A stretch of 64,000 nucleotides of DNA from Alphaproteobacteria bacterium. GTDB lineage: Bacteria > Pseudomonadota > Alphaproteobacteria > Micropepsales > Micropepsaceae. This document shows positions 1-64,000 of the stretch, piece by piece (positions within the stretch are counted from its first letter, which is position 1; each line of letters opens with the position of its first letter). The stretch covers positions 1 through 64,000 of the forward strand of contig CANHNJ010000005.1 in NCBI GenBank assembly GCA_947462105.1, given 5' to 3'. The translations under genes and the position numbers were made by a program. The notes under the pieces were generated by a model. The model was given only the letters and a program-made list of their open reading frames with translations. It had not been told where the DNA came from and made no database searches.

Positions 1-126
1 ACCGTCCCGACCTATGCCGCAATCCTGGCGCTGGCGCTGAACATTGCGGTGGCGGTGGTGGCGACACTGATCCTGGGCAAGCGCGCGGGCACAGACGAGA
101 CCGTGCCGGGCGACTACACCGCCTGA
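1..126 (+). CDS. C-terminal end of a membrane transporter, possibly a sodium:solute symporter (partial)
   Basis: Only the last 41 codons are in the window. They encode one hydrophobic segment of about 20 residues (AILALALNIAVAVVATLILG) and a short polar tail ending GDYTA before TGA. A last transmembrane helix followed by a short D/E-containing tail resembles the ends of SSS-family sodium:solute symporters. That assignment is a guess from the tail alone. The frame is open to the left edge. An intrinsic terminator follows, so the gene is the end of its unit. Confidence 0.5.
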   Translation, partial: TVPTYAAILALALNIAVAVVATLILGKRAGTDETVPGDYTA

Positions 127-146
127 TCCGGCGCACCACACAAAAG

Positions 147-176
147 AAAAAGGCCACTCGATGGGGCGGCCTTTTT
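147..176. terminator. Bidirectional intrinsic terminator between transporter and pstB
   Basis: AAAAAGGCC at 147-155 pairs with GGCCTTTTT at 168-176 across a 12-nt loop. The arms carry an A-run on one side and a T-run on the other, so the hairpin can end transcripts from both convergent genes. Confidence 0.75.
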
Positions 177-195
177 TGTTTCAGGCGCGGCAGTC

Positions 196-999
196 TTAGC
201 CGAAGCGACCTGTGATGTACTGTTCTGTCCGCTTGTTGTCGGGGGCGGTGAAGATCTTCTCCGTCGCGCCATATTCGATCAGTTCGCCCAGATACATGAA
301 GGCGGTGTAGTCGGATGCGCGCGACGCCTGCTGCATGTTGTGGGTGACGATCACAATCGTATAGTCATTCGACAATTCCTCGATCAGCTCTTCAATCTTG
401 GCGGTCGAGATCGGGTCCAGCGCCGAGCAGGGCTCGTCCATCAGGATCACTTCCGGGCGCGTCGCCACAGAGCGGGCGATACAGAGGCGTTGCTGCTGGC
501 CGCCAGACAGCGACAGGCCGCTCGCGCTCAGCTTGTCCTTCACTTCGCCCCAAAGGGCGGCGCGGGTCAGTGCATCTTCGACGCGACCATCCATCTCGGA
601 TTTGGGCAGGCGCTCATACAGCTTAATGCCAAAGGCGATGTTGTCGTAGATTGACATCGGGAACGGCGTCGGCTTCTGGAACACCATGCCGATGCGGGCG
701 CGCAACAGGTTGAGATCCTTGGCCTTCAAGATGTTCTCGCCATCCATCAGGATTTCGCCTTCGGCGCGCTGGTCCGGATAAAGCTCGAAGATGCGGTTGA
801 TGGCGCGCAGGAGCGTGGACTTGCCGCAGCCCGACGGGCCGATAAAGGCCGTCACCTTGCGCTCCATCAGCGGCAGGGAAATATTCTTCAGCGACTTGGT
901 TTCGCCGTAGAAGAAGCTGAGATCCTTGATCTCGACCTTGGCCTTGTCGCCGTTGGCGGGCGCGGCTTGGGCCGGTGTCATGTGCAGGTCGGTGTTCAT
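196..999 (-). CDS. pstB: Phosphate ABC transporter ATP-binding protein PstB
   Basis: ATPase subunit of the high-affinity phosphate importer PstSCAB; it sits on the cytoplasmic side and powers PstA/PstC. The 267 residues match the family length. Walker [10 protein letters not shown] lies at residues 54-62, the ABC signature LSGGQQQR near 163-170, and Walker B VILMDEP follows, with the switch His in VIVTHNM. The N-terminal 20 residues are a poorly conserved extension, so a later start is possible. It lies 3 nt after pstA in the order pstC-pstA-pstB. No pstS or phoU is present next to it. Confidence 0.97.
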
Positions 1000-1002
1000 G
1001 AT

Positions 1003-1866
1003 CTAGTTCCGTTGCTTCTTTTCCAGGAGGCGGGCGATGATCGAAAGCGTCAGCACGGTACCGGTGACCAGCAGCGCACCGGCCCAGGCCAGGTCGTGCC
1101 AGTCTTCATAGGGCGACAGCGCAAACTGGAAGATCACCGCCGGCAGCGAGGCCATCGGGCCCGTGACGTCGGTGCTCATGCTGTTGTTGCCCAGCGCCGT
1201 GAAGAGCAGGGGGGCGGTTTCGCCGGAAATGCGGGCTACCGCCAGCAGCACGCCGGTGATCATGCCGGCCTGTGCGGCCTTCCAGGTCACCAGCTTGATG
1301 ACGAAGCTTTGCGGCGCGCCCAGCGCGGCGGCGGCTTCGCGCAGGCCATTGGGCACCAGCAGCAGCATGTTCTCAGTCGTGCGCACCACCACCGGGATCA
1401 CGATCACCGCCAGGGCCAGCGTGCCGGCGAAGGCCGAGAAATGGCCCATCGGGCGCACAACCAGCTCGTAGATGAACAGGCCGAGCACGATCGAAGGAGC
1501 AGAGAGCAGGATGTCGTTGACGAAGCGGACGACAAAGGAAAGCCTGCCATAGCGGGCATATTCGGCCAGATAGGTTCCGGCATAGATGCCGATGGGGGTA
1601 CCGATGACCACCGCGCCGATGGTCATGATCAGGCTGCCGACAATAGCATTGGAAAGACCACCTTCTTCGCCCGGGGGCGGTGTCGCCTCGGTGAACAAAT
1701 GCGGCCCCAGCGCGGCGATGCCATTGGAGAGCAGGGTTTCCAGGATGAAGCCCAGCCAGATCAGGCCGAAGATCGCTGCCGACAGGGACAGCGTGATGAA
1801 GATCGTGTTGGCCATGCGGCGGCGCAGATAGAGCGCCCGGTTTCCGATTGTCCTGGTTGCAGCCAT
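1003..1866 (-). CDS. pstA: Phosphate ABC transporter permease PstA
   Basis: Inner-membrane permease subunit of the phosphate importer. The 287-residue protein has about six hydrophobic segments and the permease EAA loop ([11 protein letters not shown]) that docks onto PstB, followed by the Pst-typical [11 protein letters not shown] stretch. The start is ATG one base after the pstC stop. Length and motifs are normal. Confidence 0.96.
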
Positions 1867-1867
1867 G

Positions 1868-2851
1868 TTACTTACCCGACGCCTTTTCCATGCGGCGCAG
1901 CATCATTTGCGCGCAGGACAGGACGATAAAGGTGATGAAGAACAGGATCAGGCCCAGCTCGATCAGCGATGCGGTGTAGAGCTCCGTCGTCGCCTCGGTG
2001 AACTCGTTGGCGATGGCGGCCGAGATCGAAGTGCCGGGCGCGAAGAGCGAAGGCTCGATGCGGTGGGCATTGCCGATCACGAAGGTGACGGCCATGGTTT
2101 CGCCCAGGGCGCGGCCCAGCGCCAGCATCGCGCCGCCGACCACGCCGGTGCGGGCATAGGGCAGCGCGACTTTCCACATCACTTCCCACTGTGTGCTGCC
2201 CAGGCCGTAGGAAGCTTCCTTCAGCACGCCGGGCACCGTCTCCAGCACGTCGCGGGTGACGGCAGAGATGAAGGGCAGGATCATGATCGAGAGGATCAGG
2301 CCGGCGGTAAAGATGCCGATGCCATAGGCGTTGCCGCCAAACAGGGTCCCAAGCACGGGCACGCCCTCGGTGGCGAGGATGACTGGCTCCTGCACATGCA
2401 GCTGGAACCACGGCGCGAAGATGAACAGGCCCCAGATGCCGTAGATAATGGAAGGAATGCCCGCCAGCAATTCGATGGCGATGCCGATGGGGCGGCGCAG
2501 GACGCGCGGGCAGAGTTCGGTGAGGAAGATGGCTACGCCGATGCCCACCGGCACGGCGATGACCATGGCGATTGCCGAGCTGACCAGCGTGCCGTAGATC
2601 GGACCCAGCGCGCCGAAAATCTCGCGGCTGGGACGCCAGGCCTCGGTAGTGAAGAAGCCGAAGCCGAAGGCCTTGAAGGCGGGCATCGCGCCGCTGACCA
2701 AGGCGACGATTACGCCCAGGAAGATCAGCAGCACCATCATGGCCGCCGCAAAGGCGGTGATGCGGAAACGGGTGTCACCGGCGCCGGCCTTGCGGGCAGA
2801 GTCGGCGCGGGCGGTGAGAGCAGACGGTTCGGTCAAGGTGATATCGGTCAC
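1868..2851 (-). CDS. pstC: Phosphate ABC transporter permease PstC
   Basis: Partner permease of PstA. The 327 residues include a cytoplasmic N-terminal segment of about 25 residues, a first helix near 30-52, and the EAA loop ([19 protein letters not shown]) followed by [17 protein letters not shown]. The start appears to be GTG at 2851. It is the first gene of pstC-pstA-pstB. In many relatives pstS comes before pstC, but here the upstream 300 bp is non-coding, so the binding protein must be encoded elsewhere. A Pho-box-like site lies about 50 bp upstream. Confidence 0.96.
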
Positions 2852-3152
2852 GATAGGCCCCGGGGGATGAAGCCGAATTCACAGGGCGGACGCGCCACGA
2901 TCATCACAGTTCTGCAAAGCTTTCGTGACACGGCCCGTCCAGTCACCGCGCGCATCCTGTTAAGTAATTGATATTACTGTTTTAATTTCAGACCGGCGTG
3001 TTCCAGGTTTCTTGCCGCAGCCCATTTACGGCAACTGCGCCGCGCCTTCCCGCGCAGACCGCAAGCGCCCGGAATATCCGCATTTTTAAGCGTTTCTGAA
3101 CCCAGCCGGGCGCAAAGTTCCCCCCGGGAAGGGCTGGGGCGCAAAGGCCCCG
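2852..3152. other. Intergenic region between divergent pstC and sensor-kinase genes
   Basis: About 300 bp without a convincing gene. The part nearest pstC holds Pho-box-like repeats. A short AT-rich stretch (TTAAGTAATTGATATTACTG, 2959-2978) lies in the middle and may hold promoters. The right part is GC-rich and contains the leader of the kinase gene, with AAGG about 5 nt before its GTG start. Confidence 0.5.
2903..2931 (-). promoter_or_regulatory. Pho-box-like repeats upstream of pstC
   Basis: Read on the minus strand, GTGTCAC and CTGTGAT each match the Pho-box half CTGTCAT/C at 6 of 7 bases. They are spaced exactly 22 bp (two 11-bp turns) apart, but the middle 11-bp unit is poor. The position, 52-80 bp before the pstC start, suits PhoB control. 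This is inference from a degenerate match. Confidence 0.35.
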
Positions 3153-3410
3153 GTGAAGCTGAGCGATATTGTGCTTGTGACGCGCATCATCCGGATCGTG
3201 TTTGGCGGCCTTGCGGGCCTGATGCTGCTTGCCGCGGTTTCCGACATCCTGTCCCGGGGCCATCTCATTATCATCTCGCCGGTGAATTTTGGCGCGCTGC
3301 TGGCCGTGGCGCTCGCCTTCCTAGTGCAGAACATGCTGGTGGCGCGCGAGAAGAGCGAGATGCTCACCGCCCAGGCGCAGCAGCTCAAGCAGTTCGCGGG
3401 CCGTCTCTAA
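3153..3410 (+). pseudogene. N-terminal membrane part of a hybrid sensor kinase, cut off by in-frame TAA
   Basis: The GTG start has AAGG a few bases upstream. The 85 residues hold two hydrophobic segments (about 10-30 and 42-62) and the beginning of a charged coiled coil ending QQLKQFAGRL. A TAA at 3408-3410 stops it. The same reading frame continues without another stop (ASLKNAATINARLNQSEIR...) straight into the PAS/kinase part downstream. The simplest reading is one gene, 3153-5489, interrupted by a single nonsense codon. Alternatives are a base-calling error or translation as two polypeptides. Confidence 0.6.
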
Positions 3411-3479
3411 GCCTCGCTCAAGAACGCCGCCACCATCAACGCCCGCCTGAACCAGAGCGAGATCCGCTGCAAGGGCCTG

Positions 3480-5489
3480 GTGGATGCGCAGGGCGACGCC
3501 ATCTTCCGCCGCGACGCTTCCAGCCGCCTAACCTATGGCAACGCCGCCTTCTTCAAGCTGTTTGGCGTCGAGCCCACCCGCGCCATCGGCTATCCCTTCG
3601 CGCCAGAACCACACCCCGAAAGCCGTGGCCCGCTGCTGGGTCTCTTCAGCACGCTGGAATCCGGACAGGGCCGCGCCCGCTACGACCAGCATGTGCGCAC
3701 CGCCCATGGCTGGCGCTGGATCGCCTGGGAAGATTTCGCCGTGCGTGATGCGCATGGCCGCCTGATCGAAGTGCAGAGCGTCGGCCGCGACATCACCGAG
3801 CGGAAGGCGCTGGAACAGGCGCTGACCGGGGCCAAGGACAGCGCCGAGGCGGGAAGCCGCGCCAAGTCGGGCTTTCTCGCCACCGTGAGCCACGAAATTC
3901 GCACGCCGATGAACGGTGTGCTGGGCATGGCGCGACTGCTGCAGGAAACCACGCTGTCGCCGGAGCAGCGCACTTATACCAGTGCCATCACCGAATCCGG
4001 CGAGGCGCTGCTGGCCCTGATCGGCGACATACTCGACTTCTCCAAGATCGAATCCGGCATGCTGACGCTGGACGAGGACGAGGTCGACCTGCGCCAGATG
4101 ATCGGCACCGTGAGCGAACTGCTCGCCACCCGCGCCCATGCCAAGGGCATCGAGCTGATCAGCACCGTCACCGGCGATGTCCCCAGCGCCATCCGCGCCG
4201 ACCAGATGCGGTTGCGCCAGATCGTCACCAACCTGGTGGGCAACGCCGTCAAGTTCACCGAGAAGGGCTCCGTCGCCGTCACCGTCAGTCATGTGAAGGG
4301 CGAGGCGCGCCACTATGTACGCTTCGAAGTGCACGACACCGGCGTCGGCGTGGCGCCGGAAAAGCGCAAGGCGATCTTCGAGGAATTCGTGCAGGCCGAT
4401 TCCAGCCATGCCCGCAAGTTCGGTGGCACCGGGCTGGGCCTCGCCATCTCGCGCCGCCTGGTCGAAACCATGGGCGGCCAGATCGGCGTCGACGAGGCGC
4501 AGGGCGGCGGTTCCTGTTTCTGGTTCACCGTACCGTCCATCGTGGTGCAAGCGGCCCCGCCCGATCACGGGCTGGCCGGCAAGTGCGTGGCGGTGATCAG
4601 CCCCAACCGCATCCTCAGCAATGGCCTCGCCACCCAGATCCGCGAAGCCGGCGGCACGGTGATTGGTGCCACCGTGGCGCCGGGCGAACGTGTCGATGCG
4701 GTTTTGATTGATGGCGGCACCGGTAGCGAACCGGCGCCAGTCGTGATGCCGGAAGGCAGCGTGCCGGCCTATCTGCTGGTGGCGCCACAGGCGCGCGGGC
4801 GCCTGGAGGACGTGAAGCAGCAGGGTTTCGCCGGCTATCTTCTCAAGCCCGTGCGCCAGGGCGCGCTGATCGAGCGGCTGCTGGAAGCGTGCAACGCGCC
4901 CAAGGCCCTGCCGCGCCAGGAAACGCCCACCGTGGAATACGGCCCCATCCCGGACCTGGAAGCCGCCATCGCCGCTGCGCCCGCCGCGCCGGAGCTGCCG
5001 CCTTTCGTCGCCGCACCCAACCCCGCGCCGCTACCGGCAGCCCAGCCTGCAACTGCGGCCCAGCCCGCGCCTGCGGCCAAGTCCCAAACCGGCCTCACCA
5101 TCCTGCTGGCCGAGGACAATCCCATCAACATGATGCTGATCCGCGAGCTGCTGAAGCGGCGCGGCCATAGCGTGGTGGAAGTCACTACCGGCACCGATGC
5201 CGTGCGCGCGATCAGTGAACAGGCTTTCGACCTGCTGCTGACCGACATCCATATGCCGGGCATGGACGGCATCGAGGCGGCCCGCGCCATTCGCCGCCAG
5301 GAAGCCGCCAACGGTTCGCGCCGCGTGCCCATCGTCGCCCTGACGGCCGACGCGATGGAGACCGGCAAGCGCGCCTGCCAGGAAGCCGGAATGGACGGCT
5401 TCCTCACCAAGCCGGTGGACCCGTCCGAACTCGAAGAGATGTTCCTGATGCTCTTCCCCGCCGAGGACGACCTGATCGTCGCCGCCTGA
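3480..5489 (+). CDS. PAS-containing hybrid sensor histidine kinase (downstream part of a nonsense-split gene)
   Basis: Numbering starts at the GTG at 3480. A PAS domain covers about 1-105. The dimerisation/phosphoacceptor helix carries SHEIRTPMNG with His138. A HATPase domain follows (NLVGNAVKF N-box, HDTGVGV, GGTGLGLAISRRL). A receiver-like degenerate segment lies around 355-460, then an Ala/Pro-rich linker. A true receiver domain runs from about 537 to the end, with acidic pair E545/D546, phosphoacceptor Asp589 (LLLTDIHMPG) and Lys644. No HPt domain is present. Signal and regulon are unknown. The membrane anchor is encoded in the same frame just upstream, before the TAA. Confidence 0.85.
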   Translation: MDAQGDAIFRRDASSRLTYGNAAFFKLFGVEPTRAIGYPFAPEPHPESRGPLLGLFSTLESGQGRARYDQHVRTAHGWRWIAWEDFAVRDAHGRLIEVQSVGRDITERKALEQALTGAKDSAEAGSRAKSGFLATVSHEIRTPMNGVLGMARLLQETTLSPEQRTYTSAITESGEALLALIGDILDFSKIESGMLTLDEDEVDLRQMIGTVSELLATRAHAKGIELISTVTGDVPSAIRADQMRLRQIVTNLVGNAVKFTEKGSVAVTVSHVKGEARHYVRFEVHDTGVGVAPEKRKAIFEEFVQADSSHARKFGGTGLGLAISRRLVETMGGQIGVDEAQGGGSCFWFTVPSIVVQAAPPDHGLAGKCVAVISPNRILSNGLATQIREAGGTVIGATVAPGERVDAVLIDGGTGSEPAPVVMPEGSVPAYLLVAPQARGRLEDVKQQGFAGYLLKPVRQGALIERLLEACNAPKALPRQETPTVEYGPIPDLEAAIAAAPAAPELPPFVAAPNPAPLPAAQPATAAQPAPAAKSQTGLTILLAEDNPINMMLIRELLKRRGHSVVEVTTGTDAVRAISEQAFDLLLTDIHMPGMDGIEAARAIRRQEAANGSRRVPIVALTADAMETGKRACQEAGMDGFLTKPVDPSELEEMFLMLFPAEDDLIVAA

Positions 5490-5539
5490 TCCGGACAAAG
5501 CCGTGCTAGAAGACGGCTTCAGGTGCTTCGGGGGCCGGC

Positions 5540-7210
5540 ATGACGAATTCCACTTCTTCCCATCGCTTTGCGGGGCTGGCCGCCTATGGCGAACGGCGCA
5601 TCGCGGTGATGCTGGCATTGGGCTTCGCGTCCGGCCTGCCTTACCTGCTGATCTTTGACACACTGTCGGCCTGGCTGCGCCAGTCCAACCTTTCGCTGCA
5701 GACCATCGCCTTCTTCGGCCTGGCGACGCTGGTCTATGCCTTTAAGTTCCTCTGGGCGCCGCTGATCGACCGCACCCGCGTGCCGCTGCTGGACGCGAAG
5801 CTGGGCCATCGCCGCGCCTGGATGCTGGTGGCGCAGCTTGCCATCGCGGGCGGGCTGGCACTGATCTCGATGAGCGATCCCGCCACCAACCTGGGCGCGG
5901 TCGCGGCTTTCGCGGTGCTGACCGGCTTCTTCGGCGCGACCCATGACATCGTGATCGACGCCTGGCGCATCGAGGCCACCGAGCCGGATCGCCAGGGCGC
6001 CATGGCCGCCGCCTACACCTGGGGCTTCCGCATCGCCATGCTGGTGGCAGGCGCGGTGCCGCTGATCCTGGCGGAATGGATGGGCTGGAATTTCTCCTAT
6101 GCCCTGATGAGCGGCCTGATGGTGGTGGGCATCGGCGCGGTGTTGCTGGCCCCTCCCGAAAAGAAGCGCATCATCAGACCCATCCCGATCGATGCCATTC
6201 CCAGTCATCCGGTTACCGAAGCGGTGGAGTGGCTGGCGCGGCTGGCGATGCTGGTGATCGCGGCACTGCTCCTGGGCACTGGCCTTTCCGGAAACATGGA
6301 CATCCTGGAAAAGACGCTGAACGCGATCTTTCTGGATCCACTTGCCGCCAGCCTGCGCGCGAGCTGGAGCGGCACCAGCGCGGCGGCGCTGTCGTTCAGC
6401 TTCGTCATTGCGGGACTGGCGCTGGTGGGCCTTGCCGCCACGCCACTTCCGGGTGCAAAGACACGGCCCGGCATCTACCTCTATTACGCGCTCGGCGAGC
6501 CCTTGGCGGTGTTCTTCCGCAAGCATGGCAAGAGCGCGGGCCTGATCCTGGCGGCGATCTGCTTTTATCGGCTGTCCGATTTCCTGCTGAACATCATGAC
6601 ACCCTTCTATCTGGACGTGGGTTACACCCCGTTGCAGATCGCTGAAGTCCGCAAGGTGTTCGGCGTGGTCGCCACCGTGTTCGGCGTCTTCCTGGGCGGG
6701 TTGTCGGTGGCGCGGCTCGGCCTGATGAACAGCCTGCTGATCGGCGCCTTCGCCCAGCCCATTTCCAACGCCATGTTCGTCTTCGTGGCGATGGCCGGGC
6801 CGGACATGCCCACCCTCTTTGCCGTGATCGGCGTGGAAAATATCACCGGCGCCTTCGCCGGCGTCTGCCTGATCGCCTACATGTCGTCGCTGACCAGCGA
6901 GGGCTTTACCGCCACGCAGTACGCTCTTTTCTCCTCGCTCTATGCCGTGCCCGGCAAGTTGATGGCCTCGCAATCGGGCGCGATCATCGAAGGCGTGGCG
7001 CGGTCGTCGGAAACGGGCGGCTTCGGCGCGATATTCCGCAGCCTATTCGAGGGTGGCTCCGGTTTCGCCGCCGCGATGCAAAAGTCCCAGGTTTCCCCGG
7101 CAGCATTGGGCTCCGGCTACACGGTGTTCTTCCTCTATTCGGCCCTGGCAGGGGTTCTTGCCATTATCCTGACGCTGGCGCTTTGGGTGCGTCGCGGCAG
7201 AACTGCCTGA
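5540..7210 (+). CDS. ampG: AmpG-type muropeptide permease (MFS)
   Basis: Major-facilitator transporter that in characterised relatives imports GlcNAc-anhydroMurNAc peptides for cell-wall recycling. The N-terminus GFASGLPYLLIFDTLSAWLR, then FKFLWAPLIDR and GHRRAWM, are AmpG hallmarks. It has 556 residues with about 12-14 hydrophobic segments. A long, less conserved insert sits in the middle (about 210-290), as is common in alphaproteobacterial AmpG. It is monocistronic, 50 bp after the kinase gene. Other murein genes in the window (mltA, PBP-activator-like, VanX-type) are compatible with this role. Confidence 0.9.
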   Translation: MTNSTSSHRFAGLAAYGERRIAVMLALGFASGLPYLLIFDTLSAWLRQSNLSLQTIAFFGLATLVYAFKFLWAPLIDRTRVPLLDAKLGHRRAWMLVAQLAIAGGLALISMSDPATNLGAVAAFAVLTGFFGATHDIVIDAWRIEATEPDRQGAMAAAYTWGFRIAMLVAGAVPLILAEWMGWNFSYALMSGLMVVGIGAVLLAPPEKKRIIRPIPIDAIPSHPVTEAVEWLARLAMLVIAALLLGTGLSGNMDILEKTLNAIFLDPLAASLRASWSGTSAAALSFSFVIAGLALVGLAATPLPGAKTRPGIYLYYALGEPLAVFFRKHGKSAGLILAAICFYRLSDFLLNIMTPFYLDVGYTPLQIAEVRKVFGVVATVFGVFLGGLSVARLGLMNSLLIGAFAQPISNAMFVFVAMAGPDMPTLFAVIGVENITGAFAGVCLIAYMSSLTSEGFTATQYALFSSLYAVPGKLMASQSGAIIEGVARSSETGGFGAIFRSLFEGGSGFAAAMQKSQVSPAALGSGYTVFFLYSALAGVLAIILTLALWVRRGRTA

Positions 7211-7284
7211 AATTCCTCGGCAATTGCGTATGGCCTGCAGGTTGGGCTAAAATTGCAGAACTGTCGCAGTTCAAGCGTAGAGCT

Positions 7285-8163
7285 ATGACGGAAGCGCGAA
7301 CCGCGCACTCAGGTGGAACCGTGGTCAACATCTACGAAGCCGGATCGTTCGAGGGCCGCGTGCTGCAGTGGCCCGTGCTGACCGACAGCGGCGCGCTGGA
7401 AGTGCGCCTGGCCGAGACCGATCACGAAGTGAAGCTGGCACAGCGCCTGCGCTACGAAGTTTTCTACGAAGAGAAGAGCGCCGTTCCGTCGGACGCGATG
7501 CGCGCGGCACGCCGCGACTTCGACAAGTTCGATGAAGTCTGTGATCACCTGCTGGTGGTGGACCGCGATGTCCATGACGAAGACGGCCAGCCGCTGGTGG
7601 TGGGCACCTATCGCCTGACCCGCGAAAAAGATGCCGAGAAGGTCGGCGGCTTCTATACGGCAGGCGAGTTCGACCTGGGCCGCATGATCAGCGGCATGCC
7701 CAAGGGCACCAAGTATCTGGAGCTGGGCCGTTCCTGCGTGCACAAGAATTATCGCAGCCGGCCGGGCACCATGCAGCTGCTGTGGAAGGGCCTGATGGCC
7801 TATGTGGCGCGCTTCGACATCGACCTGATGTTTGGCTGCGCCAGCTTCCCCGGCATTGAGCCTGCGGCGATGGCGCTGCCGCTATCCTACCTGCATCATT
7901 TCCACGCCATGCCCGAAGAGCTGCGCGTCACCGCGCGGCCAGAACTGTATGTGCCGATGAACCTGCTGCCTGCAGACGCCATCGATGCGCGCGAAGGCAT
8001 CCGCAGCATGCCCGCCATGCTGAAGGGCTATGTCCGCGCCGGCTGCTGCATTGGCGATGGCGCGGTGATCGACGAACAGTTCGACACCACCGACGTCTTC
8101 ATCTTCTTCCCGCTGTCTGGGATTGACGCGCGCTACAAGTCGCGCTTCGGGCTGATCAAGTAA
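7285..8163 (+). CDS. olsB: GNAT-fold N-acyltransferase, likely OlsB (ornithine lipid synthesis)
   Basis: OlsB-type enzymes transfer a 3-hydroxyacyl group from ACP to ornithine, the first step to phosphate-free ornithine lipids. Supporting segments are LAQRLRYEVFYEE near the N-terminus, GTYRLT, LELGRSCVHKNYR, LWKGLMAYV and FGCASFPG, the pattern of the OlsB/hemolysin-like acyltransferase family. The start is ATG at 7285 (MTEARTAHSG), giving 292 residues. An upstream in-frame extension would overlap ampG and has no similarity. Its 3' end abuts the convergent gshB. Substrate is inferred from family. Ornithine lipids often rise under phosphate starvation, so the nearby pst genes fit loosely. Confidence 0.75.
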   Translation: MTEARTAHSGGTVVNIYEAGSFEGRVLQWPVLTDSGALEVRLAETDHEVKLAQRLRYEVFYEEKSAVPSDAMRAARRDFDKFDEVCDHLLVVDRDVHDEDGQPLVVGTYRLTREKDAEKVGGFYTAGEFDLGRMISGMPKGTKYLELGRSCVHKNYRSRPGTMQLLWKGLMAYVARFDIDLMFGCASFPGIEPAAMALPLSYLHHFHAMPEELRVTARPELYVPMNLLPADAIDAREGIRSMPAMLKGYVRAGCCIGDGAVIDEQFDTTDVFIFFPLSGIDARYKSRFGLIK

Positions 8164-9105
8164 TCAGCGCTTCTTCTTTTCAATCGCGTCCCAGACCAAG
8201 GCGGCAATATCGGCGCCGCCGAAGCGCCGCACTTCATGGATGCCGGTGGGCGAGGTCACGTTGATCTCGGTCATGTAATCACCGATCACGTCGATGCCGG
8301 TAAAGATGAAACCGCGCTTCTTCAGCTCCGGGCCGATGGCGGCGCAGATCGCCTTTTCGCGCGCCGTCAACTCCGTCGCCTCGGGACGGCCGCCGACATG
8401 CATGTTGGAGCGGGCCTCGCCCTCGGCCGGGACACGGTTGATCGCCCCGGCAAATTCGCCATCGACCAGGATGATGCGCTTGTCGCCCTTGCGCACATCG
8501 GGAATGTAGCGCTGCACGATCACCGGTTCGCGATAGAAGGCGGTGAACATTTCCAGCAACGAGCCCAGATTCTCGTCACCCTCGCGGACGCGGAAGACGC
8601 CCGCACCGCCATTGCCGTAGAGCGGCTTGAGGATGATGTCCCTGTGCGTATCGCGGAAGGCGCGGATCTCGCGCGGGTCCGATGAAATCAGCGTCGGCGG
8701 AATGAATTCGGCGAAAGTGGTGACGAAGAGTTTTTCCGGCGCGTTGCGCACTTCGGCGGGGTCGTTCACCACCAGCGTTTTGGGATGAATGCGCTCCAGC
8801 ATGTGGGTGGCGCTGATATAGGACATGTCGAAGGGCGGATCCTGGCGCATCAGTACCACGTCCAGCTTCGAGAGGTCCTGCACGCTGCCGTCGCCAAGGG
8901 TGAAATGGTCGCGCTTGACGTTCTTCACCGATAGCGGGCGCATAAAAGCCGTCACCTTGCCATCGCGCCAGGAAAGATCGCGCGGCCCGTAATAGAACAG
9001 CGCGTGGCCCCTGCCCTGGGCTTCCAGCGCCAGGGCAAAGGTGGAGTCGCCGTTGATGTCGATCTTCTCGATCGGGTCCATCTGGATCGCGACGGTAAGC
9101 GTCAT
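8164..9105 (-). CDS. gshB: Glutathione synthetase
   Basis: ATP-grasp ligase joining gamma-Glu-Cys and Gly. The start [15 protein letters not shown] is characteristic, with ATG at 9105 overlapping the yraN stop by 4 nt. The 313 residues match GshB. ATP-grasp signatures include [14 protein letters not shown], the metal-binding [10 protein letters not shown], and RRFGG at the C-terminus. It is third in rsmI-yraN-gshB, a common order in this class. Confidence 0.96.
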
Positions 9106-9485
9106 GCCCTGCCCTCTTGTATGTCGTCGGCGCGCCAGGCATCGGCATGATGTCTGGGCCAGCGTCCCGGCGCGATGGCGATGGTATCGAAACGCGCCCC
9201 GCGCGCCATCGGGTGCGGGCGGCTCGCGAGATATAGGTTGGCGGCGCGGGCAATGCGAGTCCGCTGGCCTTGTCCCACCGACAGGGCCGCCGCAACCAGA
9301 TCGCCGCGCGCCTTGACCTCGATGAAACACACGGGGCCGAACAGGGGTAGGGCCACCATGTCGATTTCACCCAGCTTCGTCTTCTGGCGGCTGGCCAGGA
9401 TGCGGTAGCCCTTCAGCCGCAGCGCCCAGGCCGCCAGCATCTCGCTGCGGTGGCCGTGGCGCTCCGCCGCGAGCCGCTTATTCAT
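9102..9485 (-). CDS. yraN: UPF0102 (YraN) endonuclease-like protein
   Basis: Small restriction-endonuclease-fold family of unknown cellular role. The 127 residues contain [17 protein letters not shown] and FIEVKAR, the conserved E-I-D and E-V-K residues of the nuclease-like core. The gene begins inside the rsmI 3' end (8-nt overlap) and overlaps gshB by 4 nt, so translation is probably coupled. Confidence 0.88.
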
Positions 9486-10428
9486 CCTTCAGTTCCCCCC
9501 CCCCCCCCACGCCCTTCAACGTCAAAGCCCGGTCATAGACCGACTTGCGCCCCGCGCCCGTCAGGCCCGCGATCATTTCCGCCGCCGCCTTCACCGGCAT
9601 GAAAGGCAGCGCCGCCTTCAACGCCGCATCGATGGCGGCACTGTCGGGCTCAACATCGGCAGGGGGGCCGATCACCAGTGTGATCTCGCCCCGGGGCGGA
9701 CCGGCCTGTTCGTAATGCGCCGCCAGATCGGCCAGCGTTCCGCGCCGCACTTCCTCGTGCAGCTTGGTCAGTTCACGCGCCACCGCCGCGCTGCGGTTGC
9801 CCAGCACGGCTGCCATCGCCGCCAGCGAGTCTGCCAGTCGCGGTCCCGATTCAAAGAAGATCAGGCTGGCGCGCACGCTCTTGAATTCTTCCAGTGCCCG
9901 GCTCCGTTCACCAGCTTTCGACGACAGGAACCCGGCAAACAGGAAGCGGTCGGTGGGCAGGCCCGCCAGCGTCAACGCCGCCAGCGCCGCCGACGGCCCA
10001 GGCACGGCATGCACCGGCAACCCTTCGGCCAGCACCGCCAGCACCAGCTTGAAGCCGGGATCGGAGACCAGCGGCGTGCCAGCATCGCTCACCAGCACGA
10101 TGCGGCCATGATCCCGCAGCTTCTCCAGGATGCGGGGCCGCTTCTCGGCCGCATTGTGGTCGTTATAGGGGCTCAGGCTTTTCTGGATGCCGTGGATGGT
10201 GAGCAGCTTGGAGGTGACGCGCGTATCCTCGGCCAGGATCAGGTCGCAGGCGGCCAGCGTCTCCAGCGCTCGCAGCGAAATGTCCCGCGCGTTGCCGATG
10301 GGGGTGGCCAGGATGTGCAACCCCCTTTCCAATGCAATGGGTGACATGGAACCCGGCGCCGGTTTACCCGGCGCGGCAGGCGGCCTAGATTTCGCGTCAT
10401 CCGAAGGATGATTTGATGCGTTTTTCAT
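9478..10428 (-). CDS. rsmI: 16S rRNA (cytidine1402-2'-O)-methyltransferase RsmI
   Basis: SAM-dependent tetrapyrrole-methylase-fold enzyme modifying C1402 of 16S rRNA. Motifs are LHILATPIGNARDISLRALE, AEDTR, VSDAGTPLVSDPG, VPGPSAALAAL and GLPTDRFLFAGFL. From ATG at 10428 it has 316 residues. Met28 (MSPIALERG, 10347) is an equally plausible start closer to family length and would remove the overlap with the divergent lipoprotein gene. The last codons run through a G14 tract (C14 on the plus strand, 9495-9508), read as four glycines before ELKDE. Confidence 0.93.
   Translation of the reverse strand: MKNASNHPSDDAKSRPPAAPGKPAPGSMSPIALERGLHILATPIGNARDISLRALETLAACDLILAEDTRVTSKLLTIHGIQKSLSPYNDHNAAEKRPRILEKLRDHGRIVLVSDAGTPLVSDPGFKLVLAVLAEGLPVHAVPGPSAALAALTLAGLPTDRFLFAGFLSSKAGERSRALEEFKSVRASLIFFESGPRLADSLAAMAAVLGNRSAAVARELTKLHEEVRRGTLADLAAHYEQAGPPRGEITLVIGPPADVEPDSAAIDAALKAALPFMPVKAAAEMIAGLTGAGRKSVYDRALTLKGVGGGGELKDE
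9495..9508 (-). repeat. Homopolymeric G14 tract in the rsmI 3' end
   Basis: Fourteen consecutive C on the plus strand (G on the coding strand) lie inside rsmI, ten bases upstream of the yraN start codon. Slippage of one base would change the last residues of RsmI and its stop position relative to yraN. Confidence 0.9.
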
Positions 10429-11645
10429 ATCCCCACTCTTTTGCCATTGTTGCGCTCATTGGGGTAGCCGTCCTGGCCGGTTGCGCCCGCCCGGCCCCGC
10501 CACAGCCCCCCGCCGAAGTGGTGGCCGAGGCCCTGCCGCCGGTCCTGGAAGACCCGCCTGCGCCCAACCCGCTGGACAAGGACCAGCCCAGCTTCCTGCG
10601 GTTGCCCAACCTGGCCGAAGGCGCCACCCCCGTGCGGGTTGGTATCATCCTGCCCCTGACCTCGACCAACGCCGCCACCCGCAGCCTCGCCCAGGCGATG
10701 CTGAAGGCGGCGCAGCTTGCCATGTTCGACGCCCGCAATCCCAACCTGATGCTGATGGTCGAGGATGAAGGCAATGGCGGCGCGCCAGCCGCTGCCGCCG
10801 CCCGCCGCCTGCTGGCGCAGGGATCGGAAGTGATCGTGGGGCCGCTGTTCGGCGCCTCGGTCGCCGCCATTGCGCCGGTGACGCGCGATCGCGGCGTGCC
10901 GGTGCTGGCCTTCTCCACCGAGAAATCGGTGGCAGGCAAGGGCATCTACCTCATCAGCTTCCTGGCGCAGAACGAAGTGAACCGCGTCGTCGGCTTTGCC
11001 GCCCAGCGGGGATCAAAGCGCTTCGCCGCCCTGGTGCCGAACACCGCTTATGGCCAGCTGGTAGCCGAAGCCGTGCGCGACGCCGTCACCGCCGCCAAGG
11101 GCGAGACGGTGGCGGTCAGCCAGTTCACACCCACGCCCGGCGCCGCCATGACACCGGCGCGCGAGATCGGTGCGGCCAACCCCGATGCGGTGATGATCGC
11201 GCAGGGCGGCCCCGTGCTGCGGGCCATGGCGCCGGTCATTCCGGGCCGGGACAAGCTGAAGCTGCTGGGCACCGGCCTGTGGGATGATGAAACTCTGACC
11301 CGCGAAGCCTCGCTGGAAGGCGGCTGGTATGCCGCGCCAGAGCCCAATGCCGATGTCGATTTCGTCGCCAAGTATCGCGCCACCTATGGCGCAGCACCGC
11401 CGACGCTGGCGTCGCTGGCCTATGACGGCGTTGCGCTGGTGGCGCTGCTGGCGCAGGGCGAGCCCTACAAGCGCTTCATCAAGCCCAACCTGATGGACCC
11501 GAACGGGTTTGCGGGCGTCACTGGCATGTTCCGCTTCCGCGCCGACGGCACGTCTGAACGCGGTCTGGCCGTGATGGAAATGACGCGCGAAGGCCCCAAG
11601 GTGGTCAGCCCCGCGCCCAAGACCTTCCAGCGTCCCGGCTCGTAA
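10416..11645 (+). CDS. Lipoprotein, penicillin-binding protein activator (LpoA-like)
   Basis: Lipoprotein signal MRFSYPHSFA...VAVLAGC with lipidated Cys23, a Pro-rich linker to about residue 55, then a periplasmic-binding-protein-like fold (VRVGIILPLTSTNA, VGPLFGASVAAIAPV, VPVLAFSTE, GTGLWDDE). This is the arrangement of the LpoA-type PBP activator/leucine-binding family. In alphaproteobacteria it regularly sits divergent to rsmI-yraN-gshB, as here. The start is ATG at 10416, with AAGGA 7 nt upstream. Direct activation of a PBP is not established for alphaproteobacterial members. Confidence 0.75.
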   Translation: MRFSYPHSFAIVALIGVAVLAGCARPAPPQPPAEVVAEALPPVLEDPPAPNPLDKDQPSFLRLPNLAEGATPVRVGIILPLTSTNAATRSLAQAMLKAAQLAMFDARNPNLMLMVEDEGNGGAPAAAAARRLLAQGSEVIVGPLFGASVAAIAPVTRDRGVPVLAFSTEKSVAGKGIYLISFLAQNEVNRVVGFAAQRGSKRFAALVPNTAYGQLVAEAVRDAVTAAKGETVAVSQFTPTPGAAMTPAREIGAANPDAVMIAQGGPVLRAMAPVIPGRDKLKLLGTGLWDDETLTREASLEGGWYAAPEPNADVDFVAKYRATYGAAPPTLASLAYDGVALVALLAQGEPYKRFIKPNLMDPNGFAGVTGMFRFRADGTSERGLAVMEMTREGPKVVSPAPKTFQRPGS

Positions 11646-11647
11646 CC

Positions 11648-12283
11648 GTGCGGCGCCTGGGGGCCTTCCTGGGGTTACTGATCGCGCTGCTGGTCGCGGC
11701 AATCCCGGCGCGCGCCGCCGTTACCATCGATTTCTACAGCCATGAGTTCAACCTGCTGGCGCGCGGCGGCAACACATATTTCCCACACGGCTTCGTCATC
11801 CTGCGCGGCAGCACGGAAGACGGCGCGCCGGTCAGCGGCAATTACGGCTTCACCGCCCGCAACATCTTCATCAATGTCCTGTGGGAACGGGTGACGGGTG
11901 AAATGGACCCAACACCGCTGCCGCCTGGCTATGTCGAAGGCGCGAACCATCGCTTTCCCCTCACCCTGACCGATGCGCAGTATCGCGCAGTGCTGGCGAC
12001 GGTGGAGCGGTGGCGCAACTGGCGGCAGCCTTCCTACGACATCGATGAGCGCAACTGTGTCATCTTCGTCAAGGAAGTGGCGCAGGCGGTGGGGCTGCAG
12101 GTCAGCGACGACAGGAAGTTCGTGCGCGCGCATATCGAATTTCTGGGTGACGTGGCGCAGCGCAATGCCGCACTTCTGTCGGCGCAGGGGCCCCAGTCCG
12201 CGCCGCTGCAGCCCGTGCCCGCCAGCAATACGCAGACGCTGGAGCAGCTTGTGCGCGAACCGGAAGCGGCCAGGAGCCGCTAG
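11648..12283 (+). CDS. Exported hypothetical protein with conserved His and Cys
   Basis: Starts GTG two bases after the lipoprotein gene, so probably co-transcribed. Residues 1-23 are a Sec signal peptide ending ARA. The mature part has PHGFVILRG (His48) and, later, DIDERNCVIFVKEVAQAVGL (Cys137). A His before Cys in such surroundings resembles permuted NlpC/P60 or DUF4105 papain-like folds, but I cannot assign a family with certainty. The last 35 residues are low-complexity. Its end overlaps the convergent hemW end by 4 nt. Confidence 0.7.
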   Translation: MRRLGAFLGLLIALLVAAIPARAAVTIDFYSHEFNLLARGGNTYFPHGFVILRGSTEDGAPVSGNYGFTARNIFINVLWERVTGEMDPTPLPPGYVEGANHRFPLTLTDAQYRAVLATVERWRNWRQPSYDIDERNCVIFVKEVAQAVGLQVSDDRKFVRAHIEFLGDVAQRNAALLSAQGPQSAPLQPVPASNTQTLEQLVREPEAARSR

Positions 12284-13416
12284 TTCAGGATTTCCGCGAT
12301 CACCGCATTGAGCACCAGCCGCCCCGCTGGCGTGGCGGTGAGGATATCACCCCCCAGCGCCAACAGGCCGTGTTCGACCAGTGGTGTCAGCTTTTCCAGC
12401 GGCGGGCGCATGCTCCAGCGCAGTTCATACGCCGCCAGGTCGAGCCCCTCCCGCAGGCGCAGATTCATCAGCAGATGCTCGCGCGCTGCGTCGCCGTCAT
12501 GGATCGCGATGCTGTCGGCCAGTCCCTGACCATTTTTCGTCACCGCGTCGTGCCAGCGTTCCGGCAGCTTGATGGCGGCGGTGGCGATGCGGCCATCCCG
12601 TGTCTGCAGCCGGCCATGCGCACCGGGGCCGACACCGGCATAGTCGCCATAGCGCCAATAGATCAAATTGTGGCGGCTCTCTGCGCCCGGTCGCGCATGA
12701 TTGGAAATCTCGTAGGCGGGCAGGCCCGCTGCCTCGGTGAGTTCCTGCGTCGTCTCGTAAAGCCCGGCCGCGAGATCATCATCCGGAATGACCAGTTCGC
12801 CTTTTTTGTGCAGCAGGGCATAGGGCGTCTCCGGCTCGATGGTGAGCTGGTAGAGCGACAGATGCTCGGTGCCCAAGGCAATGGCCTCGCGCAGTTCGGC
12901 GCGCCATTGCGCGTCGGTCTGCCCCGGCCGCGCATAGATCAGGTCAAGCGAGACGCGCTCGAACGTCTTCTGCGCCAGCGCCAGCGCCGCCAGCGCTTCG
13001 GTCTTGTCATGCAGGCGGCCCAGCTTTTTCAGGTCGGCATCCTGCAAGGCCTGCACCCCCAGCGAGACGCGGTTGATCCCGGCGGCGCGATAATTGGCGA
13101 AGCGGGCGGCATCGGCAGAAGCGGGATTGGCTTCCAGCGTGATCTCGGCATCGTTGGCCATCGGCCACAGCGCCGCGATCTTCTGCAGCACGCGCCCAGC
13201 AGAGGCACCGGACATCAGGGACGGTGTGCCGCCGCCAAAGAAAATGGTTTCGACGACCGGTCGCTCTGTCTGGTTTGCCGCCACCCATTCTAGTTCGTGT
13301 TCGACGCCGGAGACCCAGGCCTCTTCATCCACCACGGTGCGGACATGGGAGTTGAAGTCGCAATAGGGGCACTTGGCGGCGCAAAAGGGGAAATGAACGT
13401 AGACGCCGAAACTCAC
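12280..13416 (-). CDS. hemW: Radical-SAM haem chaperone HemW (HemN-like)
   Basis: Radical SAM protein of the HemW family, thought to insert haem into respiratory proteins rather than oxidise coproporphyrinogen. The cluster motif C-x3-C-x2-C is at Cys12, Cys16 and Cys19 ([17 protein letters not shown]), with GGGTPSLM next. The 378 residues match HemW, not the longer HemN, whose extra N-terminal region is absent. It starts 4 nt inside the rdgB end, in the order rph-rdgB-hemW. Confidence 0.93.
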
Positions 13417-14024
13417 AGGCTTTCCACAAAGATGCCGCTGTGCAGCAGCTTCTCGAAGGCCCTGGCGCGATGGCTCATCGCATGCTTGGCGGCCGGGTCC
13501 ATCTCCGCGAAGGTCATCTCCATGCCCGCGGCGATGAAGATGGGGTCATAGCCAAAGCCATGCGCGCCACGCGGCGGGAAGGTGAGCGCGCCATGCACTT
13601 CACCGAAAAAACTCTGCATCTCGCCATGCGGGCTGCACAGCGAAAGCGCGCAGGTGAAATACGCGGCGTAATCCGTGGCTGCAACCTCGCGCAGTTCGCG
13701 CGCGATCCGCGCCATGGCGATGGAAAAGTCCTTGGTTGGTCCGGCCCAGCGCGCCGAATAGATGCCAGGCGCACCGCCCAGCGCCTTCACGCTCAAACCG
13801 GAATCATCGGCGAGGGCAAAGTGCCCGCTTGCCAGCGCAGCGGCGCGGGCCTTCAATTCGGCATTGCCGGTGAAGGTGGCTTCGGTTTCCTCCGACTCCG
13901 GCAAGCCCAGCTCGCCAGCGCCGATGGGCTCGATGCCATGCGGCCCCAGCAGCGCCTTGATCTCGCGCACCTTGCCCGCATTGTGGCTGGCGACGACGAG
14001 TTGGGCTCCGCGCGGCAGCTTCAT
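13413..14024 (-). CDS. rdgB: XTP/dITP diphosphatase (RdgB/HAM1)
   Basis: Removes non-canonical purine nucleotides (dITP, XTP) by hydrolysis to monophosphate. Motifs are [13 protein letters not shown], the substrate loop [32 protein letters not shown], and the C-terminal [10 protein letters not shown]. The 203-residue length is normal. It shares a base with the rph stop and overlaps hemW by 4 nt. Confidence 0.96.
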
Positions 14025-14737
14025 CAGGCCAACGCCGCCTTCTGCAGTTCAACCAGTTCGTTCGTGCCCTTGCGCGCCAGTTTCAGCAGCGCCAGGAATT
14101 CTTCCTCGCTGAAGGGAGCGCCTTCGGCGGTGCCCTGCAGTTCCACCAGGCCGCCATTGCCCAGGATCACGAAATTGGCGTCGGTCTCCGCCACGCTGTC
14201 TTCGTCATAATCCAGGTCCAGCACCGGCACGCCCTTGGAGATGCCACACGACACTGCCGCGACATGGTCCTTCAGGATCGGCGCACTCACCATGCCGACC
14301 TTCTTCATGAAGGCGACGCATTGGGCCAGCGCGACATAGCCGCCAGTGATGGCGGCAGTGCGGGTGCCGCCATCGGCCTGCAGCACATCGCAGTCGATCA
14401 CGATCTGGCGTTCGCCCAGCGCCACCGGATCGATCACCGCCCGCAGGCTGCGGCCGATCAGCCGCTGGATTTCCTGGGTGCGGCCCGACTGCTTGCCGGC
14501 TGCTGCCTCGCGGCGCATGCGGTCATGGGTGGACCGGGGCAGCATGCCGTATTCTGCAGTCACCCAGCCCTTGCCGGTGCCCTTGAGGAAGGGGGGCGCC
14601 TTCTCTTCCAGGCTGGCGGTGACCAGCACATGGGTGTCGCCGAACTTCACCAGGCAGGAGCCCTCGGCATGGCGGGAAAAGCCGGGGGTGAGGCTGACCT
14701 TCCGCATTTCATCGGGAGCACGATTTGAGGGGCGCAT
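14024..14737 (-). CDS. rph: Ribonuclease PH
   Basis: 3'-5' phosphorolytic exoribonuclease that trims tRNA 3' ends. The 237 residues begin [20 protein letters not shown], with [48 protein letters not shown] and [15 protein letters not shown], which are all classic. It leads the operon rph-rdgB-hemW and is divergent from hrcA, the usual alphaproteobacterial neighbour pair. Confidence 0.97.
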
Positions 14738-14851
14738 GGGGTCAGCCTATGTTGAAGTCACAAAAGTCAGGCGTTACCTACCGGCGGGCGTGTTCGGGCG
14801 CAACCAGCACCCCGCTTTACATATATATTAAGCAATATCAAGGACTTGGTT

Positions 14852-15934
14852 TTGGATACGGCCTCTCCCCTCCCCCCGCTTGGCGACCCTTTTTCGCTGC
14901 GCGACCGGCCGCGCGAAGTCTTCCGCCATCTGGTGGAAGCCTTTCTGGCGTCCGGCGAGCCGGTGGGAAGCCGCACTCTTTCCCAGCGCCTGCCCACCAG
15001 CCTTTCCCCCGCCTCGATCCGAAACGTCATGGCAGACCTGGAAACCATGGGCCTTCTCTATGCCCCCCACACCAGCGCGGGCCGGGTTCCCACCGAACGG
15101 GGGCTGCGCCTGTTCGTGGACGGCATGCTGGAGATCGGCGACCTGGGCAGCGACGAGCGGCGCGAGATCGATGCCCAGGTCACCGCCAGCGGGCGCGGAC
15201 TGGAAGACATGCTGACCCAGGCGACGCAGATGCTGTCAGGCCTGTCGCGCTGCGCCGGGCTGGTGGTCACTGCCAAGCAGGATGCTGCCCTGAAGCATGT
15301 CGAGTTCGTCGCAGTCGCGCCGGGCAAGGCGCTGGTGGTGATGGTGTTCGAGGATGGCCAGGTCGAGAACCGGGTGATCGATACGCCGGCGGGCCTGCCG
15401 GTTTCGGCGCTGTGGGAGGCCAGCAATTACCTGGGCGCCCGCATGCGCGGCCGCACCCTGGACGATGCCCGTGTCGAGGTGCTGGCCGAGCTGGAAAATG
15501 AACGCGCCACGCTGGATGCGCTGACCGCCAAGATCGTCGCCGACGGTTTGGCCACCATCAGCCAGCCCTCAAACAGCAGCAGCGCCGAGGAAAAGACCCT
15601 GATCGTGCGCGGCCAGGCGCATCTGCTGGACAGTGTCGAGGCCCGCGCCGACATCGACCGGGTACGCCACCTGTTCGACGATATCGAGCGCAAGAACGAC
15701 CTGATCCGCCTGCTGGAGCTGGTGAAGGCGGGCGATGGCGTCCGCATCTTCATCGGCTCGGAGAACCGGCTTTTCAGCCTGTCGGGCTCCTCCATCGTCG
15801 CCGCCCCCTACGCCAACGCGGCCGGGCACATTGTGGGGGTGATCGGCGTTCTGGGACCGACACGGCTGAATTACGGCCGCATCATCCCCATGGTCGATCA
15901 TACCGCGAAAGTCATTGGACGATTGCTAGGTTAG
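14852..15934 (+). CDS. hrcA: Heat-shock repressor HrcA
   Basis: Winged-helix repressor of chaperone genes acting at CIRCE operators. The N-terminal DNA-binding domain shows GSRTLSQRLPTSLSPASIRNVMADLE and LYAPHTSAGRVPTERG; a GAF-like dimer domain follows. The TTG at 14852 is chosen because AAGGA (14840-14844) lies 7 nt upstream; the TTG two codons earlier sits almost on that site. It gives 360 residues. grpE follows after 16 nt. I see no CIRCE inverted repeat upstream. Confidence 0.94.
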   Translation: MDTASPLPPLGDPFSLRDRPREVFRHLVEAFLASGEPVGSRTLSQRLPTSLSPASIRNVMADLETMGLLYAPHTSAGRVPTERGLRLFVDGMLEIGDLGSDERREIDAQVTASGRGLEDMLTQATQMLSGLSRCAGLVVTAKQDAALKHVEFVAVAPGKALVVMVFEDGQVENRVIDTPAGLPVSALWEASNYLGARMRGRTLDDARVEVLAELENERATLDALTAKIVADGLATISQPSNSSSAEEKTLIVRGQAHLLDSVEARADIDRVRHLFDDIERKNDLIRLLELVKAGDGVRIFIGSENRLFSLSGSSIVAAPYANAAGHIVGVIGVLGPTRLNYGRIIPMVDHTAKVIGRLLG

Positions 15935-15950
15935 GTAATAAAGAGGCCCC

Positions 15951-16514
15951 ATGAACGAACCTGAAGAAAACATGCAGTTGCCCGATTCCGAGAACCCGCA
16001 CGCGGCGGAGTTCGCCGTGCTGGAGGCCCTCAGGCTGGAAAATGCCGAGCTCAAGGACCAGCGCCTGCGCGCCCTGGCCGAGACCGAGAATGTCCGCCGC
16101 ATTGCCGCCCGCGAAAAGGCGGAAGCCAGCCAGTATGCCGTGACCAAGTTTGCCCGCGACATGGTCGGCATCGCCGACAATTTCGCCCGCGCCCTGGCCG
16201 CTGTACCGGCGCAGGCGCGCGAAGCCGCCGATCCCGCCATTGCGGCGGTGTTGGACGGCATCGAGGCTACCGACCGCCAGTTGATCTCCACCCTGGAGCA
16301 GCATGGCATCAAGCTGATCGACACGGCCGACGGCAAGTTCGACCCCAACCTGCACCAGGCCATTGCCGAAGTGCCGGGCAACGGCAAGCCGCCCGGCAGC
16401 ATCGTCGATGTGGTGCAGACCGGTTATACGATCAGCGGCCGCCTGCTGCGCCCGTCGATGGTGACCGTGGCCAAGAAAGAAGCAGCGCCCGCGGGCGTGA
16501 ACACCAGCGCCTAG
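15951..16514 (+). CDS. grpE: Nucleotide exchange factor GrpE
   Basis: Co-chaperone exchanging ADP/ATP on DnaK. The 187 residues have a long N-terminal coiled-coil region ([20 protein letters not shown]) and the C-terminal beta domain with [25 protein letters not shown], then [21 protein letters not shown]. It is co-directional with hrcA, forming a heat-shock pair. dapB begins 19 nt later and may share the transcript. Confidence 0.95.
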
Positions 16515-16533
16515 GCGCGAACGGGAGCTTTTC

Positions 16534-17337
16534 ATGTCCGAACTGAAGCTTGTCGTCGCCGGCGCCTCCGGTCGCATGGGCCGCACGCTGATCCGCGAGA
16601 TTGCGCAGGGTTCCGGCATCACCCTGTGTGGCGCGCTCGAAATGGAAGGCCATCCCAACCTTGGCATGGATTCCGGCACGCTCTCGGGCATGCAGCCCAA
16701 CGGCATCAAGCTTACTGCCGACCCGCTGCCGGTGATCGCGCAGGCACAAGGCATCGTCGACTTCACCACCCCGATGGTGTCGATGATGCTGGCCGACCTG
16801 GCGGCGCAGGCGCGCATCGTCCATGTCATCGGCACCACCGGCTTCTCGCCCACGGGCGAGGAGCGGCTCAAGGCCGCCGCCCGCCATGCCGTGATCGTCA
16901 AGTCCGGCAACATGAGCATGGGCGTGAATTTGCTCGCGGCGCTGGTGGAACGCGCGGCGCGCTCGCTGCCCGAATACGATATCGAGGTGCTGGAAATGCA
17001 CCATCGCAACAAGGTCGATGCGCCCTCGGGCACTGCCCTGCTGCTGGGCCATGCCGCCGCCAAAGGGCGCGACACAGCGCTGGAAAAACACTGGGTCAAG
17101 TCGCGCGACGGCCATACAGGACCGCGCGAGGACCGCACCATCGGGTTCGCCACCCTGCGCGGCGGCACGGTGGTGGGCGAGCATTCGGTGATCTTCGCCG
17201 GCATGGGTGAACGCATCGTCCTGTCGCACACGGCGGAAGACCGCACCATCTTCGCGCATGGCGCGCTTTCAGCCGCCAAGTGGGGCCACGGCCAGAAGCC
17301 GGGGATGTACGCCATGACGGACGTTCTGGGCCTCTAG
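16534..17337 (+). CDS. dapB: 4-hydroxy-tetrahydrodipicolinate reductase
   Basis: NAD(P)H-dependent reductase of lysine/diaminopimelate synthesis. It shows the nucleotide-binding start [30 protein letters not shown] and the substrate-site stretch [19 protein letters not shown]. The length of 267 residues is typical. The stop TAG overlaps the GTG start of nth by one base. Confidence 0.97.
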
Positions 17338-18041
17338 TGGCGAAGCGCTTTTCACAAGCTGAAGCGGAAGTGTTTTTCGCACGGCTGAAGAAGCAGAACC
17401 CGGAGCCCAAGACCGAACTCAACTACACCAATCCCTACACGCTTCTGGTGGCGGTGGCGCTGTCGGCCCAGGCCACCGACAAGGGTGTCAACAAGGCGAC
17501 AGCAGCGCTTTTCAAGCAAGTGCAGACGCCGGAGCAGATGCTGGCGCTGGGCGAAGACGCGCTGATCGAGCATATCAAGACCATCGGCCTGTATCGCGGC
17601 AAAGCAAAGAACGTCATCGCGGCGGCCAAGATCCTGGTCGAGAAACATGCTGGCGTGGTGCCGCGCGACCGCGCAGCGCTGCAGGAGTTGCCGGGCGTCG
17701 GACGCAAGACCGCGAACGTGGTGCTGAACACCGCGTTCGGCGAAAAGACCATGGCGGTGGACACGCACATCTTCCGCGTCTCCAACCGCACCAGGCTGGC
17801 GCCGGGCAGGGATGTGCAGACAGTGGAGCTGGCGCTGGAGAAGGTGGTGCCGGATGCCTACGCGCTGCATGCGCATCACTGGCTGATCCTGCACGGACGC
17901 TACACCTGCATCGCGCGCAAGCCGCTTTGTCCCGTGTGCGTAGTGCGCGATCTCTGCCGCTTCAAGGACAAGACGAAAGAGCTGCCGGTCGAAAAGGCTA
18001 AGTCGCCGGTCTCGCCACGGCGGCAGACCGCAAAGCGCTGA
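17337..18041 (+). CDS. nth: Endonuclease III
   Basis: Base-excision-repair DNA glycosylase/AP lyase for oxidised pyrimidines. The helix-hairpin-helix LPGVGRKTANVVL carries the catalytic Lys, VDTHIFRVSNR the catalytic Asp, and the [4Fe-4S] motif C-x6-C-x2-C-x5-C is intact near the C-terminus (CIARKPLCPVC). The start is GTG at 17337, fused to the dapB stop; the in-frame region before it lies inside dapB. The Lys-rich tail overlaps the 3' end of the convergent lipoprotein gene by 44 nt. Confidence 0.94.
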   Translation: MAKRFSQAEAEVFFARLKKQNPEPKTELNYTNPYTLLVAVALSAQATDKGVNKATAALFKQVQTPEQMLALGEDALIEHIKTIGLYRGKAKNVIAAAKILVEKHAGVVPRDRAALQELPGVGRKTANVVLNTAFGEKTMAVDTHIFRVSNRTRLAPGRDVQTVELALEKVVPDAYALHAHHWLILHGRYTCIARKPLCPVCVVRDLCRFKDKTKELPVEKAKSPVSPRRQTAKR

Positions 18042-18408
18042 GACAGAGCGGATCCGCGCCGCTGGCCGCGCCCGCCGGCAAGGTTTCGACATGGCGCACG
18101 GTCTGGCTACCATTCGGTCCCTGGAAGAAGAAGAAAGCGCGGCAGGACGCACCGTCATAGCGCCACATCTCGCTACCGCCATCCTGGCGCACGAATTGCG
18201 GCTGGCCCAGCAGGCCACGCAGATTGGCGGGCGGCAGGTTGAGATAGGCGGTGGGCTCACCCACCGGCGGCGCTTGCGGGATCGGCACGGCCGGGGGCGA
18301 CGTCACTGGCCGGACTGGCGCAGCGGGCGCAGATACGGGCACGCGCGCCGGCTGCGCACAGCCCGCCAACGCGAACACCACTCCCAGAAAGGCCAGGCGC
18401 CGGATCAT
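17998..18408 (-). CDS. Small hypothetical lipoprotein
   Basis: Start MIRRLAFLGVVFALAGC has a lipobox LAGC with Cys17, then a Pro/Val/Ala-rich linker to about residue 52. A compact domain contains LNLPPANLRGLLGQPQFVRQ, EMWRYDGASCRAFFFF and a second Cys near the end (DPLCLSAL). The repeated pattern LLG-P...EMWRY resembles small SmpA/OmlA-like outer-membrane lipoproteins, but I do not recognise a named family. Overlapping the convergent nth 3' end by 44 nt, it reads away from the pfkB gene. Confidence 0.7.
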   Translation of the reverse strand: MIRRLAFLGVVFALAGCAQPARVPVSAPAAPVRPVTSPPAVPIPQAPPVGEPTAYLNLPPANLRGLLGQPQFVRQDGGSEMWRYDGASCRAFFFFQGPNGSQTVRHVETLPAGAASGADPLCLSALRSAAVARPAT

Positions 18409-18519
18409 GGCGCGATCCTGCATATCGTGGGCGGCACGGCAAGCATCATACGCCCTCAGCTTGCACAGGCCGCGCGGCTCCCTTAAGGCTCCGTCCCGGC
18501 CATCTGCTGGGAAAATTCC

Positions 18520-19521
18520 ATGTCGCACAAATATCATGTCGCCGGTCTCGGCAACGCCATCGTCGATATCTTCGCCAGCGTCGATGACGCCTTCCTGCTC
18601 GAGCACAAGATCGCCAAGGGCGCGATGACCCTGACCGACGAGTTCCGCGCCTTTGAACTCAACAAGGCGCTGGAGCAGGCGGGCAAGAGCCATGAAGCCG
18701 CCGGTGGCAGCCTTGCCAACAGCATGGCGGGCCTGGCTTCGCTGGGTGCCAAGGGCGTGTATGTCGGCAAGGTGCATGCCGACCGGCTGGGCGCAGTGTT
18801 CTCGTCCAGCATGAAGGCGCTGGGCATCGATTATTCCACGCCGCTGGGCAACAAGGGCGCAGCGACCGCCAGCAGCCTGATCGCGGTGACGCCCGATGGC
18901 CAGCGCAGCATGAATACCTATCTGGGCGCCTGCCGCGAACTGACGCCGGAAGATGTTTTCCCGCACGAGATCGCCGCCGCCGAGATCACCTATATCGAGG
19001 GCTATCTGTGGGACGAGCCCGCCGCCAAGGACGCCTCGCGCAAGGCGATGAAGATTGCCCATGAAGCGGGTTCCAAGATTGCGCTGACCCTGTCGGATTC
19101 CTTCTGTGTCGGCCGCTTCCGCGACGAATTCCTCGACCTGTTCCACAACGAGGTCGATATCCTGTTCGCCAATGAAGACGAGGCCCACGCCCTGTTCCAG
19201 GTGAACAGCTTCGATCAGGTGGTGGAGAAGATGAAGGCCTGGGGCGGCATCGCGGCGCTGACGCGCTCGGAAAAAGGCTGCGTCATTATTCACGGCAGCA
19301 GCGTGCACGAAGTCCCGGCCTCGCCAGTGGCAAAGCTGGTGGACACCACCGGCGCGGGCGACCAGTTCGCGGCGGGCGTGCTCTATGGCCTGACCCACGG
19401 CAAGTCGCTCACCGATTGCGGCAAGCTGGGCTGCCTGGCAGCGGCGGAAGTGATCTCGCACTATGGCGCGCGGCCGGAAGTATCTCTGCGCGAGCTGGCG
19501 ATGAAGACCGGGCTTATTTAG
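18520..19521 (+). CDS. PfkB-family sugar/nucleoside kinase, adenosine-kinase-like
   Basis: Ribokinase-fold kinase of 333 residues. It has the N-terminal GGSLANSMAGLASLG (first PfkB signature), GKVHADRLG, and the C-terminal DTTGAGDQFAAGVLYGL, whose Asp is the catalytic base and whose GAGD forms the anion hole. The N-terminus YHVAGLGNAIVDI and the NE-D-E region resemble bacterial adenosine kinases. The real substrate cannot be told from sequence. Monocistronic, ending at a strong hairpin. Confidence 0.85.
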   Translation: MSHKYHVAGLGNAIVDIFASVDDAFLLEHKIAKGAMTLTDEFRAFELNKALEQAGKSHEAAGGSLANSMAGLASLGAKGVYVGKVHADRLGAVFSSSMKALGIDYSTPLGNKGAATASSLIAVTPDGQRSMNTYLGACRELTPEDVFPHEIAAAEITYIEGYLWDEPAAKDASRKAMKIAHEAGSKIALTLSDSFCVGRFRDEFLDLFHNEVDILFANEDEAHALFQVNSFDQVVEKMKAWGGIAALTRSEKGCVIIHGSSVHEVPASPVAKLVDTTGAGDQFAAGVLYGLTHGKSLTDCGKLGCLAAAEVISHYGARPEVSLRELAMKTGLI

Positions 19522-19529
19522 TAATCGCA

Positions 19530-19567
19530 CGGCCGGACGGAAAAGCGGCCTCCACTTTTCCTGGCCG
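19530..19567. terminator. Hairpin between convergent pfkB-type and yjbQ genes
   Basis: Nested inverted repeat: CGGCC (19530-19534) pairs with GGCCG (19563-19567), and GGAAAAG (19539-19545) with CTTTTCC (19555-19561). There is no long T-run, so it may be a transcript-end stabiliser rather than a strong intrinsic terminator. Confidence 0.45.
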
Positions 19568-19575
19568 ATGCTCCT

Positions 19576-19992
19576 CTAATCGCCGATAATATGCAGCAAC
19601 ACCTCGCGCCGATGCGGCGCGGTGCGATGCTCGAACAGATAAAGTCCCTGCCAGGTGCCCAGCAGCATCTGGCCGCTGCGTACCGGCACGCCGATGGAAA
19701 CCTGGGGCAAGGCGCTCTTGATGTGCGACGGCATGTCGTCGGGGCCTTCGTCATCATGGACATAGTCGAAATCCTGCGGTGCGAAACGGTCAAAGGCGTT
19801 GATCAGATCGCGCTGGACGTTGGGATCGGCATTTTCCTGGATCAGCAGCGAGGCCGAGGTGTGGCGGATGAAACAGGTGAGCAGCCCGTCCGCGATGCCG
19901 CTGGCGCGTACAAAATCTTCAGCTTGTGCCGTGAATTCGTAGAGCCGCGCCGCGCGCGTCTGCACCGACACGGTGTGGAATAGCTGCCTCAT
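19576..19992 (-). CDS. yjbQ: YjbQ (UPF0047) family protein
   Basis: Small beta-barrel protein family; E. coli YjbQ has weak thiamin-phosphate-synthase activity in vitro, true role unknown. The 138 residues begin MRQLFHTVSVQT. The family motif ...CFIRHTSASLLIQENADPNV is followed by HIKSALPQVSIGVPV and a C-terminal HRREVLLHIIGD; conserved His and Glu fit metal binding. ATG at 19992 overlaps the Smr gene stop by 4 nt. Confidence 0.9.
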   Translation of the reverse strand: MRQLFHTVSVQTRAARLYEFTAQAEDFVRASGIADGLLTCFIRHTSASLLIQENADPNVQRDLINAFDRFAPQDFDYVHDDEGPDDMPSHIKSALPQVSIGVPVRSGQMLLGTWQGLYLFEHRTAPHRREVLLHIIGD

Positions 19993-20456
19993 CGGCTCTT
20001 CCGTAGATAAACATAGAGCGCACCACCGCCGCCGTGGCGGACATGGGCGGGCTGCACCCGCGCGATCCATTGCGCCAACCCCGGCTCCGCCAGCCAGCGC
20101 GGCACCATGTCCTTCAGCACGCCATGTGGGCTCTCGGTCCATAGCGCCGCATCGGGGGCGCGCGGATTGCCCTTGCCCGTCACCACCACGATCAGCCGGT
20201 TGCCGCGCTCACGCGCGCCGCGCAGATAATTGGCCAGGGCGCGGTGAGCCGCGTTCTGCGTCATGCCATGCAGGTCGAGCGTCGCGTCCGGCGCGATCAG
20301 GCCGCGATCGAGACGATCCTGGGTGTTGCCATCCAGTCCACCACTGCCGCCGGGCTTTTTTTCGATGCGCGCCACGGCACGCGGCTTGATCGGACGGTTG
20401 AGGCGGAAATCCTCCTCGAACTCCTTGCGCTCATCGCCGGTAACGCTGCGCTTCAT
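19989..20456 (-). CDS. Smr-domain protein
   Basis: The 155 residues have a basic N-terminal part and a C-terminal Smr domain: LDLHGMTQNAAHRALANYL, VVVTGKG, GVLKDMVPRWL and HGGGGALYVYLRK. Smr domains are endonuclease/nucleic-acid-binding modules related to the MutS2 tail; the LDLHG and TGKG motifs are intact. It overlaps mltA by 4 nt and yjbQ by 4 nt. Target nucleic acid unknown. Confidence 0.9.
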   Translation of the reverse strand: MKRSVTGDERKEFEEDFRLNRPIKPRAVARIEKKPGGSGGLDGNTQDRLDRGLIAPDATLDLHGMTQNAAHRALANYLRGARERGNRLIVVVTGKGNPRAPDAALWTESPHGVLKDMVPRWLAEPGLAQWIARVQPAHVRHGGGGALYVYLRKSR

Positions 20457-21661
20457 GGCGTATAGTCGCGCGTTGCCCCGATCCTGGCGGCCAGTTCATT
20501 GGGCAGCAACACGTAAAGCCGCCCCGGCGCATTCATCATTCCGGCACGGCTTTCCGCTTCGTCGCCAAAGCCGAAGAAGATGTCGCCACGCACCGCGCCC
20601 CGGATCGCACCACCCGTGTCCTGCCCGATCAGAAGCGCCTGCACCGGATCACGGCCCTCCGCCACCACGAAGAAGGGTGCGCCCAGCGCGTTTAACCGTG
20701 AATCGATGGCCAGGCTGGCCTTCGGCGTCAGCGCCACGCCCAGCGTGCCGTTGGGGCCGGGCACATCGAGCGCCAGTTCTTCGTGCGCGAAGAAGACATA
20801 GGACTCGTTAGTCTCCATCACCCGCCGTGCCTGTGCCGGGTTGGCTTTCAGCCAGGCGCGGATGGTCTGCAGCGAAACCGTCTCGCGTGTCAGCTGGCCT
20901 TCATTGATAAGCGTTCGGCCGATGGCGGTATAGGCGCGGCCATTGCCGCCAGCATAGGCCAGCCGCACCATGCGCCCGTCCGGCAGGCGGGCGCGGCCCG
21001 AACCCTGGATCTCGAGAAAGAACACCGCCACCGGATCGGCGGCCCAAAGCAGCACCTGCGCCTGCGGCGGCGTCGCATTGATCTGCGCCCGCGTCGCATA
21101 AGGCACAAGCCGGCCATTCTCGACCCGGCCCGCTATGCGTTCGCCCGCATACTTGGCGTTGAAGGCGCCCAGATTCACCTGCACCAGGTCGGTGGGAGGA
21201 CCATAGACCGGCGTCTGGTAGATGCCGCCGCGCGTGGGCGCGGCTTCCAGCAGCGGTTCGTAATAGCCGGTGAAAAGCCCGCCCAGCTCCGTGCCCGTAC
21301 TGATGGCATAGGGGGTAAAGCGGCTCTCGAAAAACGCCCGGGCTTGTGGCGTCGCGTCCGCGCAGACGGCGCTCCAGTCGGCGGCATTGCCCGCATAGCC
21401 GACGCCGCTCAGCGGCGCATCGGCGGCGCGGCGGCTGAGCACGGCGCAGCCACGGCGGAACGCGGCGCGCGCCTCCTCGAGAGTAGAGACGCCCCAGCCC
21501 GGCAAGTCCGTAAAGGCGGCGCGTGTCAGGCGATAGGGTGGTGCCGGCGGCGATGGTGCGGCTGGTATCGGCACGGGGGCGGCTCGCGCGGGCGCGGGCC
21601 GGGGCATGGCGCATCCCGCCAGCAGCAGCGCCAGCAGGGCGACGCCAAGCCGGCGCGTCAC
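20453..21661 (-). CDS. mltA: Membrane-bound lytic murein transglycosylase A
   Basis: Outer-membrane lipoprotein cleaving glycan strands to anhydro-muropeptides, the cargo of AmpG. Lipobox LLAGC has Cys17. A Pro/Ala linker is followed by the MltA domain (LGGLFTGYYEPLLEA) and the 3D domain near the C-terminus (DTGGAIRGAVRGDIFFG) with its Asp residues. The 402 residues are normal. It overlaps the Tim44-like stop and the Smr start by 4 nt each. Confidence 0.94.
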   Translation of the reverse strand: MTRRLGVALLALLLAGCAMPRPAPARAAPVPIPAAPSPPAPPYRLTRAAFTDLPGWGVSTLEEARAAFRRGCAVLSRRAADAPLSGVGYAGNAADWSAVCADATPQARAFFESRFTPYAISTGTELGGLFTGYYEPLLEAAPTRGGIYQTPVYGPPTDLVQVNLGAFNAKYAGERIAGRVENGRLVPYATRAQINATPPQAQVLLWAADPVAVFFLEIQGSGRARLPDGRMVRLAYAGGNGRAYTAIGRTLINEGQLTRETVSLQTIRAWLKANPAQARRVMETNESYVFFAHEELALDVPGPNGTLGVALTPKASLAIDSRLNALGAPFFVVAEGRDPVQALLIGQDTGGAIRGAVRGDIFFGFGDEAESRAGMMNAPGRLYVLLPNELAARIGATRDYTP

Positions 21662-22275
21662 GGCTCTTCGCCCGACGTCGCCACCAGCGTCCAGTTGGGA
21701 TCGGCGGCGCCCACTGCGCGCTGGAAGGTCCAGTGATCCGTGACTTCGTGCTGCGCGCCCACGGCTTCGGCGGTCTCGAAGGCGGCAAGGAACGCCACCG
21801 TGATTTCCATCTGGCTGCCCTGTACCGATGCGCCGGTAATGCGGGCCTCGCGCACGGTGGCAAAATGGAAGCGCGCGGGCGCCGTGCCGCGCCCGGTGAT
21901 GGCGGTCGAGAAACCTTCCAGCACCTCTGGCGACACCAGCGGCTTCAGGGCGTCGCGGTCACCCTTCTCGAAGGCGGTGACGACCAGGCCATAGGCAGAG
22001 CGGGCGCCGTCCAGGAACTTGCCCGCATCGAAAGCCTTGTCGGCCATCTGGATCTCGAACAGGCCGGGGGCGTCGGGAACCTGGGCGGGAGACGGGAGGG
22101 CAGGCGGCGCGGCTTGCGAATCGACAGGTTCCGCCTGGCCGCCGCCCGCCCAGCCCGGCACGCGGGGCGGCGGCTCGACCTCGTTGCGGCGGCCCAGCAC
22201 CATGAAAAGGCGCACAAACACGCCCACCGCGACGGCGGCGGCGACGCCAAGAATGATCAACTGGGTTTCCGACAT
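21658..22275 (-). CDS. Tim44/TimA-domain membrane protein
   Basis: One N-terminal transmembrane helix (QLIILGVAAAVAVGVFVRLFM), a Pro-rich linker, then a Tim44-like domain (residues about 70-200) with FLDGARSAYGLVVTAFEKGD and a C-terminal HWTFQRAV...PNWTLVAT. Alphaproteobacterial TimA is the relative of the mitochondrial import-motor anchor Tim44. The gene leads the leftward run to mltA-smr-yjbQ and is divergent from secB, a classic alphaproteobacterial arrangement. Confidence 0.9.
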   Translation of the reverse strand: MSETQLIILGVAAAVAVGVFVRLFMVLGRRNEVEPPPRVPGWAGGGQAEPVDSQAAPPALPSPAQVPDAPGLFEIQMADKAFDAGKFLDGARSAYGLVVTAFEKGDRDALKPLVSPEVLEGFSTAITGRGTAPARFHFATVREARITGASVQGSQMEITVAFLAAFETAEAVGAQHEVTDHWTFQRAVGAADPNWTLVATSGEEP

Positions 22276-22431
22276 ACACGACCTGAAAGATGCGGGCCCC
22301 TGACCCTAAACTGCCCCTTTGGCGGTGGAAAGCACTCGCTTGGCTTTGCCTTTCCCGGGCCATCCTTGTCAGGCCCGCGCAATCCGTGGTAGCGCCCGGC
22401 CCGCATTTGTGTAAGTGAAGGAAAGAACCCG

Positions 22432-22908
22432 ATGAGCGAAGAAGGCAAGACGCCCGAGACCGGCGAAGCCCAGACTGGGGTCGGCATCGTCGCCCAGTAC
22501 ATCAAGGACCTCTCCTTCGAGAATCCCGGCGCCCCGGCGCTGATGAACCAGGGCCCGCAGATCGACCTGGGCGTGGACCTGCAGGCCCGCCGCGGCGACG
22601 CCGAGCATTACGAAGTCGAGCTCAAGCTGCGCGTCAGCGCCAAGCAGGGCGAAAAGACCGTGTTCCTGATGGAGCTGGCTTATGCCGGCCTGTTCCGTAT
22701 CGTCGGCGTTCCGGAGGCGATGCTGCAGTCCCTGCTGCTGATCCAGGCACCGCACATGCTGTTTCCCTTCGCCCGCCGCATCGTCGCCGATGTGGTGCGG
22801 GACGGTGGCATGCCACCCCTGATGATCGACCCGATCGACTTCGCCGCGCTCTACCAGAGCAAGCTGGCGGCGGGCGGCATCCAGGGCCCGACCGTCGGGA
22901 CTGCGTAA
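22432..22908 (+). CDS. secB: Protein-export chaperone SecB
   Basis: Cytosolic tetrameric chaperone delivering unfolded preproteins to SecA. The 158 residues show QYIKDLSFENPGAP near the N-terminus, YEVELKLRV, FLMELAYAGLFRI and the C-terminal PFARRIVADVVRDGGMPPLMIDPIDF. AAGGA lies 9 nt before the ATG. It is monocistronic, between the divergent Tim44-like gene and the convergent dnaQ. Confidence 0.97.
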   Translation: MSEEGKTPETGEAQTGVGIVAQYIKDLSFENPGAPALMNQGPQIDLGVDLQARRGDAEHYEVELKLRVSAKQGEKTVFLMELAYAGLFRIVGVPEAMLQSLLLIQAPHMLFPFARRIVADVVRDGGMPPLMIDPIDFAALYQSKLAAGGIQGPTVGTA

Positions 22909-22911
22909 AGC

Positions 22912-23601
22912 CTAGATTGATCTGGCCCATACCGGCTTGTCGCCCAGTTCCTTGGCGACAAAGGCGTCGTGGCGCGCCTTTTCGTCTTCGGTGAGCAGCG
23001 AGACCAGCTTCTCCGGGCGCTGCCGCGCCGGGCCAGGCCCTTGCGGCGCGGCGGCAGCGATCTCGGTGGGGGCGAGCGAGAAACCCTTCTGCCGCCCGCC
23101 GATCAGTTCCAGATAGACCTGCGCCGTCAGCTGGCAATCGAGCAGCGCACCATGCTTGGTGCGGGCCGACAGGTCGATGGAGAAGCGCTTGCACAGTTCG
23201 TCGAGCGAATAGCGCACGCCGGGCAGCTTGCGCTTGGCGATCTCGATGGTGTCGATGGCCCGGTGCAGCGGGATGGGCGGGCGGTTCACCCGCGCCAGCT
23301 CGGCATTGATGAACTTGATGTCGAAGCTGGCATTGTGGATCACCAGCGGCGCGTCACCGATGAATTCCAGGAATTCGTCCGCCACGGCGGCGAAGTGTGG
23401 CTTGTCAGCCAGGAATTCGTTTGAAAGTCCATGCACCCGCTGGGACTCGATGGGCACATCGCGCTCGGGGTTCAGATAGAAGCGCAGCTCGTTGCCGGTG
23501 GGAAAATGATCGACCAGTTCGACCAGGCCGATTTCCACGATGCGATGACCATCGCTGGGCTCGAAGCCTGTGGTTTCCGTATCGAAGACGATCTCACGCA
23601 T
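22912..23601 (-). CDS. dnaQ: DNA polymerase III epsilon subunit (3'-5' exonuclease)
   Basis: Proofreading subunit. ExoI motif FDTETTGFEP has the metal-binding Asp/Glu, ExoII is LVIHNASFDIKFIN, and ExoIII includes HGALLDCQLTAQVYLEL. The 229 residues include a C-terminal extension for alpha-subunit binding. Last gene of the leftward ppsR-maf-aroE-coaE-dnaQ operon, overlapping coaE by 8 nt. Confidence 0.96.
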   Translation of the reverse strand: MREIVFDTETTGFEPSDGHRIVEIGLVELVDHFPTGNELRFYLNPERDVPIESQRVHGLSNEFLADKPHFAAVADEFLEFIGDAPLVIHNASFDIKFINAELARVNRPPIPLHRAIDTIEIAKRKLPGVRYSLDELCKRFSIDLSARTKHGALLDCQLTAQVYLELIGGRQKGFSLAPTEIAAAAPQGPGPARQRPEKLVSLLTEDEKARHDAFVAKELGDKPVWARSI

Positions 23602-24193
23602 CAGTAATCTTGCTGCGAATTTGTTGCAGGATCATTTTCACCTGTTCGCGGGCGTGATCCAAGCCCTGGTCGGTCATCACCACATGATCCGCCTGTGCAC
23701 GCTTTTGCGCATCGCTAAGCTGGCGGGCGGTCAGGGCGGTGAACTTCGCCTCCGTCATGCCGGGGCGGGCGAGCACGCGCTGGCGCTGGACATGTGCGGG
23801 GGCCGACGCCACCACAACTGCATCCACCTTCGTGCCGGTTTCCAGCAGCAGGGGAATATCGAACAGCAGGATGGGTGCGGCCGCATGATGTTCCACGAAC
23901 TGCTCGCGCATCTGCAGCACCACGGGATGGATCAGCGCTTCCAGACGCGCCAGCTTTTCCGGCGTCATCTGGGCAGCGATGCGGGCACGGCTGATGCTGC
24001 CTTCGACCACGGCGCCGGGAAACAGCGCTTCGATGTCGCGCTGGACCGCGACGGGATTGGCATAGATGTCATGGACGGCGCGGTCGGCATCGAACACCGG
24101 AATGCCCTGTTCCGCGAAGAGCTGGGCGGTCGTGCTCTTGCCCATGCCCATCGCGCCGGTCAGGCCGATGATGAAAGGCCTAGCGCCGGGCAA
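23594..24193 (-). CDS. coaE: Dephospho-CoA kinase
   Basis: Last step of coenzyme A synthesis. P-loop GLTGAMGMGKSTTAQLF is near residue 10-25, then VFDADRAVHDIY and HPVVLQMREQF, and FDIPLLLETG of the substrate site. The 199 residues match the family. It overlaps aroE by 14 nt. Confidence 0.95.
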   Translation of the reverse strand: MPGARPFIIGLTGAMGMGKSTTAQLFAEQGIPVFDADRAVHDIYANPVAVQRDIEALFPGAVVEGSISRARIAAQMTPEKLARLEALIHPVVLQMREQFVEHHAAAPILLFDIPLLLETGTKVDAVVVASAPAHVQRQRVLARPGMTEAKFTALTARQLSDAQKRAQADHVVMTDQGLDHAREQVKMILQQIRSKITDA

Positions 24194-25019
24194 GGGCGTC
24201 TACCAATGCGGCCCGCAGGCCATCCGTAACCTCTGGACGCACGCCAAAGAACGCCTCGAACGACGGCACGGCCTGGTGCATCAGCATGCCCAGCCCGTCG
24301 ATGGTGAGCAGGCCGCGCGTCTTGGCGTCCTTCAGCAACCGGGTTTCCAGCGGATTGTAGACGATGTCACAGACCGCCGTATCCGGCAGCAGCAACGCCA
24401 GATCGAGGCCAAGCGGCGGATTGCTGCCCATGCCGGCGCTGGTGCTGTTGACCACCAGCGCGGCGTCGAAGGCGACGTCATTCCAGTCGGACAATGGACC
24501 GGCCAGCAATTCTGTTTCCGGCATCTGCGCTGCCAGCATGGTTGCCAGCGCCTGGGCGCGGCCAGGATCGCGGTTGAGGATATGAACTGTCTCCGCGCCA
24601 AGAATGTTCATTGCCAGCACCGCCCCGCGCGCGGCCCCGCCCGCGCCCAGCAGGATCGCGGTCTTGCCCGTCAGTGGGCCGATATTCTCGCGCAGGGATT
24701 CCATCAAGCCATAAAAATCGGTGTTGTGGCCGTGCACGCCATCCTCGCCAAAGACCAGCAGATTGCTGGCGCCAACCAGTTGCGCAGCATCGTCATTGCT
24801 GTCGGCCAGCGCGAAGGCGGCTTCCTTGTGCGGCACCGTGACATTGACGCCGGCAAAGCCTTCGGCGCGAACACGGGCGATCTCGGCGGCAAAAGTCTCT
24901 GGTGTGGCAGGCAGCCGCACCATCTCGCCCACGATGCCCAGCTCCTTCAGCCAGTAGCCATGCAGCACCGGCGAAAGCGAGTGGGCGACGGGCCAGCCGA
25001 TGATGCCTGCGCGTTTCAT
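24180..25019 (-). CDS. aroE: Shikimate dehydrogenase
   Basis: NADPH-dependent enzyme of aromatic amino-acid synthesis. WPVAHSLSPVLHGYWLKELG binds shikimate, NVTVPHKEAAF carries the catalytic Lys, GHNTDFYGL the Asp, LLGAGGAARGAVLA the dinucleotide fold, and VNSTSAGM is conserved. Length 279. It overlaps maf by 4 nt. Confidence 0.96.
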   Translation of the reverse strand: MKRAGIIGWPVAHSLSPVLHGYWLKELGIVGEMVRLPATPETFAAEIARVRAEGFAGVNVTVPHKEAAFALADSNDDAAQLVGASNLLVFGEDGVHGHNTDFYGLMESLRENIGPLTGKTAILLGAGGAARGAVLAMNILGAETVHILNRDPGRAQALATMLAAQMPETELLAGPLSDWNDVAFDAALVVNSTSAGMGSNPPLGLDLALLLPDTAVCDIVYNPLETRLLKDAKTRGLLTIDGLGMLMHQAVPSFEAFFGVRPEVTDGLRAALVDALARR

Positions 25020-25597
25020 GTTTGAAGAACGCCTTGTTCTCGCAAAGCCGCCAGGACGGGAAACAGCGGCAGACCGAGGATGGAGAAGTAATCGCCTTCG
25101 ATCCTATCAAAGAGCTGCGCCCCACGCCCCTCCAGATGATAGCAGCCCACCGATGCGAGAATGGCGGGGCTTTCCGCCGCAAGGTAGGCATCAAGGAAAG
25201 CCGGGCTGAAAGCCCGCATGGTCAGGCGGCCTTCGCCCACATGCGTCCAGACGGTCTGCCCGTCCCGCGCCAGCGAAGCTGCCGAGACGATGCTGTGGGC
25301 CTTGCCCGCCAGCCGCGACAGCAGCGTTTTTGCCGCCGCCACATCCGGGCTCTTGCTCATCAGTTCACCCGCAAAATCCAGCACCGAGTCCCCGCCCAGC
25401 ACCAGCGCGCCGGGATGACGGCGTGAAACAAACTTCGCCTTTTCCTCGGCCAGCAGGCGGGCCACCATCGCTGCCGGTTCGCCAGGCTGCATCAGTGCCG
25501 CTTCGTCGATGTCGGCGGGGTCCTGCGTGAAGGCGATGCCGGCCTCGCGCAGCAGCCGTGCCCGGCTAGCACTGGCCGATGCCAAGATGAGTGTCAC
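25016..25597 (-). CDS. maf: Maf-family nucleoside triphosphate pyrophosphatase
   Basis: House-cleaning NTP pyrophosphatase, in the Maf/YceF/YhdE group, acting on modified or canonical pyrimidine nucleotides. It begins LILASASASRARLLREAGI, has the catalytic LVLGGDSVLDFAG and the C-terminal GCYHLEGRGAQLFDRIEGDYFSILGLPL. The start is GTG at 25597, overlapping the ppsR TGA as GTGA; 193 residues. Confidence 0.94.
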   Translation of the reverse strand: MTLILASASASRARLLREAGIAFTQDPADIDEAALMQPGEPAAMVARLLAEEKAKFVSRRHPGALVLGGDSVLDFAGELMSKSPDVAAAKTLLSRLAGKAHSIVSAASLARDGQTVWTHVGEGRLTMRAFSPAFLDAYLAAESPAILASVGCYHLEGRGAQLFDRIEGDYFSILGLPLFPVLAALREQGVLQT

Positions 25598-26424
25598 GAA
25601 CTCCGTTCCCGCTTTTCGGCCATCAGGTTCATCACGGCGGCCGCCGTTTCCTCGATGGAGCGGCGGGTGACGTCCAGGCTGGGCCAGCCCTGTGCCTCGA
25701 ACAATTGCCGCGTGGTGTTGACCTCGGCCCGGACCTGATCGAGATCGACATAGTCGGTGTCGCGGCCCTCGCCCATCGTGACCAGCCGGTTGCGCCGCAC
25801 CTGCACCAGCCGGTCGGGCGACACCCACAGCCCCACCACCAGCGCCGGCGTTTCCAGCAGGCCCGGCGGCGGCGGCATGCCTGGCACCAACGGCACGTTG
25901 GCGGCGCGGATACCGCGAATGGCGAGATAGACACAGGTGGGGGTCTTGGAGGTGCGGCTGGCACCCGTCAGCACTACTTCCGCACGGTTCAAGCCGTCCA
26001 CGGCCTGGCCATCGTCATGCGCGATGGCGAAATTCATCGTCTCGATGCGTTCGAGATAGCGCTGGTCGACCTGGTGCTGGCGGCCGACCTTGTGGCTTTC
26101 GGTCTTGCCAAAAAAGCGGCCCATCACCTGCAGCGGCGCTTCCAGCACGTCGATGCACTCCGCGCCAATGGTGGCGCAGCGGACCAGCAGTTTCTGGTTG
26201 AGCACGGGCTTGGCCAGAGTGAAGAAGACCAGCCCCGGCATGGTGGCGACCTGGTCCAGCGCCCGGGTCAGCTGGTGTTCGCTGCGCACCAGGGAATAGG
26301 CATGGATCTGGACCTCGACGCTCTCGAACTGGGCCAGGGCCGCGTTCGCCATGGCATTGAGTGTGTCGCCAGTGGAGTCCGAAATCAGGTGGAGATGGAA
26401 TTTTCGATCCACAATCGGTTCCAA
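25594..26424 (-). CDS. ppsR: Pyruvate-phosphate dikinase regulatory kinase/pyrophosphorylase (DUF299)
   Basis: Bifunctional ADP-dependent kinase and phosphate-dependent pyrophosphorylase controlling PPDK or PEP synthase. FHLHLISDSTGDT opens the protein; the P-loop-like VLTGASRTSKTPTCVYLA is diagnostic. The start is taken as TTG at 26424; a GTG four codons downstream (26412) is possible, and neither has a clear ribosome-binding site. It heads ppsR-maf-aroE-coaE-dnaQ. This is the gene called RP001/CC0001 beside the origins of Rickettsia and Caulobacter. Confidence 0.92.
   Translation of the reverse strand: MEPIVDRKFHLHLISDSTGDTLNAMANAALAQFESVEVQIHAYSLVRSEHQLTRALDQVATMPGLVFFTLAKPVLNQKLLVRCATIGAECIDVLEAPLQVMGRFFGKTESHKVGRQHQVDQRYLERIETMNFAIAHDDGQAVDGLNRAEVVLTGASRTSKTPTCVYLAIRGIRAANVPLVPGMPPPPGLLETPALVVGLWVSPDRLVQVRRNRLVTMGEGRDTDYVDLDQVRAEVNTTRQLFEAQGWPSLDVTRRSIEETAAAVMNLMAEKRERSS
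26405..26413 (+). promoter_or_regulatory. DnaA-box-like 9-mer at the ppsR 5' end
   Basis: CGATCCACA matches the DnaA consensus TTATCCACA at 7 of 9 and the Caulobacter G-box TGATCCACA at 8 of 9. It lies inside the first codons of ppsR at the edge of the candidate origin. It is a single motif, so support is weak. Confidence 0.3.
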
Positions 26425-26691
26425 TTCAAGGTCACAAACAGTCCCCAGCGGCCATAGCCCGGCAGGGAAAACCCCGCAAGGGCGGCGGCAAACCCGGCCT
26501 GCCTGTGCGAAGTGGTGAAGCTATGGGCGTGGAATTCCCCCACTGGTGGATGGCGGCTTAACCCAGGGCCAAAACCCAAGCGCTTGAGTCGGTTGGCTGT
26601 TCGGCTTAAGAGGCGCGCTGACCCACGCTTTGGTTCACAACCCACAGCCCTAACAACATCTTCACCATCCTTAGATTCTAGGAGTCTTGTT
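26425..26691. other. Candidate chromosomal replication origin (oriC) between ppsR and hemE
   Basis: This 267-bp gap lies between divergent ppsR and hemE, exactly the site of the Caulobacter Cori and the inferred Rickettsia origin. It contains weak DnaA-box-like 9-mers (TGGTTCACA and CAACCCACA, each 6 of 9, near 26631-26647), two GGCTTAA motifs with TTAA at 26558 and 26606 (possible CtrA half-sites), and three GANTC sites (26586, 26674, 26682) for CcrM-type methylation. No strong AT-rich unwinding element is obvious. The call rests mainly on synteny and on the nearby parAB/parS. Confidence 0.5.
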
Positions 26692-27720
26692 TTGAAGAAG
26701 GATGTGAAACTCCTGCGCGTCCTGGCCGGCGAGACCCAAGCCGTGCCGCCGGTCTGGCTGATGCGCCAGGCCGGGCGCTACCTGCCCGAATACCGCGCGC
26801 TGCGGGAGAGGGCGGGGTCCTTCTGGGATATGGCGCTGAATCCGGACTATGCCGCCGAAGTGACGCTGCAGCCGATCCGCCGGTTCGGTTTCGATGCGGC
26901 GATCCTGTTCTCCGATATCCTCACCGTGCCCGAAGCGCTGGGCCAGAAAGTCACCTTCACGGCGGGCGAAGGCCCCAGCCTGATGCCGGTGAGTAGCGCA
27001 AAGGGTTTCGACGAAAACACCGAAAACTGGCAGCGCTATTTTGAGCCGGTCTACGAGGCGTTGCGCCGGACGCGGCAGGGTCTCCCCCCGGGGACGGCCT
27101 TGTTGGGCTTCGCGGGTGCGCCCTGGACGCTGGCGACCTATCTGGCAGCGGGCGCGGGCGGCGATGAGCAGAAAGCGGCGAAGCTTTGGGCGTATCGCGA
27201 TCCGGAGGGCTTTGGATATCTTCTGGATATCCTGGGTGAGTGCGTCGCCTATCACCTGATCCGCCAGCTCGATGCCGGCGCCGATGCGGTGCAGATCTTC
27301 GACAGCTGGGCCAGCGGGCTTCCCGACGCGCTGTACGAGACCGTGGTGATCAAGCCGACCCGCGCCATCGTGCAGAAGGTGCGCACCGCGCGGCCCGATG
27401 CCCACATCATCGGTTTCCCCCGTGCGTCTACCCTGGCGGGCTATGAGCAATATGCAAAGGTGACCGGCGTTGATGCCATGTCGCTAGATACGGCAGCCCC
27501 GATGGGCTGGGCCGCGAAAAGCATTGGCCCGCTCTGCGCGGTCCAGGGCAATCTCGATCCCATCGCCCTGATCGCGGGCGGTGCGGCGCTGGACGGCGCG
27601 GTGGACCGGATTCTCGAAGCGATGGACGGCACGCCGTTCATCTTCAATCTGGGTCACGGTATCCTGCCGGAGACACCGATCGCCCATGTCGAGCAATTGC
27701 TGAAGCGCATCAGAAAATGA
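26692..27720 (+). CDS. hemE: Uroporphyrinogen III decarboxylase
   Basis: Haem synthesis: uroporphyrinogen III to coproporphyrinogen III. It shows PPVWLMRQAGRYLPEYRALR, FSDILTVPEALG, GFAGAPWTLATYL and FNLGHGILPETP. The start is TTG at 26692, supported by AGGAG 7 nt upstream; the open frame further upstream lies in the candidate origin and is not protein-like. It gives 342 residues. hemH overlaps the stop by 4 nt. Confidence 0.96.
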   Translation: MKKDVKLLRVLAGETQAVPPVWLMRQAGRYLPEYRALRERAGSFWDMALNPDYAAEVTLQPIRRFGFDAAILFSDILTVPEALGQKVTFTAGEGPSLMPVSSAKGFDENTENWQRYFEPVYEALRRTRQGLPPGTALLGFAGAPWTLATYLAAGAGGDEQKAAKLWAYRDPEGFGYLLDILGECVAYHLIRQLDAGADAVQIFDSWASGLPDALYETVVIKPTRAIVQKVRTARPDAHIIGFPRASTLAGYEQYAKVTGVDAMSLDTAAPMGWAAKSIGPLCAVQGNLDPIALIAGGAALDGAVDRILEAMDGTPFIFNLGHGILPETPIAHVEQLLKRIRK

Positions 27721-28727
27721 AAATCGCCGTCGTGCTGTTCAACCTGGGTGGACCAGATGGGCCCGATGCGGTGCGGCCCTTCCTGCAAAATCTGTTCTGC
27801 GATCCAGCGATCATCTCCTTGCCCTGGATCATCCGCGCCCCGCTGGGCCGTTTTATCGCCAAACGCCGTGCGCCCATCGCGCGCGAAATTTATGCCCGCA
27901 TCGGCGGCGGATCGCCCATCGTGGCGGAAACCCAGAAGCAGGCGCGGGCGCTGGAAGCGGTGTTGTCACAAGGCGATGTTGAGGCAAAAGCCTTCATCGC
28001 CATGCGCTACTGGCACCCGTTCAGCGATGGCGCGGCGGTGGCGGTGAAAGCATATAACCCAGATAAAATCGTGCTTTTGCCGCTTTATCCGCAATTCTCC
28101 ACCACCACAACAGGCTCGTCGCTCAAGGACTGGAAACGCGCGGCGAAGAAAGCCGGGCTGAAGCAGCCCACCAGCACCGCCTGCTGCTATCCGGATGAAA
28201 GCGGTTTTGTCCGGGCCGCCGCCCAACGCATCCGCACCGCGATGGCTGGCGCGGATGCCAAGATCAACTGGCGCCTGCTGCTGTCGGCGCATGGCCTGCC
28301 CAAGCGCGTTATTGAAAAGGGCGACCCCTACCAGAAGCAGGTCGAACAGACGGCCGCCGCCATCGTGCGCGAACTGGGGATGCCAGAGCTGGATCCTGTG
28401 GTCTGCTACCAGAGCAAGGTCGGCCGGCTGGAATGGATCGGGCCTTCCACCGACGACGAGATCAAGCGCGCCGGCACCTATGGCAAGGGCGTGATCATCG
28501 CGCCCGTCGCCTTTGTCAGCGAGCACTCCGAGACGCTGGTGGAGCTGGACATCGAATACCGCCATCTGGCCGAAGAATCCGGCGTGGTGGATTACCGCCG
28601 CGCCGCCACGGTGGGCGACGATCCCGCCTTCATCGCGGGGCTGGCCATTCTTGTGCGCCAAGCACTCACAAGCGAAACTCCGGTCTGTGACGCCCCTGAC
28701 TGCTGCACGCTGCCGGATCCGCGATGA
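27717..28727 (+). CDS. hemH: Ferrochelatase
   Basis: Terminal haem enzyme inserting Fe2+ into protoporphyrin IX. The 336 residues include VLFNLGGPDGPDAVRPFL, PLYPQFSTTTTGS, the iron-site LLSAHGLPKRVIEKGDPY and the glutamate-containing VAFVSEHSETLVELD. Two Cys close to the C-terminus (APDCCTLPD) could ligate a [2Fe-2S] cluster together with others, as in some ferrochelatases; this is inference. It overlaps hemE and hemJ by 4 nt each. Confidence 0.96.
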   Translation: MKIAVVLFNLGGPDGPDAVRPFLQNLFCDPAIISLPWIIRAPLGRFIAKRRAPIAREIYARIGGGSPIVAETQKQARALEAVLSQGDVEAKAFIAMRYWHPFSDGAAVAVKAYNPDKIVLLPLYPQFSTTTTGSSLKDWKRAAKKAGLKQPTSTACCYPDESGFVRAAAQRIRTAMAGADAKINWRLLLSAHGLPKRVIEKGDPYQKQVEQTAAAIVRELGMPELDPVVCYQSKVGRLEWIGPSTDDEIKRAGTYGKGVIIAPVAFVSEHSETLVELDIEYRHLAEESGVVDYRRAATVGDDPAFIAGLAILVRQALTSETPVCDAPDCCTLPDPR

Positions 28728-29170
28728 AAGAATTCCTGCTCGATTACTATCTCTGGCTCAAGGCATTCCACGTCATCGCCGTGATCGCCTGGATGGCGGG
28801 CATGCTCTATCTGCCACGCCTGTTCGTCTATCACTGCCAGGTCGCGCCCGGCAGCGACGGCAGCGAGCGCTTTAAGGTTATGGAGCGCAAACTGCTCAAG
28901 GGCATCATCAACCCGTCGATGGGCGCGGTATGGCTGCTGGGCCTGACGCTGGCCTGGATCACCGATGTACACACCCAGACCTGGTTCATCCTGAAATTCG
29001 TGCTGGTGATCCTGCTCAGCGGTTTTCACGGTTTTCTCAGCCGCTGCCAGAAGGACTTCACCGCCGACCGCAACCATCGCAGCGAGCGCTTCTACCGGGC
29101 GATCAACGAAATCCCGGCCCTGATCATGATCGCGATTGTCATTCTCGTGGTTGTAAGGCCGTTCAACTAA
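28724..29170 (+). CDS. hemJ: Protoporphyrinogen IX oxidase HemJ
   Basis: Integral membrane protoporphyrinogen oxidase of bacteria lacking HemG/HemY. The 148 residues span four helices; LWLKAFHVIAVIAWMAGMLYLPRLFVYH holds the essential His residues, and LLSGFHGFLSRCQKDF is conserved in the family. It completes hemE-hemH-hemJ, which covers three of the last four haem steps. Confidence 0.93.
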   Translation: MKEFLLDYYLWLKAFHVIAVIAWMAGMLYLPRLFVYHCQVAPGSDGSERFKVMERKLLKGIINPSMGAVWLLGLTLAWITDVHTQTWFILKFVLVILLSGFHGFLSRCQKDFTADRNHRSERFYRAINEIPALIMIAIVILVVVRPFN

Positions 29171-29204
29171 CCCTTTTTCGCCCCATTCCTGAACCTTCCG
29201 GATA

Positions 29205-29233
29205 TTTGCATCGGCCCGAAATCCAGCTATAAC
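29205..29233 (+). promoter_or_regulatory. Candidate sigma-70 promoter of rho
   Basis: TTTGCA (29205-29210) and TATAAC (29228-29233) are separated by 17 bp, matching the -35 consensus at 4 of 6 and the -10 at 5 of 6. It would give rho a leader of about 155 nt. No mapping data, only sequence. Confidence 0.45.
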
Positions 29234-29393
29234 TGCCCCGTCTCCTGATCCGCAGGCAACGCGCATGGCGCGAGGCGGACCGGCAAAACAAGCCGGTAGC
29301 GGATCACCCAAAGCCCAACCTTCGATGCCGGACCGGGAAGATCTCCCGTTTGGCCCGAACCAAAGCCAAAACTTCCCCTTTCCAGGTGTTTCC

Positions 29394-30677
29394 ATGACTC
29401 TCCAGGACGGCTTGCAGACCATGAAGCTGCAGGATCTCAAGAACAAGAAGCCGGCAGACCTGCTGGCCTTCGCCGAAGAGCTTGAGATCGAGAACGCGTC
29501 GTCCATGCGCAAGCAGGACATGCTGTTCGCCATCCTCAAGGAGCTGGCCGACCGCGAGGTCGAGATCATGGGCCAGGGCGTGGTCGAAATCCTGCAGGAT
29601 GGTTTCGGCTTCCTGCGCTCGCCGGAATCCAATTACCTGCCGGGCCCCGACGACATCTATGTCTCGCCCAACCAGATCCGCCGTTTCGGCTTGCGCACCG
29701 GCGACACCGCCGAAGGTCCGATCCGCGCGCCCAAGGATGGCGAGCGCTATTTCGCTCTGCTCAAGGTCACGACCATCAATTTCGAGGACCCCGAGCAGAT
29801 CAAGCACAAGGTCCATTTCGACAATCTGACGCCGCTTTATCCGACCAAGGCGCTGAAGATGGAACTGGACGATCCCACCATCAAGGACAAGACCGGACGG
29901 GTCATCGACATCGTCGCGCCGCAGGGCATGGGCCAGCGCGCGCTAATCACGGCGCCGCCGCGCACCGGCAAGACGGTGATCCTGCAGAACATCGCCAAGG
30001 CCATCGCCGCCAACCATCCGGAAGCCTTCCTGATCGTGCTCCTGATCGACGAGCGCCCGGAAGAAGTCACCGATATGCAGCGCACCGTGGTGGGCGAAGT
30101 CATCTCGTCGACCTTCGACGAACCGGCGACGCGCCATGTGCAGGTCGCCGAAATGGTGATCGAAAAGGCCAAGCGCCTGGTCGAACATCGCCGCGACGTC
30201 ATCATCCTGCTGGATTCGATCACCCGCCTGGGCCGCGCCTACAACACCGTCGTGCCCTCGTCGGGCAAGGTGCTGACCGGCGGCGTCGACGCCAACGCCC
30301 TGCAGCGCCCCAAGCGCTTCTTCGGCGCGGCGCGCAACATCGAGGAAGGCGGCTCGCTGACCATCATCGCCACGGCGCTGATCGATACCGGCAGCCGCAT
30401 GGACGAAGTCATCTTCGAAGAGTTCAAGGGCACTGGTAACAGCGAAATCATCCTGGACCGCAAGGTCGCCGACAAGCGCGTCTTCCCGGCCATCGACATC
30501 ATGCGCTCAGGCACCCGCAAGGACGAGCTGCTGGTCGAGAAGGGCCAGTTGGCCAAGACCTATGTCCTGCGCCGCATTCTCTCGCCGATGGGCACGGTGG
30601 ATGCGATCGAGTTCCTGCTCGACAAGCTGAAGTCCGCCAAGAACAACGCCGACTTCTTCGAGTCGATGAACACCTGA
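29394..30677 (+). CDS. rho: Transcription termination factor Rho
   Basis: Hexameric RNA helicase ending transcription. Rho N-domain ([21 protein letters not shown]), RNA-binding [23 protein letters not shown]-loop [15 protein letters not shown], Walker [17 protein letters not shown], and the Q/R-loop region [15 protein letters not shown] are present. ATG at 29394 (427 residues) is chosen; ATG at 29421 gives 418 residues, close to E. coli. The frame is also open through 43 codons before 29394 without Rho similarity. It is followed by a strong terminator. Confidence 0.95.
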
Positions 30678-30701
30678 TCCGAAGCGGAACAGCACAAAGC
30701 C

Positions 30702-30730
30702 AAAGGGCCGGAGAAATCCGGCCCTTTTTT
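30702..30730. terminator. Intrinsic terminator after rho
   Basis: AAAGGGCCGGA (30702-30712) pairs perfectly with TCCGGCCCTTT (30717-30727) across a GAAA tetraloop, followed by T to 30730. The opposite strand also has a run of A/T, so the convergent cupin gene, whose stop adjoins it, can use it too. Confidence 0.85.
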
Positions 30731-31197
30731 CAGGTCTTGAGAAATTCCGCCAGCGCGGGATTTTCCCGCAGCGCCGCGACATCATCCTCGGTCGGAAGCT
30801 GCGGCTTGTCGCGCTCGACATTGACCATGCAGACAAAACCCATGGGCTCGCCACCCTTCGTGCGGAACTGGTGCCAGGTGTTGGCGGGGATGTGCACCAG
30901 GTCGAAGGTCTTTACGTGCCTGACCTCGCTGCCCACCATCACATCGGCTTCGCCCCGCAGGATCATCACGCCGTGGCTGTGTTCATGGCGTTCGAGCGTG
31001 GAATAGCCGCTGGGCGCGACTTCGAAATAGCGCATCTCGCAGCGCAGCGCCTCTTCCTTGAAGAGAAGCTGGCGGCTGATCGCCTTGAAGGGGGCGGAGC
31101 CTTCCTCCTTGTAGGGCAGGAACGGCACTTCTTCCCAGCGATAGCCGTCAAAGCTGCGGAAGGCAGGCGCCGGGGTGGTTTTCTTTTCTTCAGCCAT
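30730..31197 (-). CDS. Single-domain cupin protein paired with a RuBisCO-like protein
   Basis: Cupin of 155 residues. N-terminal FDGYRWEEVPFLPYKEEGSAPF and ISRQLLF precede the beta-barrel: ERHEHSHGVMILRGEADV supplies likely metal ligands His71, His73 and/or His75, and DLVHIPANTWHQF supplies His109. The gene starts inside the end of the RuBisCO-like gene (8-nt overlap). In Rhodospirillum rubrum a cupin near an RLP gene cleaves 1-methylthioxylulose 5-phosphate to methanethiol and DXP precursor. This cupin may act on the RLP product, but that is inference. Last gene of a five-gene operon. Confidence 0.85.
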   Translation of the reverse strand: MAEEKKTTPAPAFRSFDGYRWEEVPFLPYKEEGSAPFKAISRQLLFKEEALRCEMRYFEVAPSGYSTLERHEHSHGVMILRGEADVMVGSEVRHVKTFDLVHIPANTWHQFRTKGGEPMGFVCMVNVERDKPQLPTEDDVAALRENPALAEFLKT

Positions 31198-32287
31198 GTT
31201 GCGCTACCCTTTCCACGAAATGGGCTGCCTCTGCGGTCATGCGGTCGCCCGCCGCCAGCAGGCCACCACCGATCAACAAAATGGTGTCGTTGCCATAGAA
31301 TTCCAGCATTTCGGGCACGCGGTCCGGCGTCATGCCGCCCGCCGGAACCGGGACTGTGTCCTTGAGCGCGCCCCAGGGTGACAGGCCAGCCTGCGCCAGT
31401 TCGCGGCAGGTCTGGGGCGAATAGCCGAAACGGCCGCCATGGTTGGGAAACACGGTGGCGTCGGCCCCCAGCAGGCGGAAGATCTTCCCCAGATGCAGCG
31501 GCGGGGCGATGCGCGCGGCACCGGCCAGCGCCGGATGCGCCATGAAGGCGATATCGGGATTTTCCCGTGCCAGCACATGGATATTCGACACGCCCGCGAT
31601 CATGGGCGTCACCAGCACGGCATCCAACCCGGCGCTGCGCACGACTTCGATCTGCGCGCGCAGCTGATCGAGGTTGCCGTTGAGCGAGGGCAGGTAGCCG
31701 GTCCTGCCGCCGTCCTTGCGGGCGGATGCCACAGCCTCGGCGATACGCGGCACGCGCTCGGCGAAGGGGCTGTAACCCTGGTTGGCGAGGCCGTGATCGT
31801 CCTTGATGAAGTCGAGGCCGCCTGCTGCCAGCTTTCCGGCGATGGCGGCCAGTTCCCTGGGCGGCAGTCCTTGCGGCTTCAGCGCCGAGCAGGTCAGGGC
31901 CCGCGTTGGCGCGCTGGCGCGCCGGCGCCAGCCCGCCAGGCCCTGGCGGGGCCCGCCGAACGCGGCCAGCACGGCGTCTGGGAAAATCGCGTCCTTCAGT
32001 TCGACATCGGCATGGATGGAGGTGTTGCCGAACAGCATGTTCAGCAACTGCCCCGGTTCCAGCCCGGTGGTGGCGACGGCCAGGCCGATGCGGACTTCAA
32101 AGCGGCCGTCACCCAAATCAGCAATGGCTTCAACCTGGCCGACGATATTTTCAATTACATCGCGGTCCTGCACGGCTTCCACCGGCATCTCGATGCTCTG
32201 CTCGACGGCGATGCCCTTGGCGCGCGCCTCGATGCGGGCGGCACTGTCGGTCACATGATAGATGGCGGTGATGCGTGCGCCGGTCAC
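31190..32287 (-). CDS. RuBisCO-like protein (type IV, non-carboxylating)
   Basis: The 365 residues align by motif with RuBisCO large subunit but are shorter. SALKPQG (Lys137, equivalent of Lys175), GGLDFIKDDHGLANQ (Lys162 of the carbamate site, Asp164, and His165 in place of Glu204), a His in FPNHGGRFGY, PAGGMTPDRVPEM, and GGG at 340-342 for phosphate binding. Loop-6 Lys334 is absent, so it should not fix CO2. Known RLP activities are 5-methylthioribulose-1-P isomerisation, DK-MTP-1-P enolisation and 3-oxo-isoapionate-4-phosphate decarboxylation. Overlaps the quinone-oxidoreductase gene by 4 nt. Confidence 0.92.
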   Translation of the reverse strand: MTGARITAIYHVTDSAARIEARAKGIAVEQSIEMPVEAVQDRDVIENIVGQVEAIADLGDGRFEVRIGLAVATTGLEPGQLLNMLFGNTSIHADVELKDAIFPDAVLAAFGGPRQGLAGWRRRASAPTRALTCSALKPQGLPPRELAAIAGKLAAGGLDFIKDDHGLANQGYSPFAERVPRIAEAVASARKDGGRTGYLPSLNGNLDQLRAQIEVVRSAGLDAVLVTPMIAGVSNIHVLARENPDIAFMAHPALAGAARIAPPLHLGKIFRLLGADATVFPNHGGRFGYSPQTCRELAQAGLSPWGALKDTVPVPAGGMTPDRVPEMLEFYGNDTILLIGGGLLAAGDRMTAEAAHFVERVAQHG

Positions 32288-33252
32288 GGCAGCAGCACCG
32301 TCGCACCGGTGGTCTTGCGGCCTTCCAGCGCATCATGCGCTGCCTTGGCCTGCGCCAGCGGGAAGCGCTGGTTGACCGCGATCTTCACCGCGCCGGACGC
32401 CATCACCGCAAACAGTTCTGCCGCCGCACGCTCCAGTTCCGGGCGGGTGGCGATGTAGGCGAACAGGGTCGGGCGCGTCAGATAAAGCGATCCCTTGGCG
32501 GCCAGCACACCCGGCGCGAAGGGCGGCACTGCGCCAGATGAATTGCCGAAGCTGACCATCAGGCCACGGGGCCTGAGGCAATTGAGCGAGGCTTCGAAGG
32601 TATCCTTGCCCACCGAGTCATAGACCACGGGCAAACCTTGCGGCGCGATTCCGCGCACTTTCTTCTCCCAGCCCTCCTGCAACAGCAGGACATGCTGCGC
32701 GCCGGCCTCGCGGGCGGCCGCCATCTTGGCTTCGGACCCCACCGTGCCGATGACGGTGGCGCCCAGCGCCTTCGCCCACTGGCAGGCGATGAGGCCGACG
32801 CCGCCCGCCGCCGAATGGATCAGGATGGTCTCACCCTTCTGTACTTTGTAAGTCTCGCGCAGCAGATACCAGGCGGTGAGGCCCTTCAGCATGGCGGCAG
32901 CGGCAACCTCGTCGCTGACGCCGTCGGGAATCTTCACCAGTTCCTTTGCCGGCATGTTGCTGGCTTCGGCATAGGTACCGTTGGGCGCGCTGCCGGTGGC
33001 GACGCGGTCGCCCACGGCCAAGCCCGTCACGCCATCGCCCAGCGCCTCGACCACGCCCGCCATTTCCTTGCCCAGGCCCGAGGGCAATGGCGCGGGATAG
33101 AGGCCGCTGCGGAAATAGGTGTCGATGAAGTTCACGCCCACCGCAGTGTGGCGCACCCGCACTTCGCCCGCCGCCGGCGGCGGCAGGTCAATGCTCTCAT
33201 ATTGCAGGACGTCGCTGCCGCCGGTCTGGTGGAAACGGATTGCTTTGGTCAT
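32284..33252 (-). CDS. Zinc-independent quinone oxidoreductase (QOR, MDR family)
   Basis: NADPH-dependent medium-chain reductase family member of 322 residues. It begins AIRFHQTGGSDVLQYESIDLP, has GVNFIDTYFRSGLYP and the cofactor-binding HSAAGGVGLIACQWAK (Gly-rich turn about 148-153), then VYDSVGKDTF. It lacks the Cys/His zinc ligands of alcohol dehydrogenases, as expected for QOR. It is co-transcribed with the RLP and cupin genes; its substrate may be a quinone or an enone. Confidence 0.92.
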   Translation of the reverse strand: MTKAIRFHQTGGSDVLQYESIDLPPPAAGEVRVRHTAVGVNFIDTYFRSGLYPAPLPSGLGKEMAGVVEALGDGVTGLAVGDRVATGSAPNGTYAEASNMPAKELVKIPDGVSDEVAAAAMLKGLTAWYLLRETYKVQKGETILIHSAAGGVGLIACQWAKALGATVIGTVGSEAKMAAAREAGAQHVLLLQEGWEKKVRGIAPQGLPVVYDSVGKDTFEASLNCLRPRGLMVSFGNSSGAVPPFAPGVLAAKGSLYLTRPTLFAYIATRPELERAAAELFAVMASGAVKIAVNQRFPLAQAKAAHDALEGRKTTGATVLLP

Positions 33253-33929
33253 GACAGATGCGCCTTGAAGAAGGTTGCGGTGCGCGCGTTGGCGAGGCCC
33301 GCTGCGGCCTGGTTGAAATTCTTGCCGCCGCTGCGGGCAAAGGCGTGATCGACACCGTCATAGCGGTGCAGCGTCACGTGTACGTTGCCGCCCAGGCCCG
33401 CGACCATCTGCTCCTGCATCGGCTTGGGCACAAACCCGTCTTCGGCGGCGACGTGCAGCAGCAGCGGTTTGCTGATGCCGGCAGCTTCGCCCAGAAAGGC
33501 AGGAATGTTCACGCCGTAATAGCTGACTGCCGCATCGACATCGGCCCGCGCGGCGGCGAGATAGGACAGCAACCCGCCTAGGCAATAGCCCACCGCGCCG
33601 ACCTTGTTCGCTACAGGCATGGCGCGCAGCGTATCGATGCTGGCCTGGATGTCTTCGACACCCTTGGCGACATCGAAGCGGCCCATCAGGTCCAGCGCCT
33701 GTTTGAACTCTGCGTCGGTCTTGTCCGTCAGTTCGATGCCGGGCTGCAGCCGCCAGAACAGGTCGGGCACCAGCGCGACATAACCCTGCGCTGCCAGATC
33801 GTCGGCGATGCCGCGCATCACGGCATTGACGCCGAAGATTTCCTGGATGACCACGATGCCGGGGCCGGTGCCCGACGCCGGTTTCGCCAGGTAGCCGCGC
33901 ATGCCGTCCCGGATCGCAATCATGCTCAT
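33249..33929 (-). CDS. Dienelactone hydrolase family protein
   Basis: Alpha/beta-hydrolase of 226 residues with the DLH catalytic set: Cys116 in GYCLGG, Asp164 in AAEDGFV, His195 in DGVDHAF, and Glu30 in VIQEIFG, which orients the nucleophile. Family members hydrolyse dienelactone or other small esters. Here it lies between DUF255 and the quinone oxidoreductase, overlapping each by 4 nt, so the natural substrate is unknown. Confidence 0.92.
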   Translation of the reverse strand: MSMIAIRDGMRGYLAKPASGTGPGIVVIQEIFGVNAVMRGIADDLAAQGYVALVPDLFWRLQPGIELTDKTDAEFKQALDLMGRFDVAKGVEDIQASIDTLRAMPVANKVGAVGYCLGGLLSYLAAARADVDAAVSYYGVNIPAFLGEAAGISKPLLLHVAAEDGFVPKPMQEQMVAGLGGNVHVTLHRYDGVDHAFARSGGKNFNQAAAGLANARTATFFKAHLS

Positions 33930-35968
33930 GCGTTGGCGGCCTGGCGCGGCAGCGTCAGCATCTGGCCCAGTTCAGCGGGGCTTGTGATGGGCGTCGAGGT
34001 AAAGGTGCCCTGGCAGATATAGGCCGTGGCGACGCCGCTCTGCATGCCGCCGGCAGCGGCCGGGTGGCCTTCGGGCAGGCTGTCGCCGGGCTCGACCAGG
34101 ATCAGCAGCTTGCTGGGTAGCGCCTTGCCCCAGACGGTGCGGATCAACTCCTGGGTCTGGGGATGGCCACGGGTGCCGAAGATCACGATCTGCAGCGCGG
34201 TCGAATAGGTCTCGCTGCCGTTGAGATAGCCGCACATGGCCAGGAAGCTGCGCGGCAGATCGGCGCCGAACGCACCGACCAGCTGGCGCGCCCGATCGGC
34301 ATAGGCGGCGTTGCCGGTGAACAGGATGAGGCGCGACAGTACCGTCAGCATGGTGCCGTTGGCGGGTGGGGTGGGATTGTCGAAGACAAAGCGCGGCCGC
34401 AGCACGATCGGGTCGGCATGGTCCGAGGTGAAGTAATAGCCGCCGCGCGTCTCGTCCCAGAAATGGGCATCGAGCTCGCCGACCCAGGCCTTGGCGTTTT
34501 CCAGGAAGCGCTTGTCGCCCGAAACTTCGAACAGCTGCGTCGCCGCCAGCGCCATGTTGGCATAGTCGTCGGCAAAGCCTTCGGCGCCATGCAGGCCGTT
34601 GGCGGAGGAGTGATAGAGCCGCGAGCCGTTGCCCAGTGTGGCGACCACGGTGTTGAAGGCGATCACGGCTTCGGCGATCCACTCGCCGCGGTCCAGCGCC
34701 ATGCCTGCCCTGGCCAGCGCGGCGATGGTCAGGCCGTTCCAGTCGGCCAGCATCTTGTCGTCGCGCGGCGGTGGAGTGCGCTTGTTGCGCGCCTCCAGCA
34801 GCATGCCGCGCTGCTTGGCCATCAGGACTTCGTCGGCATCGGAGGTCGCCTGCGCGCCCATGCCGGTGCGGCGCGGAATGTTGCGGCCGTTATAGCTGCC
34901 CTCGCGGGTGATATCGTAGATCGCCTTGAACTTGGCCGAGAAGGTGCCGATCAGGGCGGCATCCACCTCCGCTTCGCGCCAGAGATAATATTTGCCGTCC
35001 TGGCCCTCGCTCTGGGAATGCAGCGTGGTGGCGAAGCCGCCGCCGGGCAGCTTCATCTCGCGCAGCAGCCAGCCGATGGTTTCCTCGATGCGGGAGCGGG
35101 CCAGTTCGCTGCGATTATGCTGCCAGATGCCGGCGAGCAGATCCACCATCTGGGCGCTGTCGACCAGCGTCTTCTCGAAGTGCGGCACCGCCCAGCGCTC
35201 TTCCAGCGTGTAGCGGAAGAAGCCGCCGCCGACATGGTCGTAGATGCCACCGAACAGGATGCCGTCCAGCGTCGTGAACACCATCTGCGAATATTGCGGC
35301 ACGCCGCTGCGCAGATAGGCGCGCCACAGCGTCTCGAGCTGCTGCGGGTTGAGGAACTTCTGCGCACCCTGCTGGCCGCCGAAGAAGATGTCGTAGTTGC
35401 GGGCGACACCCATCGCCGCGAGGTCGAGCTGCACCATCTCGGCCGGGGTGCGCGTGTCGCGGTTGTAGACAGCCTCGAGCTGCTCGCGCACGCCCTGCGC
35501 CTGTTCGCGTGTGGCGGCACCCTGATTCTTCCACATGTCGATGGCCTGGGTCACGGCCATGCGGAAGGAGGGCTGGCCCATGCGTTCTTCGGCCGGCAGG
35601 TAGTTCACCGAGAAATAGGGCGCGCCGTCCGGGGCCAGGAAGATGTTCAGCGGCCAGCCGCCGCGCAGGCCCATCAGGGGCAGCGAGGTCTGGTAGATCT
35701 GGTCGAGGTCCGGGCGCTCCTCGCGGTCCACCAGCACCGGGATGAAGTTCTCGTTGATGAGGGCGGCGATCTCCGGGTTGGAGAAGCTTTCCTCGCTCAT
35801 CACATGGCACCAGTTGCAGCTATTGTAGCCGACCGAGACGAAGATCGGCTTGTCCAGCGCCTTGGCGTTGGCCAGCATGTCAGGCCCCCAGGCCTGCCAC
35901 TGGACGAGGTTGTCCTTGTGCAGGCGGAAATAGGGGCTGGCGTTGTTCTGTAGCGCGCTGGCAGACAT
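33926..35968 (-). CDS. Thioredoxin-domain protein of DUF255/YyaL (spermatogenesis-associated 20-like) family
   Basis: The 680 residues comprise an N-terminal thioredoxin-like domain with VGYNSCNWCHVMSEESF (Cys51 and Cys54) and a long alpha/alpha-toroid (six-hairpin glycosidase-like) region containing LADWNGLTIAALARAG and FADDYANMALAATQLFE. No enzymatic activity is firmly known for bacterial members. First gene of the leftward operon; 117 bp separate it from the divergent DUF6489-like gene. There is no signal peptide, so it is cytosolic. Confidence 0.92.
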   Translation of the reverse strand: MSASALQNNASPYFRLHKDNLVQWQAWGPDMLANAKALDKPIFVSVGYNSCNWCHVMSEESFSNPEIAALINENFIPVLVDREERPDLDQIYQTSLPLMGLRGGWPLNIFLAPDGAPYFSVNYLPAEERMGQPSFRMAVTQAIDMWKNQGAATREQAQGVREQLEAVYNRDTRTPAEMVQLDLAAMGVARNYDIFFGGQQGAQKFLNPQQLETLWRAYLRSGVPQYSQMVFTTLDGILFGGIYDHVGGGFFRYTLEERWAVPHFEKTLVDSAQMVDLLAGIWQHNRSELARSRIEETIGWLLREMKLPGGGFATTLHSQSEGQDGKYYLWREAEVDAALIGTFSAKFKAIYDITREGSYNGRNIPRRTGMGAQATSDADEVLMAKQRGMLLEARNKRTPPPRDDKMLADWNGLTIAALARAGMALDRGEWIAEAVIAFNTVVATLGNGSRLYHSSANGLHGAEGFADDYANMALAATQLFEVSGDKRFLENAKAWVGELDAHFWDETRGGYYFTSDHADPIVLRPRFVFDNPTPPANGTMLTVLSRLILFTGNAAYADRARQLVGAFGADLPRSFLAMCGYLNGSETYSTALQIVIFGTRGHPQTQELIRTVWGKALPSKLLILVEPGDSLPEGHPAAAGGMQSGVATAYICQGTFTSTPITSPAELGQMLTLPRQAANA

Positions 35969-36085
35969 GGTCTTGTTCCGGTTGGGCGCGTCGGGCGATG
36001 CTGCGCGCCAGTTGTTTTTGGGTCGGCGTTCTTACCCCGAACAGGGGGTGGGTCCAAGCCCGGCAGATTGGCGATGGAGTTGCCC

Positions 36086-36355
36086 ATGAAAGTGCGTATC
36101 GAGATGGACATGACCCCCGAGGAAGCCCGCGCTTTCATGGGCCTGCCCGATGTCGCCCCGCTGCAGCAGCAGATGCTGGAGGAAATGCAGGGCCGGATGC
36201 GGGCGGCCTTCGACGCCGGCGACCCGGAGGCCATGATGAAGGCCTGGATGCCGTTCCTGGGCAACAATGCCGGGTCCGGGGCCGAGACCTTCCAGAAATT
36301 CCAGAAATTCTTCTGGGACAGCGCCTCCCGCGCTGCCGGCGGCAAGTCCAAGTAA
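36086..36355 (+). CDS. Small hypothetical protein (DUF6489-like)
   Basis: The 89 residues run MKVRIEMDMTPEEARAFMGL, then PDVAPLQQQMLEEMQGRM and a Phe/Lys-rich tail. An amphipathic helical protein resembling the short alphaproteobacterial family DUF6489; function unknown. GGAG lies 6 nt before ATG 36086, which decides the start. mnmE begins 4 nt after its stop, so they are probably co-transcribed. Confidence 0.8.
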   Translation: MKVRIEMDMTPEEARAFMGLPDVAPLQQQMLEEMQGRMRAAFDAGDPEAMMKAWMPFLGNNAGSGAETFQKFQKFFWDSASRAAGGKSK

Positions 36356-36359
36356 CCGC

Positions 36360-37643
36360 ATGACCGACACCATCTTCGCCCTGGCCAGCGGCGCCGGGCG
36401 GGCCGGGGTGGCGGTGGTGCGCCTGTCCGGTCCCGGTGCCGGGGCGGCACTGACCTCCCTGGCCGGGGTCTTGCCCCTACCCCGCACCGCCATGCTGCGC
36501 AGCATTGCCCATGCCGGGGTGGAGATCGACCGGGGGCTGCTGCTGTGGTTTCCCGGCCCTGCCAGCTTCACCGGCGAGGATATCGCCGAACTTCATCTGC
36601 ATGGCGGGCGGGCGGTGCGCGAGGCCGTCTTTGCAGCCCTGCTGGCGTTGCGGTTGCGGCCCGCCGAGCCCGGGGAATTCAGCCGCCGCGCCGTGGAAAA
36701 CGGCAAGCTCGACCTCACCCGCGCCGAGGCCATCGCCGACCTGGTGGATGCGGAAACCGAGGCCCAGCGGCGGCAGGCGCTGCGCCAGCATGATGGCGCA
36801 CTGGCCGATCTCTATGAGGGCTGGCGGTCGGGGTTGATCATGGCGGTGGGCCGGGCCGAAGCGGCAATCGACTTTTCCGACGATGGCGTGGGTGAGGTCG
36901 AGTTCGACGCCGCCCGTGCCACTGCGATGCATATGAGCGAGGAAATACGGGCCCATCTCGATGATGCCGGGCGCGGCGAGGCCCTGCGCGAAGGTGTGCG
37001 GCTGGCCATCATCGGCCCGCCCAATGCCGGCAAGTCATCGTTGCTGAATGCACTGGCGCAGCGCGATGTCGCCATCGTCTCCGACATCGCGGGCACCACC
37101 CGCGATGTGATCGAAGTGCGGCTGGACTTAGGGGGCGTGCTGGTGATCGCGTCCGATACGGCGGGCCTGCGCGACAGTGGCGATGTCATCGAGGCCGAAG
37201 GCGTGCGCCGGGCGCTGGCGCGGGCGCGGGAAGCGCACCTGATCCTGCTGCTGCAGGATGGCAATGCTGCGGCCCCCCGCGCCGCAATTCCCGCCGACCT
37301 GGTCCCCGATCTCATCGTCTGGAACAAGGCCGATCTTAGCCCGCACGACGGCATTTCGATCTCGCTGAAGACCGGCGACGGGCTTTCCATGCTGCAGGCT
37401 TTGCTGCAGCATAAGGTGCAGCAAAAATTCGCCGGCGAAGCGCCAGTCCTCACCCGGGCCCGGCACCGTGTCGCCCTGACCGAGGCGCTGGCGGCACTGG
37501 ATCACGCCCTCCTGGCCGAGGCACCCGAGCTGCTGGCGGAAGACCTGCGGCTGGCGATGCGGGCGGTGGGCCGTATCACTGGGCGGGTCGATGTCGAAGA
37601 CGTGCTGGACTTCGTCTTCCGGGATTTCTGTATAGGTAAGTAA
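36360..37643 (+). CDS. mnmE: tRNA uridine-5-carboxymethylaminomethyl synthesis GTPase MnmE
   Basis: Works with MnmG to modify the wobble uridine (cmnm5U34). It starts MTDTIFALASGAGRAGVAVVR; the folate-binding N-domain includes FTGEDIAELHLHGG and PGEFSRRAVENGKLDL. The G domain has GPPNAGKSSLLN, DIAGTTRD, DTAGLR and NKAD. The protein ends FCIGK with the catalytic Cys. 427 residues, slightly short of E. coli (454). mnmG follows directly. Confidence 0.96.
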   Translation: MTDTIFALASGAGRAGVAVVRLSGPGAGAALTSLAGVLPLPRTAMLRSIAHAGVEIDRGLLLWFPGPASFTGEDIAELHLHGGRAVREAVFAALLALRLRPAEPGEFSRRAVENGKLDLTRAEAIADLVDAETEAQRRQALRQHDGALADLYEGWRSGLIMAVGRAEAAIDFSDDGVGEVEFDAARATAMHMSEEIRAHLDDAGRGEALREGVRLAIIGPPNAGKSSLLNALAQRDVAIVSDIAGTTRDVIEVRLDLGGVLVIASDTAGLRDSGDVIEAEGVRRALARAREAHLILLLQDGNAAAPRAAIPADLVPDLIVWNKADLSPHDGISISLKTGDGLSMLQALLQHKVQQKFAGEAPVLTRARHRVALTEALAALDHALLAEAPELLAEDLRLAMRAVGRITGRVDVEDVLDFVFRDFCIGK

Positions 37644-37700
37644 TTGCTTACACATAGAGCATAGTTGTCCACAGGGCCAGTTTTCCGTATGCACCGGGCT

Positions 37701-39581
37701 ATGGGAAGCGACTTCGACGTCATTGTGATCGGCGGCGGCCATGCCGGCTGCGAGGCTGCGGCGGCTTCTGCCCGTCTTGGCGCCCGCACCCTGCTCCTGA
37801 CCCACATGTTCGAGACCCTGGGCGAGATGTCCTGCAACCCCGCCATCGGCGGCGTCGGCAAGGGCCACCTGGTGCGCGAGATCGATGCACTCGATGGCCT
37901 GATGGGCAAGGCCGCCGACGCGGCGGGCATCCAGTTCAAGCTGCTCAACCGGCGCAAGGGTCCGGCAGTACGCGGTCCGCGCGCCCAGGCCGATCGCGCG
38001 CTCTATCGCGCCGCGATGCAGGCCGCGCTGGGGCAGATTGAAAATCTCACCATCAAGGTCGTGAGCGTAGAAGACCTGATTTTAAAGGCTCAAACCGTTG
38101 TCGGTGTTCGCACTGCGCGCGGCGAGGAGATCAGCGCGGGTGCCGTGGTGCTGACCACCGGCACCTTCCTCAATGGTCTCATCCATCTGGGCGAGACCAA
38201 AATTCCCGCTGGCCGCATGAAAGTCGAAGACGGCGTGGAGGCGCCCTCCATCGGCCTGTCGCAGACACTCTATGGCCTCGGCCTCAATATGGGCCGGCTC
38301 AAGACCGGCACGCCGCCGCGCCTCGATGGCCGCACCATCGACTGGGCCGCACTGGAGCCGCAGGCAGGCGACACGCCGCCAGTGCCCTTCTCCTTCCTGA
38401 CCAAGGCGATCACCACGCCGCAGATCGCCTGCGCCATCACCCGCACGACATTGGCCACCCATGACGTCATCCGGGCCAACTTGCACCGCTCGCCCATGTA
38501 TTCGGGGCAGATCAAGTCTAGCGGCCCGCGCTATTGCCCCTCCATCGAGGACAAGGTCAGCCGCTTTGCCGACAAGGAATCACACCAGATTTTCCTTGAG
38601 CCGGAAGGACTTAACGACGATACGGTCTATCCCAACGGCATCTCCACCTCCCTGCCCCAGGACGTCCAGCATGCATTGCTGGCCACCATTCCGGGGCTGG
38701 AGAAGGCCGTGGTCCGCCGCCCCGGCTATGCCATCGAGTATGACTATGTCGATCCGCGCGAGCTTTCGCCGGCGCTGCAGGTCAAGCGCCTGCCCGGCCT
38801 ATATCTGGCGGGCCAGATCAATGGCACCACCGGTTACGAGGAAGCCGCCGCACAAGGCCTGATGGCGGGCTGGAATGCCGCCCGGGCCGTGGCTGGCAAT
38901 GATCCCGTCATCCTGGACCGCGCCACCGCCTATATCGGCGTGCTGATCGACGATCTGGTCACCAAGGGTGTTTCGGAGCCCTACCGCATGTTCACCAGCC
39001 GGGCCGAGTATCGCCTGACGCTGCGGGCCGACAATGCCGACCAGCGCCTGACCGTGCTGGGCGATGCAGGCGGCATCGTTGGGACCGAACGCCGGGCCGC
39101 CTTTGCGGCGAAGCTGGCGCACCTGAATGTTTCACGTGAAACAATGACCCGGCTGAACCTGACCCCACCCCAGGCGGCGGCCCACGGCATTGCCGTGCGG
39201 CAGGACGGGGTTCGCCGCAGTGCCCTGGACCTGCTTTCCCTCACCGATCTGGCGGTCCTGGCCCGGATATGGCCCGAAATCGGGGAAATTTCGCCTGATA
39301 TTGCCGAGCAGCTGGAGATTGACGCCCAGTATGCCGGGTATCTGGACCGGCAGGAGGCCGATATCGTCGCCTTCCGCCGGGACGAAGCCCGCGCCCTGCC
39401 CGCCGCCCTGGACTATGCCACCGTGATCGGCCTTTCCAACGAGGTCCGCAGCAAGCTGGAAACCATCCGGCCTGTCACCTTGGGCCAGGCCGCCCGTATC
39501 GAGGGCGTCACGGCGGCGGCGCTGACCCTGGTTCTGGCCCATGTGAAGGGCCTGAAGGGCAAACATGCTGCTCGGGCCTGA
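37701..39581 (+). CDS. mnmG: tRNA uridine modification enzyme MnmG (GidA)
   Basis: FAD-dependent partner of Mnm[21 protein letters not shown] binds FAD, then [25 protein letters not shown] and [11 protein letters not shown] 37701 (MGSDFDVIV) gives 626 residues, close to E. coli 629; ATG 37689 and TTG 37665 are alternatives. A perfect parS palindrome inside the gene encodes NVSRET near residue 477. TTGTCCACA just upstream (37665-37673) differs by one base from a DnaA box. It overlaps rsmG by 17 nt. Confidence 0.95.
39128..39143. promoter_or_regulatory. parS centromere site inside mnmG
   Basis: TGTTTCACGTGAAACA is a perfect match to the universal 16-bp ParB nucleation site. It lies within the mnmG coding sequence, about 1.9 kb before parB and 12.4 kb from the candidate oriC. 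Confidence 0.95.
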
Positions 39582-40242
39582 AGATTTCGCGCGTCAGACC
39601 AATGTTTCACGTGAAACATTGGCCCGGCTCAAGGCTTATGCCGATCTGCTGGTCGCCTGGAACGAGCACCACAATCTGGTGGCCCGCAGCACCCTGCCCG
39701 ATCTCTGGCACCGCCATTTCCTGGATTCCGCCCAACTGGAGCCCCTGATCCCACCGGGAACCCGGAACCTCGCTGATCTGGGTTCCGGTGCCGGGTTCCC
39801 CGGCCTGGTATTGGCAGCGATGCGGCCAGAGATCGCCGTCACGCTTCATGAATCCACCGGAAAGAAGTGCGCCTTCCTTACCGCTGCCGCCGAGGGCATG
39901 GGCCTCAAGCTCGCGGTCCAGAATACCCGCATCGAGGCCCTGCCGCCCAAGGCCTTCGATGTGGTGACGGCCCGGGCGCTGGCCCCCCTGCCCCTGCTCC
40001 TGTCCTACGCCAAGCCGCTCACCGGCCCGAACAGTGTTTGTTTGTTTCTGAAGGGACAAAATGCGGGGTCTGAATTGACGGAAGCCCATAAATCTTGGAA
40101 TATGGAAACCTCACAAGTTCCCAGCAAAACCGACCCCTCGGGTGCTATTCTGGTGGTGAGAAAGCTGGTTTCCCTCCATGAACACCCCTCCCCCAAAGCC
40201 CCGCATCCTGGTCGTCGCCAATCAAAAGGGCGGCGTCGGTAA
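39565..40242 (+). CDS. rsmG: 16S rRNA (guanine527-N7)-methyltransferase RsmG (GidB)
   Basis: SAM-dependent methyltransferase. It has [22 protein letters not shown], the SAM site [16 protein letters not shown], and [20 protein letters not shown] second parS in codons 13-18 encodes NVSRET. The protein runs 65 nt into parA before its stop; the last 22 residues (Pro/Arg-rich) are probably non-conserved. Length 225. Confidence 0.94.
39603..39618. promoter_or_regulatory. parS centromere site inside rsmG
   Basis: A second perfect TGTTTCACGTGAAACA, extended to a 20-bp palindrome by flanking AA/TT (39601-39620). It is 475 bp from the first site, in the same codon phase. Confidence 0.95.
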
Positions 40243-40987
40243 GACCACGACCGCGATCAACTTGGGGACTGCCTTGGCCGCCATCGGTGAGGCGACCCTG
40301 GTGATCGACATCGATCCGCAGGGCAACGCCTCCACCGGGCTGGGCCTGCATCGCCAGGATCGCGGCCTGACTACCTATGAAGTGCTGACCGGCGAAGCCA
40401 AGCTGGCCGAGGCCATCGTCCCCACTCGTATCCCCGGCCTGTCGCTGTTGCCCGCGACGGTGGACCTGTCGGGCGCCGAGCTGGAGCTGGCCGACATGCC
40501 CCGGCGCAACTTCATCCTGAAGGACGCGCTGGATGAATATTCCGCCTACGGACGAAATGCCTTCTCCTATATCCTGATTGACTGCCCGCCTTCCCTCACC
40601 CTGCTGACGCTGAACGCGATGGCGGCGGCGGACGCGGTGCTGGTGCCGCTGCAATGCGAGTTCTTCGCGCTGGAAGGTTTGAGCCAGCTGATGAAGACCA
40701 TCGAGCTGGTGCGCGACAAGCTCAACCCGACGCTCGAGATGCAGGGCGTCGTCCTGACCATGTTCGACAAGCGCAACAAGCTGTCCGACCAGGTCGCTGA
40801 CGATGTCCGCGCCACGCTGGGCGAAAAGGTCTATGCCACCGTCATCCCGAGAAATGTGCGTATTTCCGAAGCGCCGTCGCATGGCGTGCCGGCGCTGGTG
40901 TATGACCTGAAATGCTCCGGCAGCCAGGCCTACATCAAGCTGGCGGGCGAACTGATCCAGCGCGAACGGCACAGAGCAGCGGCATGA
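40178..40987 (+). CDS. parA: Chromosome partitioning ATPase ParA
   Basis: Deviant Walker-A ATPase driving origin segregation with Par[23 protein letters not shown] holds the signature Lys, VIDIDPQGNASTGLG the Walker A', and YILIDCPPSLTLLTLNAM the Walker B. Length 269, a chromosomal-type ParA without an N-terminal HTH. It overlaps rsmG and shares its TGA with the parB ATG. Confidence 0.97.
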   Translation: MNTPPPKPRILVVANQKGGVGKTTTAINLGTALAAIGEATLVIDIDPQGNASTGLGLHRQDRGLTTYEVLTGEAKLAEAIVPTRIPGLSLLPATVDLSGAELELADMPRRNFILKDALDEYSAYGRNAFSYILIDCPPSLTLLTLNAMAAADAVLVPLQCEFFALEGLSQLMKTIELVRDKLNPTLEMQGVVLTMFDKRNKLSDQVADDVRATLGEKVYATVIPRNVRISEAPSHGVPALVYDLKCSGSQAYIKLAGELIQRERHRAAA

Positions 40988-41847
40988 CACCTCCCACAGA
41001 TCGTCCGCGCGGACTGGGTCGCGGCCTCTCCGCCCTGATCGGCGATGAAGTCGCCGCCGTGAAGGGTGAGCCCCCGCCTTCGAAAAAAGATGCGCGCACC
41101 TTGCCCGTCGCCTTCCTGCGCCCCGGCAAGTACCAGCCGCGCAAGACCTTCGACGAACAGCCATTGGCCGAGCTCGCCGCCAGCGTGAAGGAAAAGGGCG
41201 TGCTGTCGCCCATCCTGGTGCGGCCCATCGGCCCCGACGCCTATGAGATCGTCGCCGGCGAACGCCGCTGGCGCGCGGCCCAGATCGCCAAGCTGCACGA
41301 TGTGCCGGTGGTCATCCGCGAGATGCCGGACGGCGAGGCGCTGGAAATCGCCATCATCGAGAACGTCCAGCGCGCCGACCTGAATGCGCTGGAAGAGGCG
41401 ATGGCCTACGACCAGCTGATGACCGCGCCCTTCAACCGGACGCAGGAGCAGGTGGCTGGGCAGGTCGGCAAGTCCCGCTCCCATGTCGCCAACACGGTGC
41501 GGCTGCTGAACCTGCCGGAGCCGGTTAAGGCCTGGCTGCGCGAGGGCAAGCTGACGGCGGGCCATGCCCGAACACTGTTGGGATTGCCCGATCCGGAGGC
41601 CGCCGCCCGCGCCCTGATCGAAGGCGGGCTGAATGTACGGCAGGCCGAACAGCGTTCGGTCAAAAAGCCGAAGCCCGGTGGAAAAGCCTATAAAGACCCC
41701 AATGTCACTGACGTGGAATCCAGCATTTCCAGCCGCTTGGGACTGAAAGTTGAGATCATGCACAATGGGGATAAAGGCGGGGAAATCCGTATCCGGTACA
41801 AGACCCTGGAGCAGCTTGAGGATGTCGAGCGCCGCCTGAAGCGCTAA
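40984..41847 (+). CDS. parB: Chromosome partitioning protein ParB
   Basis: CTP-dependent DNA clamp loading at parS. It starts [15 protein letters not shown] (ParA-contacting N-terminus), then [17 protein letters not shown], the CTPase motif GERRWRAAQ and [14 protein letters not shown], and the [29 protein letters not shown] 40984 overlaps parA; 287 residues. Ends convergent with hisA (4-nt overlap). Confidence 0.97.
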
Positions 41848-42560
41848 AGCGCCAGCGCCGCCGGGATATCAATCCGCCCGTCATAGAGCGCCCGGCCCAC
41901 CACGACGCCCTCGATCCCCGGCTCCTTTGCCGCGACCAGCGCCTCTATATCGGCGTTCGACCCGACCCCGCCCGAGGCGATTACCGGGATGGTCAGGGCG
42001 CGGGCGAGGGCGGCGGTGGCGGTGACGTTCACCCCGGCCAGCAGCCCGTCGCCGTCAATGTCGGTGAACAGGATCGCGGCCACCCCGGCATCCTCGAAAC
42101 GCCTGCCCAGATCCACCGGCGTCAGGTCCGACACATCGGCCCAGCCCTGGGTGGCGATCTTGCCGCCCTTGGCGTCGGCCCCGACCACGATCCGGCCAGG
42201 GAAGGCGCGGGCCGCCTGTTTCACGAAATCGGGATTGGTCAGCGCGGCAGTGCCCAGGATGACACGGGTAATGCCTGCCGCCAGGCAGCTTTCGACGGCG
42301 GCCATGTCACGGATGCCACCGCCCAGCTGGATCGGCAGGTCGATGGCGGCGCGGATGGATTTGATTGCCTCGGCATTGACGCTGCGGCCATCAAAGGCGC
42401 CGTTGAGATCGACACAGTGCAGCCACTGGAAGCCCTGGGCCTTGAAGGTGCGCGCCTGCGCGGCCGGGTCGTCGTTGAAGACGGTAGCCTCGTGCATCAG
42501 GCCTTTCCTCAGGCGGACGCAGACGCCGTCCTTCAGATCGATGGCGGGAAACAGGATCAT
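41844..42560 (-). CDS. hisA: ProFAR isomerase HisA
   Basis: Histidine synthesis: (beta/alpha)8 isomerase of Pro[23 protein letters not shown] carries the catalytic Asp, then [18 protein letters not shown] and IASGGVGS for phosphate binding. ATG 42560 is preferred over the GTG 9 nt upstream because it makes the usual ATGA overlap with hisH. 238 residues. Confidence 0.95.
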
Positions 42561-43195
42561 GGTTTCCACTTGAGAAAGTTGGACAGCAGCTTCAGGCCCG
42601 TGGCCTGGCTTTTTTCCGGATGGAACTGGGTGCCCGCGATATTCTCATAACCGATCATCGCCGTCAGCGACTGGCCGTAATCGGTGGTGGCGAGCAGGTC
42701 GTCGGGCAGGGCAGGCACAAAATGATAGGAGTGCACGAAATAGGCATGCGCGCCGGTTTCGACCCCTTCCAGCAATTTGTGCGGCTGCGCGATCTTCAGC
42801 TCGTTCCAGCCCATATGCGGAATCTTCAGCGCCGGATCAGACGGTGTGATCTTCACCACTTCGCCCGCGATCCAGCCCAGGCCAAGATGATCGCCGAATT
42901 CCTTGCCGACGGTGGCGAGCAACTGCATGCCGACGCAGATGCCCAGGAACGGCGCGCCATCCTTCAGCACGCGCTCGCGCAGTGCGGGGACCATGCCGGG
43001 AATGGAGGAGAGGCCGCGCATGCAGTCCGCGAAGGCGCCCACGCCCGGCAGCACGATGCGCTCGGCCGCCAGGATGTCGGACGGGTCGGCAGTGGTGACG
43101 ATCTCGTTCTTGGTGCCTTCGGCGGCGCGCGCCAGGGCCTTCGCCGCCGAGGCGAGGTTGCCGGAGCCATAATCGATGAGGGCGACGGTCGCCAT
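42557..43195 (-). CDS. hisH: Imidazole glycerol phosphate synthase, glutaminase subunit HisH
   Basis: Class-I glutamine amidotransferase feeding ammonia to His[19 protein letters not shown], the nucleophile in [12 protein letters not shown], and the His/Glu pair in [10 protein letters not shown] are present; the oxyanion strand reads VLPGVGAF. Length 212. It precedes hisA. hisF is not in the window, and hisB lies 20 kb away. Confidence 0.95.
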
Positions 43196-43231
43196 GAAAC
43201 CCGAAGTCAGAATTCGGGGGCTCTATAGCGG

Positions 43232-44470
43232 CTAATAATGGCTGCAGCCAGCCTCGGGCGTGGCGGCGGTGACGCGGTTTCCCGCCACCGCCAGCTCGTT
43301 CCAGCCGGTCAGGGCGGAAAGCGTATCGAACCGCCCGTTCCGCAGGTCCGTCAGGGTCGCGCCGCAGCCGGACGCCAGCCGCCCGGCCAGGCTCCAGCGC
43401 CCAGCTTCGTCAGCCTGCATCACCGCCGCCCACCAGCGGGTCTCGGCGCCAGAAACCAGCAGGATTTCCTGCCGGCCATCGCCATTCAGGTCGCGGAACC
43501 AGGCGTCGCAGGTTTCGTGCGGATTGGAGAGACAGGCGGGCACGCCCAGCACCGGGCTCCAGTCCCGCGCCAGCAGGGTGGCCGGCAGATGGGCGCCCGG
43601 CGTGCGCAGGGCGATGTCGGGATAAAGGCTGCCTGTCAGTTTCGCCAGCGCCTCGGCGCCAAAGCGGGCGCCGTCGCGTGGCAGGTTGGCGAAGTCGAAG
43701 GTCTCGATACTGGCATGGCCGCCTTCCAGCCGTGCCGCCTGTGCGGCGGGTGCCAGCCGCAGCGGGTCGGCCAGCGGCGAGGCCAGCGCGATGCAAGCTC
43801 CCAGCAGCACCACGCCCAGCACGATGTTGACCGTTTCCAGCCGGCGCATGCTGCCATCGCGCGCCAGCGCCATCACGGCGGCGGCGCTGTAGCCCGCGCC
43901 ATAGGCGAGGAACAGCGTCACGGCGCAGAGCGCGAAGAGGCGCGCTGCCGTCCAGCCCAGCCATGACACGCGCAGGTCCAGCGCCCAGGCGGCGATGCCC
44001 GACAGGATCAGCAGCAGCGCCGCAGCGGTGGCCAGCGGCAGTGTCAGCGTCGCGGCAGTGACCAGCATCTCTTTGAGCAGCACGGCAACGCGCGGCAGGC
44101 TGGCGATGGCGTGGAAGGCCAGCGCCCCGGCCAGCGCCAGCAGCAGCAGCGCGATGGGATCGCCGCTGGCCAGCGACAGGCCCGCCGTCGTCAACAGCGC
44201 CGCGCCCCAGGCGATCAGGAATACCCACAGCAGCAGCCGCGCCGTCAGTCCCCAACTGGCATCGAACAGGTCGGCATAGGCCATGCGCCACGAGGTGCTG
44301 CGCTCGCGGCCATGCAGGAAGGCCTGCACGATGAACAGCGCGATGGCGCCAACACCTTCGAGCAGGAGGAGGGGGACAAAAAGCCCCGCCAGCGCCAGCG
44401 CGGTGAAGAGATAGGTGTCGCCGCCGGGCCATTGGCCGATCAGGCGGGTGTGGAAGAGGGTGAAGAACAA
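43232..44470 (-). CDS. DUF4153-like multi-pass membrane protein, start uncertain
   Basis: About seven hydrophobic helices (residues about 20-225) and a soluble C-terminal domain with TCDAWFRDLNGDGRQEILLVSG, similar to DUF4153 proteins of alphaproteobacteria; function unknown. The TTG at 44470 is the first ordinary start codon, but the frame stays open with protein-like content to the TAG at 44654-44656, including LWPWRIAIGAGQGLLFF directly before. No ATG, GTG or TTG occurs there; CTG at 44638 is the only near option. The true N-terminus is therefore unresolved. Confidence 0.7.
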   Translation of the reverse strand: MFFTLFHTRLIGQWPGGDTYLFTALALAGLFVPLLLLEGVGAIALFIVQAFLHGRERSTSWRMAYADLFDASWGLTARLLLWVFLIAWGAALLTTAGLSLASGDPIALLLLALAGALAFHAIASLPRVAVLLKEMLVTAATLTLPLATAAALLLILSGIAAWALDLRVSWLGWTAARLFALCAVTLFLAYGAGYSAAAVMALARDGSMRRLETVNIVLGVVLLGACIALASPLADPLRLAPAAQAARLEGGHASIETFDFANLPRDGARFGAEALAKLTGSLYPDIALRTPGAHLPATLLARDWSPVLGVPACLSNPHETCDAWFRDLNGDGRQEILLVSGAETRWWAAVMQADEAGRWSLAGRLASGCGATLTDLRNGRFDTLSALTGWNELAVAGNRVTAATPEAGCSHY

Positions 44471-44770
44471 AAGCCCCTGGCCCGCACCGATGGCAATGCG
44501 CCAGGGCCAGAGCTGCGCGGTGGCGGCGGGCGTGGCTTCAGCGCGCGCCGGTTCTTCGGTGTGTATGTCTGCTGGCGGCGACCACGGACCGGCGCGGACG
44601 GGTGTGAACGCCTGTGCGGAATCGGGCGCCCAGTTCAGTGCGCCATCATCGGTCTAGCTTGGTGTGTCGTCCCCCATGCTGCTGATCTAGCGCGCGGTTT
44701 GCGCCCTGTCGCCGGGCGTTAAGAGGTGTGGTTAATCGCGGCGGCGGCCCTTCGCTTGCGCTCCGGGCAT

Positions 44771-44808
44771 TGATCGTTCAAATCAGTCCACCGGACTAAT
44801 TTGAACGA

Positions 44809-44811
<3 letters not shown>
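44771..44811 (-). terminator. Near-perfect palindrome at the lepA stop
   Basis: TGATCGTTCAAAT (44771-44783) pairs with ATTTGAACGATCA (44799-44811), and inside it AGTCC with GGACT around a 3-nt loop. The right arm includes the lepA stop codon. There is no T-run on the minus strand, so it may block exonucleases or act with Rho rather than as a classic intrinsic terminator. Confidence 0.45.
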
Positions 44812-46611
<1,800 letters not shown>

Positions 46612-46692
46612 TTGAGGGGGGTGTTAGCAAACCCGCGCCCGCCCGTCCAACAGGCGTTTTGCCGGGGGCAGGGGGCCGTGCGATAAGCCCCC

Positions 46693-47496
46693 ATGCCTGC
46701 AAAACCTGTCAAAAATGACCCGATTTCCGAGCTTTGGCCCGGCCAGTCCGTGCCCCTGCTCAAGGCCCTGCATATCCTCACCCACAATGGCGGCCTGAAC
46801 GCCGACAGCCGCCGCAAGCTGAAACAGGTGCAGCACCTGGCCCGGCTGGTGAAACCGGCCATCGACGCCGCGCTGGCGGAAAAGCCGGAACCGGTACTGG
46901 CCGACCTGGGGGCAGGGAAGAGCTATCTCGGCTTCATCCTCTACGACCTCTATTTCGGCCCGGCGGGCCGTGGCCGGGTGGCGGCGGTGGAAAGCCGCGC
47001 CGAGCTGGTCGCCACCGCGCGCAGGATCGCCGCCGAGAGTGGCTTCGACCGGATGGATTTCGTCGAAGGCACGATTGCCCAAGCCCAGACCGGGCCGGTG
47101 GACATCGTCACCGCCCTGCATGCCTGCGACACCGCGACGGACGAAGCCATCCAGTTCGCGCTGAAGCATGAGGCGAAATACGTGGCGCTGGTACCCTGCT
47201 GCCAGGCGGAAGTGGCGCGCACGCTGGAAGGCGTAACCGGCAACCTGGCGCAACTATGGCGGCATCCGATCCAGCGGCGCGAATTCGGCGCCCACCTGAC
47301 CAACGTGCTGCGGGCACTTTACCTGGAAGCGCACGGCTACAAGGTGCGCGTCACCGAGCTGACGGGGCTGGAACACTCGCTGAAGAACGAGTTCATCTAT
47401 GCCGAGCGGCACCAGAAATCGAACGCCCGCGCCCGCGCCGAGTTCGAGAAGCTGGTGGCGGAGACAGGTGTGCGCCCGGCGCTGCTTACGTTCTGA
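46693..47496 (+). CDS. Class I SAM-dependent methyltransferase
   Basis: The 267 residues have SAM motif I VLADLGAGKSYLGFILYDLY, motif II RVAAVESRAEL, and VDIVTALHACDTATDEAI; a PCC motif (LVPCCQAEVA) follows. This is the Methyltransf_32-like family of RNA/protein methyltransferase candidates; the substrate is not known. The N-terminal Lys-rich part may bind nucleic acid. It is convergent with pheT (11-nt overlap) and not part of an operon. Confidence 0.85.
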   Translation: MPAKPVKNDPISELWPGQSVPLLKALHILTHNGGLNADSRRKLKQVQHLARLVKPAIDAALAEKPEPVLADLGAGKSYLGFILYDLYFGPAGRGRVAAVESRAELVATARRIAAESGFDRMDFVEGTIAQAQTGPVDIVTALHACDTATDEAIQFALKHEAKYVALVPCCQAEVARTLEGVTGNLAQLWRHPIQRREFGAHLTNVLRALYLEAHGYKVRVTELTGLEHSLKNEFIYAERHQKSNARARAEFEKLVAETGVRPALLTF

Positions 47497-49894
47497 GGCT
47501 GCCGCCGGTGGCTTTCGTCACGCCCGCCACGATGGCGGCGGCGATAGCTTCAATCTCGGCCTCGGTCAGGGTCTTTTCCTTTGGCTGCAGCCGTACGGAA
47601 ATGGCGACCGACTTGTGACCTTCGGGCACACCCTTGCCTTCATAGACATCGAAGATCGCAACGCTGTCGAGCAGGGCGCGTTCGGCATTCTTCACTGCCT
47701 TGACGATGTCGCCTGCCGCGATCTCGTGCTTCACCACAAAAGCAAAGTCGCGCTCGATGGCTTGGTAGGGCGAGGGTGCGAAGAGTGGCCGCGCCTTGCC
47801 CTTGGCCTTTGCTTCCGGCAGCGCGTCGAGGAAAATCTCGAACGCGGCGGCGGGCACCTTCAGGTCGAAGGCGGCCAGCACTTTCGGATGCAGCTCGCCG
47901 AACTGGGCGATCACGGTCTTGCCCAGCGCGATAACGCCGCTGCGGCCCGGGTGATACCAGCCCGGTGCGCCTTTTCTGATCGGCGCCGACATCGGGGCAC
48001 CGGTGACGGCTTCCAGCGCCGCCAGCATGTCAGCCTTCACATCAAAGACATCGGCGTCGTGGGCAGACTTGGCCCAGTCGCGCAGGGCGTTGCCGGTGCG
48101 CAGGCCCGTGGCGATGGTCGCCTGTGCTTCCGGCATGCCGGTGGTGAAGCCGGGCCCGATCTCGAACAGGGATAGATTGGAAAGGCCGCGCGCCGCGTTG
48201 CGCTGCGCTGCTGCCAGCAGGCAGGGCAGGGGCGTGGGCCGCAGCGCATCGAGGTCTGACGCGATGGGATTGGAAAGCTGGCGCGCAGCGTCACCGCCGC
48301 CGAACAGCGCCGCATGCTCGCGGGCGATGAAGCTAAAACTCACCGCCTCGTTGAAACCGCGCGCGGCGATGGCGCGGCGGGCCGACTTTGCGCGGCGCTG
48401 CGCCCGGGTGAGAACCGGCTGGGCGACGCCCGCATCGCGCGGCAGCGGCACGGATGCGACCGAGCCGAGGCCGTGAATGCGCACGACTTCTTCCACCAGG
48501 TCGGCGGGGCCATCAACATCATGGCGCCAGCTTGGCGGCACCACCTGCAATGCCGCACCGCGATCCGCGACCACGAAGCCCAGCTTCTGCAGGATGGAAA
48601 TGATGGTTTCGCGCGGCACCACGATACCGCCCAGCTTTTCGACAAAGGCCGGATCGAAGGTGATGGGCGCGTGCGGCGGCGGCAATTCGCCCGCAATCAC
48701 GACATCGCTGGCTTCACCACCGCACCATTCCAGGATCAACTGCGTCGCCAGTTCCAGCCCCGGCAGCACGAACTGCGGATCGACGCCGCGCTCGAAGCGA
48801 TAGCGCGCGTCGGAAATGATGCCCTGCTTACGACCGGCGCGGGCGATGTGGCCGGGGTCGAAATAGGCGGATTCGATGAAGACATTCACCGTGTCGTCAT
48901 AGCTGCCGCTGTCCTTGCCGCCCATGATACCGGCAATGCCCAGCGCCCGCGCCTCGTCGGCGATGACGATGGTGTTGGCGGTCAGGGTGTAGGTGGCGTC
49001 ATCCAGCGCCAGCACGGTCTCGCCGTCCTTTGCCATGCGCGCCTGCAGGTTGCCGACCTTGTCGGCGTCGAAGACATGCAGCGGGCGGCCACGATCCTGG
49101 CTCACGAAATTTGTGACATCGACCAGCGCACTGATGGACTTCAGGCCCACGGCCTTGAAGCGCGCCTGCACCCATTTCGGGGCGGGGCCGTTCTTGACGC
49201 CGCGAATGAGACGGCCCGCGAAGATCGGGCAGGCATTTTTGTTTTCCGCCGCGAAGTTCAGGGTGATGGTCTTGGGCGCGGGAAATTTGCCTGCCACCGG
49301 CGCGACGTTGCCGGATTTCAGCTTGCCGAGACCTGCTGCCGCCAGGTCGCGCGCTACGCCCCATACGCTGGCGGCGTCGCCACGATTGGGGGTGATGGAA
49401 ATTTCGATGACAGGATCGTTCGACAGCAGCCCGGCGCTTTCCAGCGCCGCCGCCACGGGCGCGCCGACAACCGCATCGGTTTTCAGCTCGATGATGCCGT
49501 CATGGTCCTCGCCCAGCAGCAGCTCGCGGGCGCTGCACATCATGCCGCGCGATTCCACGCCGCGCACGGTTCCGATCTTCAAGGCGTCGCCCGAAATGGG
49601 AATGACCGTGCCGGGCCGCGCCAGCACCACCTTGATGCCCGCCCGCGCATTGGGTGCGCCGCAGACGATCTGCAGATTTTCACTGCCGGTCGAAACGCTG
49701 CACAGCCGCAGCTTGTCGGCGTTGGGATGCTTGTCGGCGGTGATGACTTCGCCGACGATGAAATCCTTCAGCGCCGCACCGGCGTCGGTGACAGCTTCAA
49801 CTTCAAGGCCGATGCTGTTGAGCTTGGCGAGGATGTCCGCGACGGATGCATCGGTCTCCAGATGTTCCTTGAGCCAGGAAAGGGTGAGCTTCAT
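47486..49894 (-). CDS. pheT: Phenylalanyl-tRNA synthetase beta subunit
   Basis: Large subunit of the alpha2-beta2 synthetase. [18 protein letters not shown], the EMAP-like tRNA-binding domain ([19 protein letters not shown]), B3/B4 editing region, B5 domain and the C-terminal FDX anticodon-binding domain ([18 protein letters not shown]) are present over 802 residues. Overlaps pheS by 4 nt. Confidence 0.97.
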
Positions 49895-50970
49895 CGGCTG
49901 AGCCCCCCCTCAAGTGAGGGGATGTCCAGCGCGGCAAAGCCGTAATGCCTCAGCCAGCGCAAATCGCCCTCAAAGAAGCTGCGAATGTCGGGAATGCCGT
50001 ATTTCAGCATCGCCATGCGGTCCAGCCCGAAGCCCAGCGCAAAGCCGGAATAGACGCTCGCATCGATGCCGCAATTCTCCAGCACCTTGCGATGGACCAT
50101 GCCGCTGCCACCGAGCTCCAGCCAGTCATTGCCTTGGCCGAAGACGATCTTGCCGGGCGTGGAACGGTCGCAGCGCATGTCCCATTCCAGCGACGGCTCG
50201 GTGAAGGGAAAGAAGCTGGGCCGCGCCCGCAATTCGATGGCGTCGATCTCGAAGAAGGCCTTGCAGAATTCCTCGATGGTCCATTTCAGGTGGCCCAGAT
50301 GCAGACCCTTGTCGATTGCCAGCGCCTCGACCTGGTGGAACATCGGCGAATGGGTGGCGTCGGAATCGACGCGATAGGTGCGGCCCGGCGAGATGATGCG
50401 GATGGGCGGCTTGCTATTCAGCATGGTGCGCACCTGCACCGGCGAAGTATGCGTTCGCAGCACATGGCTCGATCCGTCCGCCTGCGGCGAGACATAGAAC
50501 GTGTCCTGCATCTGGCGGGCCGGATGATCTGGCGGGATGTTCAGCTTGGTGAAGTTGTAGTCATCGAACTCGACATCCGGGCCTTCCGCCACGGCGAAGC
50601 CCAGGCTGGCGAAGATGGCGGTGACTTCTTCCAGCACCTGCGAAATGGGATGCACGGTACCGGAATTTTCCGGCCGCGCGGGCAGGGTGACGTCGATGGT
50701 TTCGGACGCGAGGCGGGCTTCCAGCGTGGCATCGGCCAGCGCCGATTTGCGCAATGCGATGGCATCGGTGACGGCATCGCGCAGGCCGTTGAGCAGGGGC
50801 CCCTGAACTTTCCGCTCGTCCGGGCTCATGCCGCCCAGCGTTTTCATCAGCTCGCTGATGCTGCCCTTCTTGCCCAGCGCGCCCACGCGCACGGCTTCCA
50901 GTGCCGCTTCATCGGAAGCGGCGGAAACCTGCGCCAGAAGATCGGACTGAAGGGTGGCGATATCGCTCAA
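49891..50970 (-). CDS. pheS: Phenylalanyl-tRNA synthetase alpha subunit
   Basis: Catalytic subunit. Class-II motif 2 ([19 protein letters not shown]) and motif 3 ([20 protein letters not shown]) are intact, with [15 protein letters not shown] for Phe binding. The TTG at 50970 is chosen because GGAG lies 10 nt upstream; a TTG 18 nt earlier is the other option. 359 residues. It is followed by pheT; the rplT gene is 77 bp upstream. Confidence 0.95.
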
Positions 50971-51047
50971 GAGGCAAACACTCCGCAAAAGGGGAATCAG
51001 CGGCCTGCCTTCATAGCAGGCCGCCTGGCTCCGGGAGAGTTTGGACT

Positions 51048-51404
51048 TTAGGCCTTGGCGGCCGTCGCCTGGTCCACCAGAGCCTTGAAGGCAACAGGCT
51101 CGTGGATGGCGAGATCGGAGAGAACCTTGCGGTCCACCTCGATGCCTGCACCCGCGAGCCCGGAAATAAATCGGCTGTAGGTGAGGCCATGCTCGCGCAC
51201 GGCGGCGTTGATGCGCTGGATCCAGAGAGCGCGGAAGTTGCGCTTCTTTTCCTTGCGGCCGATGTAGTTGTGCTGCAGCGACTTGTCGACCGCGGCATTG
51301 GCCGTGGTGATGTTGCTCTTGCGGCGGCCACGGAAGCCCTTGGCCTGCTTCAGGACCTTGTTGCGGCGGGCGCGGCTCGGAACGGAACGGGGAGAACGGC
51401 TCAT
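51048..51404 (-). CDS. rplT: 50S ribosomal protein L20
   Basis: Early-assembly 23S rRNA-binding protein. Basic N-terminus [22 protein letters not shown], then [43 protein letters not shown] are typical. 118 residues. It begins 1 nt after rpmI. Confidence 0.98.
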
Positions 51405-51405
51405 G

Positions 51406-51612
51406 TTAGATCCCTCCGCCGTAAGGCATCCAGCGCTTCACGCGCCGGGTTTCCGACACGGACAGGGCGTCCATGCCGCGCAGGTCGCGGGTGCGCGCCG
51501 GCGAATTGTTGATGAGGCGATGGCGCTTGCCCACCTGGTGGGTCTTGATCTTGCCATTGGCCGTGATCTTGAAGCGCTTTTTAGCGCCCGACTTGGTCTT
51601 CATCTTGGACAT
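51406..51612 (-). CDS. rpmI: 50S ribosomal protein L35
   Basis: The 68 residues begin [20 protein letters not shown] and continue [17 protein letters not shown], standard for L35. First gene of rpmI-rplT-pheS-pheT. infC, the usual upstream partner, is absent, so the unit has its own promoter. AAAGGAAA precedes the ATG. Confidence 0.97.
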
Positions 51613-51826
51613 TTTGCTTTTCCTTTGAGAGCCTTACGGCTCGGGTCGCATTGAGGGTCGCCACGGCATGTCCAGCCGGGCGGCCCGAAAGAGCGCGCGT
51701 TTAAAAGGAAAATGGGTCGAAAAGCAACCCGCCGCGCATGTCTTTTGGCCTGCGCGCCGTGGGCCCACCAGTGGCATGGGATCTGTCAGTTTCCATATAA
51801 CACATTGATTAATATTGATAATTAAG
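51613..51826 (-). promoter_or_regulatory. Leader and AT-rich promoter region of rpmI-rplT
   Basis: A hairpin GAGCC-TTAC-GGCTC (51629-51642) lies just upstream of the rpmI ribosome-binding site. About 180 bp upstream is a 35-bp AT-rich block (51791-51825) with two ATTGAT repeats spaced 10 bp and a TTATAT -10-like hexamer for the minus strand. An L20-type autoregulatory leader is plausible but not demonstrated. The AT-rich block may also serve the divergent VanZ-like gene. Confidence 0.4.
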
Positions 51827-51903
51827 TGAACCGGCCCCTCAGGGGCATATACTTTCCTGACACCGCTTTGACTTTGGCCTGCCGTTCCCGGAAAGGACGC
51901 GGC

Positions 51904-52302
51904 ATGTCCGATCATGAAAAATGGGCGGCGCGCTGGCGCGCCCGCATCAAGCAGGCGGCCTGGTGGTTTTTCTGGCCCGCCGTCGCCGTGATCGTATGGG
52001 GCGAACTCAAGCCCAATCCCGGCGAAGAAGTCATCATCTGGGACAAGGCGCTGCACTTCACCGCCTATTTCGGTCTTGCCTGGCTGGCGACCCTGGCCTG
52101 GGGTCGGCGCATCGCGCCCTGGTTGATCCTGGCCGTGGTTCTGGCGCTGGGCGGCATGCTGGAAATTCTGCAGGGCCTGACCGGCCGCGATGGTGAATGG
52201 GCCGACATGCTCGCCAACACGCTGGGCGGCCTGGCCGGCATGGGGCTGGCGTTGCTGATGCTCTACGTCGCCAGGGTTGTTGACGCGCGGCGGGGCGACT
52301 AA
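51904..52302 (+). CDS. VanZ-like membrane protein
   Basis: The 132 residues have about four hydrophobic helices and the VanZ-like features [16 protein letters not shown] and [28 protein letters not shown]. VanZ-like proteins are linked to teicoplanin resistance in Gram-positives; in Proteobacteria the role is unknown. AAGGA lies 6 nt before ATG 51904, which is preferred over the in-frame upstream extension. Confidence 0.85.
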
Positions 52303-52333
52303 CCTTTCCGGCGATATTGCAGGGACTTTGAAC

Positions 52334-52743
52334 ATGTTCGAGGAATTCAAGAAATTCGCGATGCGCGGCAACGTCATCGACCTGGCGGTCGGTGTCGTCA
52401 TCGGCGCAGCCTTTTCCGGCATCGTCACCTCGCTGGTGGCCGACGTCATCATGACCCGATCGGCTTTGCCATGGGCGGCATCGACTTCTCCAACTTCTTC
52501 CTGGTGCTGAAGGGCGGCGAATATCCCACCCTGGCCGCCGCCAAGGCTGCCGGTGCGGTGACGATCAATTACGGCGTCTTCCTCAACACCATGATCAACT
52601 TTCTGGTGGTGGCGGCCGCCCTGTTCATGCTGATCCGCGTCATCAACAAGCTGCAGGCGCCGCCGCCCGATGCGTCCGCCCCGGCGGTGACGCCGGAAGA
52701 TGTGCTGCTGCTGCGCGAGATCCGCGACAGCCTGAAGAAGTGA
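52334..52743 (+). pseudogene. mscL: Large-conductance mechanosensitive channel MscL, frameshifted
   Basis: The first part ([21 protein letters not shown]..., TM1) runs in one frame to LVADVIM at about 52453. The second part ([18 protein letters not shown]... TM2 and C-terminal helix to LREIRDSLKK) continues in the -1 frame. The junction reads ATGACCCGATCGGC; family members have a Pro-Ile-Gly here, so one C appears missing from the CCC at 52455-52457. Joined, the product would be about 136 residues, normal for MscL. Either a genuine frameshift or an assembly error. Confidence 0.9.
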
Positions 52744-53288
52744 AGCAAAGCGCTTTCATCCTTGTCCTGCTGCTGGCCGCCTTTCCGGCGCATGCGCAAT
52801 CGGCAGACAGGGATGCGGGGGCCGCTGCGGCCAGTTTCGCCACCACGACACTGGCGCTGCCGCGCACGGGCGGCATTCCGGCACCCGCAGCGCGGGCGCG
52901 GCTGCAGCCGCTACTCAGCGCCCGCCTGAACGCCCTGATCACACAGGCCGCCGGGGCCGAGGCCCGCTTCCGCACCGCCAACAAGTTCGCACCGCCACTG
53001 CTGGAAGGCGACCTGTTCTCCTCCCTGTTCGAAGGGCCGACCAGCTTCCGGCCGGGCGCTTGCACCGGCACGGCAGTGGCGCAGCGTTGCCGCATGCAGT
53101 TCAGCCGCCCGCCTGCCGCCAATGCGCGCGGCCCGGCCCGCCCGGCAGAGTGGGGCGACGACCTGCTGCTGGTGAACGAAGCCGGTAGCTGGAAGGTGGA
53201 CGATGTCGATTATCGCGGTGGCTTTGCCTTCGGGAACACCGGCCTGCTCAGCCAGACCCTGGCCATGGTGATCCGGGCGGCGTCTTAG
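52740..53288 (+). CDS. Exported hypothetical protein
   Basis: The GTG start overlaps the mscL stop as GTGA. Signal peptide MKQSAFILVLLLAAFPAHA is followed by a 163-residue mature protein with ARLNALITQAAGAEARFR, FEGPTSFRPGACTGTA and a C-terminal DDLLLVNEAGSWKVDDVDYRG. The last stretch is a beta-strand pattern seen in NTF2-like/DUF3828-type periplasmic proteins; the match is loose. Two Cys (ACTG, RCRM) could form a disulfide. Confidence 0.7.
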   Translation: MKQSAFILVLLLAAFPAHAQSADRDAGAAAASFATTTLALPRTGGIPAPAARARLQPLLSARLNALITQAAGAEARFRTANKFAPPLLEGDLFSSLFEGPTSFRPGACTGTAVAQRCRMQFSRPPAANARGPARPAEWGDDLLLVNEAGSWKVDDVDYRGGFAFGNTGLLSQTLAMVIRAAS

Positions 53289-53360
53289 TGCCCCCTCCGG
53301 CCTTCGCAACTTTGCCGTGGTGTTCGGCTAGCGCCTGCGCCCACGGCGTTGCTACGGCCA

Positions 53361-53395
53361 CCTCCCCCTCCGATTGCTTCGCAATGAGGGGGAGG
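53361..53395. repeat. REP-like palindrome
   Basis: CCTCCCCCTC (53361-53370) pairs with GAGGGGGAGG (53386-53395); an inner ATTGC/GCAAT pair closes on TTC. A similar element lies at 63915-63951, suggesting a dispersed family in this genome. Confidence 0.6.
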
Positions 53396-53441
53396 AAAGT
53401 GCTGCGCTGATACCTATATTGTGGGCTGGAGGAACCTATTC

Positions 53442-53813
53442 ATGACGGAACGCACCCTGACCCCGGAACAGCACCGCGTCCTGCGCGAGCATGGCACCGA
53501 GCGCCCCGGTTCCAGCCCGCTCAACCACGAAAAGCGTCCAGGCGAGTTCGAATGTGCCGGTTGCGGCGCGCAGCTTTTCGAAGCGTCCGCCAAGTTCGAA
53601 AGCGGCACCGGCTGGCCCAGCTTCAGCGCGGCGCTGCCGGGCGCGGTGGCAACTACCACCGACACCACGCACGGCATGACGCGCACGGAATTCCACTGCG
53701 CCCGCTGTGGCGGGCATCTGGGGCACGTCTTTCCCGACGGCCCCGCCCCCACGGGGCTGCGCTACTGCACGAATGGTTGCGCTTTGGACTTTAAGCCCGA
53801 AGACAAAGTCTAA
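53442..53813 (+). CDS. msrB: Peptide-methionine (R)-S-oxide reductase MsrB
   Basis: Repairs oxidised methionine. Zinc ligands Cys38/Cys41 (CAGC) and Cys86/Cys89 (CARC), GWPSF, and the catalytic Cys109 in RYCTNGCALDF; Cys113 could resolve the sulfenic acid. The usual RYCxNS has Gly in place of Ser. GGAGG 8-9 nt before ATG 53442 sets the start; 123 residues. Cytosolic, monocistronic. Confidence 0.95.
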   Translation: MTERTLTPEQHRVLREHGTERPGSSPLNHEKRPGEFECAGCGAQLFEASAKFESGTGWPSFSAALPGAVATTTDTTHGMTRTEFHCARCGGHLGHVFPDGPAPTGLRYCTNGCALDFKPEDKV

Positions 53814-53845
53814 AAGCGGGCAACCACTCGATTATTTGGCTGAAG

Positions 53846-53888
53846 CATGAAAAAGCCCGCCGCGCAGGACGCGGCGGGCTTTTTCATG
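53846..53888. terminator. Strong bidirectional terminator
   Basis: A perfect 19-bp stem: 53846-53864 pairs with 53870-53888 around the loop CAGGA. The stem contains GCCCGCCGCG and an A5/T5 run on either side, so it can serve both msrB and the convergent histone-like gene. Confidence 0.9.
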
Positions 53889-53903
53889 TGCGGCACGAAT
53901 GCC

Positions 53904-54134
53904 CTACGGCAGGACGGCTGGGATCGCCGGGTCGACCACGGGCATGGCGGTTACGGTCTTCTTCTTCGCCTTTTTCTTGGCGGGCTTCTTCTTGGGGGCC
54001 GGCTTCTTCTTGGCCGGCGCCTTCTTCTTCGCCGCCTTCTTGGCGGGCTTAGCCTTCTTTGCGGCCTTCTTCACGCCGCCCTTCTTGGCCTTGGTTGCCT
54101 TCTTGGACTTCTTCACTTTCTTCTTCGCTGCCAT
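53904..54134 (-). CDS. Histone-H1-like Lys/Ala/Pro-rich protein
   Basis: The 76 residues are almost entirely KK, AKK and PAKK repeats (for example KKAAKKAKPAKKAAKKKAP) with a short hydrophobic tail (VVDPAIPAVLP). This is the composition of bacterial H1-like DNA-binding proteins such as Hc1/AlgP tails. DNA or RNA binding is inferred from charge only. Repetitive sequence makes it prone to length variation. Confidence 0.8.
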   Translation of the reverse strand: MAAKKKVKKSKKATKAKKGGVKKAAKKAKPAKKAAKKKAPAKKKPAPKKKPAKKKAKKKTVTAMPVVDPAIPAVLP

Positions 54135-54290
54135 GATGTCCCCTCTGGGTTTGCGGCACGATGCCGTGAATGCAAAAAAACCCTACGCGTGTTTTTGCAG
54201 CTTCGCCACGTCCACTGGATGAATCGGACACGTTTTTTTGACAGCGGCCCCGCGATGGCGGCGGCAACGATCCGGGCCTTCGCGGCGCAG

Positions 54291-55136
54291 CTATATCAAC
54301 CGCCCCGCGCCGCTTTCCGCAGAGTGCCGGATGCGGGAATCTTCCAGGTCCAGCTCGCGCTCGATGCGGCGGCGGGCATCGTCGCCGATCTCGCCGCGCC
54401 GGTAGATCTCGGCGATGCTGGCGCGCTCGGCCTCGACGAACTGCAACTGCAGCGCGGCTGAGGCACCGATGACCTCGCCATGACCCAGGTCCTGGCAGGC
54501 GGCGACGAAATAGGCCCGCCGGTCGCCATGCCGGCGCTTGAGCGCGGCCAGCGTATCGGGCGATGAAACCCCGCCTTCCAGCGCGTCCAGCCGCGCCAGC
54601 GCGGTGTCAATGCTCGACAGCCGCGCCGAGATTTCGCGTTTCTTGGCGCGGTCGGCTTCTTCCTGGCCTGCCCCCTCGATATCCAGCGCCCGGATCACCC
54701 AGGGCAGGGTCATACCCTGGCCCACCAGCGTCGCCAGGATCACCGCGAAGGTGGCCAGCAGCAGCAGGCCGCGTTCGGGGAAGGGCTCGGCCCCGGCCAT
54801 CAGCGGAATGGACAGCGCCGCCGCCAGCGAGACCACGCCGCGTATGCCGGTGAAGGCAACGACGAAGATATAGCGCCAGTTGGGCACCGGATCGGTGCGG
54901 CGGATCGATGGGACCAGGCGCGCGCCATAGGTGGCGGCATAGACCCAGATGAAGCGCACCAGGATGATCGCGGCCACGACGGCGGCGGCGGCGAAGGCCA
55001 CGGTCAGCCACTGGCCCATCTCCAGCGTCTCGGCCACGACGCGGGCCTGCAGGCCGGTGAGCAGGAAGATCACGCCCTCAATCAGATAAGTGACGAGGTC
55101 CCAGACAAAAAAGCCCTGCAGGCGGGTCGCGGACAA
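54291..55136 (-). pseudogene. Na+/H+ antiporter (CPA1/NhaP-type), 5' truncated
   Basis: The 281 residues match only the C-terminal half of CPA1 antiporters: RLQGFFVWDLVTYLIEGVIFLLTGLQ, FTGIRGVVSLAAALSIPL and a cytosolic helical tail. Full proteins are about 500-550 residues and start with several more helices. Upstream the frame ends at TAA 55179-55181 after a Cys-rich non-homologous stretch, and a different gene begins at 55196. The only start is a TTG inside a conserved helix. Likely a deletion or insertion remnant. Confidence 0.75.
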
Positions 55137-55195
55137 GCTGGGCGCGCAGGCGCCGGTGCAGCAGCAGGCGGCGCGGTATTAACGGGGGCCCTTAG

Positions 55196-55543
55196 ATGTC
55201 ACCTTGGCAGCTGGAAAATCTCAAGGGGGCCATCGCGCTTGCTGATGGCGTGATCAAGTCTTTGATCCTCGTCAACGGTGCGGCGGCGGTTGGCCTTCTC
55301 ACCTTCATGGGCAACACTCACGTCATATCGAGCGGGTTGCGCGCTGCGATGGGGATGTTTGCATGGGGAGTCTTCGCGGCAATTTTATGCGCGATTTTCG
55401 CATACTTGGCTCAGCGTACGGTCGCTATTGGAAGCGGCGCTAAGATTGAGATGGCTTTGAAAATCCCTGGGTTCTTGAGCGCAATTATTAGCGCTGCGCT
55501 GTTTGGATATGGAATTCATACTGCCGGTGTCGCGCTGGGGTGA
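55196..55543 (+). CDS. Orphan small membrane protein
   Basis: The 115 residues have three hydrophobic helices (about 20-42, 52-74 and 88-112) and no recognised motif. Base composition is visibly lower in GC than neighbours and codon use includes AT-ending codons rare nearby, suggesting transfer. It lies between the truncated antiporter and the 3' end of tRNA-Arg. No clear ribosome-binding site. Confidence 0.6.
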   Translation: MSPWQLENLKGAIALADGVIKSLILVNGAAAVGLLTFMGNTHVISSGLRAAMGMFAWGVFAAILCAIFAYLAQRTVAIGSGAKIEMALKIPGFLSAIISAALFGYGIHTAGVALG

Positions 55544-55550
55544 ATTTTGT

Positions 55551-55599
55551 GCCGCCGCGTGGCGGCGGCCTGGCGCCCACTCAGGTCGCTGCGCGACCT
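55551..55599. repeat. Two adjacent hairpins in a REP-like intergenic stretch
   Basis: GCCGCCGC (55551-55558) pairs with GCGGCGGC (55562-55569), and AGGTCGC (55583-55589) with GCGACCT (55593-55599). They fill the gap between the orphan gene and tRNA-Arg; nothing else is seen there. Confidence 0.6.
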
Positions 55600-55647
55600 T
55601 CGGTGGCGCTCCGTTTTTCTAGTCTCGCTATGCTCGCCAAGAAAAAC

Positions 55648-55724
55648 TGGCGCACCCGATAGGATTCGAACCTATGACCTTCGCCTTCGGAGGGCGACAC
55701 TCTATCCAGCTGAGCTACGGGTGC
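55648..55724 (-). tRNA. tRNA-Arg (anticodon CCG)
   Basis: On the minus strand the acceptor GCACCCG pairs with CGGGTGC, with the CCA end encoded. D-arm GCTC...GAG, anticodon loop CTCCGAA giving CCG (reads CGG), and T-loop GTTCGAATC. 77 nt. Its 3' end faces the orphan gene and truncated antiporter. Confidence 0.95.
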
Positions 55725-55780
55725 GGACTTTGACTTTGGCCGCGCTCCGGCAGGCTATAAAGCAAAAGGGCCGTGGGATG

Positions 55781-56368
55781 CTACCCTGCCGCCGCGATCA
55801 GGGCCTCGATCACGGATTTGGCCGCGCCTTCGGGGGTCACCGGGGTCCGGGTCAGGGCGGTGCTGGCCGGATCGGGGAATTCCGCCGGGCCGCCCAGCCC
55901 CACCACCGCCAGCCGGTCTGCTTTCCGGAAATCCTCGGTCACGATCGCCGCCAGCATCTTCGCCGCCCAGGCCGGGTTGGCGCGGGCCGGATCGTTGAAG
56001 GCGAAGACGGCCGGTTCGGCACCATGCACCAGCACCAGCCGCAGCCCTTCGGGCAGCCGCGCCGGAACCTTGTCCGCCAGCATCGCCATCAGGATGGCCG
56101 CGCCGGGCACGCCGTGCGCCACCACCAGCACGCCCGCACCGGCCAGGCGCGGGCCGAAGGCGGCGGCATCGATGAAGAGCGGCAGGCCGTCCGGCCCCTT
56201 GGCGGGATGCACCCGGCTGACGACATCGGCGCCGGATTTCTCGCACAGCGCGATGAAGGCCTTGCGCGACTGGCGATAGGCAAAGGACTTGTCCTGCGGC
56301 CCGCCGGGGGTGGGGCCGCCATCGGTCCACTTGGTTTCGTTTTTGGGTTTATCGGGCGGCTGGGACAT
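55781..56368 (-). CDS. Hypothetical protein, possible degenerate DUF2817 (M14-like) relative
   Basis: The 195 residues show a pattern like the front of DUF2817 zinc carboxypeptidases: FAYRQSRKAFIALCEKSGA, HPAKGPDGLPLFID, and VLVVAHGVPGAAILMAML where the family has HGVEG. The Glu that would ligate zinc is Pro88, and the rest of the catalytic domain is missing. So it is probably not a peptidase. Divergent from the VanX-type gene 17 bp away. Confidence 0.55.
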   Translation of the reverse strand: MSQPPDKPKNETKWTDGGPTPGGPQDKSFAYRQSRKAFIALCEKSGADVVSRVHPAKGPDGLPLFIDAAAFGPRLAGAGVLVVAHGVPGAAILMAMLADKVPARLPEGLRLVLVHGAEPAVFAFNDPARANPAWAAKMLAAIVTEDFRKADRLAVVGLGGPAEFPDPASTALTRTPVTPEGAAKSVIEALIAAAG

Positions 56369-56385
56369 GGTCTTAGTCTAGCAAC

Positions 56386-57168
56386 ATGACCCTGTTCGGC
56401 GCATTGGAAGAATTGCGACACCGCCCCGTCGGCGACCAGGCCCCGGCGCGGGCGGCCCGCATCGGCTGCCGCCAGCGCGTCGCCATCCGCCGCGACAACG
56501 CCCTGTTCGCCGAGCCGATGATGGAGGCGCAAGCCTTCGGCCTGCGCGGCGAAAATTTCTATGCCTCGGCGCACAATCCGCCCTATTGGCTGGCGGTGGA
56601 CGGCGCGACCGACAAGCTGCTGCTGCGCCAGTCGGTGGGCGAAAAGCTGGCGCGGGTGAATGCGCGCGCTGGTGCAGCGGGGCTGGAGCTGTTTCTGTTC
56701 GACGCTTGGCGGCCGCGCGCAGTGCAGGCCTATTTCCATGACATCTGGATGCCCAGAGAATTGCAGCGCCGCCACCCGGACTTGTCGGGAGAGGCGCTGA
56801 CCGCCGAAGTCGAACGCTATTGGGCGGCGCCAAGCACGGACGAGAATGCGCCCGCGCCGCATGCCACCGGCGGCGCGGTCGATCTCACGCTAAGGCGCAA
56901 GGGTGGCGACCCGCTCTGGATGGGCTCGCTGTTCGACGATGTCACGGCGCTGGCCAACCGCGACCGCTTTGAGAATCTCAGCGCGGAGAATTTTTCTTTC
57001 TCCGATCAGGAAGCGCAGGCCAATCGCCGCCTGCTGCACTGGCTGATGGTGGAAGAAGGTTTTGCCGGGCATCCCGACGAATGGTGGCACTTCAGCTGGG
57101 GCGACCAGATGTGGGCGGCCCTGACCGGTGCCAGCCATGCGCATTATGGTTTGGCCGCAATTCCCTGA
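56386..57168 (+). CDS. D-Ala-D-Ala dipeptidase (VanX/DdpX family)
   Basis: Zinc dipeptidase of 260 residues with the VanX set: FDAWRPRAVQ (Arg109), HATGGAVDLTL (His159, Asp166), and EWWHFSWGDQ (Glu232, His235). In non-resistant bacteria such enzymes salvage D-Ala from murein. There is no signal peptide, so it acts in the cytosol, consistent with AmpG-mediated recycling. No vanH/vanA genes are nearby. Confidence 0.92.
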   Translation: MTLFGALEELRHRPVGDQAPARAARIGCRQRVAIRRDNALFAEPMMEAQAFGLRGENFYASAHNPPYWLAVDGATDKLLLRQSVGEKLARVNARAGAAGLELFLFDAWRPRAVQAYFHDIWMPRELQRRHPDLSGEALTAEVERYWAAPSTDENAPAPHATGGAVDLTLRRKGGDPLWMGSLFDDVTALANRDRFENLSAENFSFSDQEAQANRRLLHWLMVEEGFAGHPDEWWHFSWGDQMWAALTGASHAHYGLAAIP

Positions 57169-57175
57169 CGCGCAG

Positions 57176-58501
57176 CTAACCGGCTGTCGGACGAAAAGCG
57201 CCGTCCCAATTCTCTCCCGGCGGATGGGCTTCGAAATCGCCGATGCGCGACAGGTGCAGTTCGTACAGCTTGGGGCTGGCGCCCGACAGGTTGCGGCATT
57301 GTTCGATCAGGAGCCGCGCCTGCCCCCATTGCTGCTTGCGCAGCGCCTGAAAGATGTGGTCGTGGAACGTGGTGAGGGCGCGGAACTTGGGCGATGCCTT
57401 CAGCACCGGCGTGCCGAGGATGGCGTACAGCGTCACCGGCGGCGTGGCGGCTGCCACCGCCACCGTGTCCACTTCCAGGAAGGCGAAGCCGCGCTCGGCG
57501 GCCCCTTGCGTGGAAGCCGCCACGATCACCGACGGACCATAGTGTTGCGACAGCACCTGGATGCGCTGGGCCAGCGTCACCGCCTCGCCCTGCACGCTGT
57601 AGCCCATGCGGTTATGGCCACCAAAGGCGCCCGCGATGACGCTGCCGCTGGCGACGCCGACACTAATCTCCAGCGCCGGAAAGGCTTCGCCATTGGTGCG
57701 GCGCTGCTGCGCCAGCGCGTCATTCACCCGCGCCGACATGACCGACATGCCGTTCGCCGCTTCGCAGGCATGGAGGGCATGGGCCGCATCATCCAGCGGC
57801 GCGTTCCAGAACGCGGCGAAACCATCGGCGGTGAGGCGGTCGATGGTGCCGCCATGCACCAGCACCTGGTCCATCATCGGCGACAGCATTTGGCCCAGTA
57901 TGCGGGTGAAGGCGGCGGGTTCGTCCCGGAACTGGGCCTGCAGTCCCGCCAGTCCGCGCACGCCGCAAACCAGATAGGTGCAGTCGCGCAGTTCGCCATC
58001 GGTCTTCAGCAGAGACGGATCGCGGGCGATCTTCTCGATGCTGGCGCGGGGCAGGGAATCGGCAAAGGCCAGGGTCAGGCGTGCCCGCGTCAGGTGCAGC
58101 GCCAGCGCCCAGGATGCGGCGCATCCCGCCAGCAGCAACAGCAGGCCCGCACTGGTGGCGGCGGCATTGAAGCCGATCCCGGCGTTTGTATAGAGCAGCC
58201 AGCCGCCCCACGCCGCCCCGGCGATGCCCGCCGTGGCGACAAGGGCAGACCAGGCCAGGCCCCGCTGCAGCAGCGCCACTGCAACCCCGCCGAACAGCAG
58301 CAGCCAGCCGGTTTCCGCCAGCCGCCCGGGCAGCAGGGGTGGATGCGGCCCCGCCGGCGCGCCGGCATGGCGATAGGCCGCGAATAATCGCTCGGCCAGC
58401 GCCGCCTCAAGGCTCAAGGGGTTGAAAAGCAACAGGTAAATGCCGCAGCCAAGGATCAGCAGCGGCACGGCGTAAATCCCTGTCGATCTGGCCCAGAGCA
58501 T
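57176..58501 (-). CDS. Membrane protein with degenerate class III nucleotide cyclase domain
   Basis: About five N-terminal helices (10-140) precede a cyclase-type domain (about 172-325). The first metal-binding Asp of the usual LFxDIRGFT is Gly180 (TYLVCGVRGLAG), while the second (Asp226, LTADGFAAFW) remains. Late motif reads YSVQGEAVTLAQRI instead of YTxxGxxVNLAARL. Loss of a metal ligand argues against catalysis; a regulatory pseudo-cyclase is likely. The C-terminal about 80 residues look like a tetratricopeptide-type tail. 441 residues. Confidence 0.8.
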   Translation of the reverse strand: MLWARSTGIYAVPLLILGCGIYLLLFNPLSLEAALAERLFAAYRHAGAPAGPHPPLLPGRLAETGWLLLFGGVAVALLQRGLAWSALVATAGIAGAAWGGWLLYTNAGIGFNAAATSAGLLLLLAGCAASWALALHLTRARLTLAFADSLPRASIEKIARDPSLLKTDGELRDCTYLVCGVRGLAGLQAQFRDEPAAFTRILGQMLSPMMDQVLVHGGTIDRLTADGFAAFWNAPLDDAAHALHACEAANGMSVMSARVNDALAQQRRTNGEAFPALEISVGVASGSVIAGAFGGHNRMGYSVQGEAVTLAQRIQVLSQHYGPSVIVAASTQGAAERGFAFLEVDTVAVAAATPPVTLYAILGTPVLKASPKFRALTTFHDHIFQALRKQQWGQARLLIEQCRNLSGASPKLYELHLSRIGDFEAHPPGENWDGAFRPTAG

Positions 58502-58647
58502 GAGGACGCCGCCTTCGATCCGGCGTTAACCATAAAGCGGTTCCCGGCAAAGTGTGCAGCCGTTTTAAGTCCGGAACCGCGACAAAAATTTTGGCGCAGG
58601 GCACGTGCCCCGCCAATGGCACTTTGGTGTGGCTGGAAGAGGCGGGC

Positions 58648-59088
58648 CTACTTTGCCCGCAAGGCGATCTGGCGCAGCAGGACGCGGGCGCCCTTCTTGT
58701 TCAGGGCGCGGTCGGTGATGCCCTGCAGCCGGTCGGCGATGGCGAAGGCGTCGGGCTGGGTGTCCAGCTGGACCTGGGTGGCGGTGTAGGTCATCAGGCT
58801 GCGCAGATAGGCGTCGCGCAGGATGGGCATGGAGCGTTCGACATTTTCCCGGATCTTGGCGTCGGGAACGTCCAGCCCGACGCGGACCATCAGCATGCCG
58901 GTGGCGTGACCATTGCCGACGATGGTGGTGTAGAAATCCTGGACCTCGACCCAGCTGACCGACTGGGTGACCTTGTGTTCCGGGGCTTTACCGGGCTTTT
59001 TCTTCTCGCCGCCGCCGCCATGCTCAGCCGCCCAGGCCGGGGAAAGGCCAAGCAGGATCAGGGCGGCAAGGGCAGGCCAGGGGCGCAT
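58648..59088 (-). CDS. FliL-like exported protein
   Basis: ATG 59088 gives a signal peptide ([20 protein letters not shown]) and 146 residues in total. A Gly/Lys-rich linker ([16 protein letters not shown]) precedes a FliL-like domain with [31 protein letters not shown]. No other flagellar genes are in the window, so a stator role is unproven. Frames reaching further upstream would run into tRNA-Ala, so this start is preferred. Confidence 0.6.
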
Positions 59089-59167
59089 CGTCCATGCTAT
59101 GCGCCGGACTGGTAAACCTGGCCTTAATTTGGAGGTTTTTTGGTTCGGTGCGCCATCCGTCAAAGGA

Positions 59168-59243
<76 letters not shown>

Positions 59244-59363
59244 GCACCGGTCCCGCCGGAAAAAGCCCGGCAAGGACGGGGGTTTTAGGAACAGCACCCG
59301 ATCCCGTCAAGCCGACCCCATTTGGGGCTTTGCGGCCGGGGTTCCCCCCGTTAAAACCACGCC

Positions 59364-59657
59364 ATGATGAACCCGATCGCCGCCCTGCTCATCCAGGTCC
59401 TCGAACTCTACAAATGGATCGTGATCATCGCGGTGATCGTGTCCTGGCTGACAGCCTTCAACGTCATCAACGAACACAACAATTTCGTCCGCAGCTTGCT
59501 GCGCATCCTCTACAACCTGACCGAGCCGGTGTTCCGGCCCATCCGGCGGCTGATCCCGGCCATGGGCGGCCTCGACCTCTCGCCGCTGATCGTGCTGCTG
59601 CTGATCTGGTTCCTGCAATACACCATCCAGTACCTCGCCTATCAGGGCATGATGTAG
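59364..59657 (+). CDS. YggT-family membrane protein
   Basis: The 97 residues have two hydrophobic helices flanking VRSLLRILYNLTEPVFRPIRRLIP, the conserved YggT repeat. YggT proteins affect osmotic tolerance or membrane organisation; details unknown. Starts ATG ATG, either usable. folD begins 4 nt after the stop. Confidence 0.9.
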   Translation: MMNPIAALLIQVLELYKWIVIIAVIVSWLTAFNVINEHNNFVRSLLRILYNLTEPVFRPIRRLIPAMGGLDLSPLIVLLLIWFLQYTIQYLAYQGMM

Positions 59658-59661
59658 GCCG

Positions 59662-60546
59662 ATGACGGCAACAGTCATTGACGGCAAGGCGGTCGCCGCG
59701 ACCCTGCGCGGCCGTATCGAAGCCGAAACCGCGAAGCTGAAATCCGCGCATGGCGTCATGCCCGGCCTGGCCACCGTGCTGGTGGGCAAGGATCCGGCGT
59801 CGGAAGTCTATGTCCGCAACAAGCGCAAGACCGCCGAGGCGCTGGGCTTCCATTCGCTGCATGTCGAATTGCCCGCCGATGTCGGCCAGGACGAACTGGT
59901 GGGCAAGGTGAAGGCGCTGTCGGCCGACCCCGCCGTGCATGGCATCCTGGTGCAGTTGCCGCTGCCCAAGCATCTTGATGAGAGCGCGGTGCTGGATGCG
60001 CTTGATCCCGCCAAGGATGTCGATGCGCTGACGCCCACCAATGCGGGCCTGCTGCTGTCGGGCCGCGCCCATCTGGTGTCGTGCACGCCGGCCGGCGTCA
60101 TGTTGCTGCTCCAGCAATATGTCGGCGACATCGCGGGCAAGGAGGCGCTGGTGATTGGCCGCTCGCTGCTGTTCGGCAAGCCTGCGGCGCAGTTGCTGCT
60201 GGCGGCCAACGCGACGGTGACGATGGCGCATTCGCGCTCGAAGGATCTGCCGATGCTGGCCCTGCGCGCCGATATTCTGGTTGCCGCCATCGGCAAGCCG
60301 GAATTCGTCAAGGCCGACTGGATCAAGCCCGGCGCGGTGGTGATCGATGTCGGCATCAACCGCGTCGATGCGGGCGATGGGAAATACAAATTGGTCGGTG
60401 ACGTTGCTTACGACGAAGCCGCGACGGTGGCGGGCGCGATCACGCCGGTGCCCGGCGGTGTCGGCGCGATGACCATCATCTGCCTGATGCAGAATACGCT
60501 CATCGCCGCCTGCGCGCAGAACAAGCTGCCCCTTCCCAAGTTCTAG
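59662..60546 (+). CDS. folD: Bifunctional methylenetetrahydrofolate dehydrogenase/cyclohydrolase
   Basis: One-carbon metabolism. VLVGKDPASEVYVRNKRKTAEALG holds the catalytic Lys and Tyr, HGILVQLPLPKHLDE, CTPAGVMLLL, ALVIGRSLLFGKP, VIDVGINR and TPVPGGVGAMTI are all standard. 294 residues. It is the second gene of yggT-folD. Confidence 0.97.
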   Translation: MTATVIDGKAVAATLRGRIEAETAKLKSAHGVMPGLATVLVGKDPASEVYVRNKRKTAEALGFHSLHVELPADVGQDELVGKVKALSADPAVHGILVQLPLPKHLDESAVLDALDPAKDVDALTPTNAGLLLSGRAHLVSCTPAGVMLLLQQYVGDIAGKEALVIGRSLLFGKPAAQLLLAANATVTMAHSRSKDLPMLALRADILVAAIGKPEFVKADWIKPGAVVIDVGINRVDAGDGKYKLVGDVAYDEAATVAGAITPVPGGVGAMTIICLMQNTLIAACAQNKLPLPKF

Positions 60547-60577
60547 GGCGCAGCCCTTTTGCGGCGCGGCTCGACCG

Positions 60578-61198
60578 TTACTTGGCTTTTTCCCTTAACT
60601 CCGCTTCCAGCTTCGCGGCGGGAATGAGTTCGTCATAATACGAGACGATCTTCCCGTCCGGTCCCATCAGGTACATGACGCTGGAATGGTCCATGCCGTA
60701 ACCACCGGCCAGGCCCTTGGCCTCATCCAGCGCTTTCTTCTCGCCATAGACCTTGTAGAGCTTCTTCACCGCGTTGATCTGCGCCACGCTGCCGGTGAAG
60801 CCGACAAAGGCCGGGCCGAAGCCTTCCATGTAAGCCCTGATCAGCTTGGGATTGTCGCGTTCCGGATCGATGGTGATGAAGACGGGCACGATCTTGGCAC
60901 CCGCCGGTCCCATCTTGTCGAGCGCATCGGCCATCACCGCCAGCGTGGTGGGGCAGATATCGGGGCAGGATGTGAAGCCGAAATAAACCAGCATATAGCG
61001 ACCGCGAAAATCGGTGCTGGACCGCAGCTTGCCATCCTGGTCGGTAAGCGTGAAGTCGCCGCCCACCGCGATGGTGCCGCTGGAAACGACCTGGCCGGGC
61101 CCCACCGGTTGCTGGCGGCTCTGGTGCCACAGCGCCACGCCCGCCAGCGCCGCCACCAGCAGCAGATAGGGGATCAGAACCTTGCGGTTGCGTAACAT
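60578..61198 (-). CDS. SCO1/SenC copper-binding protein
   Basis: Membrane-anchored thioredoxin-fold protein for CuA assembly of cytochrome oxidase. N-terminal helix (VLIPYLLLVAALAGVAL), then FGFTSCPDICPTTL with Cys78 and Cys82, and GMDHSSVMYL with His171: the full copper site. ATG 61198 gives 206 residues. Divergent from regB, 67 bp apart; the regB-senC-regA grouping is that of Rhodobacter. Confidence 0.93.
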   Translation of the reverse strand: MLRNRKVLIPYLLLVAALAGVALWHQSRQQPVGPGQVVSSGTIAVGGDFTLTDQDGKLRSSTDFRGRYMLVYFGFTSCPDICPTTLAVMADALDKMGPAGAKIVPVFITIDPERDNPKLIRAYMEGFGPAFVGFTGSVAQINAVKKLYKVYGEKKALDEAKGLAGGYGMDHSSVMYLMGPDGKIVSYYDELIPAAKLEAELREKAK

Positions 61199-61265
61199 GG
61201 CAGCCTTTTGTGTTCGCGTTAGCCCATGCTCTAATCCCGTCCGGCAAAGCGGGGAAGGGTACAAA

Positions 61266-62654
61266 TTGGCGCTGCAGACCGAGGGCGGAAATAAACCGCC
61301 GCGCCGGGCTTTCTTCGGCGGCACCGGTGGCGGGCGCGTGCGCCTGCGCACGCTGATCAACCTGCGCTGGCTTGCCATCGCGGGCCAGTCCGCCGCGTTG
61401 TTCCTGGTCTATTTCGCGCTGGGCTATAGCTTGCCGTTCCTCTATTGCGCCGCCGCCATCCTGGCCAGCGTGGCGATCAATGTCGGGCTGGCGCTGCGCT
61501 ATCCGCCCAGCTATCGCCTCACCAACCGCGCGGCGACTTTCTATCTCGCCTTCGACGTGGCGCAGCTTGGCACGCTGCTTTATTTCACCGGCGGCATCAC
61601 CAATCCCTTCGCGCTGATGTTCCTGGCGCCGGTGGTGATCGCGGCCACCAGCCTCAATCTTTCCAACACCATGATCCTGGCGTTCTTCGCCTTCGCCTCG
61701 GTCAGCGTGATCGGCATGTGGCACGAGCCCTTGCCCTGGCCGCAGGCCGAGACGCTGCTGCTGCCGCCGCTGTACCAGGCGGGCATCTGGGCGGCGCTGG
61801 TGCTGGGGATCGGCTTCACCGCCGTCTATGCTTGGCGCATCGCGTCGGAATCGGCGCGCATGTCGGCGGGCCTTTCGGCCACGCAGCTGGCGTTGTCGCG
61901 CGAACGGCGGCTGGCCTCCATCGGCGCGCTGGCGACGGCGGCGGCGCATGAGCTGGGCACGCCTTTGGGCACCATCGCGGTGGTGGCGCGCGAGCTGGAG
62001 CGGGCGCTGCCGGAAAATTCGCCCGAGATCGAGGATGCGCGGTTGCTGCGCGAGCAGGCGGAACGCTGCCGCGCCATCATCGCGCGCCTGGCCCATCCGG
62101 AAGAAGCCATGCTGGGTGGCATCGCGCGCCTGCCGCTGGGCGCTTTCCTGGACGATATCGCCCATCAGCATCGCAGCGAGGATATCGAGGTCGCGGTGCG
62201 GGTGGTGTCGCTGCGCGATGACGATGTCGTGCCCCAGGTCTGGCGCGTGCCCGAACTGGTGCATGGGCTGGGCAATATCCTGGAGAATGCCGCCGACTTT
62301 GCGCAAAGCCGCGTCACGGTCGAGGCGCGCTGGGACGCGGGCTCGCTCTACGTCACGGTGGATGATGACGGCCCCGGCTTCGCGCCGGAAATCTTCGAGG
62401 CGCTGGGCGAGCCCTATGTCACCTCGCGCCCCGGCCATCGCGCCCCGGGTGAAACCCAGATGATGCCGGATGCCCCCATCGACGGCCATGAAGGCATGGG
62501 CCTGGGCTTTTTTATCGCCAAGGTGCTGCTGGAGCAGACCGGGGGGCTGGTGAAGGCCACCAATCCGCCGGGCGGCGGGGCGCGTGTGGCCATCGCCTGG
62601 GCCCGGGGCGTGATTGACGGGCCAGAGCTCCCGATTTTGCCGGATGGGGAATAG
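61266..62654 (+). CDS. regB: Redox-sensing histidine kinase RegB/PrrB/ActS
   Basis: Six helices in residues about 35-190 include the quinone-sensing GGITNPF (109-115). The kinase core has AAAHELGTPLGTI with His228, and LREQAERCRAIIARL with Cys268, the position of the redox-active Cys of RegB. N-box NILENAADFA and GMGLGFFIAKVLLE follow. TTG 61266 with AAGGG 6 nt upstream sets the start (462 residues). It phosphorylates RegA, encoded 48 bp later. Confidence 0.94.
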   Translation: MALQTEGGNKPPRRAFFGGTGGGRVRLRTLINLRWLAIAGQSAALFLVYFALGYSLPFLYCAAAILASVAINVGLALRYPPSYRLTNRAATFYLAFDVAQLGTLLYFTGGITNPFALMFLAPVVIAATSLNLSNTMILAFFAFASVSVIGMWHEPLPWPQAETLLLPPLYQAGIWAALVLGIGFTAVYAWRIASESARMSAGLSATQLALSRERRLASIGALATAAAHELGTPLGTIAVVARELERALPENSPEIEDARLLREQAERCRAIIARLAHPEEAMLGGIARLPLGAFLDDIAHQHRSEDIEVAVRVVSLRDDDVVPQVWRVPELVHGLGNILENAADFAQSRVTVEARWDAGSLYVTVDDDGPGFAPEIFEALGEPYVTSRPGHRAPGETQMMPDAPIDGHEGMGLGFFIAKVLLEQTGGLVKATNPPGGGARVAIAWARGVIDGPELPILPDGE

Positions 62655-62702
62655 CCGGGAAAACATTGTCGCAGCCGGGGTGGGAGGCTATAGAGGCCGC
62701 CC

Positions 62703-63233
62703 ATGAGCGAAGAAAAGACTCTCCTTCTGGTTGAAGATGACCGCCCCCTGCGCGAGCGCCTGGCGCGGGCGCTCGAGACCCGTGGTTTCACCGTCACCCA
62801 GGCGGAGTCGGTGGCCGAGGGCAAGGCTCGCGCCAAGGATGCCCCGCCGGCCTTCGCCGTGGTGGACCTGAAGCTGGATGACGGCAACGGTCTGGACGTG
62901 GTCGAGACCCTGCACACCGCCCGCCCCGACAGCCGCGTCGTGGTGCTGACCGGTTTTGGCAACATCGCCACCGCCGTCGCCGCCGTGAAGTATGGCGCCA
63001 TCGATTATCTGCCCAAGCCCGCCGATGCCGACGATATTCTTGCCGCGCTGATGGCGACGCCGGGCGGCAAGCCCAAGCCGCCGGAAAATCCGATGTCGGC
63101 CGACCGGGTGCGCTGGGAACATATCCAGCGCGTCTATGAACTGTGCGGCCACAATGTCAGCGAGACGGCGCGGCGTTTGAACATGCATCGCCGCACGTTG
63201 CAGCGCATCCTGGCCAAGCGCAGCCCGCGCTAA
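62703..63233 (+). CDS. regA: Redox response regulator RegA/PrrA/ActR
   Basis: Receiver domain with acidic Glu11-Asp12-Asp13, phosphoacceptor Asp55 (VVDLKLDDGNGL) and Lys in DYLPKPAD, a Pro-rich hinge, then a Fis-type HTH (NVSETARRLNMHRRTLQRIL) near-invariant in RegA. 176 residues, about the family's 184. Controls energy metabolism genes in relatives. Confidence 0.95.
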   Translation: MSEEKTLLLVEDDRPLRERLARALETRGFTVTQAESVAEGKARAKDAPPAFAVVDLKLDDGNGLDVVETLHTARPDSRVVVLTGFGNIATAVAAVKYGAIDYLPKPADADDILAALMATPGGKPKPPENPMSADRVRWEHIQRVYELCGHNVSETARRLNMHRRTLQRILAKRSPR

Positions 63234-63254
63234 CCGCGCTTCTTCCGAATGGGG

Positions 63255-63842
63255 CTACAGGCTGCCCTTGGAAGACGGCGATGCGCCATCGAGCCGTTCA
63301 TCCGGGGCAATGGCCTGCCGCAAAGCTCGCGCCGTGCCCTTGAAGCAGGTCTCGACGATGTGATGGCTGTTGTCGCCATACAGGTTCTCGATGTGCAGGC
63401 AGATGCCGGCATTCTGCGCCAGCGCCTGGAACCACTCCTTGAACAGCTCGGTGTCCATCTCGCCCAATTTCGGCTTCGGGACGGTCACCTTCCAGATCAG
63501 GTAGGGCCGGTTGGACAGGTCGATGGCGACGCGGGTCAGCGCCTCGTCCATCGGGATGACGGCGGTGCCGAACCGGGTGATGCCGGAAAAATCGCCCAGC
63601 GCCTGCTTGATCGCCTGGCCGATGACGATGGCGGTGTCCTCGGTGGTGTGGTGATAGTCGACATGCAGGTCGCCGGCGGCGCGCACTTTCAGGTCGATCA
63701 TGGAATGGCGGGCAAAGCTGTCCAGCATGTGGTCGAGAAAGCCGATGCCGGTGTCGATATCGGCCTCGCCGCTGCCGTCCAGGTCGAGGGAGACGGAAAT
63801 CTCGGTTTCGCGGGTTTTGCGGTCGACAGTGGCGGTGCGCAT
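63255..63842 (-). CDS. hisB: Imidazoleglycerol-phosphate dehydratase HisB
   Basis: Histidine synthesis step 6. [35 protein letters not shown] and the second metal half [18 protein letters not shown] are the Mn2+ sites. ATG 63842 gives 195 residues, a monofunctional enzyme (no phosphatase domain). It lies far from hisH-hisA. Confidence 0.96.
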
Positions 63843-63914
63843 TCCATTTTCCCTCCGCCCCTTGCTGGCGACGGCCGCCAAAGAAGAATGGGGCGGCCCT
63901 GCCAGCGACGGGCA

Positions 63915-63951
63915 CCTCCCGCTCCCAGGCGCTTCGCGCCGAAGGGGGAGG
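63915..63951. repeat. REP-like palindrome, second copy type
   Basis: CCTCCC (63915-63920) and GGGGAGG (63945-63951) flank an inner GGCGC-TTC-GCGCC hairpin (63928-63940). The layout copies the element at 53361-53395. Confidence 0.55.
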
Positions 63952-64000
63952 ATGGTCTGTGATTTCGTGGTTCCTATAGCCTAACCCGGCCGCGCAAGGG

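Follow-up and report, generated by a model that had tools for sequence, protein, structure and literature searches.

A compact, box-poor candidate replication origin and a divergent DnaA in a clade of Alphaproteobacteria

DnaA boxes are the normal means of finding origins and are the supposed nucleation sites of the orisome. Can a spacer be the chromosomal origin if it holds no recognisable box? This question is raised by the 267 bp (26425-26691) between the divergent genes ppsR and hemE in a window of 64,000 bp, that is, the whole stretch of DNA that was analysed. The window is part of a 115-kb contig (C5) in an assembly of 2.17 Mb (G000; 41 contigs, 98% complete). According to PMC1914354, the hemE/COG1806 pair flanks the mapped origin of Caulobacter as well as the origin of Rickettsia, and a preliminary description of the DNA had proposed a candidate oriC on the basis of this synteny. 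The proposal is supported by the flanking genes, parS sites, conservation, GANTC enrichment, an AT-rich element and the persistence of a conserved block after loss of hemE. The stretch from about 26405 to 26691 is very probably the chromosomal origin, in a compact form of the Caulobacter-type oriC. As the comparison with related genomes supports well, this would be the ordinary place of an alphaproteobacterial origin in an unusual form: compact, poor in boxes and combined with a divergent DnaA.

The spacer and its surroundings

The left flank, ppsR (25594-26424, minus strand), is the homologue of COG1806 (RP001/CC0001). It scores 305.6 bits with NF003742 (PPDK/PEP synthase regulator; cut-off 225), and only 166.6 bits with the narrower PpsR model NF049928 (cut-off 350). 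The right flank, hemE (26692-27720, plus strand), scores 362.7 bits with TIGR01464 (cut-off 302.95). With NF003742 and TIGR01464 both above their cut-offs, the divergent synteny described earlier stands, and the spacer is a COG1806-hemE intergenic region as in a Caulobacter-type oriC. The genes are ordered dnaQ-coaE-aroE-maf-ppsR / hemE-hemH-hemJ-rho, and then mnmE-mnmG-rsmG-parA-parB-hisA. This order, from dnaQ to ppsR, from hemE to rho and from mnmE to parB, is common to the relatives, in which ppsR is divergent from hemE or hemH, and it resembles the order in Caulobacter. The genome furthermore encodes CcrM (match to 6pbd, E 6e-169), GcrA and CtrA (NF045991, 419 bits, cut-off 350). The hemE of the window is 59% identical to that of Rhizomicrobium electricum, which NCBI taxonomy places in the Micropepsales, and at most 80% identical to those of metagenome-assembled genomes; the bacterium is accordingly regarded as Rhizomicrobium/Micropepsales-like. 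The relatives G001-G036 are called a clade here and not a genus, since hemE identity among them goes down to 49%.

In Caulobacter, parS and parAB are located near the origin. The same is found here, with two perfect parS sites (TGTTTCACGTGAAACA), one inside mnmG (39128-39143) and one inside rsmG (39603-39618), which the preliminary description had missed. They are the only perfect ones in the genome, both 12-13 kb from the spacer; the next best site has three mismatches and is on contig C4. Close by are parA (40178-40987, plus strand), assigned by an AAA_31 match of 199.7 bits and by position, with no NCBIfam model above cut-off among the matches listed, and parB (40912-41847, plus strand), with TIGR00180 above cut-off and the domains ParB_N and HTH_ParB.

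Inside 26425-26691 there is no 9-mer within two mismatches of TTATCCACA, and hence the absence of a strong box cluster, as described earlier, is upheld. Likewise, no recognisable box is present in this stretch, whether a G-box TGATCCACA or a 9-mer with at most one mismatch to TTATCCACA. The nearest DnaA-like 9-mer, CGATCCACA (26405-26413, plus strand), overlaps the start of ppsR. It has one mismatch to the Caulobacter G-box and two to TTATCCACA (G-box and W-box sequences as given in PMC4285127). As the site overlaps the probable GTG start of ppsR, its conservation may reflect the start codon. A single W-box-like TCCCCA (26442-26447, plus strand) may be due to chance. On the other side of the spacer, two weak DnaA cores, TTCACA and CCCACAG, are paired at a distance of 7 bp (26634-26647, plus strand; clade consensus TCCACAAnTCACAG), each with three mismatches to the DnaA box, and the least stable stretch of the spacer adjoins them.

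This stretch contradicts the earlier statement that an AT-rich element is lacking. In the whole 64-kb window, only one 60-bp peak is less stable than that at 26650-26709, which reaches into the first 18 bases of hemE and agrees with the AT-rich element of a Caulobacter-type oriC; with shorter intervals, a peak here comes fifth (40 bp) or sixth (30 bp). Within the spacer, stability is lowest over the 40 bp at 26650-26689, and 0.9987 of the stretches in the window are more stable. The probable unwinding element (26650-26691, CTAACAACATCTTCACCATCCTTAGATTCTAGGAGTCTTG...) holds the GANTC sites at 26674 and 26682 and overlaps the ribosome-binding site of hemE. Together with the site at 26586, the spacer thus has the three GANTC sites that had been reported; at least three occur in only 13 of 3187 overlapping 267-bp intervals, the spacer itself counted in. 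Over the window as a whole (1-64000), GANTC is depleted 3.8-fold (62 seen, 233 expected), as is expected where methylation by CcrM marks few functional sites. The two TTAA motifs described earlier are indeed inside the spacer (26558 and 26606), while the CtrA site TTAA-N7-TTAA is absent from it. A probable hemE promoter, TTGAGT followed by TTAAGA/TAAGAG, is located at 26584-26612 (plus strand), with the GANTC at 26586-26590 overlapping its -35 element.

Conservation of the spacer and displacement of hemE

The clade alignment comprises 38 spacers including that of the window, 31 with hemE and 7 without; six duplicates, L040 and loci without ppsR (for example L006 and L033) were left out. In a block at 26633-26688, with bounds picked after the alignment was seen, 38 of the 56 columns are at least 80% conserved, versus 1 of 156 at 26425-26580. 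The block is made up of TCCACAAnTCACAG, a short G+C stretch, ACATCATCTTCAnnATC and then the GANTC-bearing stretch that is also the ribosome-binding site of hemE. The core pair is found in all 38 spacers, with a core-to-core distance of 7 bp in 35 of them, 8 bp in two and 6 bp in one. A second conserved patch has TTGAGTC and then a -10-like sequence and probably represents the hemE promoter; its columns 26583-26587 are at least 80% conserved, those of the -10 part are not. At the left edge, the CACA columns 26410-26413 are conserved, and 10 of the 38 spacers have a one-mismatch box at precisely the edge of ppsR, five of these boxes being an exact TGATCCACA.

Compared with 64 other alphaproteobacterial ppsR-hemE spacers (duplicates kept), those of the clade are short and poor in boxes. 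The median length is 247 bp with hemE and 272 bp without, versus 406 bp in the others. When 40 bp of ppsR are counted, the mean number of one-mismatch boxes per spacer is 0.39 with hemE, 0.71 without and 2.52 in the others, and such boxes are lacking altogether in 19/31, 3/7 and 9/64 spacers, respectively. Without most of the ppsR overlap, the means are 0.16, 0.14 and 2.48, and 26 of the 31 hemE-bearing and six of the seven hemE-less clade spacers have none. TTAA-N7-TTAA is found in 0/38 clade spacers versus 10/64 others. GANTC density in the clade spacers is 10.4 per kb, a 6-fold enrichment over the 1.66 per kb in their flanks, and it is 10.3 per kb in the 64 other spacers. By eye, two Rhodospirillales spacers retain TTATCCACA and then G+C at the place of the clade's nTCACAG, a difference that a small deletion in an ancestral box could explain. 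The comparison supports the view that the paucity of boxes is a feature of the whole clade and that the position of the origin has not drifted. The earlier suggestion that the origin might have drifted or be cryptic is right for the DnaA boxes and does not apply to the position.

The block immediately precedes hemE and contains the ribosome-binding site of that gene, and promoter-like elements are conserved. It could therefore be read as nothing but the promoter or leader of the hemE operon, acting in RNA or translation control, with the origin function lying elsewhere or being incidental. We regard this as improbable. Several members of the clade no longer have hemE at the locus, and this helps to separate conservation of the origin from that of hemE. 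In seven genomes (G008, G010, G013, G021, G024, G027 and G028), ppsR is followed by hemH, and the conserved block is kept in all seven spacers. This speaks for a function of the block beyond hemE, with the hemH promoter as a remaining confounder, since the promoter may still serve hemH after the loss. In two of these spacers (L181 and L182) the AGGAG is no longer intact, but there are three GANTC sites in the module, versus one or two in hemE-bearing spacers. By eye, the module is also similar to combinations of a box and an AT-rich stretch in the corresponding position of other Alphaproteobacteria. A leader RNA is not favoured by Rfam either: the search gave nothing of note, its sole match (E 0.35) being far below the gathering score and on the opposite strand. 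A role as promoter alone is also made less probable by the parS sites near the spacer. In all four hemE-less genomes that have a listed parS on the contig of ppsR (G013, G021, G027 and G028), parS is 11-17 kb from ppsR.

The absence of hemE from the origin locus appears to be a displacement of the haem gene. By eye, parts of the old hemE start have apparently been left at the hemE-less loci (L175-L179, L181 and L182, from G024, G008, G013, G010, G021, G028 and G027), and the best hemE in these genomes is located elsewhere and is 49-51% identical to that of the window. A listed parS and hemE share a contig in eleven clade genomes. The two are 9.7-17.3 kb apart in ten of these (G000, G002, G009, G011, G019, G025, G030, G031, G034 and G035); these distances are among the sites listed, many assemblies split the region over contigs, and 17 of 61 genomes have no perfect site. 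The eleventh is the complete genome G027, with hemE at 2.07 Mb, ppsR-hemH at 3.516 Mb and parS at 3.528 Mb. Its displaced hemE is thus 1.46 Mb from parS, and hemE alone is no origin marker there.

Other positions in the genome and GC skew

The whole-genome scan for DnaA boxes that the preliminary description had proposed gives 109 one-mismatch boxes, versus 155 for a backward-read control; among 100 of the 109 places that were listed, there are nowhere three such boxes within 1 kb. The one-mismatch box TTGTCCACA at the start of mnmG (37665), to which the earlier reader had pointed instead, is present, but with the genome count below that of the control it is background and does not qualify as an alternative origin. 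One box, TNATCCACA, is above its control (35 versus 12), its closest pair being 868 bp apart. The tightest one-mismatch pair among the places listed is a tandem of TTATCCACG at 11226 and 11237, 11 bp apart (L168, G000:C28:11226-11245), possibly a DnaA-regulated site. On contig C6 (L169, 72679-72744), four GANTC in 370 bp occur together with two one-mismatch boxes, possibly as a cell-cycle promoter. Four two-mismatch sites in about 410 bp are found at the 5' end of a gyrB-like frame (L161:3857-4263, G000:C14); such a run of four is absent from the 84 kb around the spacer. An origin linked to dnaA was also considered and rejected, as gyrB holds the sole run of sites within the 20 kb surrounding dnaA.

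That one of these places (the tandem pair on C28, the stretch at 72.7 kb on C6, the gyrB run about 5 kb from dnaA) is the true origin and the spacer, with its weak boxes, a relic is highly improbable, as a relic would not have been conserved throughout the clade, perfect parS sites occur only in the window, the gyrB run is coding, has 64% G+C and lacks GANTC, and the mnmG box is background.

The usual sign of GC skew is an excess of G on the leading strand. No canonical skew switch was seen in G002, G027, G028, G030 or the window, whether with raw skew or at third codon positions. In the complete genome G027 (43 stretches of G027:C1), the skew averages +0.0142 +/- 0.0043 in the left arm and -0.0032 +/- 0.0066 in the right, which is opposite to the usual sign. 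G030 (L146-L159, G030:C5) is similar to G027, with a skew around the proposed origin that in both is weak and leans to the inverted sign; G028 is positive on both sides, and G002 has the usual sign, within error. A skew minimum that at first seemed to be present at 28-42 kb of the window was not upheld by the fuller analysis. GC skew cannot decide the position of the origin in this clade, and the skew test that had been suggested for the locus cannot serve. In the same sense, GC skew is reported to be insufficient for origin prediction in several Alphaproteobacteria (PMC1914354).

A divergent initiator and comparison with known systems

The DnaA of the clade (L161:9277-10713, minus strand, G000:C14, and relatives L238-L266) is itself unusual. 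Pfam Bac_DnaA scores 120.8-148.5 bits in 34 of the 37 clade genomes (one partial match), the exceptions being G016 (fragment only), G025 and G036 (no match); in other Alphaproteobacteria it scores 181-242 bits in 22 of 24, two being without a match. The lower scores with this general profile favour acceleration over horizontal replacement of the clade DnaA. In an alignment of 24 clade genomes (hemE-less ones left out) and nine other Alphaproteobacteria, identity of the AAA+ domain is 76.9% within the clade, 68.9% among the others and 38.6% across; for domain IV these values are 83.9%, 67.5% and 55.3%. The controls diverge far less: hemE is 48.5% identical both across and among the others, and ppsR 49.3% across and 54.7% among the others (five of the nine only). 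In the trees, the branch between the clade and the others has 4.24 changes per column for DnaA (0.83 + 3.41) and 0.81 for ppsR (0.22 + 0.59); in the hemE tree, the clade is not recovered as a single group.

The changes include conserved positions, for which residue numbers were placed by eye on the E. coli DnaA sequence. The box VII arginine, Arg281, is Asp in 24/24 clade proteins and Arg in 9/9 others. Lys243 is Ser in 23/24 and Gly in 1/24, and Lys in 9/9 others. The positions of Arg285 and Leu290 are kept in 24/24, and that of Arg227 in five clade sequences inspected. The signature helices of domain IV (RPRQVAM..L...GGRDHTTVLHACRR) are present in 24/24, so that the clade protein has the DNA-binding helices of a canonical DnaA and lacks its box VII Arg and Lys243. 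In E. coli, Arg281 is described as stabilising DnaA oligomers on oriC and as needed for helicase loading and not for unwinding, and Lys243 as contributing to oligomerisation (PMC5742627 and PMC6127211). Another long DnaA branch, with 3.17 changes per column, is found separately among the other Alphaproteobacteria, in G047 (L275, L171; G047:C1). Its ppsR-hemE spacer of 306 bp has two one-mismatch boxes, so that divergence of DnaA alone does not imply loss of boxes.

On this basis, a sequence of events can be proposed for the compact origin. DnaA, with its normal DNA-binding helices, would bind the paired weak cores (26634-26647) and perhaps also the G-box-like site at the ppsR edge; it would then spread over the AT-rich element (26650-26691) and open it. 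Firing would be linked to the cell cycle by CcrM methylation of the three GANTC sites and by the location of the hemE promoter within the origin, and the two parS sites 12-13 kb away would then start segregation via ParAB. In the course of evolution, most near-consensus 9-mer boxes would have disappeared from the clade spacers, which would have become about 150 bp shorter than those of other Alphaproteobacteria, and the AAA+ domain would have changed on the clade stem. Origin and initiator may have diverged together, possibly with a causal link between the loss of boxes and the change in DnaA. As a tentative proposal, which may well turn out to be wrong, the clade has rebuilt the two jointly: a DnaA with an altered subunit interface (Asp for the box VII Arg, Ser for Lys243) would open a compact origin with, in most members, no near-consensus box or just one at the edge of ppsR, nucleation being brought about by weak paired cores, protein cooperativity, methylation or a helper and not by an array of strong sites. 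If true, this would offer a natural means of testing which components of initiator and origin are really needed, and it would explain the poor performance to be expected in this clade of origin finders based on DnaA boxes or GC skew. A search of open-licence full text, in itself weak evidence of absence, showed, among the papers listed, no published report of the clade origin or of a divergent alphaproteobacterial DnaA.

The compact origin has a certain likeness to the DnaA-box/DnaA-trio arrangement (BUS), in that a box, a short G+C spacer and then a three-base pattern follow each other in many relatives. The BUS rule is a box with at most two mismatches, a spacer of 0-16 bp and at least three NAN trios (PMC8287927); in the window, the cores have three mismatches and the trio run is two. 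Over the clade, a run of at least three occurs in 25 of the 38 spacers, and the mean run is 3.55 versus 2.59 after shuffling, with 0 of 500 shuffles as high; the rows are, however, related to each other, and a run of three is reached in 46% of single shuffles. A trio pattern in the clade is thus suggestive. The oriC of Rickettsia (RP001-hemE, 383-396 bp) shares the flanking pair, and CtrA and DnaA sites are reported for it, but its AT content is about 82% (PMC1914354), versus about 42% in the spacer described here. In the 64 other alphaproteobacterial spacers, by eye, the same module of a box and then an AT-rich stretch is located next to hemE, in a longer and box-richer context. The Cori of Caulobacter crescentus (hemE/CC0001) has 404 bp versus 267 bp here. 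The present spacer lacks TTAA-N7-TTAA and has no G-box inside, a site with one mismatch to it being present at the edge of ppsR, and the AAA+ domain of the clade DnaA is strongly divergent from that of other Alphaproteobacteria. What both have in common are the flanking genes, the AT-rich stretch and a genome that encodes DnaA, CtrA, CcrM and GcrA.
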